Source: Sulfurospirillum sp. UCH001
GTDB taxonomy: Bacteria > Campylobacterota > Campylobacteria > Campylobacterales > Sulfurospirillaceae
Reading direction: 5' to 3'
DNA: 64,000 bases
NCBI RefSeq assembly: GCF_001548035.1
Contig: NZ_AP014723.1
Coordinates: 1,364,001-1,428,000, forward strand
Below the pieces are notes generated by a model. That model was not told the DNA's origin and did not search any database. It was given only the letters and a program-made list of their open reading frames with translations. Shown here piece by piece: positions 1 to 64,000 of the stretch. A program made the translations under genes and the position numbers. Each line of letters starts with the position of its first letter. The stretch's first letter is position 1.

Positions 1-1020
1 ATCGACATCCTTCTTGTTGTTAATATGTTTTTGACAGGCTTTGATAGTCCAAGTCTCAATACCCTTTATGTCGATAAAAACCTCAAGTATCATGGGCTCA
101 TTCAAGCGTTTAGCCGAACCAATAGAATCTTAGGTGAGAAGAAGTCTCAAGGCAATATTGTCTGCTTTAGAAACCTCAAAAAATACACCGATGATGCCAT
201 AGCACTCTTCTCCAATAAAGAAGCGAAAGATATCATCTTAATGAAGTCGTATGCCTACTATGTTAAGGTGTTTAATAACAATGCTCAAGAGATGTTTAAA
301 ATCGCTCCAAGTGTTTCAAGTGTTGATTTACTTCCTGATGAAGAAGCACAGGCACAGTTTGTTGTTGCCTTTAGAGCGTTGATACGAACAAAGAATATCT
401 TAGAAGGCTTTAGTGAGTTTAGATGGTCTGATTTGGAAATGAGTGAGCAAGAGTTTGAAGACTATAAATCCAAATACCTTGACTTGTATGACCAGATGAA
501 AGGTCAAGGGATGGGCAAAGTAGGCGAAAAAGTCTCTATCTTGAACGATGTTGACTTTGAGCTTGAACTCATCCATAAAGATGAAATCAATGTCGCTTAC
601 ATCTTGAAGCTTTTAGCAAAATACGCAGAGGCAACACCTGAGGATAAACCAAAACAGCGTGAGAGTATCGTCAACATCATTAACTCTAACCCTCAACTAC
701 GAAGTAAAAAAGAGCTGATTGAAAAATTCATCGATACTACGCTTGAAGGCATTAGTGCCGATGATGTCGAAAATGCTTACGATACGTTTGTGGAGAGTGA
801 AAGAGAAAAAGCATTTGATGAGCTTGCAGAGAAAGAAAACCTACACAAAGAGGAGCTACGTAACGTCATCGATACCTACATCTACGATGGACGAAAGCCC
901 CTTGATGACGACATCGCTAAAACACTTCAAGTCAAACCTAAACTGTTAGAGCGCAATAAAATCTTACCTCGACTGTTGGATAAGATTATAGGGTTTGTCG
1001 AGACGTTTTATGAGAGGTAG
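1..1020 (+). CDS. hsdR: Type I restriction enzyme R subunit, C-terminal part (cut by window edge)
   Basis: This is the carboxy-terminal part of the motor/nuclease subunit of a type I restriction-modification system, which translocates DNA with ATP and cleaves unmodified DNA. The frame is open from base 1, so the start and the nuclease and Walker motifs lie outside the window. Visible are the helicase block MFLTGFDSP, then NTLYVDKNL and the arginine-finger motif QAFSRTNRI, a strong signature of HsdR. The remaining roughly 280 residues are the helical C-terminal domain that contacts the HsdM/HsdS core. Family members are about 1000 residues, so about a third is seen. The hsdM and hsdS genes are presumably upstream, outside the window. 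No frameshift or stop is visible in this part. Confidence 0.93.
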   Translation: MDILLVVNMFLTGFDSPSLNTLYVDKNLKYHGLIQAFSRTNRILGEKKSQGNIVCFRNLKKYTDDAIALFSNKEAKDIILMKSYAYYVKVFNNNAQEMFKIAPSVSSVDLLPDEEAQAQFVVAFRALIRTKNILEGFSEFRWSDLEMSEQEFEDYKSKYLDLYDQMKGQGMGKVGEKVSILNDVDFELELIHKDEINVAYILKLLAKYAEATPEDKPKQRESIVNIINSNPQLRSKKELIEKFIDTTLEGISADDVENAYDTFVESEREKAFDELAEKENLHKEELRNVIDTYIYDGRKPLDDDIAKTLQVKPKLLERNKILPRLLDKIIGFVETFYER

Positions 1021-1105
1021 ATAAAAGCTGTCTCTCACAATCACAAAGCCATAGATACTATAGCTCCCGTAATAAGGGTAGATTTTAGGTCTGCTCTGAT
1101 AATAA

Positions 1106-1330
1106 CTAGTAACCTCTGATTTTTTTATTAGAATATTGATATAAAAATGCCCCTGGAGCTATCATTATTATCATGGTAAGATAGTTAACAATATTGAATG
1201 GGTTTAACACACTTAACATAGCACTAAAGCCTTCAGCATACCATATTCCACCTAATCCAATAATAATACAAAGCTCACCGAGTATGACTAGTGTAAGTCC
1301 GAGCCCTCTTAATATTTTCCATATTGACAT
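1106..1330 (-). CDS. Unknown small membrane protein, 74 aa
   Basis: I do not recognise this protein. It has two likely membrane-spanning segments: residues about 8-30 (rich in L, I, G and V) and residues about 45-66 (after NPFNIVNYLT), with a short basic tail ending KKIRGY. Its ATG shares one base with the stop of the 133-residue gene upstream (TAATG), so the two are probably translated together. Both lie opposite to hsdR, in the variable block between hsdR and the recombinase, which suggests accessory function. The very hydrophobic composition means a role at the membrane; toxin, immunity or regulator roles cannot be told apart from sequence. Confidence 0.6.
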   Translation of the reverse strand: MSIWKILRGLGLTLVILGELCIIIGLGGIWYAEGFSAMLSVLNPFNIVNYLTMIIMIAPGAFLYQYSNKKIRGY

Positions 1331-1731
1331 TAGTTGATTCCCTTTATTACTAAAACTGTAGTTTGATGAATCGCCTCAAACATTTGTAATGACTCGTAGT
1401 AACGTTTATTTTCTACAGCTTCTTCAATAATAAACTTACCAGCACTTTTTCTTAAAGGATTATTCACAACTAAAACAAAAGCCAAAAGACCGACTGGTAT
1501 CCATCCACTAAAGCTATTGTCAGTAAAGAACCAAGCAATACCCATAATACATCCTATATACAAACATCCAAGGTATGAAAATAGCGACAAGTAATGAGCG
1601 TATTTACGAGCTTTAAACATATGGTCTATAAGAGGACTTCTAGGGTTCATTAGATTCATAGCTAAAGATAAATCTATGCTAATAGTTATCTCTTTATTTT
1701 GATATTTTGATTTTAATTCTTCCCATTCCAA
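1330..1731 (-). CDS. Unknown membrane protein, 133 aa
   Basis: I do not recognise this protein. A charged amino-terminal part (about 45 residues, MEWEELKSKY onward) is followed by two membrane segments at residues about 47-67 and 73-92, then a soluble tail of about 40 residues with several Glu and Lys. The start is the first ATG after the AT-rich upstream region, but no strong Shine-Dalgarno sequence is visible. It is translationally coupled by TAATG to the smaller membrane gene that follows. A perfect 9-base inverted repeat at 1761-1787, just upstream, could be its operator. The pair looks like cargo of the accessory region. Confidence 0.6.
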   Translation of the reverse strand: MEWEELKSKYQNKEITISIDLSLAMNLMNPRSPLIDHMFKARKYAHYLSLFSYLGCLYIGCIMGIAWFFTDNSFSGWIPVGLLAFVLVVNNPLRKSAGKFIIEEAVENKRYYESLQMFEAIHQTTVLVIKGIN

Positions 1732-2187
1732 GACATTCTCCGATATGATTTAAAGGTAAGATGATATGATTTTATATGTCATATCATGCTTAAACCGACT
1801 TATAAAAAATACTAAAAATATCTGAAAGGGCATATCAAAACGTCACCAATAGGAAATACCCCCGTATGCCCTCCCGTTTCATCCAAAAGTGTCTCTGTGG
1901 TGGACACTATGGAGAGGCTTTAGCATTTCAAGACGACTCATAAGTACCTCTAAACATCTCCACAGGCTCTCACAGAGCAAGGTTACACCAACACAGATGA
2001 TACTTCATCAAGTGAGTACCATAGTATCTCTTTGACCTCTACTTCATCTCATCAAAGGTTTATCTAGTTTATTAACTCTTAACCATCGTTATACATGATT
2101 GTATTTGTATTGTCTTATACTTGACATAGTATTTATAATCTGATAAAGTTTCAAGCAATAAATACGTTAAGTCTTAAAGGGTGTCAC
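1732..2187. other. Intergenic region, about 450 bases, divergent promoter zone with small repeats
   Basis: No convincing coding frame is visible. The left part holds the inverted repeat at 1761-1787. AGTGTC (1889-1894) pairs with GACACT (1903-1908) as a short hairpin. The phrase TCTCCACAGGCTCTCACAG at 1957-1975 recurs in shorter form at 3189-3202 and 5296-5314. A TATAAT at 2134-2139 is a plausible -10 box for the recombinase gene. Confidence 0.5.
1761..1787. promoter_or_regulatory. Inverted repeat, candidate operator
   Basis: ATGATATGA (1761-1769) and TCATATCAT (1779-1787) are exact reverse complements separated by 9 bases. They sit about 30 bases upstream of the start of the 133-residue membrane protein gene, a normal place for a repressor or activator site. 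No T-run follows, so a terminator is less likely. The binding factor is unknown. Confidence 0.4.
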
Positions 2188-2823
2188 ATGATAGTAGGCT
2201 ACATAAGAGTTTCAACAGATACACAGGTCACATCTAACCAAAAGAATGAGATATTAAACTACGCCCATGAGTTACATGTAAAGGTGGATAAGTTTATAGA
2301 TGTCACCATGAGTTCACGTAAGAACATGAGAGACAGACTCATAGATGACTTATTCACCTCTCTAAGCTTGGGCGATATGCTTATCATTAGTGAACTCTCA
2401 CGACTTGGTAGAAGCACTCAAGAGGTTCTACAGACCATTGAGAAGCTTATGAGTATTGGAGTAGAACTTCATATCATCAAACAGAAGATGGTTATTAACC
2501 CCAACAATAAGAATGATTTTGTCTCTAAGGCTATGATAACCCTTATGAGTCTCTTCTCTGAGTTAGAGCGTGACTTGATTAGTCAAAGAACCACAGAAGC
2601 TCTCAAGGCGAGGAAAGCTCAAGGGGTTGTATTGGGTAAACCAAAAGGGACAACTCAGAAGTCTAAGTATGATGCACATGTTGATCGTATTGTGGAGCTT
2701 CATACGCTAGGTTTATCTCTCAATAAGATTGTCTCAAACCACTTAGAACCTGTCATGGGTAAAGGGAATTGTAGTGTGGCTAGTTTATCTGTCTATCTCA
2801 AACGAAGAGGATTAGTTAAATAG
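2188..2823 (+). CDS. Serine site-specific recombinase (resolvase/invertase family)
   Basis: This is a small serine recombinase, which cuts and rejoins DNA through a covalent phosphoserine link. The catalytic block YIRVSTDTQ is at residues 5-13 with the nucleophile Ser9. Later conserved blocks are ISELSRLGRS (about residues 68-77) and FSELERDLISQRT (about 117-129), which belongs to the long dimer helix. LGKPKGT introduces the C-terminal DNA-binding part, whose last 55 residues fit a helix-turn-helix, though less clearly. At 211 residues the length is typical of resolvases and invertases, not the large phage integrases. It stands alone, transcribed toward the repeat-rich non-coding DNA that could contain its target sites. 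It may resolve plasmid multimers or mobilise the accessory region. Confidence 0.92.
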   Translation: MIVGYIRVSTDTQVTSNQKNEILNYAHELHVKVDKFIDVTMSSRKNMRDRLIDDLFTSLSLGDMLIISELSRLGRSTQEVLQTIEKLMSIGVELHIIKQKMVINPNNKNDFVSKAMITLMSLFSELERDLISQRTTEALKARKAQGVVLGKPKGTTQKSKYDAHVDRIVELHTLGLSLNKIVSNHLEPVMGKGNCSVASLSVYLKRRGLVK

Positions 2824-3483
2824 ACCAATCCTCAAAGCCTACAGAGAGCAAAAGGGGTCTTAAGGTGACTCGTAGCTCTCCTTGTGGTACTTCTACAACC
2901 TCACACATACTTTACACATTATTTTACATACTATTTCTAAAAGTGCCTATTTTAGGGCTCTCGTTGAGTTCACCCCCTATAGGAGAAATAAGGGCTCACG
3001 TAACAGACGAATAGAGTATCTCTCCAAGTGCCTATTTTAGAGCTCTGAGGAGGTGGTCGTGCTATAGGAGTAGAATCTATTAATCCTTCTATTTTCAATC
3101 ATAAACTATTTATCCTCTCTAGGAGTATCTTAGAGCCTCTTTACATCTCATCTACACAATGAAGCAGTCATTTATCGTTTGTCTCTCTGTAGGCTCTCAC
3201 AGGGCTATAAGTGACACCTATGTAAGTAGGAATAGTCTGTATCCGTTATAGTGTAAATGGGGACTGCCACCTATAGGGGAGAATCAAATATCACCTCATT
3301 TAAAGGGTGCTACAAAAGTGCCTATTTTAGGGCTCTCGTTGGGACTACCCCCTTATAGGAGTAAACACCCATCAAAACACACACTAAAAATAATGCTAGA
3401 GGTGAGTCTATTATCACGATAGATTGACCTGTAGTCTTCTTTCATAAACACATAATCAAAAACATGAAAGGAGGTTCTATACA
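2824..3483. other. 660-base non-coding region with dispersed palindromic repeats
   Basis: No plausible gene is visible. The region carries two identical 28-base copies and one diverged copy of a repeat unit, plus a half unit near 3258-3281. It ends with a strong Shine-Dalgarno sequence (AAAGGAGG) before the small ATPase gene at 3484. A replication origin, recombination site or array of regulator sites are all possible. Confidence 0.5.
2939..3361 (+). repeat. Dispersed direct repeats with paired palindromes
   Basis: A 28-base phrase containing CCTATTTTAGG is identical at 2939-2966 and 3314-3341. A shorter diverged copy is at 3026-3043. In each case a second dyad, CCTATAGG or a variant, follows about 20 bases on (near 2976, 3062 and 3352). 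A half unit with only the second dyad lies at 3258-3281. A related phrase in inverted orientation is at 5467-5483, on the far side of the insertion sequence. The uneven spacing argues against CRISPR. Confidence 0.7.
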
Positions 3484-3680
3484 ATGGAACTAAAACACAC
3501 AATCACTATCTATGATGCTGTCATGGGTAGTGGCAAGACTACACACATTATTCAACATATGAATAGTAACACACAGCACAAATACATCTATATAACACCC
3601 AACTTAGAGGAGTGTCAGAGGATTGCTGAATCCTGTCCGAAGTTGGACTTTAAGCATCCTAGTGATCTGTCAACACTTTA
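3484..3680 (+). pseudogene. P-loop ATPase/helicase, N-terminal remnant cut by an insertion sequence
   Basis: Sixty-five residues remain of a nucleotide-binding protein. The Walker A motif MGSGKTTH lies at about residues 15-22, followed by a strand-like YIYITPNLEEC, as seen at the start of superfamily 1 and 2 helicases. The start is an ATG with a strong Shine-Dalgarno AAAGGAGG about 9 bases upstream. The gene runs into the left end of the insertion sequence, which supplies a stop a few codons later (3694-3696). No Walker B or later helicase motifs are present on either side of the insertion, so the protein is not functional as an ATPase in this form. Confidence 0.7.
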
Positions 3681-3702
3681 TGATACACAGAAATAAATAT
3701 GT

Positions 3703-4572
3703 CTAGGCACTCATATCGTTTTGTAACAGTTTATTTTCAAAATCCACTGGTGACAAATAACCATTACTAGAGTGCAACCTCTGTCTATTATAAAACACTT
3801 CGATATATTCAAATATAGCTTGATTTGCTTGGCTCCTTGTTTCAAATTTCATATGGTGCGTAAGTTCTGTTTTTAAAGAATGAAAGAAACTCTCGGCAAC
3901 AGCATTATCATAACAATTTCCCTTAGCACTCATACTTTGGACGATGCCATATTCTTTAAGCATGGCTTTATGGGCATCGGAAGCATATTGACTGCCACGA
4001 TCGGTATGCCAGATGACACCCTGCGGAGGATTGCGTTTTTTAAGCGCCATAAAAAGCGCATCGTTGACAAGTGTTGCACTCATATGTGCATCCATAGACC
4101 AACCAATAACTCTTCTTGAATATAAATCAATGACGACAGCTAAATAGAGCCATCCTTCTTGTGTCGGGATATAGGTTATATCACCTACATACATTTGATT
4201 AGGAACTGAGGCATAAAAATCTTGTTGAATTCGATTAGGGGCAATAGCATAGGTATGATTGGAGTTGGTGGTAAGAACTCTAAAACGACGTTTATTGCGA
4301 CAACTTAGCCCAAGTTTTTTCATAATCCTTGCAATACGTCTACGAGAGACGATCAATCCATAGAGTTGTTCAAGTCTCTTTTTCATTCGGCGTGTGCCGT
4401 ACGTTTGATAAGTGCTAAGAAAAATATCTTGAATCATGGTGTTTAATACCATATCTTCTTGCCTCTCTATTCGAAGCCATCGATAATAACAGTTACGAGA
4501 AACCTCTAATAAATGGCACATGTGCGCAATATTGAATTCATTACGATGCTCTTTAATCCAGGCGTACTTCAA
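3703..4572 (-). CDS. IS3-family transposase OrfB (DDE integrase domain)
   Basis: This is the catalytic half of an IS3-type transposase, 289 residues, with an integrase-like DDE domain. The helical N-terminal part (HLLEVSRNCYYRW) is followed by the IS3 signature RRIARIMKKLGL. The catalytic acids are in VGDITYIP, in HTDRGSQY and in ESFFHSLKTE, all conserved in family members. The frame lies -1 relative to orfA, and the full transposase is expected to be the OrfAB fusion made by ribosomal frameshifting. The stop codon falls about 22 bases inside the left end of the element, as is usual. The length is normal and no internal stops are present. Confidence 0.95.
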   Translation of the reverse strand: MKYAWIKEHRNEFNIAHMCHLLEVSRNCYYRWLRIERQEDMVLNTMIQDIFLSTYQTYGTRRMKKRLEQLYGLIVSRRRIARIMKKLGLSCRNKRRFRVLTTNSNHTYAIAPNRIQQDFYASVPNQMYVGDITYIPTQEGWLYLAVVIDLYSRRVIGWSMDAHMSATLVNDALFMALKKRNPPQGVIWHTDRGSQYASDAHKAMLKEYGIVQSMSAKGNCYDNAVAESFFHSLKTELTHHMKFETRSQANQAIFEYIEVFYNRQRLHSSNGYLSPVDFENKLLQNDMSA

Positions 4573-4883
4573 TGAGCTTCTTTCGCGAAGAACGCCGCTG
4601 CCTTTTTTAAAATATCTCTCTCTATCTTCAACTTTGAGTTCTCTTTACGCAGTCGTCGATTCTCCTCTTCAAGACTTTCTTTGGGTGAACTATTGGTAGT
4701 TCGGTTCGGTAATTCAGAAATTAAGTGATGCTTTTTCCTATAGTCTCGTAGCCACGCATACAGTGTTTTATCACTCATCCCTAAATCTTGTGCTATTTGA
4801 TAGGCTGATTTTTCACTATTGAGGGCTAATTGTATTGTTGAGTTTTTAAACTCTTGAGTATATTTCTGAGCTTTGTTGACCAT
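4569..4883 (-). CDS. IS3-family transposase OrfA (DNA-binding subunit)
   Basis: This 104-residue protein has a helix-turn-helix (SAYQIAQDLGMSDKTLYAWL, about residues 26-45) and a leucine-zipper-like helix (LEEENRRLRKENSKLKIERDI) typical of IS3 OrfA, which binds the terminal repeats. Near its end, at 4608-4602 on the minus strand, is the slippery heptamer A AAA AAG in the correct phase, encoding LKK. A -1 shift there enters the orfB frame and would give the OrfAB transposase. Unshifted translation ends in KEAH and yields the regulatory protein alone. A leucine-rich shadow frame on the opposite strand is not a gene. Confidence 0.93.
   Translation of the reverse strand: MVNKAQKYTQEFKNSTIQLALNSEKSAYQIAQDLGMSDKTLYAWLRDYRKKHHLISELPNRTTNSSPKESLEEENRRLRKENSKLKIERDILKKAAAFFAKEAH
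4602..4608 (-). promoter_or_regulatory. Programmed -1 frameshift site in the IS transposase
   Basis: The minus strand reads TTA AAA AAG in the orfA frame, so the canonical slippery heptamer A AAA AAG is in phase. OrfB lies in the -1 frame and overlaps just downstream. This arrangement is the standard IS3-family means of making the fused transposase. Confidence 0.8.
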
Positions 4884-4933
4884 ATTATCAATCCTTCCTT
4901 ATTATGTAGAAATCTTATCATTTCTGTGTCCTA

Positions 4934-5241
4934 ATAAGTGTAGCCAGATCACAGGGCTACAATATGGTCTTATGACTAGAGCCCTTGTAGATAAATTCCC
5001 TATGAAGACATCACAGTGGCTTATCCTTCGTATGGGTAATCGTATCAGAGACCACATCTTAGGTGAAGGTCAAGACTGGAACAATGCCACTACAGCACAA
5101 CTTGAAGAAAGACTAGCACTGCAATCAAAGATTATGACTGCATGTGAGCTTTTAGATGATGGTATCAGTGAAGAGGAGTTCTGCAAGAAGGTGTTTAGAG
5201 TAAAGGAGCTTGACAGAAAAGAAGTACAAAGAGTAGCATAA
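4934..5241 (+). pseudogene. C-terminal gene remnant to the right of the insertion sequence
   Basis: An open frame enters from the insertion sequence and continues for about 100 residues (CSQITGLQYG, then TRALVDKFPMKTS, ending in EVQRVA). It is charged and helical and has no motif I recognise. It is either the distal end of the P-loop gene at 3484 or a different gene joined to it by an IS-mediated deletion. No Walker B or other helicase motifs are present, so if both fragments are one gene its centre is missing. An internal ATG at 4972 could allow expression of an 89-residue protein, but no good ribosome site precedes it. Confidence 0.5.
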
Positions 5242-5252
5242 TAAAAACCTGT

Positions 5253-5293
5253 GGTAGCTATGGGAATCCCTCATAGTTACCTTGTAGTTTTTC
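5253..5293 (+). terminator. Candidate rho-independent terminator
   Basis: GGTAGCTATGGG pairs imperfectly with CCCTCATAGTTACC across a short loop (5253-5281), followed by TTGTAGTTTTT. It lies directly after the remnant gene that ends at 5241, on the same strand. Confidence 0.6.
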
Positions 5294-5497
5294 TATCTCT
5301 CCACAGGCTCTCAGACACTTATAATCACCTATTTGTTTTCATTAGTTTTCTATAGTACGACCTCTAGTCTACTATTACACAAACCATTACACAAACTAAG
5401 GATTTTTTAGGTTTTTAGAGGGTACTATTCGTCTAGCTATCTTGTGTAAAGAAAGTCTTAAAGACTCCCTAAAATAGCCACTTATGAAGCATAAAAA

Positions 5498-5575
5498 TGG
5501 TCGGAGTGACGTGATTCGAACACGCGACCTCTACCACCCCAAGGTAGCGCGCTAGCCAGGCTGCGCTACACCCCG
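5498..5575 (-). tRNA. tRNA-Pro(GGG)
   Basis: On the minus strand the sequence folds into a full cloverleaf: acceptor CGGGGTG pairs with CACTCCG (one G-U), the D arm is GCGC/GCGC, the anticodon stem is CTACC/GGTAG around loop TTGGGGT, and the T loop holds TTCGAAT. The anticodon is GGG, read from loop positions 3-5. The CCA end is encoded (TGG at 5498-5500 on the plus strand). Its 3' end faces the accessory region at 1-5497, a geometry common for integrative elements that use tRNA genes. I could not find a second copy of the tRNA 3' end in the window. Confidence 0.95.
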
Positions 5576-5690
5576 ACGCATTCAAGAATTTGGATTTTAA
5601 CCAAGATAACCAAAAAGTTTTATTATAATAAGTGATCTATAATTAACGACACGATCGAATCATTTTAGAAAAAATCAACACTGGTACTCT

Positions 5691-7205
5691 ATGAAAGAAA
5701 TTCTCTTAACAACGTTTAACGCACGTTATACACATACCTCTATTGCGCAACGCTATCTTTTTGCAAACCTCGAAGAGCTCAAAGACAAAGCTAAGATTTT
5801 AGAGTTTGTCATCAACTCTCAAGTGGCGGATGCTGCAGAAGAAATTTTGAGGTATGAGCCTAAAATCGTGGGCATTGGTGCATACATTTGGAATGCGTTG
5901 GAAGTACAAGAACTCATTACCATCCTTAAAAAAGTAGCACCACAGGTTCTTATCATCTTAGGCGGTCCCGAAGCGAGCCATTTTCCACATCGTGTGGATT
6001 TTAGTGGTGCAGACTACATTATTCAAGGTGAGGGTGACATCGCTTTTTATACGCTCTGTAAAACACTCCTTGAGGGCAATATGCCAAGTGAACGTGTTAT
6101 CAAAGCACCCATGGTTAACTTAAGTGCCATAAAATTGCCATATGATTACTACACAGACCATGACATCAAAAACCGTTACTGCTACGTTGAAGCGAGTCGT
6201 GGATGTCCTTTTACGTGTGAGTTTTGTCTCTCATCGGCCGATAAAAAAGTACGTGACATCGAAATAGGGCGTTTTATAGGTGAACTTGAAAAGCTTTGGC
6301 AGCGAGGGGTGCGTAATTTTAAGTTTATAGACCGCACGTTTAATCTTAGCATTGAAAATGCGACCAAACTGTTAGACTTTTTTCTCTCAAAAACGGAAGA
6401 GTATTTTGTACATTTCGAAGTGATACCAGATCATTTTCCTGCTATCCTTCGTGAAAAAATAGCTCAGTTTCCACCTGCTGCATTGCAACTTGAAGTGGGC
6501 ATCCAAACACTTGATCCTGAGATTTCTAAAAACATCCATAGACGTTTAAATATCCCTAAGATAGAAGACAACTTGGCATTCTTGCAAGAGCAAACGCATG
6601 CGCATTTACATGTTGATCTCATTATTGGCTTACCAGGTGAAAGTTTGGAGGGGTTTGGACACAATTTAGATAAACTTTACTCCCTTACACAGTGTGAAAT
6701 TCAAATCGGCATTCTTAAAAAGCTTTCAGGAACGACTATCTCAAGGCACGATGAGATCTATGGGATGGTGTATTCCGATAAACCACCTTATGATATTTTG
6801 CAAAATGATTTAATTCCATTTAAAGAGATGCAAAAGATAAAGCGCTTTGCCCGTTTTTGGGATATGGTTTATAACAGCGGTAATTTTAAAAAGAGTGCTA
6901 CATTGTTATGGAAAGAGGGCAAAGTCTATGAAGGTTTCTATGCTTTTAGCGAATGGCTTTATAACCAAACTGAATCCACATGGCAAATCTCACTTGATCG
7001 TTTAGCTCAGCTTCTTTTTCGTTATCTTTGTGAAGAGATGGAACATAGTGAAGAGGAGATCAAAGCGCTTCTCATTGAAGATATTATGACGGTTCGAGGA
7101 CGTAAAATGCCTTCATTTTTACGTGAAAACTATGTGCCTCATGAGGAACAAAAAGAAGGCTACGCAAAACTCAATAAACGCCAGTTAAAACATGCCACAG
7201 TATAA
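5691..7205 (+). CDS. B12-binding radical SAM protein (DUF4080 family)
   Basis: A 504-residue cytoplasmic enzyme of the cobalamin-dependent radical SAM class. Residues about 1-140 form a Rossmann-like B12-binding domain with GIGAYIWNALE and LGGPEASHF. The radical SAM core follows with Cys172, Cys176 and Cys179 in RGCPFTCEFC, which bind the 4Fe-4S cluster that cleaves S-adenosylmethionine. LQLEVGIQT and DLIIGLPGE are typical later strands of the barrel. The C-terminal third matches my memory of DUF4080 proteins, whose substrate is not known. A TATAAT lies at 5624-5629. The gene is followed after 25 bases by a DUF445 gene with a strong ribosome site, so the two may be cotranscribed. Confidence 0.88.
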   Translation: MKEILLTTFNARYTHTSIAQRYLFANLEELKDKAKILEFVINSQVADAAEEILRYEPKIVGIGAYIWNALEVQELITILKKVAPQVLIILGGPEASHFPHRVDFSGADYIIQGEGDIAFYTLCKTLLEGNMPSERVIKAPMVNLSAIKLPYDYYTDHDIKNRYCYVEASRGCPFTCEFCLSSADKKVRDIEIGRFIGELEKLWQRGVRNFKFIDRTFNLSIENATKLLDFFLSKTEEYFVHFEVIPDHFPAILREKIAQFPPAALQLEVGIQTLDPEISKNIHRRLNIPKIEDNLAFLQEQTHAHLHVDLIIGLPGESLEGFGHNLDKLYSLTQCEIQIGILKKLSGTTISRHDEIYGMVYSDKPPYDILQNDLIPFKEMQKIKRFARFWDMVYNSGNFKKSATLLWKEGKVYEGFYAFSEWLYNQTESTWQISLDRLAQLLFRYLCEEMEHSEEEIKALLIEDIMTVRGRKMPSFLRENYVPHEEQKEGYAKLNKRQLKHATV

Positions 7206-7230
7206 TGGCGCTTTTTTATAAGGAGGAAGA

Positions 7231-7941
7231 ATGAAAATTGATAAAAGTTGGTGGACTGACATCATCAGTGTTGGACTTATTGGTCTATCATTTGTGATTC
7301 CAGAGCCGTATGCACATTGGAGTTTACTTACAGGTCTTTTTGCTTTTTCAGGGGCAGTAACAAACCAAATCGCTATTCATATGCTATTTGAAAAAGTACC
7401 ATTTTTGTATGGTAGTGGTGTTATTCAGCTACAATTTGAAGCATTTAAAGCTTCTATCAAAAACTTGATGATGGAACAGTTTTTTACTAAAGACCAGTTG
7501 GATGCTTTCTTTGCGAAAGAAGAAAAAAAGCTCGATTTAACGCCTATTATTGCAGAAGTAGACTTTTCACCTGCGTTTGATGCATTAACAAAGACAGTTA
7601 TGGAGTCATCATTTGGTGGAATGCTTGCTATGTTTGGTGGAGCAAGCGCTTTAGAAGGGCTTCGTGCGCCATTTAGTGAAAAACTAAAAGATTCTATACT
7701 TGATATTAGTGAAAGTAATGTATTTCAACAAAAAATAGTACAAAGCATACAAAATTCATCACTTACAGATGATATGCTTATAACCATAGAACAGATGATC
7801 GATGCGCGATTAAATGAGTTAACACCACAGATGGTAAAAGAGATCGTACAAAATTTCATTAAAGAACATTTGGGATGGCTCGTTGTTTGGGGTGGTTTTT
7901 TTGGTGCGCTAATAGGTTTACTTTCAACATTAGTTCTATAA
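7231..7941 (+). CDS. DUF445 family membrane protein
   Basis: A 236-residue protein with a membrane segment near the start (residues about 9-40) and another at the end (about 212-234), enclosing a charged helical region. The phrase GAVTNQIAIHMLFEK is characteristic of DUF445 (YheB/YjiN-like) proteins, where a conserved N-x-x-A segment follows the first membrane helix. The function of the family is not established. AAGGAGGAAGA precedes the ATG, an excellent ribosome site. It follows the radical SAM gene and precedes trmA by 43 bases. A cysteine is absent, so a redox role is unlikely. Confidence 0.8.
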   Translation: MKIDKSWWTDIISVGLIGLSFVIPEPYAHWSLLTGLFAFSGAVTNQIAIHMLFEKVPFLYGSGVIQLQFEAFKASIKNLMMEQFFTKDQLDAFFAKEEKKLDLTPIIAEVDFSPAFDALTKTVMESSFGGMLAMFGGASALEGLRAPFSEKLKDSILDISESNVFQQKIVQSIQNSSLTDDMLITIEQMIDARLNELTPQMVKEIVQNFIKEHLGWLVVWGGFFGALIGLLSTLVL

Positions 7942-7984
7942 TACATATAATTTTACATAAAATAATTAGTAATAAAGAGGTTTC

Positions 7985-9088
7985 ATGGAGTGTTCTTATT
8001 TTGGAAAATGCGGTAGCTGTACGCTTTATACATTAGACTATGATGCACAGTGTGCCCATAAAAAGGCTCATATGTATGCTTTATTTGAACCTTTCAATGT
8101 TAAGCATTTCGATTTCTTTGAGTCTGTTTCTGAACACTACCGTGGACGCTCTGAGTTTCGCATTTGGAAAGAGGGTGATACGATCAGTTACGCCATGGGA
8201 GCTGTCGATAAGAAAGGTGCTGTCTGCATCGAAAACTGTCCAAAAGTCGAGATGAAAATCTATACACTAATGCCAAAACTTTTACAACAGATCGAAAGCT
8301 CGCCCATGCTTCGTGAAAAGATTTTCGCCATAGAATTTTTGGCTTCTTCAGAGCATCTTTTAGTCACACTTATTTATCACAAGCCTTTAAATGAAGTATG
8401 GGAAAGTGAAGCAAAAGAGCTTGAAAAAGCATTTCGCATTTTTATCATTGGTCGAAGTCGTGGAATGAAAAGGGTTCTTAGTCAAGATTTTGTAGAAGAT
8501 CGTTTTGATATTGCTGCTAAGACTTATCGTTATAACATCATTGAAGGTGGATTTTCACAACCAAACCGTGCTATGAATCAGAAGATGATCAGCTGGGTTT
8601 TAGGTCATCTTGAGAACTGTGAAGATTTATTAGAGCTGTACTGTGGCTATGGTAATTTTACCATTCCAATGGCTGGAAGATTTAAAAAAGTTTTAGCAAC
8701 TGAGATTTCTAAAACATCCATTGCATCGGCGCTTCAAAACTGCGAACTCAATGATACGCATAATATCACTTTTCTACGCATGAGTGCCGAGGAGCTTACT
8801 TCTGCACTGAAAAAAGAACGCGAATACAACCGTTTAAAAGGCATTCATCTTGAAGATTACCGCTTTAGCCATGTCTTTGTTGATCCACCTCGTTCAGGTA
8901 TGGATGAAGCAAGTTTAGAGTTTATCTCCCAATTTGAGAACATCATCTACATTTCATGTAATCCTGAAACGCTTAAACGTGATCTTGAAGTGTTAACGAA
9001 GAAGTACGCCATCTGCCATTTTGCACTATTCGATCAATTCCCGAATACGGAGCACTTGGAGTCTGGCGTTATTTTAAAGCGAATCTAA
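7985..9088 (+). CDS. trmA: tRNA (uracil-54-C5)-methyltransferase TrmA
   Basis: This enzyme methylates U54 in the T loop of tRNAs, using S-adenosylmethionine. The 367 residues equal the length of E. coli TrmA (366) and many blocks agree with it: YRGRSEFRIW, QPNRAMNQKM, LLELYCGYGNFT (SAM motif), VDPPRSGMD and the catalytic-cysteine segment ISCNPETLKRDL, then ALFDQFPNTEH near the end. The N-terminus MECSYFGKCGSCTLY adds a four-cysteine cluster (Cys3, Cys9, Cys12 and Cys23) not found in E. coli TrmA and reminiscent of the Fe-S cluster of RlmD. It ends in a bidirectional terminator shared with the chemoreceptor gene opposite. Confidence 0.93.
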   Translation: MECSYFGKCGSCTLYTLDYDAQCAHKKAHMYALFEPFNVKHFDFFESVSEHYRGRSEFRIWKEGDTISYAMGAVDKKGAVCIENCPKVEMKIYTLMPKLLQQIESSPMLREKIFAIEFLASSEHLLVTLIYHKPLNEVWESEAKELEKAFRIFIIGRSRGMKRVLSQDFVEDRFDIAAKTYRYNIIEGGFSQPNRAMNQKMISWVLGHLENCEDLLELYCGYGNFTIPMAGRFKKVLATEISKTSIASALQNCELNDTHNITFLRMSAEELTSALKKEREYNRLKGIHLEDYRFSHVFVDPPRSGMDEASLEFISQFENIIYISCNPETLKRDLEVLTKKYAICHFALFDQFPNTEHLESGVILKRI

Positions 9089-9111
9089 CCCTAAAAAGAG
9101 GGTTAGATTTT
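9084..9111. terminator. Bidirectional terminator between trmA and a chemoreceptor gene
   Basis: TCTAACCCT (9084-9092) pairs perfectly with AGGGTTAGA (9099-9107) across a six-base loop and is followed by TTTT. The trmA stop codon lies in the left arm, and the minus-strand chemoreceptor ends in the right arm. Confidence 0.8.
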
Positions 9112-10284
9112 AAAGAGAGCAAGTTTAGACGCTAGGGTTTCAGAGAGTCCTAAAAGTTGTTGTGAAGATGTGTTTAGATTTTTGACATCATTGCTATTTT
9201 GCATAGATGACTCGTAAAGTTCACCGATATTTTTTATGATCGTTGCGGTGTCATTTGAGAGTTTTTGTGACACATTAGAAGCAATTAAAGAGGCATCAGA
9301 TGCTTCTTTGATAATGGCTTCCGTATTACTGATTTTAGCTTCTACTTCTTCAGAATTATGTGCCATTTGTTCGATAAATTTATAATTTTTACTCATTTGA
9401 TCGCTTGCATCCATGATATTTTGAACAATCACATTGATCGTTGCATTAATTTCTGTCAAGCTTTTTTGTGTTCTCTCAGCTAAGTTTCGTACTTCATCTG
9501 CAACAACGGCAAATCCACGTCCATGTTCTCCTGCTCGTGCAGCTTCAATAGCAGCATTAAGCGCTAAAAGATTTGTTTGATCTGCGATATCTGAGATAAC
9601 CGTAAGAACATTTTTGACTTGATTGGCATCGTTGCTGAGTTGTTGGAGGCGCTCAGACGTATGAGATTCTACTTCTGATGCTTGTTGAATATTATTAACT
9701 AAGTTTTTAATCTCTAATGCAGTGGTATTAAGCGTCTGGGAAGCATTTAGAATATTTTGGCTTGTTTGAGAGGCATTGCATGTATTTTGCTCTAGTGTTA
9801 ATTTCATGGCATCGCCCAAATCTTTTGTTTTCTTTACAAAATCACGCTCTTCCGCCATACGTTTATCGACATCATTGGAAATTGCTGAGAATTGGTGTGC
9901 CATTTGGGCACTTTGTGACGATGTTTGTGTCGATGTAACAACGGTTGTGTGAATTTTTTCGATGAATTGATTGATGTTGTCTGATAGATCAGCAATCTCA
10001 TCTTTTGAATTAATTTGAATACGTTTGGTGAGATCTCCACTTCCTTTTGCAAGATCAAGTGTAATGGCAAAAAGAGCATCTATGGAGTTTGTCATACTTA
10101 CAATCATAACACGTGTAAAGACGAAGAAAAATATCATACCGCATATGGATCCAATAATTAAAATCAATCGCTCAGTTCCTGTAATGAGAAAAGAGACCAA
10201 GATAATATTGGCCATAAAACCACACAAAACTCCAATGGCTAAAAACCAGCCCTTGGTTTTAATCTTAATTTGATTAAGAAACAT
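9103..10284 (-). CDS. Methyl-accepting chemotaxis protein without a large periplasmic domain
   Basis: A 393-residue chemoreceptor. The start MFLNQIKIK was chosen because AGGAGGGG sits just upstream of its ATG (10284); the longer TTG-initiated frame has no ribosome site. Two membrane segments (residues about 13-35 and 41-62) are separated by only a few residues, so there is almost no periplasmic sensor. A HAMP-like region with [12 protein letters not shown] follows, and then a long coiled coil. The signalling tip, including [19 protein letters not shown] and [18 protein letters not shown], contacts CheW and CheA. No NWETF-type CheR/CheB docking tail is seen. The input could be membrane or cytoplasmic state, or energy. 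Confidence 0.9.
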
Positions 10285-10408
10285 TAACCCCTCCTTATGT
10301 ATGTAAACCCCCTGATTATAACAAATTAACATGACAAAAGCCATGGATAATCGAGGCAAAAGCTATGAAGTGCTAAACTTCTAACTTAATTTATTTTAAG
10401 GAGCCAAA

Positions 10409-10843
10409 ATGGAATGCGACATTTCAAACATTAGCATGCCTGGTGATGCAGGCATTAAAGACATTTTTTCGATGTGTAAGAGCATTGCCATTATTGGACT
10501 ATCTCCTGATCCTACCAAAGATAGCCATAGAGTAGCGCGCTACTTACAAGGACATGGGTTTAAAATTTATCCGATTTATCCGAAAGAAGAGACAATTTTG
10601 GGTGAGAAAGTTTACCGTAGTCTTTTAGACATCCCTGGGCAAGTGGATATGGTAGATATGTTTCGCAAACCTGAAATTGCAGATAGCTTAATCGAAGAAG
10701 TTTTAAAAAAAGGTGACGTTAAAGTCTTTTGGTTACAAATAGGTATCATCAACAATAAAGCATGTGCTAAAGCACAAGAACATGGCTTAATTGCCGTGCA
10801 GAATCGATGTACCAAGGTAGAATATGAAAGGTTAATGAAATAA
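10409..10843 (+). CDS. CoA-binding domain protein (YccU family)
   Basis: A 144-residue single-domain Rossmann protein. The start of the nucleotide fold, KSIAIIGLSPDPTKDSHRVARYL, and the later strands YPIYPKEETI and VKVFWLQIGI match the CoA_binding_2 family (YccU-like). The ligand binding is known from the family, while the physiological role is unknown. AAGGAG stands about 7 bases upstream of the ATG at 10409. The stop overlaps the ATG of ilvA (TAATG at 10841-10845), so the two genes form an operon and are translationally coupled. The initial 20 residues have two cysteines and Met-rich sequence not typical of the family. Confidence 0.88.
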   Translation: MECDISNISMPGDAGIKDIFSMCKSIAIIGLSPDPTKDSHRVARYLQGHGFKIYPIYPKEETILGEKVYRSLLDIPGQVDMVDMFRKPEIADSLIEEVLKKGDVKVFWLQIGIINNKACAKAQEHGLIAVQNRCTKVEYERLMK

Positions 10844-12054
10844 TGATATCTCTTAGTGAAATTGTAAAAGCAAAACGACAACTGGGAAACGTTGTCACAA
10901 AAACACCTTGTGCATTGGCTCCACATTTAAGTGATGAAGTAGGTGCCCAAGTCTATTTGAAAAAAGAAAATCTTCAAATTACAGGTGCCTATAAACTTAG
11001 AGGTGCTTACAATAAAATAGCCTCTTTAACGAAAGAAGAGCGTAAAAAAGGTGTTATCGCAGCCAGTGCTGGCAATCATGCGCAAGGCGTTGCATACTCA
11101 GCACGTAGTTTTGGAATCTCAGCAACAATTGTTATGCCTGAAGCAACCCCTCTTTTAAAAGTAACAGGAACAAAGGCTTTGGGTGCTGAAGTGATTTTAC
11201 ATGGTGATAATTACGATGAAGCTTATGCGTATGCGTTAACGTATGCAAAAGAGCATGGACTGACTTTTATCCACCCTTTTGAAGATCCTACGGTGATTGC
11301 TGGACAAGGAACGGTAGCACTTGAGATGATTGATGAGATCAATGATCTTGATATCGTAGTTGTTCCTATTGGTGGAGGAGGGCTTATCAGCGGTATGAGT
11401 TCTGCCATCAAACAGATCGATCCAAAAATTAAAGTCATTGGTGTTAATGCTTCTGGTGCACCTGCTATGTATGAATCATTTTATGCCAAAAAAGCTATTA
11501 ACTCTAAAAGTGTTCGCACCATCGCTGATGGTATTGCTGTACGTGATGTCAGTGAGTCGAATTTAGAGCATATCCTAGAGTGTGTAGATGAAGTGGTAAC
11601 CGTTGATGATGAAGAAATCGCTGCTGCAATTTTGTTTCTACTTGAGCGCCAAAAACTGGTTGTTGAGGGTGGAGGAGCAGCGAGTGTGGCTGCTATTATG
11701 CATCAAAAATTTGCTTTTACGAAAGATATGAAAATTGGAGCTGTTTTAAGTGGTGGCAACATCGATGTGCAGATGCTTTCTGTCATTATCGAAAAAGGTT
11801 TGATTAAATCACATCGTAAAATGAAGTTGGTCATTACACTTATCGATAAGCCGGGCTCACTGATGCGTCTGACAGACCTATTTAAAAATGCTAATGCCAA
11901 CATTATTCAAATTGATTATGATCGTTTCTCAACGAAACTTTCTTATGGAGATGCACAAATTACGATTATGCTAGAAACAAAAGGGTTAGAGCATCAACAA
12001 ATGATTCGTGGACTTTTAGAAGAAGCTGGGTATCCATTTACAGAAGAAGTTTAA
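10843..12054 (+). CDS. ilvA: Threonine ammonia-lyase
   Basis: This PLP enzyme deaminates threonine to 2-oxobutanoate, the first step towards isoleucine. The cofactor lysine is Lys51 in GAYKLRGAYNK, followed by ASAGNHAQGVA and the phosphate-binding glycine loop PIGGGGLISG. The 403-residue length, with a single C-terminal ACT-like domain (about residues 325-403, beginning KLVITLIDKPG), matches the shorter TdcB/IlvA form rather than the 510-residue E. coli IlvA. Feedback by isoleucine or valine may act through the ACT domain. It overlaps the upstream CoA-binding gene by one base. Acetolactate synthase genes lie 30 kb away. Confidence 0.93.
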   Translation: MISLSEIVKAKRQLGNVVTKTPCALAPHLSDEVGAQVYLKKENLQITGAYKLRGAYNKIASLTKEERKKGVIAASAGNHAQGVAYSARSFGISATIVMPEATPLLKVTGTKALGAEVILHGDNYDEAYAYALTYAKEHGLTFIHPFEDPTVIAGQGTVALEMIDEINDLDIVVVPIGGGGLISGMSSAIKQIDPKIKVIGVNASGAPAMYESFYAKKAINSKSVRTIADGIAVRDVSESNLEHILECVDEVVTVDDEEIAAAILFLLERQKLVVEGGGAASVAAIMHQKFAFTKDMKIGAVLSGGNIDVQMLSVIIEKGLIKSHRKMKLVITLIDKPGSLMRLTDLFKNANANIIQIDYDRFSTKLSYGDAQITIMLETKGLEHQQMIRGLLEEAGYPFTEEV

Positions 12055-12060
12055 AGAAAG

Positions 12061-12090
12061 AGTGAGGAGAAAAGCTCCTCACTTGTGTTT
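12061..12090. terminator. Bidirectional terminator after ilvA
   Basis: AGTGAGGAG (12061-12069) pairs perfectly with CTCCTCACT (12075-12083), followed by TGTGTTT. It separates the convergent ilvA and the membrane-anchored gene ending at 12089. Confidence 0.75.
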
Positions 12091-12538
12091 AATCTAGTTG
12101 TTCGTATGCTTCCAAAAGACTTTCTCGAAGCACATCTGCAAGTGCTTCTCCATCGACACAATACTCTTTAAGAAATGTATCTAAGTGACTTAAAAGCTCA
12201 AAAAGCTCTGCTTCAATTTCTTGTGAACTTTTTTGTTTTGCCATGAGTGTTTCAAAAAAGACTAGTTTGCGAATGAAGTTAGAAAGAAGCTCTAACGCTT
12301 CTTCTTCATTTTTTCCTTCAAGAAGTTTAAAAGGACGCTCATTAGGCGTTTTAGAACTATCAAGGCTCTGTTTGATTTCACGTACACGCTCTTGGATGAT
12401 CGCTGAGAACTTAGCATAACGTTCATGTGAACTTTCATCAACAAAGGTATCTAACCTGTTTGTTAATTTACCTATCTGTTTTACCAGTACAAAAGCTACC
12501 ATCGCTACAATCATCAAAACAGGAATCAATTGCTCCAT
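12089..12538 (-). CDS. Unknown membrane-anchored protein, 149 aa
   Basis: One membrane segment lies at residues about 4-20 (IPVLMIVAMVAFVLV), followed by a predominantly helical, charged cytoplasmic domain with EEEALELLSNFIRKL and ELLSHLDTFLKEY. I recognise no domain. It is transcribed in the same direction as the amino acid importer operon and begins 25 bases after the ATPase gene, so it is probably the distal gene of that operon. Its leucine and glutamate pattern suggests helical bundle or coiled-coil packing. A role connected to the transporter is possible but is inferred only from position. Confidence 0.75.
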   Translation of the reverse strand: MEQLIPVLMIVAMVAFVLVKQIGKLTNRLDTFVDESSHERYAKFSAIIQERVREIKQSLDSSKTPNERPFKLLEGKNEEEALELLSNFIRKLVFFETLMAKQKSSQEIEAELFELLSHLDTFLKEYCVDGEALADVLRESLLEAYEQLD

Positions 12539-12563
12539 CTCTTATCCTCATCTTATAACAAAA

Positions 12564-13310
12564 TCAGTGCGATAAGATTTGCTCCAAAAAGAGTTTAAGT
12601 CGATCTGACTCAGGATTTTGGAAAAACTCTTCAGGTGTGTTTTCTTCAACGATTTGACCTGCATCCATAAAGATAATTCTATCGGCTACCTTTTTAGCAA
12701 AGCCCATCTCATGCGTTACACACACCATTGTTTTATCTTCGCGTGCTAATTCTATCATAACATCCAAAACTTCAGCAACCATTTCAGGATCAAGCGCAGA
12801 AGTTGGCTCATCAAAAAGCATAATTTTTGGATTTTTACATAAACTTCGTGCGATCGCAACGCGCTGTTGTTGTCCGCCTGAAAGCTGATTTGGGTATTTG
12901 TGTGCTTGATTTGCAATACCTACGCGCTCCAAATACTTCATTGCCATTGCTTCTGCCTCTTTACGTGGCATTTTTCGAACCCAAATAGGCGCAAGTGTAA
13001 GATTGTCTAAAATCGTTAAATGCGGGAAGAGATTAAAGTGTTGGAACACCATGGCAACTTCTTCACGAATGGCTTTGATTTTTTTAACATCGTTAATAAG
13101 ATCAATGCCATCCACGGTGATGCTACCTTCTTGAAACTGCTCTAAGTAATTGATACAACGAATAAGTGTTGATTTACCTGAACCTGAAGGTCCACAGACA
13201 ACGATGATTTCACCTTTTTTAATTGTAAGGTTGATGTCTTTTAATACATGAAAATCACCATACCATTTGTTTAAGTTTTTAATTTCTATGATATCTTTTC
13301 TATCTTTCAT
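12564..13310 (-). CDS. aapP: Polar amino acid ABC transporter, ATP-binding protein
   Basis: This is the 248-residue ATPase of a polar amino acid importer. Walker A is GPSGSGKST, the signature is [15 protein letters not shown] and Walker B runs into [10 protein letters not shown]. The Q-loop sequence [11 protein letters not shown] and the GlnQ-like [13 protein letters not shown] near the end are typical of GlnQ/HisP/AapP proteins. It sits last of the four core transporter genes (binding protein, two permeases, ATPase), ten bases after the second permease. Gene order and permease size resemble the Aap/Bzt general L-amino-acid system, so aapP is used, but the substrate range is uncertain. No anomalies are seen in the catalytic motifs. 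Confidence 0.92.
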
Positions 13311-13319
13311 CTTCTATTC

Positions 13320-14405
13320 CTATCTCAAATTGGTATTAAATCGTTTTTCGAGCTTTTGGCTAAAGTTAGACATAGAGTAACAAAAGAACCAAAAGATAAA
13401 GGTAACAAACACATAACCTTCCGTTTCATACCCTAACCAGTATGAGTCTGCAGCACTTAAGCGAACCATCGCAAGCAGGTCAAATAGCCCAATGATAAGC
13501 ACAAGCGTCGTATCTTGAAAAAGGGCAATGGAGACACCAACAAGATTTGGAATGGCTACTTTTAATGCTTGCGGAAGAATGACTAAAAACATTTTTTGCC
13601 AGTATGAAAGTCCTATGGCATCAGCAGCTTCGTATTGACCTTTTGGAATAGACTGAAGTCCACCACGAATGTTTTCTGCAATATATGCAGCTTCAAACAT
13701 CGCAATACCAATAAGAGCTCTGAGCAATTTATCAAATGTCATGCCCTCAGGAAAGAAGAGTGGCAAAATAATCGATGACATAAATAAAATTGTAATAAGC
13801 GGCACACCCCTGATAAACTCAATATACGTAACACTGATACTTTTAATGATCGGTAAATGTGACGCACGACCAAGGGCTAAGAGTACACCCAAAGGAAATG
13901 CAGCGACAATACCCACAGCCGCTACCATAATGGTCAGCATCAAACCGCCCCATTTATCGGTAGGCACTGTTTCCATACCAAAGAAACCACCATGTACGAG
14001 GAAAAAGCCAGCAATAAAGTAAATATGGGCTAAAGCCACTTTGAGTAAAGGACTTTTAAGGTACTTAAACGCGACAATAAGGACAAAGAAAAGTCCATAA
14101 ACGCTATTAACCCTCCATCTCAGATCAGAAGGGTAAAATCCATACATAAACATATCGATTTTCATACGTATAAATACCCAACACGCTCCGCCACTGACAC
14201 AATCTTCACGTGTTGAGCCCGCAAAGTTTGCATTGATATAAGCCCATTTGACAAACGGTGGAATAATCCAAAAAAGAATCATCACACCTAAGAGCGTTAG
14301 AGCAACATTAAGCGGTGATGAAAATAGATTTTCTCGAATCCAAAATGTCGCACCTTTTGTATTAGAAGGCGCTTTACGTTCTTGTTTTTTTTCATAGGTT
14401 GCCAT
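13320..14405 (-). CDS. aapM: Amino acid ABC transporter permease (AapM-like)
   Basis: A 361-residue inner-membrane permease. After a short charged N-terminus come a membrane segment, a periplasmic stretch with several cysteines (EDCVSGGACWVF), then the HisM/GlnP-type core. The EAA loop, which contacts the ATPase, is visible as EAADAIGLSYWQKMFLVILPQA. The extra N-terminal membrane region makes it longer than GlnP (about 220 residues), as in the AapM/BztC class. Its ATG is one base from the stop of the upstream permease (14407), so translation is coupled. It functions as a heterodimer with the other permease. Confidence 0.9.
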   Translation of the reverse strand: MATYEKKQERKAPSNTKGATFWIRENLFSSPLNVALTLLGVMILFWIIPPFVKWAYINANFAGSTREDCVSGGACWVFIRMKIDMFMYGFYPSDLRWRVNSVYGLFFVLIVAFKYLKSPLLKVALAHIYFIAGFFLVHGGFFGMETVPTDKWGGLMLTIMVAAVGIVAAFPLGVLLALGRASHLPIIKSISVTYIEFIRGVPLITILFMSSIILPLFFPEGMTFDKLLRALIGIAMFEAAYIAENIRGGLQSIPKGQYEAADAIGLSYWQKMFLVILPQALKVAIPNLVGVSIALFQDTTLVLIIGLFDLLAMVRLSAADSYWLGYETEGYVFVTFIFWFFCYSMSNFSQKLEKRFNTNLR

Positions 14406-14406
14406 A

Positions 14407-15561
14407 TTAGCGCTCCTGAATCTTCATTTTATGGTTGAACCAGTTCAGAAGTGCCGATACGATTAAACTGATGATGAGATAAACGAGCATCGTCATCGAA
14501 ATAATTTCAATCGCTTGTCCTACTTGGTTCAGTGATGTTCCTGCAAAAACAGTAACAATTTCAGGATACCCTACAGCCGTTGCTAATGAAGAGTTTTTAA
14601 TGAGATTGAGATATTGGTTAATAATCGGTGGAATAGCAATACGGATTGCTTGAGGTAAAATAACCAATTTTAGAGATTGATACGGACTAAATCCCATAGA
14701 GGCAGCAGCCTCTTTTTGACCGTGACTGACCGCTTCAATACCTGAACGAACTGCTTCTGCAATAAACGTTGCTGTATAGATAGTAAGTGCAAATGTCAAT
14801 GCTAAAAATTCAGGAGAGAGTGTTTTCCCCCCTTTGAAGTTAAAACCACGAAGCTCTGGAAAACTAAAGTTTAGATGTGCTCCACCTATGAAATAGGCAA
14901 GAACAGGAAAGAGTATAAAGATTCCTATTGCAAATGGGAAGACGATAAAATCTTCACCCGTGGCTTCTTTACGCTTATTTGCCCAAGCATTGAGCGCGAT
15001 AGCAGCAAAAAGAGCACAAAAAAGACTTCCAACCATCATAAAAAACGTTGTATTGTATTCAGGAAGAGGGAAGTAAAGGCCTCTGTTATTGATAAATATC
15101 ATATCAAAAAAGTTAAAACTCTGTTTGGGATTTGGCATAGCGCGAAGTACTACGTTGTACCAAAAGAGTATTTGAAGCAAAAGCGGTATATTTCTAAAAA
15201 AATCAACATAGGCTTTTGCAAGTTTTGCGATCAACCAGTTGCGAGAAAGTCTCAAAATACCAATAATGAGTCCCACAAGTGTTGCACAGATAATACCAAC
15301 AAAAGCGATAATGATTGTATTAAGAAGTCCTACAATAAAAACACGTCCATGTGTGTTTTCTTCTGTGTAAGGGATAGGTGATTGATCAATACCAAATCCA
15401 GCTGTTCCATTCAAAAAGCCAAAGCCTGTTTGAATGCCCCTTTGTTCTATATTGGCGACAGTATTGGTGCCAATATACCACAAAAAAGCAACCAAGCCAA
15501 TAACGGTCAATAATTGGAAAATAATTCCTCTAATCTTTTGATTTCTCAAAAGTGTTAACAT
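14407..15561 (-). CDS. aapQ: Amino acid ABC transporter permease (AapQ-like)
   Basis: This is the first of the two permeases, 384 residues. A membrane helix near residues 10-30 and a long periplasmic segment precede the core, as in the AapQ/BztB group. The core has the start GLLNTIIIAFVG, the motif YVDFFRNIPLLLQ, and the EAA loop KEAAASMGFSPYQSLKLVILPQ. It pairs with the AapM-like permease encoded next. A long open frame on the opposite strand around 14875-15381 is a shadow of this gene and lacks any membrane or domain logic. A stable hairpin lies between it and the binding-protein gene, probably setting a difference in expression level. Confidence 0.9.
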   Translation of the reverse strand: MLTLLRNQKIRGIIFQLLTVIGLVAFLWYIGTNTVANIEQRGIQTGFGFLNGTAGFGIDQSPIPYTEENTHGRVFIVGLLNTIIIAFVGIICATLVGLIIGILRLSRNWLIAKLAKAYVDFFRNIPLLLQILFWYNVVLRAMPNPKQSFNFFDMIFINNRGLYFPLPEYNTTFFMMVGSLFCALFAAIALNAWANKRKEATGEDFIVFPFAIGIFILFPVLAYFIGGAHLNFSFPELRGFNFKGGKTLSPEFLALTFALTIYTATFIAEAVRSGIEAVSHGQKEAAASMGFSPYQSLKLVILPQAIRIAIPPIINQYLNLIKNSSLATAVGYPEIVTVFAGTSLNQVGQAIEIISMTMLVYLIISLIVSALLNWFNHKMKIQER

Positions 15562-15586
15562 ACGTATTCCTTTATGCTTTAAGATT

Positions 15587-15606
15587 AAGGGCAGAAATCT
15601 GCCCTT
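15587..15606 (-). terminator. Intergenic hairpin between aapJ and aapQ
   Basis: AAGGGCAGA (15587-15595) pairs perfectly with TCTGCCCTT (15598-15606). No strong U-run follows on the minus strand, so it is more likely an mRNA-protecting or partly terminating hairpin that lets the binding protein be made in excess of the permeases. Confidence 0.55.
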
Positions 15607-15629
15607 TGTATGACTTAATATCTAATCTA

Positions 15630-16658
15630 TTATCTAAAAGGAGGTGCGTATTGGAGTCCACCATGTGTCCAAAGAGCGTTGTAACCTCTTGAAATTTTAA
15701 GAGGAGAGCCTTGTCCTACAGTTTTTTCGAAAGATTCGCCATAGTTACCAACTTGCTTGATGATGTTATAAGCAAAATCTTTTTTAAGCCCTAAGTTTTC
15801 ACCCATCTGTCCTTCAACGCCTAAAAGACGTTTGATGTCTGGGTTGTCAGATTTGAGCATCGCATCAACATTGGCACTTGTAACACCTGCTTCTTCAGCT
15901 GCCAACATTGCATAAGATGTCCAGCGAACGATGTCAAACCATTTACCATCGCCCTTACGAACAACCGGTCCTAAAGGCTCTTTTGAGATAACTTCTGGAA
16001 GAACGACAGACTCATCAGGTTTTAAAAGTTTGATTCTCAAACCGTAAAGTTGAGATTGATCTGAGGTTAAAACATCACATCTACCGCTTTCATACGCTTT
16101 AACCACTTGGTCATTCGTATCGTAAGAGACGAGTTTGTATTTCATTTTGTTAGTTCTAAAGTAGTCAGCAACATTTAGCTCTGTTGTCGTTCCTGTTTGA
16201 AGACAAATAGAAGCGCCATCAAGTTCTTTTGCACTTTTAACGCCTAACTTTTTAGTCACCATAAAACCTTGACCATCATAATAGGTTACACCTGTGAAGT
16301 TGAGACCTAAAGAAGTGTCACGTGTCTGAGTCCACGTTGTGTTACGTGAAAGCATATCGATTTCGCCTGATTGAAGCGCTGTCAAACGCTCTTTTGCATT
16401 AAGGGCAATATATTTTACTTTCTTTGCGTCACCCAAAACAGCTGCTGCAACAGCGCGGCATTGGTCAACGTCAATACCTTTATAGATACCATCACTGCCT
16501 ACTTCTGAGAAGCCAGGGAGTCCACCATCAACACCACATTTTACAAAACCTTGTTTTTGTACCTCTGCGAGAGTATCTGCACTGAGTGTTGTTGAGCCAA
16601 GACCCAAAACTGTAATGGTTGCTAAAGAGATCTTAGCAAATTGAGAACGTAACATCAT
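15630..16658 (-). CDS. aapJ: Periplasmic amino acid-binding protein of the ABC importer
   Basis: This 342-residue protein captures polar amino acids in the periplasm and delivers them to the permeases. A signal peptide (hydrophobic stretch ISLATITVLGLGSTTLSA) spans about residues 10-27. The mature part has the SBP family 3 features: VKCGVDGGLPGFSEV, GIDVDQCRAVAAAVLGD, DMLSRNTTWTQTRD and GASICLQTGTTTELN, all close to AapJ/BztA proteins. AAGGAAG precedes two adjacent ATG codons (16658 and 16655), so either may be used. It is the first gene of the importer operon, and its candidate -10 region overlaps one arm of a 13-base inverted repeat at 16689-16763. Confidence 0.92.
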   Translation of the reverse strand: MMLRSQFAKISLATITVLGLGSTTLSADTLAEVQKQGFVKCGVDGGLPGFSEVGSDGIYKGIDVDQCRAVAAAVLGDAKKVKYIALNAKERLTALQSGEIDMLSRNTTWTQTRDTSLGLNFTGVTYYDGQGFMVTKKLGVKSAKELDGASICLQTGTTTELNVADYFRTNKMKYKLVSYDTNDQVVKAYESGRCDVLTSDQSQLYGLRIKLLKPDESVVLPEVISKEPLGPVVRKGDGKWFDIVRWTSYAMLAAEEAGVTSANVDAMLKSDNPDIKRLLGVEGQMGENLGLKKDFAYNIIKQVGNYGESFEKTVGQGSPLKISRGYNALWTHGGLQYAPPFR

Positions 16659-16688
16659 TATCTTCCTTTCTAAGTTGATATGAAAAGA

Positions 16689-16763
16689 ATTTTACACACT
16701 AAATTTTATTTTTCGGCGAAAAAACTGCCTATTTATTAATCAATATGACATAGTGTGTAAAAT
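16689..16763. promoter_or_regulatory. Widely spaced 13-base inverted repeat upstream of aapJ
   Basis: ATTTTACACACTA (16689-16701) is the exact reverse complement of TAGTGTGTAAAAT (16751-16763). The 49-base gap is too wide for a simple hairpin terminator and fits two regulator sites. The proximal arm, read on the minus strand, contains TAAAAT, a plausible -10 box of aapJ. Confidence 0.5.
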
Positions 16764-16803
16764 TGCTATCTTTTCGCTTATTTTCACTTTTTTAATAAAA
16801 ACT

Positions 16804-16818
16804 GATTAATTTTTAATC
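16804..16818. promoter_or_regulatory. 15-base palindrome, copy 1
   Basis: GATTAA and TTAATC flank TTT. Its reverse complement recurs at 17026-17040, 222 bases away, between the same divergent genes. A shared regulator site is the simplest reading. Confidence 0.4.
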
Positions 16819-17025
16819 ATATCTTGCATTGAAAGAGTTTTCACATTTTTGTATAGTTTATCGTTGTTTTTTTAAATATACAAAGCTTTAAAAAGACGAT
16901 ATTTCGGTGAGTTTTAGTTTGATAACACTTAGTGTAGGTAATGCGTCAATGTCGCTTTTTTATTACTACATTTAACGAAGTGTTTCGTATTACATTATTA
17001 CTCATTACGATAAATATCATTGCAT

Positions 17026-17040
17026 GATTAAAAATTAATC
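17026..17040. promoter_or_regulatory. 15-base palindrome, copy 2
   Basis: GATTAA and TTAATC flank AAA, which is the exact reverse complement of the copy at 16804-16818. It lies 27 bases before the TTG start of the chemoreceptor and overlaps the place where its transcript would begin. Confidence 0.4.
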
Positions 17041-17066
17041 AAATTAAGGCATGAAGGAGCTTTCTT

Positions 17067-19178
17067 TTGTTCTCATTTAAAGATAAATGTATCATCCTAC
17101 CAAAATGGTTTAGAAACAAAGCGATGTTGAGCGCAGTAGAAACTGCCTTTGATGGTATTGCACAAACACGAAAACGTATTATGATTGAATGGGCAAATGA
17201 AATTTGGCGTGAAGTTGAGAATAGTGCAATTTTATTAGAACAAGAAGAATGTGACGTTGTTTCTATATTGAAAGAGCAAGAAAAACTGAGTGAAGCTATC
17301 TTAGAATACTATGTGCTTAATTCTGCAAAGAAAATGCTTTTTAGTTCAAACAACCGACCATTAAAAGAGTACAAATACGATGAAAGCGGTTTTGGTGAAG
17401 CACTTGACTATGTATTACTTGGATCATCTCAACTTTTATTTGGTCCTTATATCGATGATGATACGCTCTTTTTTAAACCAAAAGCTTCAACATTTCATGA
17501 CCGAGTCACACTTGCGTTTATGAAGAGTTTTAAAATCAACAATGAAAGTTGTGTTTTGGTAGCACGTGTCTCCAATGACACTCTTAGCGATCTCATTCAA
17601 CGCGAAGCAGGGCATATTTTCAAAGAATCGGGCGATAACTATTTGTTCATGATAGAACCTTATTTTAATAAAAACATCAAAACAGGTACGGCACTTTCTC
17701 GCTCACGTTTTGAAGACAATACCTTCAGTTTTGGAGAAAACCTCAAAGAGGGTGTGCATACAGAGCAAGGTATTATTTCCATCAAACAGCATACCGAATT
17801 TGAAATTGTCTTTAATGACCCTTCCACTGGTGCGCTTCATCCTGGAGTTGCCAACACTATAAAAAAAGGCTCAAACCTCTTTTGTGCATATCCTGGATAT
17901 CCTGATTATAGGGGTATTCCTGTCATCGGAAAAGGAATTACGGTCACACTTCCTTACAGCTTAGATAAATGGGGAATGATGTGCGAGGGTGATCTTTTAG
18001 AGGTTTATGACATTATGCAGTTTCGTCATAAGATCTATTTTAAAATGGCGATTTTAATTGGCTTATTTATTCCGAGTGCTTATTATGTAACACTTAGTTT
18101 TATGCCATTTTTAGGCCGTATTCAAGAGGTCGGATTAATAACCATAGCATCCCTTTTGATGATACTAGGTATGATGGGCAAAGAACTTTCTGATTTTTTT
18201 GCCAAATACGCTTCACTGCGGGCCCTATTGCAAGGATTTGTTGAGGGTGATGGCGACATTACAAAACGAGCAGATCTTAACAGATTTGCCAAAGATGAGA
18301 ACAGACGTACTGCCGTTTGGATTAACAGTGTTATCGACATCTTTGATACCATTTTGAAAAAAACCAAAACATCACTTATCAATCTTCTCAATCTCAACCA
18401 ACATCTAACCAATACCATTGTGGTGACAGGGAAAAAGATCGAGCAAATTGGTGTGAGTATTCAAAATATTGTTTCACACATCCAAACACAAAATAACTCT
18501 ATTCAAAACTCAGTCAATAAAGCAGATGCTATGAGCCAAAAGATCGCTCATACACAAACGCAAGTTGCCAATAGTCTTGGTAATGTTGAGTCATCCATAG
18601 GCAATATTAAGGCTATTGCCAGTGACACAACAAAAATTATCTTTACACTAGAACAAAATGTGGCAGAAGTCTCTTCGATGATAGAAACCATTAAGGATAT
18701 CACCGATAAAACCAATCTTCTCTCTTTAAATGCTGCGGTTGAAGCCAGTCGTGCAGGAGAACAGGGGCGAGGATTTGCGGTAGTGGCAGAAGAGGTGAGA
18801 AAACTTGCAGATATGACCGATAAAGCAACCGTTCGCATTGAAGCGATAGTCAATAACATCAATGGAAATGTCAATGAAGCGCTTTCTAGTATGCAAAATG
18901 TTAACAATACAGTCGATAAAGGCATTGAAATTTCAACACATTCATTACAAACAATTGATGCTATTTTAGTGGATCAAAAAGAGGTTATCTTAGAGATGAA
19001 AGAGGATGTGTATAAAATTTACGAAGACTCCAAAAATACAATGATGCATGCCAATGCCATTAGCAGTGAAGTCAGTGAGTTAACACACCTTAATCATCAA
19101 GTCAAAACCATCTCAGATAGCGTGACACACCATGTTAATTCACTGAGCAAAACTGTAGGGCAGTTTAAAACTTCATGA
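17067..19178 (+). CDS. Methyl-accepting chemotaxis protein with N-terminal soluble sensor and central membrane hairpin
   Basis: A 703-residue chemoreceptor with unusual layout. Residues 1-320 contain no N-terminal membrane anchor but form a soluble sensor region; [16 protein letters not shown] near residues 274-289 resembles the end of a Cache domain. Two adjacent membrane segments follow (about 326-348 and 354-374), then a HAMP-like linker ([12 protein letters not shown]) and the signalling domain with [19 protein letters not shown] and [16 protein letters not shown]. The start is TTG at 17067, supported by AAGGAG eight bases upstream; no ATG near it is in frame. It is divergent from the amino acid importer and shares palindromic elements with it. 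Confidence 0.88.
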
Positions 19179-19218
19179 TTTTGTTTTGCTATTCAATTGT
19201 CTTTAAAGCCAATCGCAT

Positions 19219-19224
19219 TATAAT
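19219..19224 (+). promoter_or_regulatory. Candidate -10 box for DAHP synthase gene
   Basis: An exact TATAAT stands about 28 bases upstream of the ATG at 19252, and AAGGGT follows as ribosome site. No good -35 box is visible, as is often the case in Campylobacterota. Confidence 0.5.
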
Positions 19225-19251
19225 AAGTAAAAATTCTATTAAGGGTCATTT

Positions 19252-20616
19252 ATGAGTTCTTGGACGCGCGCATCATGGAGAGAAAAACCAATCAAGCAAC
19301 AACCAACTTATACGAACCAAGAGTTGTTGAAAAATGTTGAGCAAGAACTCAGCAAATATCCACCGTTAGTTTTTGCTGGAGAAGTGCGTCAACTTAAAGC
19401 ATCGTTAGCAGATGTTGTACACGGTAAAGCTTTCTTGCTTCAGGGTGGTGATTGTGCTGAGAGCTTTAGTGAGTTTAACGCTGTCAATATTCGCGATATG
19501 TTTAAAGTCATGCTTCAAATGGCTGTTGTTTTAACATTCGCTGGTGGTTGTCCTATCGTTAAAGTAGGACGTCTTGCTGGTCAGTTTGCAAAACCTCGCT
19601 CATCTGACTATGAAGAGTTAAATGGTGTAAAACTTCCGAGCTATCGTGGTGACATCATTAATGATATTGACTTTACAGAAGACGCAAGGGTTCCAAATCC
19701 AAAGCGAATGCTCAAAGCCTATAACCAATCAGCAGCAACAATGAACCTCCTTAGAGCGTTTTCACGTGGTGGTTTGGCAGACTTGCACCAAGTTCACAAA
19801 TGGACACTTGGCTTTGTAAAAGAGAGTCCATTGGGCGACCGTTATGAACACCTTTGTGAGCGTATCTCTGAAACATTGGCATTTATGGAAGCGTGCGGCA
19901 TTACTTCTGCTAATACACCAAATATCAATGAAACAGTCGTTTACACATCACACGAAGCACTTCTTTTGAACTATGAAGAGGCACTTACTCGCCAAGATAG
20001 TTTAACCAATGACTGGTACGACTGTTCAGCGCACATGCTCTGGATAGGTGATCGTACACGTGATGTCGATGATGCGCACGTAGAATTCCTTTCAGGGGTT
20101 AAAAATCCTATTGGCATCAAAGCTGGACCAACTATGACCGCTGAGAGCTTGATGAAACTCATAAACAAACTCAATCCTGAAAATGAAGCAGGTCGTCTAA
20201 ACATCATCGTTCGCATGGGTGCAGATAAAATTGAAAAAGAGTTCCCAAAACTCGTTCGTGCAGTTAAAGAAGCGGGTGCAAATGTTTTATGGAGTATTGA
20301 CCCAATGCATGGCAATACCATCAAAGCTTCTAACAACTATAAAACACGTTCATTTGATGAAGTACTTCGTGAAGTTAAAGGATTCTTTAAAGTTCATGAA
20401 CAAGAAGGTACCTTCCCTGGTGGTGTTCACTTAGAGATGACTGGTCAAGATGTCACTGAGTGCATCGGTGGTGCACAAGAAATTACAGAAGAAAACCTTG
20501 CATGCCGTTACCACACACAGTGTGACCCACGTCTAAATGCAAACCAAGCACTAGAGCTTGCTTTCCTCATTGCAGATTCTCTTAAAGCTGCGCGACAAAG
20601 ATTTTTAGCGCACTAA
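19252..20616 (+). CDS. Class II 3-deoxy-7-phosphoheptulonate (DAHP) synthase
   Basis: This enzyme condenses phosphoenolpyruvate and erythrose 4-phosphate, the first step to aromatic amino acids. The 454-residue protein is of the plant-like class II type: it begins [17 protein letters not shown], then has [47 protein letters not shown]-like GIKAGPTMT and DPMHGNT, and ends [10 protein letters not shown] with [12 protein letters not shown]. The Cys, His, Glu and Asp metal ligands expected for the class are present in these blocks. It stands alone, as is common in this phylum. A hairpin follows at 20627-20659. Confidence 0.95.
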
Positions 20617-20626
20617 AAATAAACTT

Positions 20627-20659
20627 CTTCCAAGTAAAAGAAAAATCTTTACTTGGAAG
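20627..20659 (+). terminator. Hairpin after DAHP synthase gene
   Basis: CTTCCAAGTAAA (20627-20638) pairs perfectly with TTTACTTGGAAG (20648-20659) across a nine-base loop. There is no clear T-run after it, so termination efficiency is uncertain. Confidence 0.55.
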
Positions 20660-20701
20660 ATACCTCTTGAAATGTATCAATCTAGCCTACAAAGGATTTA
20701 A

Positions 20702-21589
20702 ATGTCAAAAAGTGTTAAAGCTGCATTATTTGCTAATGGTGTCATTGCATTATCGAAAGGAGCAGCAGCATTTTTTACAGGTTCTGCATCAATGATGGCA
20801 GAAGCTATCCATAGCACAGCAGATTGTGGCAATCAGGCATTAGTAATGCTGGGTGAAAAGCAAGCATCAAGGGGGCGTTCAGAGTATCACTCATTTGGAC
20901 AAGGAAAAGCAAACTTTTTTTGGTCTTTTGTTGTAGCCGTTGTTCTTTTTTTGCTTGGTGGTTTATTCTCTCTCTACGAAGGATTTCATCGTATTCAACA
21001 TCCACAACCTATTGAAAATCCTTTACTTATTTTAGGCATCATCGTTTTATCGATTTTACTTGAGGGCAGTGCTTTAAAAGTTGCTCTTAAAGAGAGCAAT
21101 TCTACGCTTAAAAATATGTTTTTAACGATCAAAAACAGCTCATCATCTCATATTCTTGTTGTCTTAATTGAAGATACAGGTGCGTTAATCGGTTTGATTA
21201 TTCTAACGTTAGGACTGGCTTTATCGGTTTTTGTTCATCCTATTTTTGATGGTATCGCAGCATTAATGATAGGTACGCTACTTATAGGACTTTCTAGTAT
21301 TTTATTTATTGAACTTAAGAAGTTGCTTATTGGTGAAAGCCTCGATAGAGAAACAATAAAACAGATAAAAAATGTGATTAAAAGTGAATCGAATGTATTG
21401 GTTCACATCAATGCTGTGCGCAGTATGTTCGTTGGCTCTAATGAAGTTTTATTGATTATCTCAATGAATGTCAAAGATGATGCAACAGGATATGAGATAG
21501 AACAAGATATTAAAGAGTTGAAAAATAAGATTCAAAAGATGCTCAAGCACCATAAAATGCAAATTTATGTAGATGTATTTGAATTTTAA
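20702..21589 (+). CDS. Cation diffusion facilitator (CDF) family transporter
   Basis: A 295-residue metal-cation/proton antiporter of the inner membrane. Six membrane segments can be assigned, with the family metal-site motif in MAEAIHSTADCGNQ (about residues 32-45), corresponding to the HxxxD-type first site (H and D in IHSTAD), and a second site within IEDTGALIGLIIL. The cytoplasmic C-terminal domain (from about residue 205) has the ferredoxin-like fold expected for CDF proteins. AAAGGA precedes the ATG. The exported metal (zinc, iron, manganese or cobalt) cannot be read from sequence. It is convergent with a J-domain gene a few bases further on. Confidence 0.88.
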   Translation: MSKSVKAALFANGVIALSKGAAAFFTGSASMMAEAIHSTADCGNQALVMLGEKQASRGRSEYHSFGQGKANFFWSFVVAVVLFLLGGLFSLYEGFHRIQHPQPIENPLLILGIIVLSILLEGSALKVALKESNSTLKNMFLTIKNSSSSHILVVLIEDTGALIGLIILTLGLALSVFVHPIFDGIAALMIGTLLIGLSSILFIELKKLLIGESLDRETIKQIKNVIKSESNVLVHINAVRSMFVGSNEVLLIISMNVKDDATGYEIEQDIKELKNKIQKMLKHHKMQIYVDVFEF

Positions 21590-21592
21590 CGC

Positions 21593-21874
21593 TTATCGTC
21601 CACTCAGCCAATCTTTTAATGAAAAATAGGGATTTTGCTTTTTAAATTCTGCTTCATCAAAATCAAAGCGATAATTTTCCATATACTCTTTAATTAAACG
21701 GTACGCATCGTTGATTTCTTGAAATTTGGAAGTATCCCCATTTGGTGCGTCAGGATGAAATTCTCTTGAAAGCGAGAGATAGAGTTTATGAAGGGTCTTT
21801 TTATCAGTTTTGGCGACAACGCCCAAGGTTGAAAGTGCTTTTTCAAAATCACTGTACTCTAAACCTTGGAACAT
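21593..21874 (-). CDS. Small J-domain (DnaJ-like) protein
   Basis: A 93-residue protein. The start MFQGLEYSDF was chosen because AAAGGAGAGG precedes its ATG at 21874; a longer frame would run into the DedA gene. Residues about 10-70 form a J domain, with the HPD motif in SREFHPDAPNGD between helix II and III and FQEINDAYRLIKEY as helix III. The protein would stimulate an Hsp70 ATPase, but it lacks the Gly/Phe and zinc regions of DnaJ. It follows dedA by 10 bases in the same direction. Its short tail ends in PYFSLKDWLSGR. The partner protein is unknown. Confidence 0.85.
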   Translation of the reverse strand: MFQGLEYSDFEKALSTLGVVAKTDKKTLHKLYLSLSREFHPDAPNGDTSKFQEINDAYRLIKEYMENYRFDFDEAEFKKQNPYFSLKDWLSGR

Positions 21875-21884
21875 TGCCTCTCCT

Positions 21885-22505
21885 TTAGAACTTTTTTGAC
21901 TTTCGCTTGTGTTCTTTTTTCTTGTGCAGCCAAATATAAATGACACCGGCAACAACAATAAACGCAATCACAGCAATCGTGATCGTATGTAAATGTTCAT
22001 TGAGTAATGCTTCGTTTTGTCCAAAAAAATAGCCTAAAAAAGTCAATATACTCACCCAAATTCCAGCACCAAAGCCTGTATAAAAACAAAAAATGCCAAG
22101 GTTCATACGTGCAAGACCTGCAGGAAGAGAGATATAATGGCGAATGACAGGAATAAGTCTTCCCGTAAACGTTGAAAAGGAACCGTGTGTTTTGAAGAAT
22201 ACTTCTACTTTTTCAAGAGTTTCTGGCGTAAAAAAAACATAATGACCGTATTTTAAAATGAGTTTTCGGCCCAATTTTACGGCCAAGTAGTAGTTTAATA
22301 ATGCTCCTGCGATACTTCCAAGCGTACCAAGTGCAATCACTATCCACAACTCCATTTCACCCTTAGCACACAAATACCCAGCAGGAATCATAACCACTTC
22401 ACTTGGAAGGGGAAAGATACTGCTTTCAATTGCCATCATCACAAAAATACCAAAATAACCTAATGCTCCAACCGTTTGAACAATCCAATCAATAATAACG
22501 TGCAT
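21885..22505 (-). CDS. DedA family membrane protein
   Basis: A 206-residue membrane protein of the DedA/SNARE-associated superfamily, now linked in several bacteria to lipid-carrier (undecaprenyl phosphate) flipping. The hallmark segment [15 protein letters not shown] is at about residues 31-45, and [18 protein letters not shown] holds the conserved R and GR residues of the second re-entrant motif. Four to five membrane segments are seen, and the C-terminus is very basic ([13 protein letters not shown]). It lies between an ABC ATPase gene and a J-domain gene, all in one direction. The specific lipid substrate is inferred from the family only. Confidence 0.9.
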
Positions 22506-22517
22506 TCTATTCCTAAT

Positions 22518-23096
22518 CTAAGATTTTAATTCGATCATGCGATCACTACACCATGAAGCTAAATGTTTGTCATGTGTAATAAGCAATATACCCACTCTGT
22601 CTAAAAATTGCATCAACAGCTGCATTACGTGAAGTCCTGTGATGTTATCAAGAGCAGAAGTCGGCTCATCTGCTAAGATAAGATCTGGTTTCATCAAAAG
22701 TGCTCTTAAAATTGAGCATCTTTGAAGTTGCCCACCACTGAGTTGATGGGGTTTTTGAGCCAAAACATCGGGATCAAGATCGAGTGCGTGGCAGAGTTGA
22801 TGAAGGCCTTCTAAGTGTGCTACATCACTGATTTGATTGATGATGGTGTAAGTTGGATGAAACGATGTATAGGGGTCTTGAAAAATCTGCGAGAGTTTCA
22901 TCGCCCCAATAGTGCCACTTTTAGGTTTGAGATTACCTGTTATCAGCTCAAAAAGCGTGCTTTTACCACTACCGCTCGCTCCTAAAATAGCAACAACTTC
23001 TCCCACATTAACATGCAAAGAAAAATTGTTATATAAAAGCTTTGAATTTTTATATCCAAAGGTAAGGTTTTCTACACGTAAAACCTCTTTATTCAT
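22518..23096 (-). CDS. Orphan ABC transporter ATP-binding protein
   Basis: A 192-residue ATPase that is short even for a single ABC domain. Walker A is GASGSGKST, the signature LSGGQLQRCSILRAL and Walker B runs into [22 protein letters not shown] gives the H-loop. The Q-loop phrase IFQDPYTSFHP is typical of peptide/nickel importers such as DppF or NikE. No permease or binding protein lies near, so it is orphaned. Its ATG overlaps the stop of proA by four bases (ATGA), so it is translated with proA. Its function is therefore inferred only at the level of an ATPase for an unknown transporter. Confidence 0.82.
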   Translation of the reverse strand: MNKEVLRVENLTFGYKNSKLLYNNFSLHVNVGEVVAILGASGSGKSTLFELITGNLKPKSGTIGAMKLSQIFQDPYTSFHPTYTIINQISDVAHLEGLHQLCHALDLDPDVLAQKPHQLSGGQLQRCSILRALLMKPDLILADEPTSALDNITGLHVMQLLMQFLDRVGILLITHDKHLASWCSDRMIELKS

Positions 23097-24328
23097 TCGC
23101 GAATTTGCCCTTTACCGTAAACTTTGAACTTGTAGGTCGTTAAATCATTAATACCCATAGGTCCACGTGCATGAAGTTTGTTTGTACTGATGCCTACTTC
23201 TGCACCAAAGCCAAACTCACCACCATCGGTAAAGCGTGTCGAAGCATTGGCATACACACACGCAGCATCGACTTCATTCAAAAATCGTTCAACTAATGTA
23301 TAGTTTTCACTTAAAATTGCTTCAGAATGAGAAGAACCATACTCAGCGATATGTGTAATCGCTTCATCCATGTTTTCTACAATTTTGATATTTAGGGCAT
23401 TACATAGATGCTCTGTATGATAATCTTTATCTTCTGCAAGTGGTACATTCAAAAGTTCATGTGTTTTTTCGCACCCTTTTATCTGAGCACCTGTAAGTAA
23501 AAGAGCCTCTTTCATACGTGGTAAAAAATCTTTTGCAATGGCTTCATGGACTAAAAGGGTCTCAAGTGAATTACACGCACTTGGACGTTGGCATTTTGCG
23601 TTTAAGACAATCTCAATAGCTTTTTCCAAGTTAGCATCTTTATCGACATACGTATGACACACACCTTTATCGTGTTTGACTACAGGAACGGTGGCATTTT
23701 CACTCACAAAACGAATGAGTGCTTCTCCTCCACGTGGGATGATAAGATCTACATATTTGTCCATTTTAATGAGCTTTGCAACACCTTCACGACTTGCATC
23801 TGGTAAAAGTGAGATAATTTCTTTTGGCAAATGATGTTTTTCTAAGACCTCTTGTAACAGTGAAGCGATGATAGCATTGCTATGAAATGCCTCTTTTCCG
23901 CCTTTAAGAACACATGCATTGCCACTTTTGAAGCAAAGTGCAGCAGTATCACTGGTAACATTAGGACGACTTTCATAAATAATGCCAATAACTCCAATAG
24001 GAATAGTTACTTTTTCAATCTTAATACCGCTAGGAACAACCCATCCCTCTAAAACTCTTCCAACAGGTTCTTTCAAGCTCGCAATCTCACGAATTGCTTT
24101 TGCCATCTCTGCAATGCGCTTGGAATTGAGTAAAAGTCTATCCACCATAGCCGAGCTTAAGTTGTTTTTTTTCGCATTGTCTAAATCTTTTTGGTTTTCA
24201 AAAATTATACGCTCGCTTTGTGATTCCAAAGTACCTGCCATGTCTGCTAAAACATCATTTTTTGTTTTCGGATCAAGTGTCGCGATAATACGACTGGCAG
24301 ATTTGGCATGTTTTAAGAAAGTTTGCAC
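23093..24328 (-). CDS. proA: Glutamate-5-semialdehyde dehydrogenase (gamma-glutamyl phosphate reductase)
   Basis: This cytoplasmic NADPH enzyme reduces gamma-glutamyl phosphate to glutamate semialdehyde for proline synthesis. The 411-residue length matches ProA. Visible blocks are IGVIGIIYESRPNVTSD, KSGNACVLKGGKEA, IIPRGGEALIRFV and the catalytic-cysteine segment RPSACNSLET. It ends with ARGPMGINDLTTYKF, which is typical of ProA. The gene for glutamate 5-kinase (proB) is not in the window. The overlap with the following ATPase gene is four bases. No unusual features are visible. Confidence 0.95.
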   Translation of the reverse strand: MQTFLKHAKSASRIIATLDPKTKNDVLADMAGTLESQSERIIFENQKDLDNAKKNNLSSAMVDRLLLNSKRIAEMAKAIREIASLKEPVGRVLEGWVVPSGIKIEKVTIPIGVIGIIYESRPNVTSDTAALCFKSGNACVLKGGKEAFHSNAIIASLLQEVLEKHHLPKEIISLLPDASREGVAKLIKMDKYVDLIIPRGGEALIRFVSENATVPVVKHDKGVCHTYVDKDANLEKAIEIVLNAKCQRPSACNSLETLLVHEAIAKDFLPRMKEALLLTGAQIKGCEKTHELLNVPLAEDKDYHTEHLCNALNIKIVENMDEAITHIAEYGSSHSEAILSENYTLVERFLNEVDAACVYANASTRFTDGGEFGFGAEVGISTNKLHARGPMGINDLTTYKFKVYGKGQIRE

Positions 24329-24404
24329 GTTAATTGTTCCTTAGAATGGCATTTGATGGGATTTTACACTTTTTATATTTAATGTGTCATAAGTATGTTC
24401 AGAG

Positions 24405-24410
24405 TATAAT
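24405..24410 (+). promoter_or_regulatory. Candidate -10 box
   Basis: TATAAT stands 39 bases upstream of the ATG at 24449, preceded by an AT-rich stretch without a clear -35. It would start the plus-strand run that reaches to 33114. Confidence 0.5.
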
Positions 24411-24448
24411 AGTTAGCATTAAAAGAGAATAATAGTAAGGATAATAAA

Positions 24449-25402
24449 ATGCAGCAGATTTACGATTTAGTCATTATCGGCGGGGGACCTGGTGGTATTG
24501 GTGCAGCAGTTGAAGCTAAAGTTCTTGGTATTAAGCATATTATGATGATTGAGAAGGGTGACAACCACTCACAAACCATCCGTAAATTTTATAAAGATAA
24601 CAAAAGAGTTGATAAAAACTACAAAGGTCAAGAAATTGAATTAAGAGGTACAATTGACTTTCGTGATGGAACAAAAGAGAGTACACTCAATTATTTTGAT
24701 TCACTCTTAGATTCAGGTGAAATTGACTCAGCATTTAACAGCGAAGTTGAAAGTATCACACAAGAGGGCGATGAATTTCATATCGTTACAACCAAAGCAG
24801 GCTATAGAGCTAAAAACGTTGTTGTAGCTATTGGTACGATGGGTAAACCAAATAAGCCTGATTATACCTTACCGATTTCACTTAAAGAGCGTATCAATTT
24901 TAACCTCGACAAATGTTCACAAGGAGAAAAACTTCTCATTGTCGGTGGAGGAAATTCAGCAGTAGAGTATGCTATTGAGCTTTCCAAAACAAATAATGTT
25001 ACACTGAATTATCGCCGCGATACCTTTAGCAGACTCAATGAAATCAATCTAAAAATGATTCACGAATACAATGGTCAAGAAAAATTACGTTTACGCCTTG
25101 GTATGGACATAGTCTCCATTGAAAATGAAAATGGTTTGGTAAAAGTCAACTTTACTGACGGTTATTACACCGTTTATGACCGAGTTGTGTATGCTATTGG
25201 TGGAACAACGCCTGTTGACTTCCTCAAAAAATGTGGTATTACATTTGATAGTGAAGGGAAACCAGAGTTTGATGAGCATTTTGAAACAAAAACCAAAGGG
25301 CTCTACCTTGCAGGTGACATTGCAGTTAAAAGTGGTGGAAGTATCGCTATTGCACTTAATCACGCATATGAAATTGTAACACATATCTTAAACGCAAAAT
25401 AA
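24449..25402 (+). CDS. FAD/NAD(P)-dependent oxidoreductase, thioredoxin reductase-like without CxxC
   Basis: A 317-residue flavoprotein. It begins YDLVIIGGGPGGIGAAVE (FAD dinucleotide motif) and has a second motif LLIVGGGNSAVEYA for the pyridine nucleotide, with AGDIAVKSGGSIAIAL as the FAD-binding end. The thioredoxin reductase CxxC redox motif is not present, so it is not a classical TrxB. It resembles the YpdA family, which contains NADPH-dependent bacillithiol disulfide reductases, and also ferredoxin-NADP reductases of the same fold; the substrate is unknown here. It is followed by 16 bases and then the coiled-coil protein gene. Confidence 0.82.
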   Translation: MQQIYDLVIIGGGPGGIGAAVEAKVLGIKHIMMIEKGDNHSQTIRKFYKDNKRVDKNYKGQEIELRGTIDFRDGTKESTLNYFDSLLDSGEIDSAFNSEVESITQEGDEFHIVTTKAGYRAKNVVVAIGTMGKPNKPDYTLPISLKERINFNLDKCSQGEKLLIVGGGNSAVEYAIELSKTNNVTLNYRRDTFSRLNEINLKMIHEYNGQEKLRLRLGMDIVSIENENGLVKVNFTDGYYTVYDRVVYAIGGTTPVDFLKKCGITFDSEGKPEFDEHFETKTKGLYLAGDIAVKSGGSIAIALNHAYEIVTHILNAK

Positions 25403-25418
25403 TTAAGGCATTGTATTA

Positions 25419-28400
25419 ATGGCAAAAATTGCTCTCTCTTCTTCGCAGATTTTAAATATTGCACTTGGATTAGTCATCGTTGTCGGAGGCTTTGCCTCCG
25501 TCCAATATGGTAATTTTGGTGGTGTCTCTTTTGATGAGCTCACAGAAAAATACATCAGTAAAAATGATGTGAAATTCAGTGACTTACCCCTTGACGTACA
25601 AAAACAATACATAGATAAAGAAGCGACACTTGAGCAGAGTAAAGATGGTAATTTGTTTGAAGATACCTATTATGATGAGCAAGGTAAGCCAATTGCAGAA
25701 TCTGAGCTTACCAAACAAGATTTTAAACGTATGATCAATCGTCTTCAAAAAACGCTTCTGTTTGTTCAACATGATAACCTTTTATTGGCAAATGAGAAGA
25801 ATGAGCTCTCTAAAAAACTTGATGAACAGCAAAACGAACTTGAAGAGCAACGCAATCAATGGACCAATAAAAATACTGAACGCCTTAACGAAGCAGAGCA
25901 ACAGCATTATCGCAACATTAGCGATTTAACCATGAAAATCAATGAGCTTCAAAAAGAAAATGTTGTTATTGCACAAAAAGCCAATATTGAGGCAAATACA
26001 TTAAGAGGACAAATCGAAGAGCTAAAAGCAAAAGCTGTCGAAGATGAAGAAAAAAAACAAATTGCTATTAAAAAGGCTAGAGAAGAAGAACAGGCAAAGC
26101 TGACAGATTATAAAGAAAAAATCAAATTTTTAAATGATCAGATAGTCCTTTTAAATGAGCAAATGAATACCAATAATGAAACAGCAAAAACAGCGTTTGC
26201 TCGTAAGCAGGATGAGATCAATAAGCTCAAAGAAGAGATTGTTCAAGCAGCTAAAGAAAAAAATGATCTTATGAGCAAGCAAACACAAACATTGGTTTTA
26301 AACGAACAAAAGTATAAAGAAGAGATAGCAAAATATACAAAAACGATTGAACAACTCAAAGTTGATACGGAAAAACTCATTGCTAAAAATCGTCAAGATA
26401 TGGTTTTACAAGACGAAGACCATGCTAAAAAAATGGCACAGCAAGAAGAGAAGATAAAAAATGTAAATACTGAACTTGCAAGTGCTAAAAAACACATCGA
26501 TGCTTTAATGCTTGAGAATGAAAAAGACTTCAATAAATTTAGAACGTATCTCGAAGATGAGAAAAAACTCAACAAAGAGCTTACTGCGGCGAACAAAGCA
26601 CTTGAAGAAAATGCTCAAAATAATGAAAAAGCCCTTAATGTGTCTATTTTAAAGCTTAAAGAAGAGATTGCTAAAAAAGAGAGCAACATTAAAGAGTTAA
26701 GCGATAAGATTGCATCCTTAAACAACGAAAAATTGAACTTTGAAGCAGAAGTAAAAAAACGTGTCGATGAAAATGACAAAGTTCATAATAAAAACTACAA
26801 AGCCTTCAATGAAAAAATAGCTAACTTCGACGCATCAAAAAAAGAGTTTGCTGATAAGTTTGAAAAGCAATTGAACGAGTACAAAGCAACGGTTAAAGAA
26901 AATAATGAACGCATCCAATTCCATGTGAATGAGCTTACAGCTTCTAACAATGATTTCAAACTCAAAAATGATGAAAAAGAGAAAGAACTTCAAGGTTTAA
27001 AAACACAATTAGCTTCTATTCGAACTGAAACGCAAAAATCAAAAGAGGGCGATGAAGCAAAACTAAAAGAACTCCGTACAGCATTGGAAGATGTGAAGTC
27101 GAACAGCAAAACAAAAGAGAATGATTACATTGCAAAAATTCAGCTTCTTCAAGCGGATATAAAAGAGAAAGAGGGTGCAATTGTTTCGGCGAAAAAAGAA
27201 GAAACGCTTAAAATTGCTGCACTAGAGAAAGAGATTAAAAGCAAGGCTATTGAGCTACAAAAAATTCAAACCGAAAATGCGCGTCATGAAGGAACCATCC
27301 AAACACTGACTGTCAAACTAAAAGACGCTGAAGAAAATGCGACGAAGGCGATAAACAAACAAATTGAAGAGCTAAAAGCGAAAGTAGCAACATTTGAAAA
27401 AAATCGCGTCAGTGAAGATGCAAAAATGGTAAGTCTAAAAGATGAGCTTCGCCGTAAAGAAATTGAATATCTCGATATTATTAAAGAAAAAGACAAAGAA
27501 TTAAAAGCAAAAGAAGCTATGATCGCTTCAAATAAAGAAGGCATCAAAAAAGTGGAAGCATTGAAAGCTTCTGTGGAAGAGAATCTAACAAAAACAAAAG
27601 AAGAGTTCAAACAAAAAGAGCTACAACGCTTAGCTGAGATTAAAGCACTTCAAGGTGAAATCAAGTCAAAAGATAGTCAATTAAACGCTTCTAATAAAGA
27701 AGAAACACTCAAAAGTATTGCCCTTGAGAAAGAGTTAAAAGCGAAAGAGGCAACTATCGTTGCAAATAAAGAGAGTTATAAAAAGACAGAAGCACTGAAA
27801 GCTTCTTTAGAAGAAAACTTAGCAAAACTCAAAGAGGAGTTTAAACAAAAAGAGCTCCAGCATTTGGAAGCAACCAAAGCTTTACAAGCGGAGCTAAAAG
27901 CAAAAGAGACACAACTTGGTGCGAGTAAAAAAGATGAGACACTTAAAATCATTGCATTGGAAAAAGAGTTAAAACAAAAAGAGAGTGCATTCGCACAAAG
28001 TCAAGATGAGTTGAACAAACGTATTGCATCTAATGAGCAAACCATCAAAACACTCAATGAAAAAATTAAACTCTTAGAGACAGCAACACCAAAAGTTGCG
28101 ACAGCAAAAGTACCTAATACTCCTGCACCAAAAGGTCAAAAATTAACAATGATTGATAAAGTAACGTGTACCGATATGGGAACCGGTGTCAATGCAATCT
28201 CTGAAACATGTAAAAAAGAGGTACAAACGTTCCTCGCTAAGTATGATAGTAGTTACTTCTTTGAAGTAGCGCCGATTGTAGACAATGGTGGATTTGCTTC
28301 ATTGAAACTCATTAAAAGTAAAAAAGTGGGTGTAGAAGACAGTGAGATTGATCGTATCAGTGGGCTTGCAAACATCGGTTTAGGGAAAGCACGTGCAAAA

Positions 28401-28514
28401 GCAGGTGGTGAGCTTGTTGAATCATACGTAGGAGAAGGTGCAAAAATCAGTTATGCGCTTTCTAATATCGAGCAAGATAAAGCAAGAGGCTTCCAAATCA
28501 GGGTATATCATTAA
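25419..28514 (+). CDS. Large membrane-anchored coiled-coil protein, 1031 aa
   Basis: I do not recognise a known domain apart from coiled coil. A single membrane segment at about residues 8-27 (ILNIALGLVIVVGGF) is followed by some 870 residues of almost pure charged heptads (E, K, L, N, Q), interrupted rarely. Within it, two tandem 78-residue units (DNA period 234 bases, about 27541-28008) start EALKAS and contain EEFKQKELQ, so the rod has grown by duplication. The final 120 residues are different: a globular domain with two cysteines (VTCTDMG and SETCKKEV) and GLANIGLGKARAKAGG. Similar proteins are annotated as Uso1-like in related bacteria, a name that rests only on coiled-coil similarity. 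A structural or envelope-spanning role is possible. Confidence 0.8.
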   Translation: MAKIALSSSQILNIALGLVIVVGGFASVQYGNFGGVSFDELTEKYISKNDVKFSDLPLDVQKQYIDKEATLEQSKDGNLFEDTYYDEQGKPIAESELTKQDFKRMINRLQKTLLFVQHDNLLLANEKNELSKKLDEQQNELEEQRNQWTNKNTERLNEAEQQHYRNISDLTMKINELQKENVVIAQKANIEANTLRGQIEELKAKAVEDEEKKQIAIKKAREEEQAKLTDYKEKIKFLNDQIVLLNEQMNTNNETAKTAFARKQDEINKLKEEIVQAAKEKNDLMSKQTQTLVLNEQKYKEEIAKYTKTIEQLKVDTEKLIAKNRQDMVLQDEDHAKKMAQQEEKIKNVNTELASAKKHIDALMLENEKDFNKFRTYLEDEKKLNKELTAANKALEENAQNNEKALNVSILKLKEEIAKKESNIKELSDKIASLNNEKLNFEAEVKKRVDENDKVHNKNYKAFNEKIANFDASKKEFADKFEKQLNEYKATVKENNERIQFHVNELTASNNDFKLKNDEKEKELQGLKTQLASIRTETQKSKEGDEAKLKELRTALEDVKSNSKTKENDYIAKIQLLQADIKEKEGAIVSAKKEETLKIAALEKEIKSKAIELQKIQTENARHEGTIQTLTVKLKDAEENATKAINKQIEELKAKVATFEKNRVSEDAKMVSLKDELRRKEIEYLDIIKEKDKELKAKEAMIASNKEGIKKVEALKASVEENLTKTKEEFKQKELQRLAEIKALQGEIKSKDSQLNASNKEETLKSIALEKELKAKEATIVANKESYKKTEALKASLEENLAKLKEEFKQKELQHLEATKALQAELKAKETQLGASKKDETLKIIALEKELKQKESAFAQSQDELNKRIASNEQTIKTLNEKIKLLETATPKVATAKVPNTPAPKGQKLTMIDKVTCTDMGTGVNAISETCKKEVQTFLAKYDSSYFFEVAPIVDNGGFASLKLIKSKKVGVEDSEIDRISGLANIGLGKARAKAGGELVESYVGEGAKISYALSNIEQDKARGFQIRVYH
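27541..28008 (+). repeat. Tandem 234-base repeat inside the coiled-coil gene
   Basis: GAAGCA at 27555 and 27789 mark equivalent positions of two in-frame units of 234 bases (78 codons) that encode nearly identical rods. The DNA has diverged at many third positions, so the duplication is not recent. Confidence 0.7.
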
Positions 28515-28517
28515 GCT

Positions 28518-29216
28518 ATGAATTTATTTCAACTCGACAAAGGCTATCGATACAACAGCGATACACTACTCCTTTATGATTTCATCAGTACATTTACGCC
28601 AAAAGGCGAGGTACTTGATGTGGGGTGTGGCTGTGGTATTTTGGGATTATTGCTTAAACGTGATTTTCCATCTTTAAAAATGCATCTTTTAGATATACAA
28701 GAACAAAATTGTACGATTGCATATGCCAATGCAGAACAAAATGGTATAGAGATTGCTAGTGTTATATGTCATGATTTTTTAAGTATCCGATTTGAATGTA
28801 AATTTGATATGATCGTTTCAAATCCTCCTTTTTATCACAAAGGCGGAGTAAAGAATGAAGATACATCTCTCTTCTTGAGTCGTCATAGCAGTGCACTCCC
28901 TTTTGATGCTTTTGCAAAAAAAGTCACAAAAACACTTAGCAACCGTGGGTATTTTTGTTTTTGTTATGACGCTAAGCAACTCGATCATCTTATGGCAGCC
29001 TTACTCGCTAATGGGCTCAACGTTGAAGATATCTGTTTTGTTTATCCAAAAGAAGAAAAAGAGGCATCATTGGTACTTATTCGTGCTCGAAAAAACTCGA
29101 AATCACTTTGTAAAGTACATCCACCATTGTTTATATATACTGGTGAAGTCTTTAGTGAGCGTGTTCAATCTATTTTCAAGCGATCTCAAACACAGAGTGT
29201 AACATGGAACAATTAA
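28518..29216 (+). CDS. TrmN6-like methyltransferase (tRNA1(Val) A37-N6 type)
   Basis: A 232-residue SAM-dependent methyltransferase. The SAM motif is LDVGCGCGILGLLL at about residues 35-48, and the catalytic motif NPPFYHKG is at about residues 97-104. The latter motif is shared by N6-adenine enzymes such as E. coli YfiC/TrmN6, which modifies A37 of tRNA-Val. The beginning FQLDKGYRYNSDTLLLYDF is also typical. The target in this organism is inferred. It starts four bases after the coiled-coil gene and overlaps the next gene, so it is part of the same operon. Confidence 0.85.
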   Translation: MNLFQLDKGYRYNSDTLLLYDFISTFTPKGEVLDVGCGCGILGLLLKRDFPSLKMHLLDIQEQNCTIAYANAEQNGIEIASVICHDFLSIRFECKFDMIVSNPPFYHKGGVKNEDTSLFLSRHSSALPFDAFAKKVTKTLSNRGYFCFCYDAKQLDHLMAALLANGLNVEDICFVYPKEEKEASLVLIRARKNSKSLCKVHPPLFIYTGEVFSERVQSIFKRSQTQSVTWNN

Positions 29217-29584
29217 TGCGATGTGATGGATACCCTTATGCGTTTGATCCAAAAGCATGTCAAAATTGCTCAGGGAAATGCTGTGTAGGGGAGAGTGGAT
29301 ACATCTGGGTGAGCCCTGAAGAGATTAGCGCAATAGCGCTCAAACTTTCACTGAGTAAAGAAGAATTTATCAATAAGTATTTACTAAAAATTCGCTATCG
29401 TTTCACGATCAAAGAGATCGCGTACGAAGGCGGCTATGGTTGCGTCTTTTTTGATATGGAAAAAAAGATGTGTCGTATCTATGACGTACGACCTTCACAG
29501 TGCCGTACCTTCCCATTTTGGGAATATTTTAAAGAAAACATTGACGAGGTAGTTTCAGAATGTCCCGGTATTATTCGCTTATAG
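29204..29584 (+). CDS. YkgJ-type cysteine cluster protein
   Basis: A 126-residue protein with a probable zinc or iron cluster. The motif ACQNCSGKCCVGESG at about residues 18-32, and CRIYDVRPSQCRTFPFW at about 90-106, give the cysteines CxxCxGxCC and CxxxxxRPxxCRxFPFW that define the YkgJ/UPF0153 family. The family is thought to bind a metal, but no biochemical role is settled. The ATG at 29204 overlaps the preceding gene by 13 bases; a second ATG at 29216 (TAATG) could also start it, with a five-residue... shorter N-terminus of four fewer residues. It overlaps the next gene, a lipoprotein, by 25 bases. Confidence 0.85.
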   Translation: MEQLMRCDGYPYAFDPKACQNCSGKCCVGESGYIWVSPEEISAIALKLSLSKEEFINKYLLKIRYRFTIKEIAYEGGYGCVFFDMEKKMCRIYDVRPSQCRTFPFWEYFKENIDEVVSECPGIIRL

Positions 29585-30831
29585 TCGTTTTATTTTTTTT
29601 GGTAGGATGTACCACTAAAGAGGTTGTTGTTACCAGTGAAAGCACTAAAAAAGTTTTTGAAGAGGAAGACAATCTTATATTACAAGCATTAGATTATCAA
29701 CAAAATGGTGATTATGTAAACGCACGTAAAATTTATCATACACTTTATGAACAGAGCCAAAAGAAAATATACTTGACTGAAGACGCTGGACTTGCTTTTG
29801 TTTTGAACGATCCTGATGCACGTGATCTTATTATGCAAGGTATCAAAAAGTATCCTGATGAAAAAAACTTCAATCGCCTACTTGTAGGTCAGCTTGTCAA
29901 AGACAAACGTTATGAAGAAGCAGAAAAAGAGATTTTAAAACTTATTGAATACGATAAAACCGTTCAGCATCTTAGTATCGCAGGAAATCTGTATTTACAA
30001 ATGAAATCGTACGATTTGGCACTTAAATATTTTGAAAGTGCTTACAAACAAGAACAGAATGAAGACCTATTGCTTAACATTGTTGAATTGCTGTACCGAT
30101 TTTTAGGTCGTAAAGATGATGCAGTAGCTTATCTTGAAACATATGCCAATATGGAAGGTTGCGGTAATCATACTTGTTTTAAATTGATTGAAATCTATGG
30201 ACGAGATCGCAATGTTCAAGGACTTATCGCTACGTATAAAAAGCTTTATAAAGAGCAGCAAAGCGATGAAATTGCTAAAAAAATTGTAGAACTGATGTTA
30301 TACATTAAAGACGTCAAAGGTGCTATAACATTTTTGGAAAAAACAGGTTTCAGCCAAGATATGCTGCTTCAGATCTATGCAACACAAAAAAAGTTTACAG
30401 AAGCTTATAATTTAGCTCAAAAACTTTATGAAGAGAGCAAAAATCTCGATTATTTAGGCAAAATGGCTATTTATGAATATGAAATCAACAAGACAAAACT
30501 TACAGCTGAAGTACTTGAGTCTATTTCTCAAAAATTTGATGAAGTCACAAGTTTACTCAAAGATTCTGTCTATCTTAATTACTATGGCTATTTATTAATT
30601 GATCATAATATTAACATTGAAAAAGGCATTACTCTAATCCAAGAAGCCCTTAAAATTGAGCCGAACTCACCCTATTATCTTGATTCACTTGCGTGGGGTT
30701 ACTATAAAAAAGGACAATGTGAAGAGGCCTATAATATTATGAAATATTTTGGTGAAAACGTTATAGAAGAAGAGGTTGCAACCCATATTGATGCGATTAA
30801 AAAATGTTTGAAAGAGAAAAATACTCCATGA
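29560..30831 (+). CDS. TPR-containing lipoprotein
   Basis: A 423-residue lipoprotein. The signal peptide ends in the lipobox LVGC, with the lipidated Cys17. The mature protein is a series of degenerate tetratricopeptide helices, for example [37 protein letters not shown] and [20 protein letters not shown]. These scaffold protein-protein contacts, so the protein likely organises an envelope complex. The ATG at 29560 lies inside the YkgJ gene end, and the stop overlaps the trpC start by four bases (ATGA). Its sorting cannot be decided (residue after Cys is Thr, compatible with the outer membrane). Confidence 0.85.
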
Positions 30832-31616
30832 TTTTAGATGAAATTATTAAACGTACACGTGAAGATTTAGAAAAAAAGAAAAAAGAGTACACCATCGATT
30901 GGCTTGGTCGAAGTCTTGCGTTCAATCCTTTTATGCCTCGCGATGTTAAACCATATTTAAAATCGACACCAGACAATCCTTATCGTATGATTGCTGAAGT
31001 AAAAAAAGCAAGTCCTAGCAAGGGGATTATTAAAGCAGATTTTGATCCATTGACGATCGCTAAAGCCTATGAATTAGGTGGTGCTGATGCTATATCTGTT
31101 TTAACAGAGCCTCACTATTTTCAAGGAAATCTTGAGTATCTAACACAAATCCGCCGTTATGTACCGACACCACTTTTACGAAAAGATTTCATTGTTGATG
31201 AATATCAAATCTTAGAAGCCCTTGTTTATGGTGCTGATTTTATTTTATTGATCGCAAAAGCGCTTTCAAAAGCTGAATTAAAACATCTTTTAGAATATGC
31301 ATTGCGACTTGGACTTGAAGTTTTAGTCGAAATTCATGATAAAGAAGATCTTGTTAAAGCCATTTTTGCAGGTGCAAATATCATTGGTATCAATCACCGC
31401 AACTTGGAAACATTTGAAATGGATATGAGTTTAACAGAAAAATTAATGCCACTCATTCCTCAAGGAAAGATCATCGTAGCAGAGAGCGGACTTACCGACA
31501 AAGAAACTATCAAACACCTCAGTAAAATTGGTGCTGATGCCTTTTTAATTGGTGAATATTTTATGAGAGAACCTGATATTCAGGCTTCTTTGGAAGCTAT
31601 CAAAAGAGTCGATTAA
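30828..31616 (+). CDS. trpC: Indole-3-glycerol phosphate synthase
   Basis: This TIM-barrel enzyme closes the indole ring in tryptophan synthesis. Visible signature blocks are [42 protein letters not shown] and [10 protein letters not shown], then [10 protein letters not shown] and [10 protein letters not shown] chose the ATG at 30828 ([10 protein letters not shown]), which gives 262 residues, because it makes an ATGA overlap with the upstream stop and fits the family N-terminus; the frame remains open to an earlier ATG at 30804. It stands apart from other trp genes, in an unrelated operon, and is followed by a HIT gene whose ATG overlaps its stop by one base. Confidence 0.93.
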
Positions 31617-32107
31617 TGAATTATATGTACGCACCTTGGCGTGATGCTTATTTTAGCGAAAAACCAGAGGGTTGTGTGTTTTGTAACATTTCAAACCATC
31701 CAGAAAAGGATGCGGAGCATCATGTTTTATACCGTGATGCACTCTGTTTTATTGTTATGAACCGTTATCCTTATGCACCAGGCCATTTTATGGTTATTCC
31801 ACATCACCATACCGATGCTATAGAGACACTTGAGCCAGAAGTGTGGCTACACATCTCGTATATTGTTCAACGCTGTGTCAAAATGCTCAAAGAGGGTATT
31901 GGTGCGCAAGGCGTTAACCTTGGTATGAATCTTGGTAAAAGCGGAGGTGCAGGCATTGCTGAGCACATTCATTATCATCTCATACCTAGATGGTTGGGTG
32001 ATACGAATTTCATTACAACCATTGCTGATACAAGGGTATATGGAACGGATTTTGAAAAAATCTATACACATCTACAAGGACTTGTTTCTGAGTATCTTTC
32101 ATGTTAA
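31616..32107 (+). CDS. HIT family nucleotide hydrolase/transferase
   Basis: A 163-residue histidine-triad protein. The triad segment HIHYHLIPRW (HxHxHxxxR type) is at about residues 122-131 and includes the catalytic histidine. The zinc-like pair CVFCNI at about residues 20-25 and the middle phrase YPYAPGHFMVIP match bacterial HIT proteins of the Ap4A phosphorylase/hydrolase group. The exact nucleotide substrate is unknown. The ATG shares a base with the stop of trpC, and its end overlaps the start of the selU gene by seven bases, indicating an operon with tight coupling. Confidence 0.88.
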   Translation: MNYMYAPWRDAYFSEKPEGCVFCNISNHPEKDAEHHVLYRDALCFIVMNRYPYAPGHFMVIPHHHTDAIETLEPEVWLHISYIVQRCVKMLKEGIGAQGVNLGMNLGKSGGAGIAEHIHYHLIPRWLGDTNFITTIADTRVYGTDFEKIYTHLQGLVSEYLSC

Positions 32108-33114
32108 TTGATTTAGCAATCGATGATTTTATTGCACAAAAATCGACTTTTGACCTTCTTATTGATGCGCGTAGCCCCAAAGAATTTCACGAATCACACG
32201 TTTTAAATGCCCAAAATTTTTACGCATTAAATGATGCTGAGCATCAAGAAGTAGGAACACTTTACAAACAAGTCTCACGTAACGACGCTAAAATTTTAGG
32301 GGCGCGTTATATCTGCCAAAATATGGCTCTTCACCTTCAACAAATCGCAAAGACGTACAAAATAGGCTCAAAAATTGGTATCTATTGTGCTAGAGGAGGG
32401 CTTAGATCTAGTTCTATTGCCATTATTCTCTCACATATTGGTTATCAAGTCTATCGACTCAAAGGTGGCTACAAAAGCTACCGTTTTTATGTGCTTACAT
32501 ATCTTGATCATTTTCCACACAAGCGATTTATCGTTCTAGGTGGTAATACAGGATGTGGAAAAAGCGAACTAATCCAAGTACTCAAACCTTCCATCGATCT
32601 TGAAAAATTAGCAAATCACTTAGGTTCTAGCTTTGGCAGTATCAAAGGTGCACAACCCAGCCAAAAAGCTTTTGAAAATATTTTATGCGAAATTTTATGT
32701 AAAATTGATCCAAATGACTATATATTCATTGAAGCAGAAAGCAAGAAAATGGGCAAATGTACGATTCCAGCCCTCTTACATGAACGTATCTTGCAAGGCT
32801 ATCGTGTCGAAATCACAGCACCACTTTCTCAGCGAATAGAGCGCATTTTGAAAGATTATAACTGTATAACTCCAGAATTTTTTTATCACGCTATCGAAAT
32901 GATTTCGCCCTATATCAAAAAAAGTGTCAAAGCAGAAGTGCTTCTTGCATATGAAAAAGAAGATTTAGCTGAAGTCTCTAAAATACTCCTAGTTGCGTAT
33001 TATGATCTAGTGTATAAAAAACCACACCATATTGATATGATTCTCGATAATTCAAATCAACAGGTCACGCTTGAGGCACTACATACCTTACGAGAAAAAC
33101 TTTCTCATCTTTAA
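32101..33114 (+). CDS. selU: tRNA 2-selenouridine synthase
   Basis: This enzyme (SelU, also MnmH or YbbB) replaces sulfur by selenium at the wobble uridine of certain tRNAs, using selenophosphate and a geranylated intermediate. The 337 residues have the N-terminal rhodanese domain with LIDARSPKEFHESH and the catalytic cysteine in IYCARGGLRSSS, followed by a P-loop domain with GGNTGCGKSEL. Both domains are intact, so selenium modification is likely functional. The requirement for selenophosphate synthase (SelD), which is not in this window, is known from the family. The gene is convergent with the cbiO-like gene, with one base between stops. Confidence 0.93.
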   Translation: MLIDLAIDDFIAQKSTFDLLIDARSPKEFHESHVLNAQNFYALNDAEHQEVGTLYKQVSRNDAKILGARYICQNMALHLQQIAKTYKIGSKIGIYCARGGLRSSSIAIILSHIGYQVYRLKGGYKSYRFYVLTYLDHFPHKRFIVLGGNTGCGKSELIQVLKPSIDLEKLANHLGSSFGSIKGAQPSQKAFENILCEILCKIDPNDYIFIEAESKKMGKCTIPALLHERILQGYRVEITAPLSQRIERILKDYNCITPEFFYHAIEMISPYIKKSVKAEVLLAYEKEDLAEVSKILLVAYYDLVYKKPHHIDMILDNSNQQVTLEALHTLREKLSHL

Positions 33115-33115
33115 A

Positions 33116-33868
33116 TTAAAAATGGTGCATATGGTAGTGGGAATGATGAAAATCTTTGTGTTTATGCGCATGGATATGCAACAAATTTCCCTCTATTAAA
33201 ATCTTTTTATTGCGCATTAATGCTTCAACTTCACCATTATAGATAAGTTGATGTTTATCGTTCAATACAAAAGCTCTATCGCCTAATTCATACGCTAAAG
33301 AGATATTATGCGTTGAAATAAGTGTAGTAATTTTCATCTCTGATAGCAAATCCACGAACCAACCTGTCGTTTTAGGATCCATATTGGCTGTTGGTTCATC
33401 TAAAAGTAGAAATTGTGGCTCCAATGCTAAAATAGCACATAGCATTACTTTTTGTTTTTCTCCACCACTAAGTTTCAACGGAGAGCTTTGCAAATGCTGT
33501 TGTAAAGAGAATTTTTCTGCCATTGCATGAACTCTCTCATCGACATTTGCAACATCAAATTCTCTCAACCCAAAAGCAATCTCGTCGTATACGGTTGGAT
33601 TGAACATCATTGTTTCAGGATTTTGAAATAATATACCTATTTCTTTGCGAAAAGATTTATCAACGCTCTTTTTCGTAATCAAACGCTCTTTATAGGTGTA
33701 GCTGCCTTCTCCAAAATAAAGCCCTGCAAGAATACGAAGAAGTGTACTTTTTCCACTGCCATTATTTCCAAGGAGAACAACTTTTTCACCTGCTTGAATT
33801 TCAAAAGAGAGTTTATCTAAAACACATTTGCTTTCATATTGATACGTTAAATCTTCAATTTTGATCAA
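33116..33868 (-). CDS. cbiO: ECF-type nickel/cobalt transporter, ATP-binding protein
   Basis: The 250-residue ATPase of an energy-coupling factor importer for Ni or Co ions. Walker A is LLGNNGSGKSTL, the signature LSGGEKQKVMLCAIL and Walker B runs into FLLLDEPTANMD. The last 20 residues are strikingly rich in histidine (HIHAHKHKDFHH and HYHMHH), an unusual tail that may bind nickel or cobalt. Its start overlaps the end of the cbiQ-like gene by 14 bases. The whole set (M, N, Q, O) is complete. The metal is not proven; the palindromic operator at 35361 and the nickel-using lar genes favour nickel. Confidence 0.9.
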   Translation of the reverse strand: MIKIEDLTYQYESKCVLDKLSFEIQAGEKVVLLGNNGSGKSTLLRILAGLYFGEGSYTYKERLITKKSVDKSFRKEIGILFQNPETMMFNPTVYDEIAFGLREFDVANVDERVHAMAEKFSLQQHLQSSPLKLSGGEKQKVMLCAILALEPQFLLLDEPTANMDPKTTGWFVDLLSEMKITTLISTHNISLAYELGDRAFVLNDKHQLIYNGEVEALMRNKKILIEGNLLHIHAHKHKDFHHSHYHMHHF

Positions 33869-34409
33869 AAAATCCCCTTGCCTTGAGCGCTAAACTTTTT
33901 TCTTCGCTATCATACAACGCTTTCGTAAAAAAATAACCAAAGACAGAGGTAATAAACTCTTTTTTTGCACGTTCATTCATTTTTTTGATGAGTCTGCTTT
34001 TAAGGGCTAGCATAAAATTTTCGTAACTTTTTTGATAACTGTAAATTTGGGAAAGAGAAATACTGAGAAGAAAACTGAGTGTTTTAGAAAAGGAGAGGGC
34101 AAGAGCAATATTGACATAATGAGAGAAAAGAAGTGTTGTTAATGTCAGAACAAAAACACGCAGGTTAAATAGGAGTATGTACTCTAACCACACTCTTTCT
34201 TGCAATACAGCAATAGCTATATAACCGATGCTAATTGCAATATTGAAAAAGAAAATAGATTTGAGAGCTTTTTTAAGTATCTTTAACCATGATGATCGTG
34301 CTAAACATAACAGGGCAATAGCAAAAAAACTTAAGAGATAAAAGGAGTGGCTAGAGAGAATTATCACTAGCCCTAAAAGATAGAAACCAAGGAGGATTCT
34401 ATCGCGCAA
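33855..34409 (-). CDS. cbiQ: ECF transporter transmembrane protein CbiQ-like
   Basis: This 184-residue protein is the T component of the nickel/cobalt importer. Four or five membrane segments are followed by the coupling region, but it is short compared with the usual 220-250 residues of CbiQ, and the two Ala-Arg-Gly coupling motifs are represented by ALKSRLIKK and by LALKARGFF near the end. The start is TTG at 34409 with AGGA about eight bases upstream; the frame overlaps the stop of the upstream gene by 11 bases. The context (M, N and O components) supports the assignment more than the sequence does. Confidence 0.82.
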   Translation of the reverse strand: MRDRILLGFYLLGLVIILSSHSFYLLSFFAIALLCLARSSWLKILKKALKSIFFFNIAISIGYIAIAVLQERVWLEYILLFNLRVFVLTLTTLLFSHYVNIALALSFSKTLSFLLSISLSQIYSYQKSYENFMLALKSRLIKKMNERAKKEFITSVFGYFFTKALYDSEEKSLALKARGFFDQN

Positions 34410-34680
34410 GTTTTTTTCCTAAGAGGTAAAAAATTCCAAAAATAAGGGCAACGCCTAGCATGCCAGAAAGATAGTACGCCACAATACCATTCATACCTTC
34501 TATCGTATAATCAGGTGCTAATACTTTAACGTGAAGGGCATTTTCAATTCCTTTAGGAATAAAACCTAATGCTTCTTGGTAATATTCGTTATCCCACTCA
34601 GCCCATGCAGGATTTTCACTAATCAATCCCAAAGGAATCAATATAAAAATAATGAGCATTGGATAGAGAATTTTTTTCAT
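34399..34680 (-). CDS. Nickel/cobalt transporter accessory protein (PDGLE/NikN-like)
   Basis: A 93-residue protein with an N-terminal membrane segment (residues 5-20, LYPMLIIFILIPLGL), a short periplasmic part (SENPAWAEWDNEYYQ, then LGFIPKGIENA), and a second membrane segment near the end (about 67-87). This matches the small PDGLE-domain/NikN/CbiN component of ECF nickel or cobalt importers; the phrase GFIPKGIENA resembles its conserved centre. It overlaps the cbiM gene by four bases (ATGA). Such proteins are needed with CbiM for metal uptake in the family, although some systems have other N-type subunits. Confidence 0.8.
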   Translation of the reverse strand: MKKILYPMLIIFILIPLGLISENPAWAEWDNEYYQEALGFIPKGIENALHVKVLAPDYTIEGMNGIVAYYLSGMLGVALIFGIFYLLGKKLAR

Positions 34681-35324
34681 GCATTCACTCCTTTATAGAT
34701 ACGATTCTTGACGATATAACGATAAGCGATACCCGTAAATATACCTTCAACCACACCAAAAAAGAGGATATGTGAACCCACAACAGCAGGGAAAGTCACA
34801 TCAAAGCCAAAAGGGAAATAAAGAGGTTGACCATCTAAAGTCGCAATAAGTGGTTGAATACCTAAGAAAAGCGTCAACACCAAAGACGAACATACAACAC
34901 TCACCCAGCCGCTTACATAAGGTGCAAACGACTTTGTTTTGAGTATCTGAAAGATATAGTAAGAAGAGAAAGAAGATGCAAAAGCCATTAAAAGGGCATT
35001 CGCACCAAAGGTTGTTACTCCTCCATCACCAAAAACAAGCGCTTGGATAAAAAGTACTAAACTCACACATAATGAAGCAATCCATGGACCAAATAAAATA
35101 GCGATTAACGAGGCCCCAACAGCGTGTCCACTTGTGCCACCAGGAATGGGGATATTAAACATCATGATAATAAAGCTCAAAGCGCTTAACGAAGCAATCA
35201 ACGGCAATGTTGTTTCATTGAGATCTTGTTTGAGTTTTTTGAATGCAATGACCCATAAAGGCAAAGCAGCAGCATACGTTGCAATACATGTAATAGGGGA
35301 GAGATATCCATCTGGAATATGCAT
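34677..35324 (-). CDS. cbiM: ECF transporter substrate-specific protein CbiM/NikM
   Basis: The 215-residue metal-binding membrane component. It begins MHIPDGYLSP, in which the N-terminal Met-His and the following residues form the metal site of CbiM/NikM; this segment is diagnostic. The internal phrase GGTSGHAVGASLIAILFGPW, with its histidine, is also conserved. Seven membrane segments are expected. GGAGG precedes the start codon. It is the first gene of the importer operon and lies just downstream of a 30-base perfect inverted repeat that is the likely operator. Nickel versus cobalt is not determined by sequence alone. Confidence 0.93.
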   Translation of the reverse strand: MHIPDGYLSPITCIATYAAALPLWVIAFKKLKQDLNETTLPLIASLSALSFIIMMFNIPIPGGTSGHAVGASLIAILFGPWIASLCVSLVLFIQALVFGDGGVTTFGANALLMAFASSFSSYYIFQILKTKSFAPYVSGWVSVVCSSLVLTLFLGIQPLIATLDGQPLYFPFGFDVTFPAVVGSHILFFGVVEGIFTGIAYRYIVKNRIYKGVNA

Positions 35325-35360
35325 AATTCAGTAACCTCCAAAAATGTAAATCCAAATAAT

Positions 35361-35390
35361 AATTGAGTAATACTTAAATATTACTCAATT
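35361..35390. promoter_or_regulatory. Perfect inverted repeat, candidate metal-dependent operator of the nickel/cobalt importer
   Basis: AATTGAGTAATA (35361-35372) and TATTACTCAATT (35379-35390) are exact reverse complements around CTTAAA. The dyad is embedded in a longer imperfect one: AAATGTAA near 35342 and TTACATTT near 35407, with CCAAAT and ATTTGG between. It lies 37 bases upstream of the cbiM start. The AT-rich TATTAC/GTAATA half sites resemble my memory of NikR sites in Campylobacterota, which is only a tentative match. Confidence 0.6.
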
Positions 35391-35435
35391 TAATTTGGTA
35401 TTATTATTACATTTCTAGTCTTAGTATTACTTGAA

Positions 35436-36371
35436 TTAAAATGTTAAAAGTGCTTTGCCTGTTGCAAGTTTGACAGCTTCTTTTACAGCATTAATATAAC
35501 TTAAACATGAAGGATTACCATCTTTGTAAGCGATGTCAAAAGCGGTTCCATGATCTACTGAAGTTCGTACGATGCCTGCATTAAGGCTTACATTGATGCT
35601 CTCTTCAAAATAGAGTGTTTTTAAAGGAATTAAACCTTGATCATGATACATACATATATAATACGTAAAATTTTCACGATTCATCTTTGAAAAAGCAGTA
35701 TCTGGTACCAAAGGACCTACAAAGACCTCACGCTCTAAAAAGTGGTTAGCTTTTACAATCGCCTTTTCAATCTCTTCATCTTCATCACCAATGACACCAT
35801 GGTCACCTGCATGAGGATTGAGCCCTAACACAGCAATACGCTCAATGCCAAGTTCTTCATAGACTTTCAGTAAAAAAGGCTTGAGTTTTTTTGCTTTTAT
35901 TTCATGCGGAACATCACGTAATGGAACATGATGTGTGTAAAGAATGGTAAACATCTCTTCACATCCCAACATCATAATCGCTTCGCATCCGAGTAAATCG
36001 CTCAAAGCATCAGTATGCCCTTTGTATTCTAGCCCAGCTAATGCCCATGATTCTTTGTTAATAGGAAGGGTCACTATGCCACTGACTTCATTGCTTTTAG
36101 CCAGTGCTACTGCGGTAATAAAAGAGTCATACGAACTCTCACCCGCTTCAGCAGAACAAACACCTGCTTCAATTTCAAAGACTTTACCACAATCACGGAT
36201 TTCAAAGTCAGTAGGAACATCTAATCCCAAAAGAGCAGCACCCCACGCAAGCATATTTTCGTTAATACAATAAATAGGTTGACAATGTTTTTTGACTTCC
36301 TCATGTGAACGTAAGGCTATTTCTAAGCCAATTCCATTGAGATCTCCAACACTAATGGCTATTTTTTTCAT
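35436..36371 (-). CDS. pdxA: 4-hydroxythreonine-4-phosphate dehydrogenase
   Basis: This enzyme oxidises 4-phosphohydroxythreonine, and the product is used by PdxJ to form pyridoxine 5'-phosphate. The 311-residue protein shows the PdxA features ISVGDLNGIGLEIAL at the start, VTLPINKESW, GHTDALSDLL (with a metal-binding His), GLNPHAGDHGVIGDED and YHDQGLIPLKTL, then VDHGTAFDIAYK. Three metal-binding histidines can be placed in these motifs. Its ATG overlaps the pdxJ stop by four bases. The stop is followed after 20-some bases by the palindrome that precedes cbiM. Confidence 0.95.
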   Translation of the reverse strand: MKKIAISVGDLNGIGLEIALRSHEEVKKHCQPIYCINENMLAWGAALLGLDVPTDFEIRDCGKVFEIEAGVCSAEAGESSYDSFITAVALAKSNEVSGIVTLPINKESWALAGLEYKGHTDALSDLLGCEAIMMLGCEEMFTILYTHHVPLRDVPHEIKAKKLKPFLLKVYEELGIERIAVLGLNPHAGDHGVIGDEDEEIEKAIVKANHFLEREVFVGPLVPDTAFSKMNRENFTYYICMYHDQGLIPLKTLYFEESINVSLNAGIVRTSVDHGTAFDIAYKDGNPSCLSYINAVKEAVKLATGKALLTF

Positions 36372-37150
36372 TTAAGTAATCCTAACATCTCTTTTACCGC
36401 TTGTTCAAAACCAGTAAATACAGAACGTGCAATAATACTCTGACCAATGTTTAGCTCACTAATCTCTTTAATTTCTAAAATGCGTTTAACATTTTGGTAG
36501 TTTAAACCATGTCCTGCAGCTACTTTAAGCCCTAATTGATGAGCAAGCTTTGAAGCATGTTCAAGTTCATGCGTTGCTTCAAGCAGTTTGATAGTGAGTG
36601 TTTCTCTATCGACTTCAAGCTCTTTAATGCTATGACGAGAGCGAGAAAGGTTAGAGTAAAGCATCGCATAAATATTGGCATACAAACCTGTGTGTAGTTC
36701 AACCCATTGTGCTTTGATCTCATGGGCAGCTTCAATCATCGCACTGTTTGGATCGATAAAAAGAGAAAGTTCAATATGCTCTTTTTTGAGCCTTTGTGCG
36801 ATCTCTTTCATTATCTCTTTATTTTTGAGCACATCAAGGCCACCCTCTGTGGTTACTTCTTCACGCTTTTCAGGCACCAATGTAGCGCGGTGAGGGCGAA
36901 ATTCAATGACTTTTTCGATAATTTCAGGGGTAATCGAACACTCCAAATTGACAGGTAATTGAGAGATTTCAATAATCTTTTTAGCATCATCATCATTAAT
37001 ATGACGTCTATCTTCTCTTAAATGGATGGTAATTTGATCCGCACCAGCACGTTTTGCTAAAGAGAGGGCATCAAGAGGATCTGGGTCATTAATCTTTCGT
37101 GCTTCTCTTAACACTGCAATATGATCGATATTTACGCCTAGAAGCATCAT
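36368..37150 (-). CDS. pdxJ: Pyridoxine 5'-phosphate synthase
   Basis: This 260-residue TIM-barrel enzyme condenses 1-deoxyxylulose 5-phosphate with the PdxA product to make pyridoxine phosphate. It begins LGVNIDHIAVLREAR, then has ADQITIHLREDRRHI and VNLECS, the barrel strand PHRATLVPEKREEVTTEGGL and the loop AAGHGLNYQNVK; all are PdxJ hallmarks. The paired operon with pdxA is standard in this phylum. A TATAAT box lies on the minus strand at 37179-37174, about 24 bases upstream of the ATG. Nothing unusual is visible. Confidence 0.96.
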   Translation of the reverse strand: MMLLGVNIDHIAVLREARKINDPDPLDALSLAKRAGADQITIHLREDRRHINDDDAKKIIEISQLPVNLECSITPEIIEKVIEFRPHRATLVPEKREEVTTEGGLDVLKNKEIMKEIAQRLKKEHIELSLFIDPNSAMIEAAHEIKAQWVELHTGLYANIYAMLYSNLSRSRHSIKELEVDRETLTIKLLEATHELEHASKLAHQLGLKVAAGHGLNYQNVKRILEIKEISELNIGQSIIARSVFTGFEQAVKEMLGLLK

Positions 37151-37173
37151 CGTATCCTTCGTTTTTAGGAAAT

Positions 37174-37179
37174 ATTATA
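37174..37179 (-). promoter_or_regulatory. Candidate -10 box for pdxJ
   Basis: ATTATA on the plus strand is TATAAT on the minus strand, about 24 bases before the pdxJ ATG. GAAGGAT follows as ribosome site. Confidence 0.5.
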
Positions 37180-37211
37180 GCTAAAATATAATTTCTAAAA
37201 AGTTTCAGCGC

Positions 37212-38342
37212 TTATTTTGGGATGTGAATGCGTGTATTATCTAAAATTCCATATTCAAAATCAGGATGACAAACAAAACAGTTGGACGCTTTTTTAATAG
37301 GAGAAGTTTTAAAAATAGCTTTATCAATACTTTTGTGAGATTCACGCCAGTATGGTACTTTACTCATCGAGATTGGTCGCATATCGCCTAAAGAATCTAA
37401 TGTTTTAAAGGCTACTTTGTGTGTTGATGACTCCGCACTATGCGTAAGAAGATACTCTTTTATACTGGCTTGTTCACTTTTTGTAATGTTGTTTTCCATA
37501 ATTTGCTCACCAAAGTGATTATCAAGCCCATCCATAAGGCGTATCCATGAGTCATGAGGTAACATAAAAGGAGGATACGTTTTATGACATTTACTGCATT
37601 TTTCATAAAAACTAGGATTTTCTACTTGAAAATTTCGCTTCTCAAATCTACTTTTTGTTAAAAATGTTTCATCTCTTTGAGCAACAAAGTAGAGTGTCAA
37701 AATTGACAATACAATGACAGCATATGCAAAAAGATGCCTTACAATAGAAACTTGAGCATCGTTACCTTCTGCTTTTTTATAACCTGTAATCATTGCAAAA
37801 AGCATATGTGTTTTATGATAAAACTGCTCAATCAAAACACCAATAATATGGATAATTGCCCATGCAAAAAGCACATAAGAGAGTAGGGAATGAATTGTAA
37901 AAAGCGTAGAAGAGAGATAAAAATAGTGTTGATTAAGTTGCCCTAAAAGTCCACTACCTTCTTGAATGCCTTGCAAAAACAATCCACTAATAACACTCCA
38001 ACTGCCTAGTCCTAGAACAATCAAAGTAAACCAACTGGATGCGGCATTGTGACCAGCATGAATTTTACGCCACCTATTTTTTACTTTTTGCGCAAAATAG
38101 TCTTTGAGTTCATGTAAGCTTAGTTTGAATGTTTTGAATGTTGCATAGTTTGGACCAACAAATCCCCAAATAAGGCGAAAAAGTAACACAATGCCAAAGA
38201 TAAGCCCAAAAGCAAGATGCCATCTAAAGAGATTATGATAAAAAGAAGTGACAAAAGAGAGGAAAAAAGAGCTGGCTATAATCCAGTGAATAATGCGTGT
38301 ACACAACGGCCAGACAAAAACTTCATGAGCTCTTTTATTCAT
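37212..38342 (-). CDS. Membrane cytochrome b with two C-terminal haem c sites
   Basis: A 376-residue respiratory protein. The N-terminal 210 residues are a cytochrome b561/Ni-hydrogenase type domain with four or more membrane helices and histidines such as HWLI-like RIIHWII, HLAFGL, and HSLLSYVLF suitable as haem b ligands. A further membrane helix near residues 200-218 leads to an extracytoplasmic tail with two haem c motifs, CSKCH (Cys249, Cys252, His253) and CFVCH (Cys355, Cys358, His359). It is the third gene of a run with a sulfide:quinone oxidoreductase-like gene and a lipoprotein cytochrome c, so it probably exchanges electrons between quinone and periplasmic partners. Confidence 0.85.
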   Translation of the reverse strand: MNKRAHEVFVWPLCTRIIHWIIASSFFLSFVTSFYHNLFRWHLAFGLIFGIVLLFRLIWGFVGPNYATFKTFKLSLHELKDYFAQKVKNRWRKIHAGHNAASSWFTLIVLGLGSWSVISGLFLQGIQEGSGLLGQLNQHYFYLSSTLFTIHSLLSYVLFAWAIIHIIGVLIEQFYHKTHMLFAMITGYKKAEGNDAQVSIVRHLFAYAVIVLSILTLYFVAQRDETFLTKSRFEKRNFQVENPSFYEKCSKCHKTYPPFMLPHDSWIRLMDGLDNHFGEQIMENNITKSEQASIKEYLLTHSAESSTHKVAFKTLDSLGDMRPISMSKVPYWRESHKSIDKAIFKTSPIKKASNCFVCHPDFEYGILDNTRIHIPK

Positions 38343-38354
38343 TGATAACTTTCA

Positions 38355-38390
38355 GATGTTTTTTGATGCATGAAAGCACCAAAAAACATC
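38355..38390 (-). terminator. Hairpin between cytochrome c and cytochrome b genes
   Basis: GATGTTTTTTG (38355-38365) pairs perfectly with CAAAAAACATC (38380-38390) across a 14-base loop. No U-run follows on the minus strand, so it may only modulate expression. Confidence 0.4.
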
Positions 38391-38400
38391 ATATGGAATT

Positions 38401-38778
38401 TTATTTAGCGACGTAGAATGTATTGTGCAAGTAGCTTGCCATCATTTTGATATCGTAGTCATAACCTTTTTCAGCCAATTTCTTCATGTTATGCTCCATA
38501 ACATCATGCTCAGTAGCTGTTGATTGTCCACCAATACCACCATTTTTAATATCAAAAAGTGACATCTCAAGCTCTTGTACACTTTGTTTTGTAAGAGCTG
38601 GTGCTTTTTTCTCAGCGATACCTTCACCTTTTGCACCATGACAATGAGCACATGTCTCTGTATAAACTTGTGCTGGGGTGTATTTATATTTGACAACATC
38701 TGATTTTGGTTTATCACCACATCCACTTAAAGTAACCAAGAGGACTGCAAACGATAATGCTAAAGTTATTTTTTTCAT
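38401..38778 (-). CDS. Lipoprotein cytochrome c
   Basis: A 125-residue monohaem cytochrome c exported and lipid-anchored. I start it at MKKITLALS (38778), preceded by AAGGAAAAACGC; an in-frame ATG lies ten codons earlier but has no better site. The signal peptide ends in LSGC with the lipidated Cys20. Haem c is bound at CAHCH (Cys43, Cys46, His47), followed by GAKGEGIAEKKAP, as in class I cytochromes c. The Met ligand is probably in the C-terminal MMASYLH. It lies 32 bases after the SQR-like gene and is likely its electron partner. Confidence 0.9.
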   Translation of the reverse strand: MKKITLALSFAVLLVTLSGCGDKPKSDVVKYKYTPAQVYTETCAHCHGAKGEGIAEKKAPALTKQSVQELEMSLFDIKNGGIGGQSTATEHDVMEHNMKKLAEKGYDYDIKMMASYLHNTFYVAK

Positions 38779-38810
38779 GCGTTTTTCCTTTTTATGTATC
38801 ATCAACAAAA

Positions 38811-40283
38811 TTAGGCTCTACCAGAGAGCATACCATACACGGTCATTGGTTTAAGTGCATAGACTTTGAGTAACCACCAAATCCATCTCTCTTGTGTTGG
38901 ATCAAGAGGGAATGAAGGCGCAGGTTTTGCTGTCCAGTTAAACTCTAAGAGTGCAACGGTTCCAATACTGGTAATTAAAGGACATACGGTATAACCATCG
39001 TATGCTGCAGGAAGTTTTTCTTGTTTTTCCATAACAGCGATTAAGTTTTCAGCAACAACATTGTATTGTTTACGTGCGCTTCCTCCTGTTTTTCCCATAG
39101 GAACAGCTGCAACGTCACCCAGTGCAAATACATTTTTATACGTAACATGTTGGAGAGTCTCTTTAACGACTGGTACCCAGCCTTTACTTGAGCCAATAGG
39201 CGATTTACCAACAACATCAGGCGCTTTTTGAGGAGGGGTAATATGAATAAAATCATATTTTTTCTCAACATTTTTACTCATTGAAATCATGGTGTATTCT
39301 TTGAGATCCTCGTCGTATTCACCTTTTTCGAGCCATTTTTTCTCAAAAGTCGCTATCTTTTTCTCTGTATCAATCGCTACTAAATTGGTTTTAAATTCCC
39401 ATTTAAAATCTCTCGCTTTAAATTGCTCGAAGATTGCTGTGTTGTACTCAGGTACACCAAACATTTTATCGCCTGATGGACAGAATGTTAACTCAACTTT
39501 ATCGCGTACACCTGCTTTTTTGAGTAAATCATGTGTAATGTACATAATTTTTTTAGGAGCACCTCCACATTTAATGGCTGTATCTGGGTCAGTGAAAAGA
39601 GCTTGTAATTTTTCAGGTCCCTTATGTGCTTTTGCTTTTGCGATCAGCTCTTCAATACCTTTTTTTGTATCGACAGCACCATCTGCAAAATAGATAGAAT
39701 ATACGCCATCTTTGCCCACTTTTTTACGGACAACATCATTTGCTCCACTTGAGGTAATTTCACCTTCTAAACCTTTAATCGCAGCAAAATTAAGCGTTAG
39801 ACCTGTAGCAACAACTAAATAATCATAGCTGATCTCTGTACCATCAGATGTTTTGACTTTGTTATTTTGTGGATCAAAACTTACAACAGAATCTTTAATC
39901 CATTTGACACCTTTTGGCATAAAATTAGCAGTTTCATACTCAATGTCACTTTTTTGCCATACACCAGCCGCAATCAACGTTTGCCCAGGTTGATATGAAA
40001 CTGATTTTGGATTTGGCTCGATGAGCGTAATATTAGGATTTGAAAGTCTACTTGTAAGTTTTGCAGCTGTTGCAACACCTGCTAGACCACCACCAACAAT
40101 AACAATTTTGCCCGTTGCATTAGAACTTGCAGCATGAGCCTCAGTTGCCGTAGTTGCACTTGCCAAGACACTTGCAGCAATTGGTGAAGCTGCTAACAAC
40201 TTCATTGCATTACGGCGAGACATTCCACCTTCATGCTTCTCAATCTCAAAGAGTATCTCCTCAATGATTTTGTCTGATTTCAT
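38811..40283 (-). CDS. sqr: Tat-exported sulfide:quinone oxidoreductase-like flavoprotein
   Basis: A 490-residue FAD enzyme. The start MKSDKIIEEI (40283) has GGATGGG upstream. A twin-arginine signal is at residues 22-40 (SRRNAMKLLAASPIAASVL), so the protein should be folded in the cytoplasm and moved to the periplasm. FAD binding is at IVIVGGGLAGVATAAKL. The two redox cysteines of type II SQRs are recognisable: Cys239 in IKCGGAPKKIMY and Cys434 in YDGYTVCPL, both strongly like human SQOR. The next gene is a cytochrome c, as in flavocytochrome c sulfide dehydrogenases, so electrons could pass to cytochrome rather than straight to quinone. Confidence 0.85.
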   Translation of the reverse strand: MKSDKIIEEILFEIEKHEGGMSRRNAMKLLAASPIAASVLASATTATEAHAASSNATGKIVIVGGGLAGVATAAKLTSRLSNPNITLIEPNPKSVSYQPGQTLIAAGVWQKSDIEYETANFMPKGVKWIKDSVVSFDPQNNKVKTSDGTEISYDYLVVATGLTLNFAAIKGLEGEITSSGANDVVRKKVGKDGVYSIYFADGAVDTKKGIEELIAKAKAHKGPEKLQALFTDPDTAIKCGGAPKKIMYITHDLLKKAGVRDKVELTFCPSGDKMFGVPEYNTAIFEQFKARDFKWEFKTNLVAIDTEKKIATFEKKWLEKGEYDEDLKEYTMISMSKNVEKKYDFIHITPPQKAPDVVGKSPIGSSKGWVPVVKETLQHVTYKNVFALGDVAAVPMGKTGGSARKQYNVVAENLIAVMEKQEKLPAAYDGYTVCPLITSIGTVALLEFNWTAKPAPSFPLDPTQERWIWWLLKVYALKPMTVYGMLSGRA

Positions 40284-40487
40284 AGTTTTCCCATCCTTTT
40301 TGGTTGTATGTTCTCCCCATTCTACTTCCAACAATCTGAGGCTTTCCTTGGTTAAAAATATTATACTTGATTATTTTAGTTGTTTATAATCTTCTGAAAT
40401 TGTCCTCATAATGTAATGTTATCCAAACCTAACATTAAGTTTCTTTTCTCTAAAATCATCTATTCGATTTTAGAACAAGTAGGGATT

Positions 40488-40709
40488 ATGTTTATACGAG
40501 AAGTCATTATTTTTATCGCCATTTTTTTGTTCCTCGCGTTAGGGATGCACATGAATCAATGGCTAACTCACCCCATAGAGCATCTTCAGCAACTTTCAAT
40601 TCATAAAATGCCTTATCACCCACTTTTGTATTCTACAATTGTCTATATTCTTCTTGGCATCATCCGCGCCATTTTTAATACGTTTATGAAACTCTTTAGA
40701 CGAAAATAG
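40488..40709 (+). CDS. Unknown small membrane protein, 73 aa
   Basis: A small membrane protein. I chose MFIREVIIF (40488), preceded by GTAGGGATT, over the earlier ATG at 40416, which has no ribosome site. It has two hydrophobic segments (residues about 5-20, IIFIAIFLFLALGM, and 41-60, SIVYILLGII-type), separated by a hydrophilic loop with several His and Pro (HPIEHLQQLSIHKMPYHP). The C-terminus is basic (KLFRRK). I do not recognise a family. It ends nine bases before the Ppx/GppA-like gene, so they probably share a transcript. Confidence 0.65.
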   Translation: MFIREVIIFIAIFLFLALGMHMNQWLTHPIEHLQQLSIHKMPYHPLLYSTIVYILLGIIRAIFNTFMKLFRRK

Positions 40710-40718
40710 AGCATACTG

Positions 40719-41627
40719 ATGATTGGCTGTGATTTAGGCTCAAACACCCTACGTATCGTTAAAATAGACTGTCAAAGCAAAGCCCGTATTTTGGCATTTG
40801 AACGCATTGTTAGAACAGCAAAAGATTTGCATATTACAGGTAGGATTGGAGAGCAAGCAAAAGAAAACATTTTTAATGCATTGCATGAAGCTTCAGCATT
40901 ATTTGATTTTAAAAATGAACGCTGTTTTTGTGTGACAACAGAAGCAATGCGTGTCGCTTCTAATGCACAAGAGATTCTTAATGAGATTGAAACTACTTTT
41001 GGTCTTACTTTTAGAATTATTACAGGAAAAGAGGAAGCTTTCCTCACATCACTTGCTATTGAAAATGCTTTAAAACGTGAAGGTTTTGACCCTACAATAT
41101 ATGCGCTATTTGACCTTGGTGGAGGTTCAACAGAATTTACCTTTTGTAAAAATGGTGACAAACAATCACAAAGTTTTCCCTTTGGAATTATTAATGTCGC
41201 AGAACGTTACAAAACAGATCTTGAGCAAAACATAGCATCAATTGTAGGTTCAATTGATGGATTTATTCAAAAACAAAAAACAACAATTCCTTCTAATTTT
41301 TTACAATTAGTAACAACCGCAGGTACGCCTACAACTGTTGCTGCATTTTTAGAAGGTTTAGATTATAACCATTATGATGCAAATGTCGTAAATGGAAAAG
41401 TATTACATATCAATGATTTTGAAGAAGCTTATGAGCGTTTGACCACAATGAATTTAGATGAAGCAGAACGTTATACAGGAACAAATCGTAGAGATTTAGT
41501 CATCGTGGGTATTTTAATTGTAAAGGCTATTATGAAAAAACTAGGCTTTGAAACGTGTATTGTTATTGACGATGGGCTTAGAGAAGGTGTCGTGTTAGAG
41601 CAGTGTTACAATTTGTACAAATCATAA
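40719..41627 (+). CDS. Ppx/GppA-family phosphatase, short form
   Basis: A 302-residue protein of the exopolyphosphatase/guanosine pentaphosphatase family. It begins IGCDLGSNTLRIVKID (phosphate 1 motif of the actin-like ATPase fold), has RVASNAQEILNEIE and the second phosphate motif LFDLGGGSTEFTF, and then GTPTTVAAFLEGLDY with the adenosine-like motif. At about 300 residues it contains only the two core domains; the C-terminal domain of the 500-residue PPX/GppA enzymes is absent. Substrate is therefore uncertain (polyphosphate or pppGpp). The start has a weak ribosome site. Confidence 0.88.
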   Translation: MIGCDLGSNTLRIVKIDCQSKARILAFERIVRTAKDLHITGRIGEQAKENIFNALHEASALFDFKNERCFCVTTEAMRVASNAQEILNEIETTFGLTFRIITGKEEAFLTSLAIENALKREGFDPTIYALFDLGGGSTEFTFCKNGDKQSQSFPFGIINVAERYKTDLEQNIASIVGSIDGFIQKQKTTIPSNFLQLVTTAGTPTTVAAFLEGLDYNHYDANVVNGKVLHINDFEEAYERLTTMNLDEAERYTGTNRRDLVIVGILIVKAIMKKLGFETCIVIDDGLREGVVLEQCYNLYKS

Positions 41628-41667
41628 AATATGCCCTAAAAATGAGCCTTCTTTAATCTTTATTTGC

Positions 41668-41673
41668 TATAAT
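41668..41673 (+). promoter_or_regulatory. Candidate -10 box for ilvI
   Basis: TATAAT occurs within TGCTATAATAAC, a favourable extended -10 (TGC rather than TGN-T), about 50 bases upstream of the ilvI ATG. Confidence 0.5.
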
Positions 41674-41723
41674 AACCCACTTTTTTTAGAAGAAGTATCA
41701 TCAACAATATGAAAGGAGAGGTC

Positions 41724-43415
41724 ATGGAGTTAAGCGGTTCCCAAATGGTCATTGAAGCACTACGCAAGGAGAACGTCAGCGTCGTCTTTGGCTATCCTGG
41801 TGGTGCTATAATGAATGTTTATGACGAAGTTTATAAACAAAATTATTTTAAACATATACTTACACGACATGAACAAGCAGCTTTGCATGCGGCAGATGGT
41901 TACGCCCGTGCAACAGGTGATGTAGGTGTTGCGTTTGTAACCAGTGGTCCTGGATTTACGAATGCTGTTACAGGTCTTGCAACAGCCTATATGGATTCTA
42001 TTCCGATGGTTGTTATCAGCGGACAGGTTCCTATTAGTATGATTGGTACCGATGCATTTCAAGAGATTGATGCTGTTGGAATTAGCCGTCCATGTGTTAA
42101 ACACAACTACTTGGTTAAAGATGTTAAAGATTTGCCACGTATATTAAAAGAGGCATTTTATATTGCACGTAGTGGCAGACCTGGTCCTGTTCATGTAGAT
42201 ATCCCTAAAGATGTTACAGCACAAATTGGTCATTTTGCATACCCTAGTGAAATTAAAATGCAGACCTATAAGCCAACCTATAAAGGCAATCCGCGTCAAA
42301 TTAAAAAAGCAATTGAAGCAATTGCTGCTGCAAAACGTCCTGTCCTTTACATCGGTGGTGGTGCAATCAATTCAAACGCAAGCGCTGAAGTAAGAGAATT
42401 TGCCAAAATCTGTGGCATTCCTGCGGTTGAAACATTGATGGCACGTGGTGTTATGGGTGATGAGAATCCATTGCTTCTTGGTATGCTTGGAATGCACGGC
42501 TGTTACAGCGCCAATATGGCAATGAGCGAAGCTGATCTTATGATAGCATTTGGTCCACGTTTTGATGACCGTGTTACCGGTAAACTCAGCGAATTTGCGA
42601 AACATGCCAAAATTATCCATGTTGATATCGACCCAAGTAGTATTGGTAAAATCGTTCCTATCGATTATCCAATCGTAGGTGATCTTAAAAATGTTGTTGA
42701 AGCGATGATTCCTCTTGCAAAAGAGCACGTTGAAGCAGACAAGTACAAGCCTTGGCGTGATCTTCTAAAACGATACAATGAAATCCATCCGCTCAAATAT
42801 GAAGACTCTAATGAAGTCATTAAACCTCAATGGGCAATTGAGCGTGTTGGACAAATTCTTGGCGATAAAGCCATTATCTGTACTGACGTTGGTCAACACC
42901 AAATGTGGGCAGCACAATTTTATCCATTCTCCTATCCACGTCAATGGCTTACTAGCGGTGGCTTAGGAACGATGGGCTATGGACTTCCAGCAGCTATTGG
43001 TGCAAAAGTTGCCGTTCCAGAAAAAACAGTTATTAACTTCACGGGCGATGGCTCAATTTTGATGAACATTCAAGAGTTAATGACGGCTGTTGAAAACAAA
43101 GTTGGTGTTGTCAATATTATTCTCAATAACCAGTTTTTAGGGATGGTTCGTCAATGGCAAACCTTTTTCTATAATAAACGTTACTCATCAACCGATCTTT
43201 CAATGCAACCTGATTTCGTAAAATTAGTTGAGAGTTTTGGAGGACGAGGTTTTAGAGTAAAAACAAAAGAAGAGTTTGATAAAGCTCTTAAAGAGGCAGT
43301 TGAAAGCAACACTGTCTGTATGATTGACGTTCAAGTCGATCGCTTCGAAAACGTTTTACCAATGGTTCCAGCAGGTGGAACGCTTTACAATATGATGCTT
43401 GAGTATAAGGAGTAA
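41724..43415 (+). CDS. ilvI: Acetolactate synthase, large (catalytic) subunit
   Basis: This thiamine-diphosphate enzyme condenses pyruvate with pyruvate or 2-oxobutanoate, starting branched-chain amino acid synthesis. I start at MELSGSQM (41724), which has GGAGAGG directly upstream; an in-frame ATG lies five codons earlier. Visible are [32 protein letters not shown] (with the catalytic Glu), [13 protein letters not shown], the ThDP motif [19 protein letters not shown] and the C-terminal [12 protein letters not shown]. At 563 residues it is the expected size. The regulatory subunit gene follows after three bases. Confidence 0.96.
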
Positions 43416-43418
43416 GAG

Positions 43419-43889
43419 ATGGAACATATCAGAAGAGTTTTATCTGTTATCGTTTTAAACGAAGATGGCGTTTTATCGCGCATATCGGGTCTCTTTGCAG
43501 GTCGTGGGTACAATATTGACTCATTAACAGTAGCTCCTATACCTAAAACAAATTTATCTAGATTGACTATTGTTACATCGGGTAGTACGCCTGTTTTAGA
43601 GCAAATTGTGAAACAGTTGCATAAACTTATTCCAACATATAAAGTTATAGAGTCAGGCCAATTTGTTGAAAAAGAAATGGCACTGGTTAAAATACCACTG
43701 AGTGAAGATTTTAATGGTCTTGATGCAATGCTTAAAGCCTATAATGGAACGATAGCAAGTAGTGGTGAAGATTTTATTGTTGTTATGGTAGCAGATGATT
43801 ATGATCGTATCGATAACTTTTTAAAAGCAGTTAAAAAATACAATCCAACTGACATTGTAAGAAGCGGCTCTGTCGCGATGGACATCTAA
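43419..43889 (+). CDS. ilvH: Acetolactate synthase, small (regulatory) subunit
   Basis: A 156-residue protein with an N-terminal ACT domain (residues about 5-77, beginning RRVLSVIVLNEDGVLSRISGLFAGRGYNIDSL... in part) and a C-terminal domain. The pattern GVLSRISGLFAGRGYNID is diagnostic. It activates the large subunit and confers valine feedback inhibition. AAGGAGTAAGAG precedes its ATG, and its stop overlaps the lpxD start by one base (TAATG). The lpxD partner is unusual, as the usual ilvC neighbour is absent. Length matches E. coli IlvH (163). Confidence 0.94.
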   Translation: MEHIRRVLSVIVLNEDGVLSRISGLFAGRGYNIDSLTVAPIPKTNLSRLTIVTSGSTPVLEQIVKQLHKLIPTYKVIESGQFVEKEMALVKIPLSEDFNGLDAMLKAYNGTIASSGEDFIVVMVADDYDRIDNFLKAVKKYNPTDIVRSGSVAMDI

Positions 43890-44839
43890 TGAAACTTAGC
43901 CTTTTAGCTCAAGCGATTTCGCTTGAATTTTCAGGTACCGATATGGAAGTCACCTCTTTTGCAACACTCAAAGAGGCGACTTCCTCGCAGATTGCTTTTT
44001 TTGAAAATCCTAAGTTTTTAGCTGATTTACAAGCAACACAAGCAGGAGTCGTGATTCTTTCTCCTGCTTATAAAGAGTATCTTCCAAAACATTCACAAGC
44101 ACTTTTAAGCGACAACCCTCATCTTAGTATGGCATATGCAAGCGCATTTTTTGCCAAAAAAGCTTTTGACACTTCAATCCCTGCAACTATTTCAGATAAA
44201 AGTTCAATCGCGCAAAATGTAGTTATTGGGAGCAATAGTATTGTAGAAGAGGGTGCTCACATTATGCCTAATGTCACCATTGGTGCAAATGTTCATATTG
44301 GCAAAAATGTCAAAATTTTCCCTAATGTCGTTATTTACGATGATGCCATTATAAAAGATGGATGCATCATTCAAGCAGGTGCCATTATAGGAAGCGATGG
44401 TTTTGGCTATGCGCATACAAAAATGGGTGAGCATATTAAAATACATCATAGTGGGAATGTCATTCTTGAAGAAGATGTTGAAGTTGGCTCTAACAGCACT
44501 ATAGATAGAGCTGTTTTTGGATCTACCATCATTAAAAAAGGGACAAAAATAGACAACCTTGTTCAAATCGGTCATAACTGTGAAATTGGACAAGCGTGTA
44601 TTTTAGTGGCACAAACAGGTATTTCGGGTTCAACAAAACTGGGCAGAAATGTTGTTATGGGTGGACAAAGCGCAACAGCTGGACATCTGGAAATTGGTGA
44701 TTTTGCAACCATTGCAGCACGTGGTGGAGTTTCAAAATCGATTGAAGGCGGTAAAATTTACGGCGGTTTCCCTCTTACTTTACAGAACGAGTGGTTAAAA
44801 ACGCAAGCAAAACTCGCAAAATTTTTTAAAAAGAATTAA
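43889..44839 (+). CDS. lpxD: UDP-3-O-acylglucosamine N-acyltransferase
   Basis: This left-handed beta-helix enzyme adds the second acyl chain in lipid A synthesis. Its 316 residues contain hexapeptide repeats between residues about 100 and 260, for example IVEEGAHIMPNVTIGANVHIG, and the catalytic-His region GSDGFGYAHTKMGEHIKI. The N-terminal uridine-binding domain and the C-terminal end with LQNEWLKTQAKLAKFF are normal. It starts at TAATG overlapping ilvH, so it is translationally coupled to branched-chain genes, an arrangement also common in this phylum. The substrate acyl length is not readable. Confidence 0.95.
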   Translation: MKLSLLAQAISLEFSGTDMEVTSFATLKEATSSQIAFFENPKFLADLQATQAGVVILSPAYKEYLPKHSQALLSDNPHLSMAYASAFFAKKAFDTSIPATISDKSSIAQNVVIGSNSIVEEGAHIMPNVTIGANVHIGKNVKIFPNVVIYDDAIIKDGCIIQAGAIIGSDGFGYAHTKMGEHIKIHHSGNVILEEDVEVGSNSTIDRAVFGSTIIKKGTKIDNLVQIGHNCEIGQACILVAQTGISGSTKLGRNVVMGGQSATAGHLEIGDFATIAARGGVSKSIEGGKIYGGFPLTLQNEWLKTQAKLAKFFKKN

Positions 44840-44851
44840 AAGGATTACGTC

Positions 44852-45097
44852 ATGGGCGGAAAAAATACAATACTCACAAAATTTCCATTAGCAGGAACAA
44901 AAAACGGAATGATTTCTGTTTCTCATTTGGAAGAACCCTATGGAAGTGGATCATTTCCTGTTGTAAGCATTGGTATTGCTTTGAAGAAAAATGGGGAAGA
45001 ACCAGATTGGAAAGCACATATTCCTTATGAAAATCTTGATGAACTCATTGCAGCACTTCAAGATGCAAAAGCACGTTTCGGAACAGAATCAAAATAA
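44852..45097 (+). CDS. Conserved hypothetical protein, 81 aa
   Basis: A soluble 81-residue protein that I do not recognise as having a defined fold. It has GGKNTILTKFPLAGTKNG at the start, a middle GSGSFPVVSIGIALKKNGEEPDW, and a helical C-terminus NLDELIAALQDAKARFG. A similar small protein follows lpxD in related species, to my memory, but the function is not known. AAAAGGATTACGTC gives a weak ribosome site before the ATG. It is the last gene before the terminator at 45109. No cysteine or histidine cluster suggests metal binding. Confidence 0.65.
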   Translation: MGGKNTILTKFPLAGTKNGMISVSHLEEPYGSGSFPVVSIGIALKKNGEEPDWKAHIPYENLDELIAALQDAKARFGTESK

Positions 45098-45108
45098 ATA
45101 CGTTTTAT

Positions 45109-45150
45109 GAGTTTTACATGTAAAACATACATGTAAAACTCATCTTTTTT
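45109..45150. terminator. Terminator between lpxD operon and the GltD-like gene
   Basis: GAGTTTTACATG (45109-45120) pairs perfectly with CATGTAAAACTC (45130-45141), followed by ATCTTTTTTTA. It should stop plus-strand transcription and also lies at the 3' end of the minus-strand gene. Confidence 0.8.
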
Positions 45151-46346
45151 TATAGTGTACCTACATATTCTTCAATAGCAGTAGCAACTCGCTTTGAAAA
45201 GGCTACCGCTTCTACAACGGTTCTTGCACCAGTAACAACATCGCCTGAAGCAAATACACCTTCCATCGTGGTACGTCCACTTTCGTCTGTTATAACTAAA
45301 CCTTTACCGTCTACTTCAATTTGACGTGCAGATTGTACGATATTATTATTTGGACTTTGACTGATAGCGACTAAAATAGAGTCTGCTTCTAAAAGACCTA
45401 CTTCTTCACTTCCGTCAGTACAACTATATTTAACGCCTTCTTCGGTGATCTCAAGCGGTTGTTTATAGAGTTCAAATTTTACACCATCGATCTTAGCACA
45501 TTCGATCTCATGTTTGGAAGCAGGCATATCATCCATACCTTTACGGTACATTATAATCACTTCTTTTGCATGATGACGTACAGCGGTTCGAGCAACATCC
45601 ATTGCCACATTACCAGCACCTAGGATAACGACACGTTTTCCCAATTGATAAACATCCGGGCTTTTGAGATAATCGATCGCAAAATGAACATGTCCTAGAC
45701 TCTCACCTTTGATACCAAGTTTTTTCGGTGCCCAAACGCCCGTACCAATAAATACAGCTTTGAAATCATCGCGGAATAGATCACCAACGGTGATATTTTT
45801 GCCAATGGTAATATTAGGACGAATTGTTACATCTAATTGTCGTAATTTACTCTCAATCGTATCGAGTATCTCTTTATTCAATCTAAAATCGGGTATACCG
45901 TAACGAAGTACGCCTCCAATTTTATCGTGAGCATCGTACATTGTTATTTCATATCCTTTAGAAGCAAGAATAACAGCTAATGCAATACCCGCAGGGCCAC
46001 TACCGATAATAGCAACTTTATGACCATTTTTGGTTGGTTTTTCAAATTGAACGTCATGGATATACAAATCGGAAATATAGTTCTCAATGCTTCCTACACT
46101 AACTGCTGTTCCTTTTTTAGTGAGAATACAATGACCTTCACAATGTTTTTCATGTGGGCATACCATAGAACAGATAACAGAAAGAGGATTGTTCTCAAAA
46201 AGCATTTTTCCTGCTTCTTTAATATCACCTGCCAAAAAAAGGCGAATCATCTCAGGGATAGGTGTACCTACAGGACATCCTGTACGACATGATGGCTTTT
46301 TACAGCCTAAGCAAGTTTTTGCAAGTGTGATGACATATTTATTCAT
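45150..46346 (-). CDS. GltD-like NAD(P)-dependent flavin/Fe-S oxidoreductase
   Basis: A 398-residue protein of the glutamate synthase small-subunit family. Two cysteine clusters at the start (CLGCKKPSCRTGCPVG and CSMVCPHEKHCEGHC) bind 4Fe-4S centres. FAD binding is in VAIIGSGPAGIALAV and the pyridine motif in VVILGAGNVAMDVART; ASGDVVTGARTVVEAV gives the FAD end. No large glutamate synthase subunit is near, so it may be a stand-alone electron transfer module, such as the alpha subunit of NfnAB-type or sudA-like enzymes. It follows the aminotransferase gene by 117 bases, with its own likely promoter. Confidence 0.85.
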   Translation of the reverse strand: MNKYVITLAKTCLGCKKPSCRTGCPVGTPIPEMIRLFLAGDIKEAGKMLFENNPLSVICSMVCPHEKHCEGHCILTKKGTAVSVGSIENYISDLYIHDVQFEKPTKNGHKVAIIGSGPAGIALAVILASKGYEITMYDAHDKIGGVLRYGIPDFRLNKEILDTIESKLRQLDVTIRPNITIGKNITVGDLFRDDFKAVFIGTGVWAPKKLGIKGESLGHVHFAIDYLKSPDVYQLGKRVVILGAGNVAMDVARTAVRHHAKEVIIMYRKGMDDMPASKHEIECAKIDGVKFELYKQPLEITEEGVKYSCTDGSEEVGLLEADSILVAISQSPNNNIVQSARQIEVDGKGLVITDESGRTTMEGVFASGDVVTGARTVVEAVAFSKRVATAIEEYVGTL

Positions 46347-46433
46347 TTGTCTTTAAGCCTTTATCAATATATGTAAAAATAATGTCAGAATTGTACCAAA
46401 ACTGTATGACTTTTGTAGAATTTTTTAGAAGAG

Positions 46434-46456
46434 AAGGGCATTTTAAAAATGCCCTT
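46434..46456 (-). terminator. Hairpin after the aminotransferase gene
   Basis: AAGGGCATTTT (46434-46444) pairs perfectly with AAAATGCCCTT (46446-46456), so the arms are nearly continuous. It lies just after the end of the minus-strand gene at 46464. A clear U-run is lacking on that strand. Confidence 0.5.
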
Positions 46457-46463
46457 GTAAACA

Positions 46464-47633
46464 TTACTTGTAGTTTTCAACAAACGTACGAATACGTTCA
46501 ATTCCATCTTTAATGGTTTTATCATCTGTTGCAAAAGAGAGTCTGAAGTAACCATCACTTCCAAAGCCAAGACCAGGAACCACCGCTACACCAGTCTCTT
46601 CTAGAAGTTTTGAACAAAACTTCATTGAATCTTCTTCAACTGCTTTGATATTCACATAAAGGTAGAAAGCACCTTCTGGTTTCATGACTGAGAGGCCTTT
46701 GATGTTATTGAGCAATTCATAAGCCATATTGCGACGTCTCTCAAATGCTACGCGCATTGCTTCAATATCTTCATCCACAAGACCATTCAATGCTGGAAGT
46801 GCCGCTTTTTGAGTAATTGTGTTGATATTAGAAGTACTTTGTCCTTGTAAGTCAACAATCGCATCTACAATCTCTTTAATAGGACATGCTAAATAACCAA
46901 AACGCCAGCCTGGCATAGCAACTGATTTACTTAGTCCATTTACAGTAATGGTACGATTGTACATATCTTCGCTAATCGAAGCAACTGAGGTGAATTTTAA
47001 GTTATCAAATAAAATCTTTTCATACATCTCATCTGAAACAACTAAGATCTTTGTTCCTTTAAGAACTTCCGCTAAACCTTCAAGTTCAGCCTTTGAATAA
47101 ACTGATCCTGTTGGATTTGATGGAGTATTAAAAAGAAGGACTTTTGTTTTAGGCGTGATAGCTGCTTTTAGTTGTGCAGGCGTAATTTTAAAACCTGTTG
47201 ATTCATCTGTCTCAATATAAACAGGAGTACCACCAGAATATTTTACAATTTCAGGATACGTAACCCAATATGGAGAAGGGATAATGACTTCATCACCTTC
47301 ATCAATAATCGCTTGAAAAATGTTAAACAATGAGTGTTTAGCACCAACATTGACAACGATTTGTGAAGGTTTGTAATCGAGGTTATTTTCACGCTTAAGT
47401 TTTCCAGCAACTGCTTTAAGAACTTCGGGTGTACCTGCTACAGCAGTATATTTTGAGCAGCCTTCTTGAATGGCTGTAATAGCAGCATCTTTAACACGTT
47501 GTGGTGTGTCAAAATCTGGCTCACCAGCAGAAAAGCTAAGAATGTCTCTTCCTTGAGCTTTAAGATCTCTTGCTAAAGCAGTAATTGCTAAAGTCAAAGA
47601 GGGTGATAACACTTGGATTCTTTGTGATAGCAT
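46464..47633 (-). CDS. aspC: Aspartate aminotransferase (class I, PLP)
   Basis: A 389-residue class I aminotransferase of the Ib type, converting aspartate and 2-oxoglutarate to oxaloacetate and glutamate. Typical blocks are SFSAGEPDFDTP, NVGAKHSLFNIFQA, NTPSNPTGSVYS, the PLP lysine Lys236 in NGLSKSVAMPGWRFGY and the C-terminal RLSFATDD. Some members also act on prephenate or aromatic 2-oxo acids, which cannot be excluded. A TATAAT on the minus strand at 47669-47664 likely drives it. The gene is the first of the 3' group after the speA-cysE run. Confidence 0.9.
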   Translation of the reverse strand: MLSQRIQVLSPSLTLAITALARDLKAQGRDILSFSAGEPDFDTPQRVKDAAITAIQEGCSKYTAVAGTPEVLKAVAGKLKRENNLDYKPSQIVVNVGAKHSLFNIFQAIIDEGDEVIIPSPYWVTYPEIVKYSGGTPVYIETDESTGFKITPAQLKAAITPKTKVLLFNTPSNPTGSVYSKAELEGLAEVLKGTKILVVSDEMYEKILFDNLKFTSVASISEDMYNRTITVNGLSKSVAMPGWRFGYLACPIKEIVDAIVDLQGQSTSNINTITQKAALPALNGLVDEDIEAMRVAFERRRNMAYELLNNIKGLSVMKPEGAFYLYVNIKAVEEDSMKFCSKLLEETGVAVVPGLGFGSDGYFRLSFATDDKTIKDGIERIRTFVENYK

Positions 47634-47663
47634 GAAACTTTCCCCTATAAAAATATCGTGCAG

Positions 47664-47669
47664 ATTATA
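47664..47669 (-). promoter_or_regulatory. Candidate -10 box for the aminotransferase gene
   Basis: ATTATA on the plus strand is TATAAT on the minus strand, about 30 bases upstream of the ATG at 47633. Confidence 0.5.
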
Positions 47670-47702
47670 GCGAAAAATTAATCATTTCTTCCCAAAAAAT
47701 AT

Positions 47703-48416
47703 TTATTCTTTGACCGATTCAAGGTAGCATTTATAAATAGCTTCTAGTTCATCATCTTTGATTTTCAGATCTTTATTGGTTGCCAATACTGCTTCTTCCA
47801 AAATCTTAATACGTTTAAACATATAGATAAAAAGCTCTTTATTGATATCAGGAAGTTTATTGTGTGCCATTGGGCTTTTATCACGCCCTTTTTCGATAAT
47901 ACGAGCAGGAATTCCAACTGCAGTAGAATCATCAGGAATGCTTTTAACCACAACAGAATTAGAACCAATACGGCAATTCTCACCAATGGTAATATCGCCC
48001 AAAACTTTTGCGCCAGAACCGATAACCGTATGATTTTTGATGGTAGGATGACGCTTCACACCACGCTCTAGGCTCACACCACCGAGAGTTACCCCTTGGT
48101 AAATTAAAACATCATCACCTACAATGGCAGTTTCACCAATAACAACACCAAAAGCATGATCAAAAAAAACTCGACGACCAATGGTACATGCTGGATGAAT
48201 ATCTATGTTAGTAATAATTTGTGAAATGCCCATAATAGCGCGTGCAAGGGTTTTGAAGCCCTTGACGTGTAATGCATGAGCAATACGATAATTTACCAGT
48301 GCCCAAACACCTGGGTAATTAAAAAAAAGCTCTATTTTCGAGTTAATTGCAGGATCATTCAAAATAGGCTGTGAAAAATCCTCTTTAATTTGTGCCCATA
48401 ACGAAATATCACTCAT
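47703..48416 (-). CDS. cysE: Serine O-acetyltransferase
   Basis: This enzyme makes O-acetylserine, the carbon skeleton for cysteine. The N-terminal helical part (SLWAQIKEDFSQPILNDPAINSK) and the hexapeptide beta-helix domain (DIHPACTIGRRVFFDHAFG, then GDDVLIYQGVTLGG and IGENCRIGSNSVV) match CysE. The catalytic His is in the FFDHAFG segment. I use the ATG at 48416, giving 237 residues; the ATG at 48434 gives six more. Both lie inside the end of speA, so the genes are coupled. The tail beyond the helix (about 60 residues) is helical and could bind cysteine synthase. Confidence 0.92.
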   Translation of the reverse strand: MSDISLWAQIKEDFSQPILNDPAINSKIELFFNYPGVWALVNYRIAHALHVKGFKTLARAIMGISQIITNIDIHPACTIGRRVFFDHAFGVVIGETAIVGDDVLIYQGVTLGGVSLERGVKRHPTIKNHTVIGSGAKVLGDITIGENCRIGSNSVVVKSIPDDSTAVGIPARIIEKGRDKSPMAHNKLPDINKELFIYMFKRIKILEEAVLATNKDLKIKDDELEAIYKCYLESVKE

Positions 48417-50259
48417 GTGCGATAGTGTCCTCATTATTGATAGTTTTCAAATAACCATTGTCATTTAAGAAAAGATAGATCTCACCTAAAATATATTTTT
48501 TCTCTTTGTCACTGATAATATCTGATGCCTCGATACGTTCATTAAGGTTCTCTTGTACCTCACGAATATCATAGTCAAGATCTTCTAAAATATCACTAAT
48601 ACTTTGGGATTCAAGCATATTTTCAATCTTATAGCCATCATCATCAATGATAATCGTAGCTTCTGTTGGATGTGTAAAGAGGTTGTGTTTCATACCCAAT
48701 ACTTCCTGATAAGCTCCAACTAAGAAAAAGCCCAAGAAATAGTCACGGTTTTTAATGTCCACATCATGTAAGAAGAGAGGAGTCTCTGTATTAAACCCTA
48801 TCTCTCCATCACTATCACACGTAATATCCCATAATGAAGCAGAACGTGTTGGTACTTCATCTAAACGATCCAGTGGCATAACAGGAAACGTTTGTCCAAT
48901 GCCCCAAAAATCAGGCAAACTTTGGAAGAGTGAGAAGTTAACCAAATAGCGTTCTTGCACACGATCTTGAATATCTAAAATCTCGCTAAATTTTTTATCT
49001 GCAACAAGTCCAACGGCTTTTTTAATAATAAGATTGACTAAAATCTCCGTATTAGAGCGATCTTGTAAATCAATATAACCCAAATCAAAAAGAGTGAGTA
49101 ATGATTCCATATGATCAATACTATCGTGTAAGAACTCTAAAGCATTTTTACGGTTCATTGTGCCAAGAAGGTCATACAACTCTTGAACCAATGGAGGATT
49201 TTTCTCTTTTAAACGTAATTTCAAGTCAGTATATTCTTGTGAGAAAAGCTCTAAAACAGGCGCTATCAATACGGCATGATGCGCAGCGACAAAACGACCT
49301 GATTCGATAAAAATATCAGGTTCATGAACGCCTTTTTGAGTTGCAATGTCTTTAAGTAAATAAACAACGTCGTTAGCATACTCGCTTAGGGTATAGTTTT
49401 TATGCAGTGTCGTTTTATGTTGAGAATACTCAACCGCCAAACCACCACCAAGATTAATGGCTCTAAGGTTTGTTGCACCCATGCGGCAAAGCTCAGCATA
49501 AATATTTCCAGCTTCACGAAGTGCTTTTTTAAGAGGTGCGATATCTGTAATTTGTGAGCCAATATGAAAGTGAATCATCGTAAATTTATCAAGTAAATTA
49601 GCATCTTTAATCATATTTACGGCTTCTAAAAGCTCTGTGGATGTCAAACCAAACTTGGAGTTAATACCACCACTTTTTGCCCAAATACCAATACCTGAAC
49701 TATGCAGACGAATACGTAAGCCAATATTTGGTACGCAACCAAAACGATCTTTTGCGATGGAAATAATGCTCTCAAGCTCATTAAGACCTTCAATCGTTAA
49801 GGTTATATCGTGCCCCATTTCTGCAGCAATAAAGCCTAATGAAATCATCTCATTGTCTTTAAAACCATTAACCGTAATAGGAGAACCTGGATTATTGTAC
49901 GCCATTGCTAAAATTAGCTCTGCTTTACTACCTGCTTCAAGTCCATAATGATATTTTTGGCCTAAAGAAACAAGATTTTTTACAAAATTAGGGAATTGAT
50001 TGACTTTGAGAGGATAAACCGCACTAAAGTTACCTTCATATCCAAACTCTCTTTTCGCATCAGCAAAACTCTTATAAATCATACGGATCTGTTTTTGAAT
50101 CAAGTGAGGAAATCTCAAAAGAATAGGACCACGAATACCGTCTTTGCGTATTTGTTGTATGATCTCTATTAAAGAAGGCTCGCAGCCTATGTTAACTTTT
50201 ACTTTACCATCTTCGATAAAAAAGTTATCGTTCCCCCAGGTTTTAATTCCGTAATCCAA
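48409..50259 (-). CDS. speA: Biosynthetic arginine decarboxylase
   Basis: This PLP enzyme of fold type III converts arginine to agmatine, an early step to putrescine and spermidine. The 616-residue length matches SpeA (about 630-660). The PLP lysine is Lys85 in AVYPLKVNQF; further blocks are YHYGLEAGSKAEL, ITVNGFKDNE, FHIGSQITD, NLGGGLAVEYS and ESGRFVAAHHAV. In this phylum the decarboxylated agmatine route to spermidine is an expected pathway, though the other genes are not in the window. It follows hisS by 11 bases and overlaps cysE by eight bases. Confidence 0.95.
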   Translation of the reverse strand: MDYGIKTWGNDNFFIEDGKVKVNIGCEPSLIEIIQQIRKDGIRGPILLRFPHLIQKQIRMIYKSFADAKREFGYEGNFSAVYPLKVNQFPNFVKNLVSLGQKYHYGLEAGSKAELILAMAYNNPGSPITVNGFKDNEMISLGFIAAEMGHDITLTIEGLNELESIISIAKDRFGCVPNIGLRIRLHSSGIGIWAKSGGINSKFGLTSTELLEAVNMIKDANLLDKFTMIHFHIGSQITDIAPLKKALREAGNIYAELCRMGATNLRAINLGGGLAVEYSQHKTTLHKNYTLSEYANDVVYLLKDIATQKGVHEPDIFIESGRFVAAHHAVLIAPVLELFSQEYTDLKLRLKEKNPPLVQELYDLLGTMNRKNALEFLHDSIDHMESLLTLFDLGYIDLQDRSNTEILVNLIIKKAVGLVADKKFSEILDIQDRVQERYLVNFSLFQSLPDFWGIGQTFPVMPLDRLDEVPTRSASLWDITCDSDGEIGFNTETPLFLHDVDIKNRDYFLGFFLVGAYQEVLGMKHNLFTHPTEATIIIDDDGYKIENMLESQSISDILEDLDYDIREVQENLNERIEASDIISDKEKKYILGEIYLFLNDNGYLKTINNEDTIAHE

Positions 50260-50270
50260 TGTTTTGCTCC

Positions 50271-51479
50271 TTAAAAATGCGCTATATTAATAATTTTTTC
50301 TTCTTTAGTTTCTAGGTCTTTTACCCAAACTGTTTGATTTGAAAGTTCATCTTCCCCAACACATACACAAAATTTTACATTATTTTTATCAGCATTTTTG
50401 AGATGATTTTTGAGAGACTTTGCATCATAATCCGTTAAAACTTTTGCTAATTGGCGTTTACGATCAACAAGATCAAATACGACATCTAAAGCTTCATCGC
50501 ATAATGCACCAATATAATAACCTTCACGCCCAATTTCAGGCATTTTTACCAAATCCATCAAGCGTTCAATTCCCATTGCAAAACCAATACCAGGTGTCGG
50601 TTTGCCATCTAAAAATTCTACTAAACGATCGTAACGTCCACCACCTGCAATGGCACTTTGTGCACCGATTTCATTGCTTACAAATTCAAAAGCTGTTTTG
50701 GAGTAATAATCTAATCCACGAACCAGTTTTGGATTGACAGTATAGGAAACACTAAACTGATCTAAAATCCCTTTTAATGTAGCAAAATCCTCTTTACACG
50801 ATGCGCATAAATGATCTACAATGAGTGGAGCATCAGCCAACAATGTCTTACAGTGTTCGTTCTTACAATCAAGCACACGAATAGGATTAGTTAGTTTTCT
50901 TCTTTCGCAATCTTCACATAAACCTTCACGTGTCTCTAAAAACTTTACAAGTGTTGTACGATACTGTGGCATACATGCTGGGCAACCAAGAGAATTGATT
51001 TCCAAACTATACCCAATACCTAAAGCATCAAAGATCGCTCTAAGCATTAAAATAATCGTAGCATCTTCTCTAACATCACTCTCGCCAAAACTCTCTACAC
51101 CAAATTGATGGAATTGACGTAAACGACCTTTTTGCGGTCTTTCATAACGAAACATCGGACCATGATAAAAAAAGCGTCTATTGCCACCAGCTTTATCAAA
51201 TTTTTGTTGAATAAACGCTCTTACAACACCCGCCGTACCTTCAGGACGCAAACAGACATCATTTTCACCTTTATCGATGAATTGATACATCTCTTTACCC
51301 ACAATGTCACTGCTTTCGCCTACACTGCGTTTAAAAAGCGCTGTCTCTTCTAAAATAGGCGTTTCAATAAATGAAAATCCGTAATTTTGTGCAATACGAG
51401 TGCACGTCTCAATAATATGCTGATAGATTTCACTGTGTGGAGAGAGAGTATCTTTCATTCCACGTAATGCATTAATCAT
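50271..51479 (-). CDS. hisS: Histidyl-tRNA synthetase
   Basis: A 402-residue class II aminoacyl-tRNA synthetase that charges tRNA-His. It begins INALRGMKDTLSPHSEIYQH, has motif 2 MFRYERPQKGRLRQFHQFG and the HisRS signature LVRGLDYYSKTAFEFV, then GGGRYDRLVEFL and GIGFAMGIERL (motif 3). Four cysteine-containing pairs at CEDCERRKLTNPIRVLDCK and in HLCASCKED form a probable zinc site between these, which is also known in some HisRS. It overlaps tmk by eight bases. Length is normal. Confidence 0.96.
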   Translation of the reverse strand: MINALRGMKDTLSPHSEIYQHIIETCTRIAQNYGFSFIETPILEETALFKRSVGESSDIVGKEMYQFIDKGENDVCLRPEGTAGVVRAFIQQKFDKAGGNRRFFYHGPMFRYERPQKGRLRQFHQFGVESFGESDVREDATIILMLRAIFDALGIGYSLEINSLGCPACMPQYRTTLVKFLETREGLCEDCERRKLTNPIRVLDCKNEHCKTLLADAPLIVDHLCASCKEDFATLKGILDQFSVSYTVNPKLVRGLDYYSKTAFEFVSNEIGAQSAIAGGGRYDRLVEFLDGKPTPGIGFAMGIERLMDLVKMPEIGREGYYIGALCDEALDVVFDLVDRKRQLAKVLTDYDAKSLKNHLKNADKNNVKFCVCVGEDELSNQTVWVKDLETKEEKIINIAHF

Positions 51480-52056
51480 TTAAAAATTCCTCAATTCGTG
51501 TATAAATTGTTTCAATATCTAATGAAGCATCGACTTCTAAAACCTGAATCGGTAAGGTCTTAACAACGCGACGCATTATATCTTGAATACGTAACAAATA
51601 GCTTACACCACGTTCTTCAATCACATCATGTTCTTTATTTCCAAGTCGCGATTTTATAAGTGCTTCATTCGTTAAAAAAAGAACAATTTTTTCGGGGTAA
51701 GACTCTTCAAGTGCTAAACAATTCATTTGCAATAAAAATTCACCATCAATATCGCTGTGATTGGCGCACGCATAGGCAATACCTGATAAAAAACCACGAT
51801 CACTTATGACTAAACGCTCATGTCGTGCAGGTTTTACAACCGTATCGTAGTGCAATGCACGATCCGCTAAAAATAAAAAAAGCTCCGCATTAAAAGAGCT
51901 TTTAAGCTCGCCACCTAAAAGCATCTCACGAAATTTAAGACCAGTGGGTGTGCCACCAGGCTCTTTGGTTGCTAAAACATTTTTATGACGTTCGGCAAAA
52001 AGTGCAGCTTGTGTGCTTTTGCCTGTCGTATCAATTCCTTCGAAAATCACATACAT
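51472..52056 (-). CDS. tmk: Thymidylate kinase
   Basis: This 194-residue P-loop kinase phosphorylates dTMP to dTDP for DNA synthesis. The start is MYVIFEGIDTTGKSTQAA, which includes the P-loop; other features are the DRx motif in LVISDRGFLSGIAYA and the lid region, though the typical basic lid is replaced by SRLGNKEHDVIEERG. It overlaps coaD by ten bases at the start and hisS by eight at the end. All catalytic features for dTMP kinase seem present. The C-terminal part is slightly short compared with E. coli Tmk (213). Confidence 0.94.
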   Translation of the reverse strand: MYVIFEGIDTTGKSTQAALFAERHKNVLATKEPGGTPTGLKFREMLLGGELKSSFNAELFLFLADRALHYDTVVKPARHERLVISDRGFLSGIAYACANHSDIDGEFLLQMNCLALEESYPEKIVLFLTNEALIKSRLGNKEHDVIEERGVSYLLRIQDIMRRVVKTLPIQVLEVDASLDIETIYTRIEEFLND

Positions 52057-52529
52057 GTAAATCTACTTTGTAAATAAGGTAAAACAGCACATGGTACGAG
52101 ATGAGAAACATCACCACCATGTTTTGCGATAGAACGCACTACAGATGAGCTAATAAACGCATTTTTAAGGCTTGGCATAAGATAAACCGTCTCAATCTCA
52201 CTCCATAAAGAGGCATTCGCATAGCCCATTTGAAGCTCAAACTCAAAGTCACTTACCGCCCTAAGACCTCTAATCATGACACGAATATTTTTCTCTTTAG
52301 AAAAATTCACCAAAAGATTATCGAAAGGCTCAACTTCAACCCCATCAATATCTGCAATGGCCGCTTGGACCATCTCAACACGTGTTTTTATATCAAACAT
52401 AGGACGTTTTTCTTCTGAAATCGCAACGGCAACCAAAACTCTGTCAAAAAGCTTTTTTGCACGCTTGATAACATCCATATGCCCATTGGTAATAGGATCA
52501 AAAGTCCCTGGATAAATGGCAACTCTCAT
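52047..52529 (-). CDS. coaD: Phosphopantetheine adenylyltransferase
   Basis: This enzyme transfers AMP to 4'-phosphopantetheine in coenzyme A synthesis. It begins MRVAIYPGTFDPITNGHMDVIKRA, with the nucleotidyltransferase T/HxGH motif in NGHMD, and ends with the ISSSVVRSIAKHGGDVSHLV segment that is typical of CoaD. I start at 52529, because the ATG forms an ATGA overlap with the ubiX stop; an earlier in-frame ATG at 52541 is without merit. The 160 residues are the standard length. It is in the run flgA, ubiX, coaD, tmk, hisS. Confidence 0.95.
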   Translation of the reverse strand: MRVAIYPGTFDPITNGHMDVIKRAKKLFDRVLVAVAISEEKRPMFDIKTRVEMVQAAIADIDGVEVEPFDNLLVNFSKEKNIRVMIRGLRAVSDFEFELQMGYANASLWSEIETVYLMPSLKNAFISSSVVRSIAKHGGDVSHLVPCAVLPYLQSRFTCM

Positions 52530-53053
52530 GCTCCCTCCCAACGTTGAAAAAGATTATGTTCGATTCCTAGAAGATCGAACCACTTACCAATTAAAAAATT
52601 CTCCATATCTTCAAGGGTCCCAGCCTTCGCATAATAGCCCATAACGGGTGGTGCAATATGTATGCCTAGCTGTGAGAGCTTTAACATGTTTTCTAGCGCA
52701 ATAGCAGAAAAAGGCATTTCACGAGGAGCAAGAAGAAGAGGGCGTTTTTCTTTTATCATCACAGCAGCAGTACGCGTTAAAAGGTTATCTGCAATCCCAT
52801 GAGTAATCTTAGCCAACGTATTCATACTACAAGGAATGATCGCCATAGCATCTGTTTTAAAAGAACCCGAAGCTGTCACAGCTCCAATATTTTCATCATC
52901 AAGTAAAAACGTATTGGACTCTTTTTCAAAAACGATTTTTGCATGATCTGAAACGATAATGTATTTTTCGATTTCTTTTGGGAGTGCTTTAATAAAAGAA
53001 AGACCAAGTTCTACACCACTAGCACCACTAATGCCAACAATGATGCGCTTCAT
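52526..53053 (-). CDS. ubiX: Flavin prenyltransferase UbiX
   Basis: This 175-residue protein prenylates FMN to the cofactor used by UbiD-type decarboxylases. Its start RIIVGISGASGVELGLSFI contains the FMN phosphate-binding loop; other blocks are PCSMNTLAKITHGIADNLLTRTAAVMIKE and REMPFSAIALENML. Length is slightly below E. coli UbiX (189). In this phylum UbiX serves menaquinone or futalosine pathway decarboxylases. The stop TGA overlaps the ATG of coaD and its start overlaps the end of flgA by four bases. Confidence 0.94.
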   Translation of the reverse strand: MKRIIVGISGASGVELGLSFIKALPKEIEKYIIVSDHAKIVFEKESNTFLLDDENIGAVTASGSFKTDAMAIIPCSMNTLAKITHGIADNLLTRTAAVMIKEKRPLLLAPREMPFSAIALENMLKLSQLGIHIAPPVMGYYAKAGTLEDMENFLIGKWFDLLGIEHNLFQRWEGA

Positions 53054-53940
53054 TCGAGGATTACCGCTTCTTTTAAAGATACGATTTTTGCATTCAAAAT
53101 TTTGCCTTGTTCTGTTTTAATCTTGACAATATCTCCGATATCCGCGTCTTCGATAAGTGTCGCTTGCACTTCTATCACCAAGCCACTCTCTTTTAGTAAG
53201 GCTCTAATAGTATCTTTTTTAGAGAGTGCTTTTTTCACATCAAAATGATAATCTGTTAAAATTTGTCCCTCTTTTATGGTACTTTTCACCATTGCGTTTT
53301 GAGGTATATCCTGAATAACAGCCCTTGGAGGAACACTTTCAAAACTCATCCAAATGCTTTCGTAGTCATCATTTGTAAGGATTTTACCGTTAAGCAAATT
53401 ACGTTTTGCTTTAAACACCATAACCTTGGCATTCATCTCATAAGTAAAATAGAGCTTTCTTTCTTTATCGCCTACTTTAAAAATAGCGATAAATGAGCCG
53501 TTATTTTTTTTAAGCGTTGTTTCTGGAATACTAACACCAACTAATTGATAACGTTGGAAATCAGCAGGAAGTGAAGATTTAACAGATATACGCGGTTTTT
53601 CTTCAATAAGAACAGAAGGAGAGACTTCTTGAAATTTTTTCAAAAAAGCTTCTTCAATAGCATCAGCTTTTCCCATTAATGTACAGTTACGTTTAAAAAC
53701 AACTACACCATCGCTGCTATCAATGATTGTGACATTGTGCTCACTAAACGCAGATCGTATTGAATTAGTCGGAACACTATAATACATACGTTCTTTTGGA
53801 ATTTGGATAATGATAGGATCAGTATTGCTTTTATAGCCAAAGAAAGAGGCTTTGAGCGTATCTTCTTCAATACAATATGATTTATCGATATAAATAGGTT
53901 GAGAAAAAAGTGAAGAAATAAAAAGAAGTATAAAAAGAAT
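53050..53940 (-). CDS. flgA: Flagellar basal body P-ring formation protein FlgA (start uncertain)
   Basis: A periplasmic chaperone for P-ring assembly. The C-terminal SAF-like domain is clear: [37 protein letters not shown] and the ending [20 protein letters not shown]. An N-terminal signal-like segment [15 protein letters not shown] begins directly at the 3' end of tRNA-Gly. No ATG, GTG or TTG occurs in frame between the tRNA and that segment; the first in-frame candidates are ATT at 53940, ATA at 53931, a GTG inside the tRNA and a TTG before it. I therefore give 53940 as a provisional start. The open frame through the tRNA encodes nonsense and is rejected. Confidence 0.82.
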
Positions 53941-54014
53941 GGAGCGGGAAACGAGGTTCGAACTCGCGACCCCAACCTTGGCAAGGTTGTGCTCTACCAC
54001 TGAGCTATTCCCGC
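53940..54014 (-). tRNA. tRNA-Gly(GCC)
   Basis: On the minus strand the cloverleaf is GCGGGAA acceptor with TTCCCGC, D arm AGCTCAGTGGTAGAGCA, anticodon stem CAACC/GGTTG around TTGCCAA, and T loop with TTCGAAC. The anticodon is GCC. The CCA end is encoded at 53942-53940. It is driven by a consensus promoter at 54055-54027 and lies directly before flgA, so the two are likely on one primary transcript. Confidence 0.96.
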
Positions 54015-54026
54015 AAAACGGACGGA

Positions 54027-54055
54027 ATTCTATCAAAAAAAACCCTTTATGTCAA
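54027..54055 (-). promoter_or_regulatory. Promoter of tRNA-Gly
   Basis: On the minus strand TTGACA (54055-54050) and TAGAAT (54032-54027) are separated by exactly 17 bases, close to the sigma70 consensus. Transcription would start about seven bases further on, before the tRNA 5' end at 54014. Confidence 0.75.
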
Positions 54056-54111
54056 TCTTTTTGTTCACTAATTGTAGCACAAATAGATTTTAAAGGGCTT
54101 AGATAGGAATT

Positions 54112-55740
54112 TTATACCTTGAAAATAGTCAATTCTTGCTCTAATTCTGCTGATGAAAGATTGAGATTACTGGACACTTCTAATAAATTATCTGCAATCT
54201 TTTTATTTTCATGAGCAAGTCCTGTTGCTTCTTCAACACCTGCAGTAAGGTCATCAATTTCTTTTGTAATACTCAGTGCTTTTGCATAAGCAACATTGGT
54301 AATTTCTAAACTTTTTGCTGTTTTTTCTTTCGTTTCATTCGCTAATGATGAAATTTTGATAGCATTTTCGTTCAAATCGATCACTTTTTGACTATTTTCT
54401 TTAATATTATCACTTGCGGTAGAAACACTTTGTACAACAACACTAATGGTCACATCGATTTCAGCGAGCGATTTTTGCGTTCTTTCAGCTAATTTTCTTA
54501 CTTCATCCGCAACAACAGCAAAACCTCGTCCATGCTCTCCCGCACGCGCTGCTTCAATCGCAGCATTAAGCGCTAACAAATTGGTTTGTTCAGCAATATC
54601 TTTAATCATCTCGATAATTGAACGAATTTGCGCTGTTTGCTCTGCAAGAGTATTCATTTGAGAAGATATATGCTGTTCATCTTGACTGACGCGATTGATA
54701 CTTTCAACAATATGATCCAATGTTAGAATCATTTGATCTAACATCGCATAATCTTCTTTCATGTACGTTGCTGATGTTTCAGAAATGTTGCGTGATTCTT
54801 GTAACTCAGCGTTAATTTTTGATGTCAATTTTTTAACATTTTCAACAATACGGTCTTGATTTTCTGCAACATTTGTGATGGTATGCGCAAATGTTTGCAT
54901 ACTTTTATTGATCTCTGAATTTGAATTCATCGTCATTTTTGCTTTAATCAATGCTTGTTGAAGAGTACTGAGTAGTGTATTGAGATTCTCACTAATATGC
55001 CCAATCTCATCTTTGTTTGCCACAACAATAGGGCGGTTTAGCGCTAAATCTTGTGTAATGTCCGATAAATGATCGCCAATGCGTGCAATACGCTTAACAA
55101 TATAACGGGTAATAGCAAATAAAAGACCAGAAGTAACCACTAAAATCAGTGAAGAAATTACTATAACGATATACAGGTTTTGTTTGAGCTTCGCACTAAT
55201 TTGTTCACTAATATCTTTCACTCGTTTGGTCGTAAATTTAGACATATTATCAAAACGCTGTGCGATATATTTGCAATCTGCTTCAATTTCAACTGCCATA
55301 TCACCGATGTCTTCACGATTATCTTTAACATAAAGCTCATAAATACGTGAATATTTTGGAGCAATTTTTTGACTGTAGCGTTCATACGCTTCATTGAGGT
55401 TTTGCTTTAGCGTTGGTTCTGCATAAAAATCACTTTGAAGTGCTTTTTCAAAAAAGTCTTTCATATTTTTTTCAATAAGAGGAAGACGATCTTTTGCTTG
55501 CCCCGTAGGCAAGAATTCACTTGTAACATGAATCAGATCATTGAGAACCATCTCAAAATTATCACGTGCTGCAGTAATTTCACTATCGGGAACAACATTT
55601 TTTTCATAGATTGTTTCGAGGGAATTCTTACCAATAAGACTTGAATTGATACTCACATAGGAGAGAACAATTAAACCAATAACCGTTACGATTGAGATAA
55701 AAAGCAGTTTCGTCGAGATCTTTATTTCGTTTAACATCAC
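54112..55740 (-). CDS. Methyl-accepting chemotaxis protein with four-helix periplasmic domain
   Basis: A 542-residue chemoreceptor of classical layout. The N-terminal membrane helix (residues about 10-31) is followed by a helical periplasmic domain of about 150 residues rich in E and K, with [13 protein letters not shown], compatible with a 4HB or HBM ligand domain. A second membrane helix (about 186-208) leads to a HAMP region and the signalling domain with [19 protein letters not shown] and [18 protein letters not shown]. It ends [10 protein letters not shown] without a CheR docking pentapeptide. It is flanked by tRNA-Gly and moeA and is probably transcribed alone. Confidence 0.92.
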
Positions 55741-55809
55741 ATACCTTTAAAGTAGCAGTTGTCATTTTTCGTTTTGCCATGTTAGCGAAAAAAACATCAA
55801 AAGGTCAAG

Positions 55810-55832
55810 TTTTTTGAACTAAATTCAAAAAA
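55810..55832 (-). terminator. AT-rich hairpin after moeA
   Basis: TTTTTTGAA (55810-55818) pairs with TTCAAAAAA (55824-55832) across CTAAA. It lies about 27 bases beyond the moeA stop, with only weak stem stability, so the call is tentative. Confidence 0.35.
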
Positions 55833-55858
55833 AGCCTTTTGAATGTTAAAATACTCTC

Positions 55859-57055
55859 TTAAAAGAGCAAAATACGAATCTCATCTCCTGCTTCAATGCG
55901 ACTAGTTTTTTCGTCACTAACCCAGAGTGCATTACTATTTATGAGTGGTTTTACCATTCCTGAACCATATTTATTGGCACCAAATACATGAAACATTCCA
56001 TCCTTAAATGATCCCAAAACTAAGTTTACACGACCTGATTTTAGATTGAATGGTTCAGCATTAGGAACCTTAATGGTATCTAAGTTAAATTTTTTTTGAC
56101 CTTGAAGTTTTTTCAAAACTGGAATTAAAAATAAAAAAGCATTTACATAAGCGGCCAGCGGATTGCCAGGCATAGAAGCAACGATCGTTTCACCCATCTT
56201 ACCCATCATCGTTGGTTTGCCAGGTTTAATATTGATACCATGAAACGAAGCTTCAAAGCCATTTTGAATCAGTGCGCGTTCAACAAAATCAGCCTCACCC
56301 ATACTGACTCCACCACTGGTGATTAAAACATCGTACTGTTTCATACGTGTAAAGTACTCTGTTGCAGCTTCTAAATTATCAGGAATGACCCCACAGTTAT
56401 GTGCAACAAAACCGTGTTCAGCAAGCAAAGAAATGAGCGCAAGGGCATTGATGTCATAAATTTCATTTTCATTGGCATTTTCCCAAGGTGATTTAAGCTC
56501 ATCACCAGTTGAAAAAACAGCAATTTGAAGCTTTTTATAGACTTCTACCATGCTAATACCTTGAGAAGCAAGGAGCGCAATGTCACGTGAGTTTAAACAT
56601 GTACCTTCTTCAAGCAAAATAGACCCCACACGCTCTTCTTCTCCCATTAAACGTAACGCATTGCCTTTTTTGATAGAGGAGGGAAGAACGATTTTGTTTT
56701 CATCATACGATACACAATCTTCAAAAGGGATGATGGTATCGGCATCATCAGGTACTTTTGCGCCTGTCATGATTTTATAACATTCAGTCTCACGCAAACA
56801 AGGCTCAACAATTTGACCAGCAAGGATGGTTGTTTTAATGTTAAGTTCGCCTAAATTATCGCCATGTTTAAATGCAAAACCATCCATTGCAGCATTATTG
56901 TAAGAGGGAAGATTTTTTTTGCACACAATCTCTCTAGCCAACGTGCGTCCTAACGCATCAAATATACTTACCCATGCTTTATGTGGCTTTGACGTAGCTA
57001 GGCTCAGACTTAAATTGACGGCTTCATCAAAACTAACGGCTTGCTCTTTGTTCAT
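55859..57055 (-). CDS. moeA: Molybdopterin molybdenumtransferase MoeA
   Basis: This enzyme inserts molybdate (or tungstate) into adenylated molybdopterin. The 398-residue protein has YNNAAMDGFAFKHGD, ITGAKVP-like MTGAKVPDDADTIIP, FSTGDEL, the MoCF-like segment TSGGVSMGEADFVERAL and SMPGNPLAAYVNAF. All are typical of MoeA. The genes for other steps of Moco synthesis are not nearby. It begins three bases after murA, giving an operon. Sulfurospirillum-type respiration uses many molybdo-enzymes, so this is expected. Whether tungsten is used is not known. Confidence 0.93.
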   Translation of the reverse strand: MNKEQAVSFDEAVNLSLSLATSKPHKAWVSIFDALGRTLAREIVCKKNLPSYNNAAMDGFAFKHGDNLGELNIKTTILAGQIVEPCLRETECYKIMTGAKVPDDADTIIPFEDCVSYDENKIVLPSSIKKGNALRLMGEEERVGSILLEEGTCLNSRDIALLASQGISMVEVYKKLQIAVFSTGDELKSPWENANENEIYDINALALISLLAEHGFVAHNCGVIPDNLEAATEYFTRMKQYDVLITSGGVSMGEADFVERALIQNGFEASFHGINIKPGKPTMMGKMGETIVASMPGNPLAAYVNAFLFLIPVLKKLQGQKKFNLDTIKVPNAEPFNLKSGRVNLVLGSFKDGMFHVFGANKYGSGMVKPLINSNALWVSDEKTSRIEAGDEIRILLF

Positions 57056-57058
57056 CTT

Positions 57059-58327
57059 CTACTCCTCAAGTCTCTCAATACGAGCACCTAATTTGGAAAA
57101 TTTACCCTCTAAATCTTCATATCCACGATCAAGGTGATAAATTCTGTGAATTTTAGTCGTACCTTCAGCAACCAGTGCGGCTAATATAAGTGCCGAGCTT
57201 GCTCTAAGATCTGTTGCCATTACATCCGCAGCATTCAGTTTTATTTTGCCTTCAACTGTTGCGCTGTGCCCTTTAAGCTTGATGTTTGCACCCATACGAG
57301 AAAGCTCACTTACGTGCATAAAACGATTTTCAAACAAGCGCTCATCAATGATACTTGTGCCTTTTGCTTGTGTACAAAGTGCCATAAATTGAGCTTGAAG
57401 ATCGGTTGGAAAACCTGGATATTCTGTTGTTTCAATATCTGAAGGAAGGATTTTCTCCGCAGGATGTATGGTTAAAGTATCTTCTTTTTCATCAATTTTA
57501 AAGCCCATTTGCTCTAATTTTAAAATAACGGCATCAAGGTGTCTTGGATTGACATGTTTAAGTGTGATTTTGGACTTTGTGATAGCTCCTGCACACAAGT
57601 AGGTTCCTGCTTCAATACGATCTGGAATGACACGAAAATCAGGAATATCTAAAAGCTTTCCACCACTACCTTTAATGACCAGTTTTGAGGTACCAATACC
57701 TTCAATACTCACTCCCGCTTCTGCTAAAACTTCGCAGACTTGTACCACTTCAGGTTCTTTTGCAACATTGAACAAAGTCGTTGTTCCATGCGCAAGCGCT
57801 GCTGCCATAATGATATTTTCACTTCCAGTGACGGTTACTTTATCAAAAATAATGGTCGCACCTTTAAGGCCTTTTGGTGCTTTAGCTAAAACATATCCTT
57901 GCTTGATTTCAATCTCTGCACCCATTTGCTCTAGTGCTTTTAAATGAAGATCAATAGGACGCTGTCCAATAGCACAACCACCAGGAAGTGAAACTTCACA
58001 GTGCCCAAAACGAGCCAGTAATGGTCCAAGTGTTAAGATTGAAGCACGCATTTTACGGACAATATCGTAATTTGCACACGCAGAGTTAACGGTCGTTGAA
58101 TCCACTTCGACAATATTTTTATCTTTATTGGTAAAGCTTGCGCCTAAATTAGTAAGAAGTTGTAACAAAGTTTTAACATCGGCAACTTGAGGTATATTGG
58201 ATATCGTGATTTTTCGCTTTGAGAGGAGGGTTAACGCTAAAAGAGGGAGTGCGGCATTTTTGGCGCCTGAAATGGTGACGCTTCCGCTAAGTTTTTGTTT
58301 CCCTTCGATCGCTAAATAATACATCAT
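57059..58327 (-). CDS. murA: UDP-N-acetylglucosamine 1-carboxyvinyltransferase
   Basis: This enzyme transfers enolpyruvate to UDP-GlcNAc, the first committed step of peptidoglycan synthesis. The 422 residues show the start [18 protein letters not shown], the catalytic Cys118 in [16 protein letters not shown] (also the target of fosfomycin), RPDRIEAGT-like [12 protein letters not shown] and [24 protein letters not shown] precedes two adjacent ATG codons (58327 and 58324), either of which may start. It is divergent from the PilZ-domain gene and shares a transcript with moeA. The catalytic cysteine is present, so fosfomycin sensitivity is not lost by substitution. Confidence 0.96.
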
Positions 58328-58429
58328 TAGAGTGTTCCTTTTAAAAGATGATGTATTGTAGTAAAAAGATGATTAAATTTTCTATGAATTTTGGTAGAAT
58401 TTGAATTACTATGATTGTGAGGATTTTAG

Positions 58430-60331
58430 ATGCTCTTAGAACAGTTTTTGCATGAAACACGCTATTTGTCTATTGTTCATCTCTCCTTTGGCGAAGAAAA
58501 ATTAACAATTTTTAATCGTGCAAAAAAAGAACATCCAAACTTTCACTCTTTTGATCTCAATAATGACATCAAATCTACCCCTATGGCTGATATATTTTTT
58601 ATCGAAATTGGCGAAACAACCAAAGAAAAGCTCAAACTTCTTCTTGGACTGTTTGCGAAGCACAAGCCCATTATTACGTATCTTTTCGCTGATGATGTTG
58701 AAAATAGGCTTTTACTAAAGTTTGCACTTCACTTTGGCATTACCGATGTACTTCCTCTGAAAAATGAAGAAAATCTTCTCTTTTCTGTTTTCTCTAAAAA
58801 TGCCAATAAACTCGATGACAAACTCTATACATTCCAAAAAATTGAGCTTGAGAAAAAAATAGAACATTTTTTTCCATTTCTTGTTTTTCAAGGGGAAACA
58901 CTTATCTACGCCAATGCCAAAGCAAAAATGCTCTATGAAACCAATGATTTGAATGCTCTTCAAGCAAAAATCAACCGTGATGAAGAGCTATGTGAAGCGC
59001 TAAAAGAGAATGAAGATGCACAAGGCAGTATTGTGATAGAAACAGCTTCGTCACAAAAAGAAGTCTATCTGTGTGTCATCAAATCGTTTCCACAAAGCAA
59101 TGAAAAAATTGTCACACTCATCCAATACGATCCTGAAAGCGAATCTAAAAATTGCTCAACAATTCTGAACCGCTTTGATTTTGTCGATAAACTCAAAGAC
59201 CGTCTTGCCCAACAAAGTGTGACGCATGCTGCAATTTCACTTATTTTTATCAACATTTCCAATCTTGATAAACTCAGTAAAACCTTTAAAAGTACAACGC
59301 TTTATGACGCATTCAAAAACCTTGTAAATAAAATTTTTCAATTTAAAGATGAAACTCAAGATGTCATTCAATGGAGCCCAAATCTCTACATTCTCATGGG
59401 CGAGGAAAACAACTTTGAGCATGCGTGTGAACAAACAAAACATCTGCAACAAGAACTTGTACATGCAACAGCGAGCGAAAAAATAACACCTATTATTCTG
59501 ACTTCTGCATTTCATGTCGAATCAAGTGATCTGAATGAAGTCATTGACTATATTGAAAAGATCAATACCAAAAAACTTTTGCCGCAAGATATTGCTAAAA
59601 TAAAATATTTTGAGCTTGAGTATTTGGACCATGTCATCGAAGAGCAAGAACAGATAGCCTATTTGATGCACAACTGCGTCAATAACAAAATTCCTATCAA
59701 ACTGCTCAATATCTATAAAGGGCTTTGTATTAACACAAACTCTTACATCCTTAAAATGGCAGAAGGCACGTACCACATGAGTTGTGAAAACTTGCAAGGT
59801 TATGCGATGCAGTTAGAAGGTGAAACTGTCTTACAAGCACCAAATTTTCCAAAAGACATTAAGGCTGAAATCTCTTTAGTCGATATCAAACGCTCTTTAG
59901 TCATTATTAAGAATCTTAAATTTATGCCAAATAGTGCAAACAATAGACAACATACCCGTGTTCAAACCAGTATTCGCACACCTGTACTCATCAAATATGC
60001 ACATCGTTCATCCGCACAAGGCGATATTCTTGATATTTCTGTCAATTCTGTTGCGATGAAAGTGAGTAAAGTTTTCCGTGAAGAAGAGATGCTAAATCAA
60101 ACAGTACGTCTTAATTTCTCGTTGCCAAATGAAGAGGGCGAGAATGGTTATGTTATTATGGATATAGAGGCTAAGGTCACGCACATCGCTCAAAGAGAGG
60201 ATCACACCAAAATCGTAGCAATGCTCGACAACCTTCCAAAACCATACGATGACTATCTGTTACGTTATATGTATAACCGTCAAAAAGAGCTTATTTTCGA
60301 GATTAAAAAAGCCACTAAAGCCTATAATTAA
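58430..60331 (+). CDS. Multidomain protein with degenerate receiver, PAS-like, GGDEF-like and PilZ domains
   Basis: A 633-residue cytoplasmic protein. Residues 1-115 have a receiver-like alternation of strands and helices, with ADIFFIEIG where a phospho-Asp would stand and GITDVLPLKNEENL at the end, but the phosphorylation Asp is missing. Residues about 140-180 (LVFQGETLIYANAKAKML) are PAS-like. Residues about 245-390 look like a GGDEF-type fold (LNRFDFVDKLKDRL, AAISLIFINISNLDKLS) without the GGDEF residues. The last 130 residues are a PilZ domain with RQHTRVQ and DISVNSVAM, a c-di-GMP-binding signature. It is thus a probable c-di-GMP effector of unknown output. Confidence 0.75.
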   Translation: MLLEQFLHETRYLSIVHLSFGEEKLTIFNRAKKEHPNFHSFDLNNDIKSTPMADIFFIEIGETTKEKLKLLLGLFAKHKPIITYLFADDVENRLLLKFALHFGITDVLPLKNEENLLFSVFSKNANKLDDKLYTFQKIELEKKIEHFFPFLVFQGETLIYANAKAKMLYETNDLNALQAKINRDEELCEALKENEDAQGSIVIETASSQKEVYLCVIKSFPQSNEKIVTLIQYDPESESKNCSTILNRFDFVDKLKDRLAQQSVTHAAISLIFINISNLDKLSKTFKSTTLYDAFKNLVNKIFQFKDETQDVIQWSPNLYILMGEENNFEHACEQTKHLQQELVHATASEKITPIILTSAFHVESSDLNEVIDYIEKINTKKLLPQDIAKIKYFELEYLDHVIEEQEQIAYLMHNCVNNKIPIKLLNIYKGLCINTNSYILKMAEGTYHMSCENLQGYAMQLEGETVLQAPNFPKDIKAEISLVDIKRSLVIIKNLKFMPNSANNRQHTRVQTSIRTPVLIKYAHRSSAQGDILDISVNSVAMKVSKVFREEEMLNQTVRLNFSLPNEEGENGYVIMDIEAKVTHIAQREDHTKIVAMLDNLPKPYDDYLLRYMYNRQKELIFEIKKATKAYN

Positions 60332-60350
60332 GGGCTTAAACCCTTAATTA
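60325..60350. terminator. Bidirectional terminator between PilZ gene and lar operon
   Basis: TAATTAAGGG (60325-60334) pairs perfectly with CCCTTAATTA (60341-60350) around CTTAAA. It lies between the plus-strand PilZ gene end (60331) and the minus-strand larB end (60348). Confidence 0.7.
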
Positions 60351-61094
60351 TAAATGGTTGATGATACTCGCATTATATGCAGCACCAAAACCATTGTCGA
60401 TGTTCACAACACTGACACCACTCGCACAACTATTGAGCATAGAAAGAAGTGCCGCAACACCTCCAAAACTTGCACCGTATCCCACACTGGTTGGAACAGC
60501 GATGACAGGTTTATCGACCAAACCACCGATGACACTCGCAAGTGCACCTTCCATACCTGCTATGACGATAACGACTTTGGCATTTTGAATGTCATCAAGA
60601 TGTGCAAATAAACGATGAATCCCCGCCACACCAACATCAACGATTTTTTTAACATTATTGCCTAAAATTCGAGCTGTTTCATACGCTTCTTCAACCACAT
60701 ACAGATCTGAAGTACCAGCTGCGATGATAGCTATATAGCTTGAAGGAGGGGTGACGGTTTCTCTCTCAATTGTAATTGTTCTACCCATAGCGTTATATTT
60801 AGCTTCTGGTGCTATCTTTAGAACGGCTAGATACGCTTCTTCATTTGCTCGAGTAATCAGTATATTATTTTCCTTATCCAAAAGCTTTTGGGTAATTTGA
60901 GCAATCTGCTCAGGTGTTTTACTCTCGCCGTAAATCACTTCAGGGTATCCCAAACGAATACCTCTATGATGATCAATTTTTGCGAAATCAACATCTTCAA
61001 AGGGAAGTGCCTTAATTTTTTTAAGTGCATCAGAAATACTTACATCACCATTTTTTACTGCTTCTAAGAGCTTTTCTATCCCTTGTGCACACAT
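60348..61094 (-). CDS. larB: Nickel-pincer cofactor biosynthesis protein LarB
   Basis: LarB carboxylates and hydrolyses nicotinic acid adenine dinucleotide to make pyridinium dicarboxylate mononucleotide, the first intermediate of the nickel pincer. The 248-residue protein is PurE-like at its core (YIAIIAAGTSDLYVVEEA, KIVDVGVAGIHRL, VVIVIAGMEGALASVIGGL, VIAVPTSVGYGASFGGVAALLSMLNSCA) and has a conserved N-terminal helical part, IDHHRGIRLGYPEVIYG, near residues 40-56. It ends with NIDNGFGAAYNA, also typical. It is the last gene of the lar operon, one base after larE. Confidence 0.94.
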   Translation of the reverse strand: MCAQGIEKLLEAVKNGDVSISDALKKIKALPFEDVDFAKIDHHRGIRLGYPEVIYGESKTPEQIAQITQKLLDKENNILITRANEEAYLAVLKIAPEAKYNAMGRTITIERETVTPPSSYIAIIAAGTSDLYVVEEAYETARILGNNVKKIVDVGVAGIHRLFAHLDDIQNAKVVIVIAGMEGALASVIGGLVDKPVIAVPTSVGYGASFGGVAALLSMLNSCASGVSVVNIDNGFGAAYNASIINHL

Positions 61095-61095
61095 T

Positions 61096-61902
61096 TTATA
61101 CTCCTACATTCAAAGATTCCATCACTGAGGCGTGACGATACCCTTCTAAATCTAACGTAACATATGAAAATCCAAGTGATTTTAAATATGAACATATATC
61201 ACCTAAGCGTTTATCATTTATGAGATGAAGACTATGTTCCATTGGTATTTCAAGTCGTGCTAATCCTTCTACGTAGCGAACACGAATATTTCCATACCCT
61301 TGATCAATCATATATGCCTCAGCATGATCAACCATACGAAGTGCCTTTTCATCAATATGCTTATCGTATGGGAAACGCGTGAGCAGACACGCATAGGAGG
61401 GTTTATCCCACGTGCTCAGTCCCAATGCATTTGATAAAGCTCTTATCTCTTCTTTCGTAAGCCCTGCATCTAAAAGAGGGGTTTTTATACCCAGTTCTCC
61501 TAGTGCCACACGTCCAGGCCTATGCTCTTTGGTATCATCCACATTACTTCCCTCTGCTACAACACTAAAACCTTTTTGATGAGCGACATCGAGCAAAGAG
61601 GAAAATAAGGCATGTTTACAGAGATAACATCTCTCTTTTGGATTATTACGAATGGCTTCAATCCAAGGTTTTTGAACTATTTCATGCTTTGCACCAATCT
61701 CACGTGCAATGCAGATGGCATCATCGATTTCCCATGTAGCAATATAAGGCGTTGAAGCTGTAATACCTATTGCTTTATCTCCTAAAACATCGTAAGCTAT
61801 TTTGAGTAAAAATGTGCTATCAACACCACCTGAAAATGCTACAACAAGGCTCTCATACGATGCAATAATTTCTTTTAACTGTTCATATTTTTTATACATC
61901 AT
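61096..61902 (-). CDS. larE: Sulfur-transfer protein LarE
   Basis: LarE adds sulfur to the pincer precursor, in many species by giving up its own cysteine sulfur. The PP-loop SGGVDSTF is at residues 24-31 and binds ATP for adenylation. KERCYLCKHALF and PSYACLLTRFPYD follow; Cys172 in the latter corresponds to the sacrificial Cys176 of Lactiplantibacillus LarE. I start at 61902, where ATG overlaps the larC stop (ATGA), giving 268 residues; a further ATG follows at once. Presence of the cysteine suggests the sacrificial mechanism, whereas clostridial-type LarE uses a Fe-S cluster. Confidence 0.94.
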   Translation of the reverse strand: MMYKKYEQLKEIIASYESLVVAFSGGVDSTFLLKIAYDVLGDKAIGITASTPYIATWEIDDAICIAREIGAKHEIVQKPWIEAIRNNPKERCYLCKHALFSSLLDVAHQKGFSVVAEGSNVDDTKEHRPGRVALGELGIKTPLLDAGLTKEEIRALSNALGLSTWDKPSYACLLTRFPYDKHIDEKALRMVDHAEAYMIDQGYGNIRVRYVEGLARLEIPMEHSLHLINDKRLGDICSYLKSLGFSYVTLDLEGYRHASVMESLNVGV

Positions 61903-63104
61903 GTCCTCATTGCCATAGCCACACATTCATAAACCTGCGCAATAGGTACATGATGTGTTAGTGCTGCTTTTTTACACTCTTCAAACTCTGCTTTATACTT
62001 CACGATTTTTCCATTTAAAAAAGCACATTTGACACTTATCATTCCATAAGGTGTTGTCACTGTTTTAATTTCACGATTCAATGCAATTTTTTGTACCGCT
62101 GAACGTCTAAGCCCAATAGATGAGCTCTCTAAAAAGATTATATCCATCACGTTTGCCTCATTCTCAGCACTGACTAAAACACTAAGCTTAACACCCAAAC
62201 GATTTTTTTTAGTCGTAATGGCGGTAGTATAAACATCTTTAGCGCCGGCCTCAAAAAGACGCTCTTCCACATAAGAGAGTATTTCAGGGCTCATATCATC
62301 GATATTGGTTTCTAAAACAATCTCTTCAGGCACTAAAGAGATAGCATCTTCATGCCCTAACATGACACGCAAAACATTAGGAATTGCAAAATCTTTATGA
62401 CCAATACCATACCCAATTTTTTCAATCACAAAAGAGGGCTTTTCTTCATACGCTTCAACATTTGCTTTAATGATGGCTGCACCTGTGGGTGTTGTGGTTT
62501 CAAATGGCACACGACCTAATGTTACAGGTACATTTTTTAAAATTTCTACGGTTGCCGGAGCAGGGATGGGAAGGGTACCATGTTCACATTGCACAAAACC
62601 GCCGCCTAGCTCTATTTTAGAAGCGATGATTTTATCAACTTTTAGGGCTTCTAAACAGATAGCAGCGCTCACGATATCGACAATAGAATCAACAGCACCT
62701 ACTTCATGAAAACCAACATCCAAAGGCTCTTTTCCATGTATTTTCCCTTCTGCCAAGGCCACTTCCCAAAACATTTTCAAACTTCGTTCTTTAATGGCGT
62801 TTGTAAGTGTACTATGGGTGATAATGGCTTCAATATCTCTAAATGTACGATGTTCATGTGAATGATGATGCGTATGTGGATTAGTGTGCCATGTGGAATG
62901 CTGATGCGTTAACGTTACATCAACTTTTGTTCCACAAATGCCCATTTTACACCTCTTTTGAATGACAAGCTCAAATGAAGCATCCAAAGAGAGTTTTGAG
63001 AGTTCTCGCTTTAAGTAGTCCTCTTCAACACCTAAATCAAGAAGAGCTCCTAAGTGCATATCGCCACTTATACCGCTAAAGCAATCGTAATAAAGAACTC
63101 TCAT
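61899..63104 (-). CDS. larC: Nickel insertase LarC
   Basis: LarC inserts nickel into the pincer with CTP. The 401-residue frame is a single continuous gene containing both LarC1 (start RVLYYDCFSGISGDMHLGAL, then EVGAVDSIVDIVSA) and LarC2 (VLETNIDDMSPEILSYVEERLFEAGA onward), unlike the frameshifted gene in Lactiplantibacillus. Residues about 86-110 hold a histidine-rich loop (HQHSTWHTNPHTHHHSHEH), which is typical of LarC and probably stores or binds nickel. The ATG is 16 bases from larA, and its stop overlaps larE. All this supports an operon larA-larC-larE-larB. Confidence 0.95.
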   Translation of the reverse strand: MRVLYYDCFSGISGDMHLGALLDLGVEEDYLKRELSKLSLDASFELVIQKRCKMGICGTKVDVTLTHQHSTWHTNPHTHHHSHEHRTFRDIEAIITHSTLTNAIKERSLKMFWEVALAEGKIHGKEPLDVGFHEVGAVDSIVDIVSAAICLEALKVDKIIASKIELGGGFVQCEHGTLPIPAPATVEILKNVPVTLGRVPFETTTPTGAAIIKANVEAYEEKPSFVIEKIGYGIGHKDFAIPNVLRVMLGHEDAISLVPEEIVLETNIDDMSPEILSYVEERLFEAGAKDVYTTAITTKKNRLGVKLSVLVSAENEANVMDIIFLESSSIGLRRSAVQKIALNREIKTVTTPYGMISVKCAFLNGKIVKYKAEFEECKKAALTHHVPIAQVYECVAMAMRT

Positions 63105-63120
63105 TATTCTCTCCCTTTTC

Positions 63121-64000
63121 TTAGTTATTTACCAATTTTGGAACCGTAATAGAACCAAATGGCAGCACTATAATGCTTGCATCTTCACCTTTTTCTTTAA
63201 TGGCATCTTCTAAAGCGATATGCAAATCATGGTATGGTTTGAGATGAACTGCTTTCATCTCTTCATCACTCAGCTCACTCACTGCCCAGCTTTGTGCCCA
63301 AAGATTAATTTCTGCCATTTTGGCTGCTTTGTGATAGCCTAATTTATAACCGCATTTGATTTTATTGAGCACTTCTTGCGCGCAGTGCGCAGAACTCATG
63401 AGTTTAAAGAAACCTTCTTCACCAATACCGGTTCTACATTTTGCAACCATGATTAGAATACCATTCTCCTTAAGTGCTAATTTGCCGTTATCTAGGGATT
63501 TTTGTGACTGATAAAGGTCAATATCCATTGGATAAGGAGCTACAGAGATCACAATATCCGCTTTTTGAGGAATGTTCACACAAAAGACTTCATCCGCTTT
63601 ATCGATGGCTGCATAAAAAGAATCACTTAAATCACCCGCTCTTACAGCGCAAATATCATGGTCACTATCCAGTACCGTCATGATGGCAAATACATCGATA
63701 TGTTTAAGCACACCCATTGCATCCATCATATCTTCATGCACTGGATTACCTTTTAAGGAAAGAGCTTGTGCATTGGGATGAAGTGCTAAAAGATGATTTT
63801 GCTGAATCGTCTCGTACGCTGCAACACCTGGTAAGAAGGCTTTACGTCCACCTGTATAACCTGCAAAATAATGTGGTTCAACAGAACCGATAGCACACAC
63901 TTTTTTCGCATTGGCAACGATTTTATTGAGGTACATCTCTGTTCCATTGCTTGACTTACCAAGATAAACCATCTCATCTTTTTTAGAGTCATGGCTCCAA
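63121..64000 (-). CDS. larA: Nickel-dependent lactate racemase or related LarA, C-terminal part (cut by window edge)
   Basis: The gene enters from the right edge without a start, so only its C-terminal 290 or so residues are visible. LarA uses a nickel pincer cofactor bound to a lysine to racemise lactate or another 2-hydroxyacid. Key residues are seen in EPHYFAGYTGGRKAF: the His and the Lys that binds the pincer, and then IQQNH with a third His, all equivalent to His174, Lys184 and His200 of the Lactiplantibacillus enzyme. The frame is open to base 64000 (codons WSHDSKKDE before a Met). The substrate is uncertain, because LarA homologues act on several 2-hydroxyacids. Confidence 0.93.
   Translation of the reverse strand, partial: WSHDSKKDEMVYLGKSSNGTEMYLNKIVANAKKVCAIGSVEPHYFAGYTGGRKAFLPGVAAYETIQQNHLLALHPNAQALSLKGNPVHEDMMDAMGVLKHIDVFAIMTVLDSDHDICAVRAGDLSDSFYAAIDKADEVFCVNIPQKADIVISVAPYPMDIDLYQSQKSLDNGKLALKENGILIMVAKCRTGIGEEGFFKLMSSAHCAQEVLNKIKCGYKLGYHKAAKMAEINLWAQSWAVSELSDEEMKAVHLKPYHDLHIALEDAIKEKGEDASIIVLPFGSITVPKLVNN

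Follow-up and report, generated by a model that had tools for sequence, protein, structure and literature searches.

The window, a 64-kb stretch of Sulfurospirillum sp. UCH001 DNA, carries a cluster of paired palindromic repeats in the non-coding interval between a small serine recombinase gene (PF00239) and a P-loop gene broken by an IS3-type insertion, and the question is what these repeats are for. An earlier note on this DNA had recognised the interval and its two neighbours correctly, and proposed a res-like recombination site, replication origin iterons or regulator sites of an undescribed small element. We favour a role in controlling the helicase module, through replication or expression, over one as sites of the recombinase. 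In the best reading, to which we give a probability of about 45%, the units are DNA sites of iteron or operator type within a region that controls a YonV-type helicase module, possibly a replication origin. The interval and its immediate neighbours comprise:

2188–2823, + strand: small serine recombinase of the resolvase/invertase type, 211 aa (PF00239, E 3.8e-33; phrog_125 DNA invertase, E 1.8e-40)
2939–2990, + strand: repeat unit 1, AAGTGCCTATTTTAGGGCTCT + CACCCCCTATAGGAGAAA (direct reading, repeat search, shuffles, alignment)
3024–3075, + strand: repeat unit 2, diverged (repeat search, shuffles, alignment)
3258–3282, + strand: half unit, GGGACTGCCACCTATAGGGGAGA (direct reading, repeat search)
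3314–3366, + strand: repeat unit 3 (direct reading, repeat search, shuffles, alignment)
3484–3661, + strand: 5′ fragment of a YonV-like SF2 helicase gene, XPD/DinG-like (87% identical to G018 over 61 aa)
3662–4952, − strand: IS3-type insertion (inverted repeats, ORFs)

The two identical 28-base phrases reported earlier (AAAAGTGCCTATTTTAGGGCTCTCGTTG, 2939–2966 and 3314–3341) were confirmed by direct reading and by repeat search, and as 40-nt units the copies at 2939 and 3314 share 90% identity. The diverged third copy was recovered at 3024–3063 with 63% identity. The 21-mer AAGTGCCTATTTTAGRGCTCT occurs three times in the 64-kb window at up to three mismatches, versus no occurrence in 100 dinucleotide shuffles. 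Each full unit pairs a first dyad, CCTATTTTAGG, with a second dyad, CTATAGG or a variant, the two lying 31–33 bp apart from start to start with an intervening gap of about 20, as the pairing described previously had it. The second dyads are CCTATAGG at 2976–2983 in unit 1, GCTATAGG near 3061 in the diverged copy and CTTATAGG near 3352 in the third unit. The half unit, also present where it had been reported, carries CCTATAGG near 3269 and matches GGGACTRCC 5′ of the second dyad in copy 3. An exact or near-exact unit had no match in the other genome and viral collections.

The repeats sit within a 12.3-kb integrative element inserted in a tRNA gene, an assignment that rests on 50-bp att repeats, gene content and an empty site in relatives. 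Its further landmarks are:

G000:C1:1357182–1357231: attL, the other copy of the direct repeat, 6.8 kb left of the window start
1–1020, + strand: 3′ part of hsdR (type I restriction), cargo (PF12008, E 8e-70; PADLOC type I M, S and R subunits)
4957–5241, + strand: remnant ORF right of the IS, distinct from the helicase 3′ end (database and sister-element comparison)
5465–5485, − strand: inverted relative of the first dyad, 9 bp from attR (PWM score 18.1; absent at tRNA-Pro of element-free relatives)
5495–5544, − strand: attR, 50-bp direct repeat equal to the tRNA-Pro 3′ half (exact repeat; empty site in relatives)
5498–5575, − strand: tRNA-Pro (GGG), the integration target (ARAGORN, Rfam)

The bounding direct repeats match exactly between window positions 5495–5544 and the left copy (L043 13182–13231), and in four relatives (G020, G005, G022 and G003) the left flank directly adjoins tRNA-Pro. 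Between the att repeats lie a tyrosine integrase gene at one element end (L043 13388–14608; its G018 homologue, 42% identical, matches PF00589 with E 3.7e-12), an uncharacterised gene, type I restriction-modification genes, two small ORFs, the small serine recombinase gene, the repeats and the broken helicase gene. The integrase gene, the uncharacterised gene, hsdM and hsdS fall left of the window (L043 ORFs), and no phage structural genes were recognised among the element ORFs. The insertion in the helicase gene, which we take to be of IS3 type, has 33-nt inverted repeats (3662–3694 and 4920–4952, 79% complementary) and encodes orfA (4569–4883) and orfB (3703–4572). Since the ORF to its right is something other than the helicase 3′ end and matches nothing in Pfam or PHROG, the sequence suggests a deletion or rearrangement along with the IS; this ORF has no match in the sister elements either. 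The inverted relative of the first dyad that had been noticed at 5467–5483 shows 94% complementarity across its 17 nt; about 10 bp separate it from the tRNA-Pro 3′ end. It belongs to the element, as it is missing beside tRNA-Pro in relatives without the element.

Two sister elements, together with the tRNA integration, both att repeats and the empty site in relatives, bear out the undescribed small element of the earlier note. One, in a genome of the same genus (G018), spans 7.9 kb between 61-bp att repeats in tRNA-Val, and encodes a recombinase 89% identical and an integrase 42% identical to those of the window's element. Its helicase gene is complete but for a short run of N, with no IS interruption. 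The other (L110), from an Arcobacteraceae MAG, was found by a scan of genome contigs with the family alignment; it has 73-bp att repeats in tRNA-Leu and a related integrase on the same contig. The L110 helicase shares 67% identity, whereas the small serine recombinase encoded there shares only 26% identity with the window's and differs from it in best PHROG match. Both sisters encode BRO-N, AntA or Rha genes adjoining the helicase. The element family is well bounded and apparently undescribed; the family looks new, and the type of site looks familiar. A similar membrane/coiled-coil protein of about 275 aa is cargo common to the G018 and Arcobacteraceae elements (L041 12613–13446; L192 1918–2742). 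The same integrase family also occurs in a G016 element (L096 1526–12641) with 59-bp repeats in tRNA-Arg and genes for a DEAD-type helicase, ArdA and DUF2958, in which neither the recombinase nor a YonV-like gene was seen.

Two stretches on the far side of the recombinase gene are conserved among these elements:

1805–1874, + strand: conserved non-coding element common to all three elements (43 invariant columns in a three-way alignment)
2069–2187, + strand: region 5′ of the recombinase gene, about 90% identical in G018, with a TTGACA-type promoter (alignment)

The first (AYTAAAAATMTCTNNAAGGKCATATNWAWACG ... CCCCCKTATGCC, about 70 bp) lies between cargo and recombinase in all three elements (counterparts at L041 11487–11556 and L110 3548–3610) and is kept even beside the unrelated recombinase. 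Among the fetched loci and 397 genomes of the class, its pattern without mismatch occurs only in these elements. We considered an oriT as a speculative reading for it.

In both sister elements the helicase gene is adjoined by related repeat units. The corresponding interval of G018 contains three copies of its own 33-nt repeat, and nine units from the three elements align over about 50 columns, an alignment to be read with the caution that an aligner will align anything. A first-dyad matrix built from the window copies gave five hits scoring at least 11 in the G018 interval, versus a shuffle mean of 0.06 and maximum of 1, and the best hit of the window-trained second-dyad matrix in the G018 element falls exactly on one of its 33-nt repeats. 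The two best hits of a G018-trained second-dyad matrix in 10.8 kb of L110 flank the helicase gene, at 4865 upstream and 6241 downstream. Training on G018 and L110 gave a second-dyad matrix that did not rise above shuffles in the window, and the window-trained matrix ranked the L110 site only fourth in that element; by sequence, the direct link between window and L110 units is weak. In G018, a repeat-rich non-coding kilobase lies 3′ of the helicase gene (L041 7800–8929), with units of 36–52 nt spaced 143–165 apart. Among the elements examined here, the full two-dyad unit was found only in the sisters. On this evidence, the units go with the helicase module and not with the recombinase.

This pattern bears directly on the proposal that the neighbouring small serine recombinase uses the units as res-like or accessory sites. 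Repeated dyads do adjoin a resolvase-type gene, a likeness to Tn3/gamma-delta-type res sites, but sites of that type are conserved with their cognate recombinase, and conservation of the units does not track this one. When the window is compared with G018, the recombinase gene (its C-terminal part near-identical), 2069–2187 and 1805–1874 align well, whereas 2824–3396, which holds the units, fails to align; in L110, a unit is retained beside a non-orthologous recombinase. A search near other homologues of the recombinase, as had been suggested, found no CCTATTTTAG repeats. Because the repeats diverge far more than the 89%-identical recombinase and the unit persists beside an unrelated one, res sites are very unlikely. 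The stretch at 2069–2187, which keeps its identity in G018 while the repeats diverge, is on sequence comparison more likely than the repeat units to contain the site at which the recombinase itself acts.

The other rivals concern what the units do beside the helicase gene. They could be pure transcriptional operators through which an element regulator, of Ant/Rha/BRO type or a repressor since lost, switches the helicase without any origin function. The position between recombinase and helicase genes agrees with this, as do the regulator-type genes next to the sister helicases and palindromic dyads of a kind that fits a dimeric regulator. In G018 and L110, however, units also lie 3′ of the helicase gene, those in the window are scattered across 400 bp, more than one promoter needs, and the window copy has no regulator gene; we regard operators alone as unlikely. 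Terminator-like or structured RNA elements in the helicase leader would explain why the first dyad resembles CCTA-TTT-TAGG hairpins found in the genus after genes, after tRNAs and near an IS. Predicted folding of the units does not surpass that of shuffles (z +0.4 to +1.1), a single stretch out of nine falls below z −2, no U-run follows the units and no Rfam family matches; we rejected RNA structure as a candidate and consider it improbable. Inert relics of an internal duplication in a decaying element would suit the broken helicase gene and a right flank of the IS that is not the helicase 3′ end, but sisters with complete helicase genes retain related units in the same place, which leaves little room for this explanation.

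What the helicase itself might do is indicated by its relatives. The intact G018 protein matches the phrog_2467 profile (E 4.9e-46), whose members include SPbeta yonV as well as proteins from plasmid-like prophages of Acinetobacter and Bacillus; to phage and plasmid members the helicase is about 30–35% identical. A model of the L110 helicase (pLDDT 90.9) matches XPD/DinG-type SF2 helicases along its whole chain (Z 16–18), and no origin-initiator folds were among its best structure matches, a result still compatible with their presence. A PDB sequence search with the helicase family returned nothing convincing. The modelled protein amounts to an XPD/DinG-like core in which no additional domain for sequence-specific DNA binding is apparent, and for that reason may not read the units itself. 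In plasmid-like prophages the gene often follows a long non-coding stretch and is followed by an antirepressor gene, and relatives lie beside ParA/ParB or a tubulin-like gene, while no Rep is annotated there. By analogy with these members, the long upstream non-coding DNA, the partition genes and the lack of an annotated Rep make a role of the helicase in replication plausible. Two differences limit the parallel: the relatives belong to large phages or phage-plasmids, whereas the present elements are chromosomal and 8–12 kb long, and repeats upstream of the gene are not typical of the family as a whole. An initial count of repeats 5′ of YonV-family genes, made without controls, had been positive, but the controlled count (14 of 63 loci versus 34 of 123 control genes) was not, and a general link was rejected. 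We know of no function assigned to the YonV-type helicase module in SPbeta-like phages.

If the units are control sites of the helicase module, an element protein would bind them, possibly a partner of the helicase or an Ant/Rha/BRO-type DNA-binding protein of the kind encoded beside the sister helicases. Binding would control helicase expression and, more speculatively, might open a replication origin once the element has excised. A separate task, such as the resolution of multimers, would fall to the serine recombinase. Since the helicase gene is interrupted in the window genome, the module there would be dead or reliant on factors supplied in trans. Origin function is suggested by analogy with phage satellites, in which repeats near the initiator gene mark the origin (PMC6092414, PMC7145576). 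The earlier proposal of iterons or regulator sites stands as the best, if unproven, reading. No DnaA-like box was found by the repeats, AT content there (0.52–0.72) has no clear peak or marked AT-rich stretch, no regulator or Rep gene was identified in the window copy, and no Rep model of Pfam, NCBIfam or PHROGs, and so no known initiator family, exceeded its cut-off.

As in iteron plasmids, direct repeats lie just 5′ of a putative replication gene, with the helicase counted as that gene; unlike them, the locus has no Rep domain and no DnaA boxes at the repeats, and its units consist of two unlike dyads at irregular spacing. The resemblance to PICI/SaPI and PLE satellites (PMC6092414, PMC7145576) extends to a compact site-specific island with an integrase and accessory cargo, a specific att site without structural genes, a replication gene with repeated sites nearby and, in the sisters, phage-type antirepressor genes. 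These elements differ in having no recognised pri-rep, RepA_N, AlpA or terminase gene. Their replication-type gene is a YonV-like, XPD/DinG-like helicase. Where a PICI has a pri-rep module with the origin 3′ of it, no primase or rep model was matched here and the units lie mainly upstream of the helicase gene, with further units downstream in the sisters. That the three elements form an undescribed family of small tRNA-integrated Campylobacterota replicons, with the repeat region as origin and the YonV-type helicase driving replication, is a tentative and on balance unlikely extension. Were the repeats an origin, the widespread and uncharacterised YonV family would gain a function, and Campylobacterota a new satellite- or plasmid-like replicon. 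A previously unexplained repeat cluster is in any case now placed in a defined mobile element with restriction-modification cargo, and sister elements with complete helicase genes are available for testing.

The first dyad requires separate treatment. CCTATTTTAGGG-type sequences recur in the genus at terminator-like places, near an IS and after tRNAs, and AAAGTGCCTAYTTTAGGGCTTT-like sequences follow other tRNAs, lie near a multi-copy IS transposase gene, in a phage contig and between ordinary genes. Because similar sequences occur elsewhere in the genus, the first dyad alone is not diagnostic, and its resemblance to these common terminator-like sequences limits what can be drawn from it. The objection anticipated earlier, that the repeats might be common genome-wide elements, holds in part, and for the first dyad only. 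Integrase arm sites were also considered and rejected, as the element ends of G018 and the window bear a different, TTTGTGTA-type repeat. Several tRNA-integrated elements and tRNA loci of the genus have a AAGTGCCTATTTWAGGG-like sequence at 2–21 bp from an att core or a tRNA 3′ end (window 5465–5485; L041 15084; L096 12560; L084; L077). A recombination site was considered for the first dyad on the strength of copies 2–9 bp from att cores in three elements, and was rejected given similar, often terminator-like sequences elsewhere. Near-identical 22-mers also occur, AAAGTGCCTAATATAGGGCTTT in eight copies in G015 (L221, L242) and AAAGTGCCTATTTATGGGCTTT often near contig ends (G010, G022, G003); both seem to lie close to the end of insertion sequences present in multiple copies.
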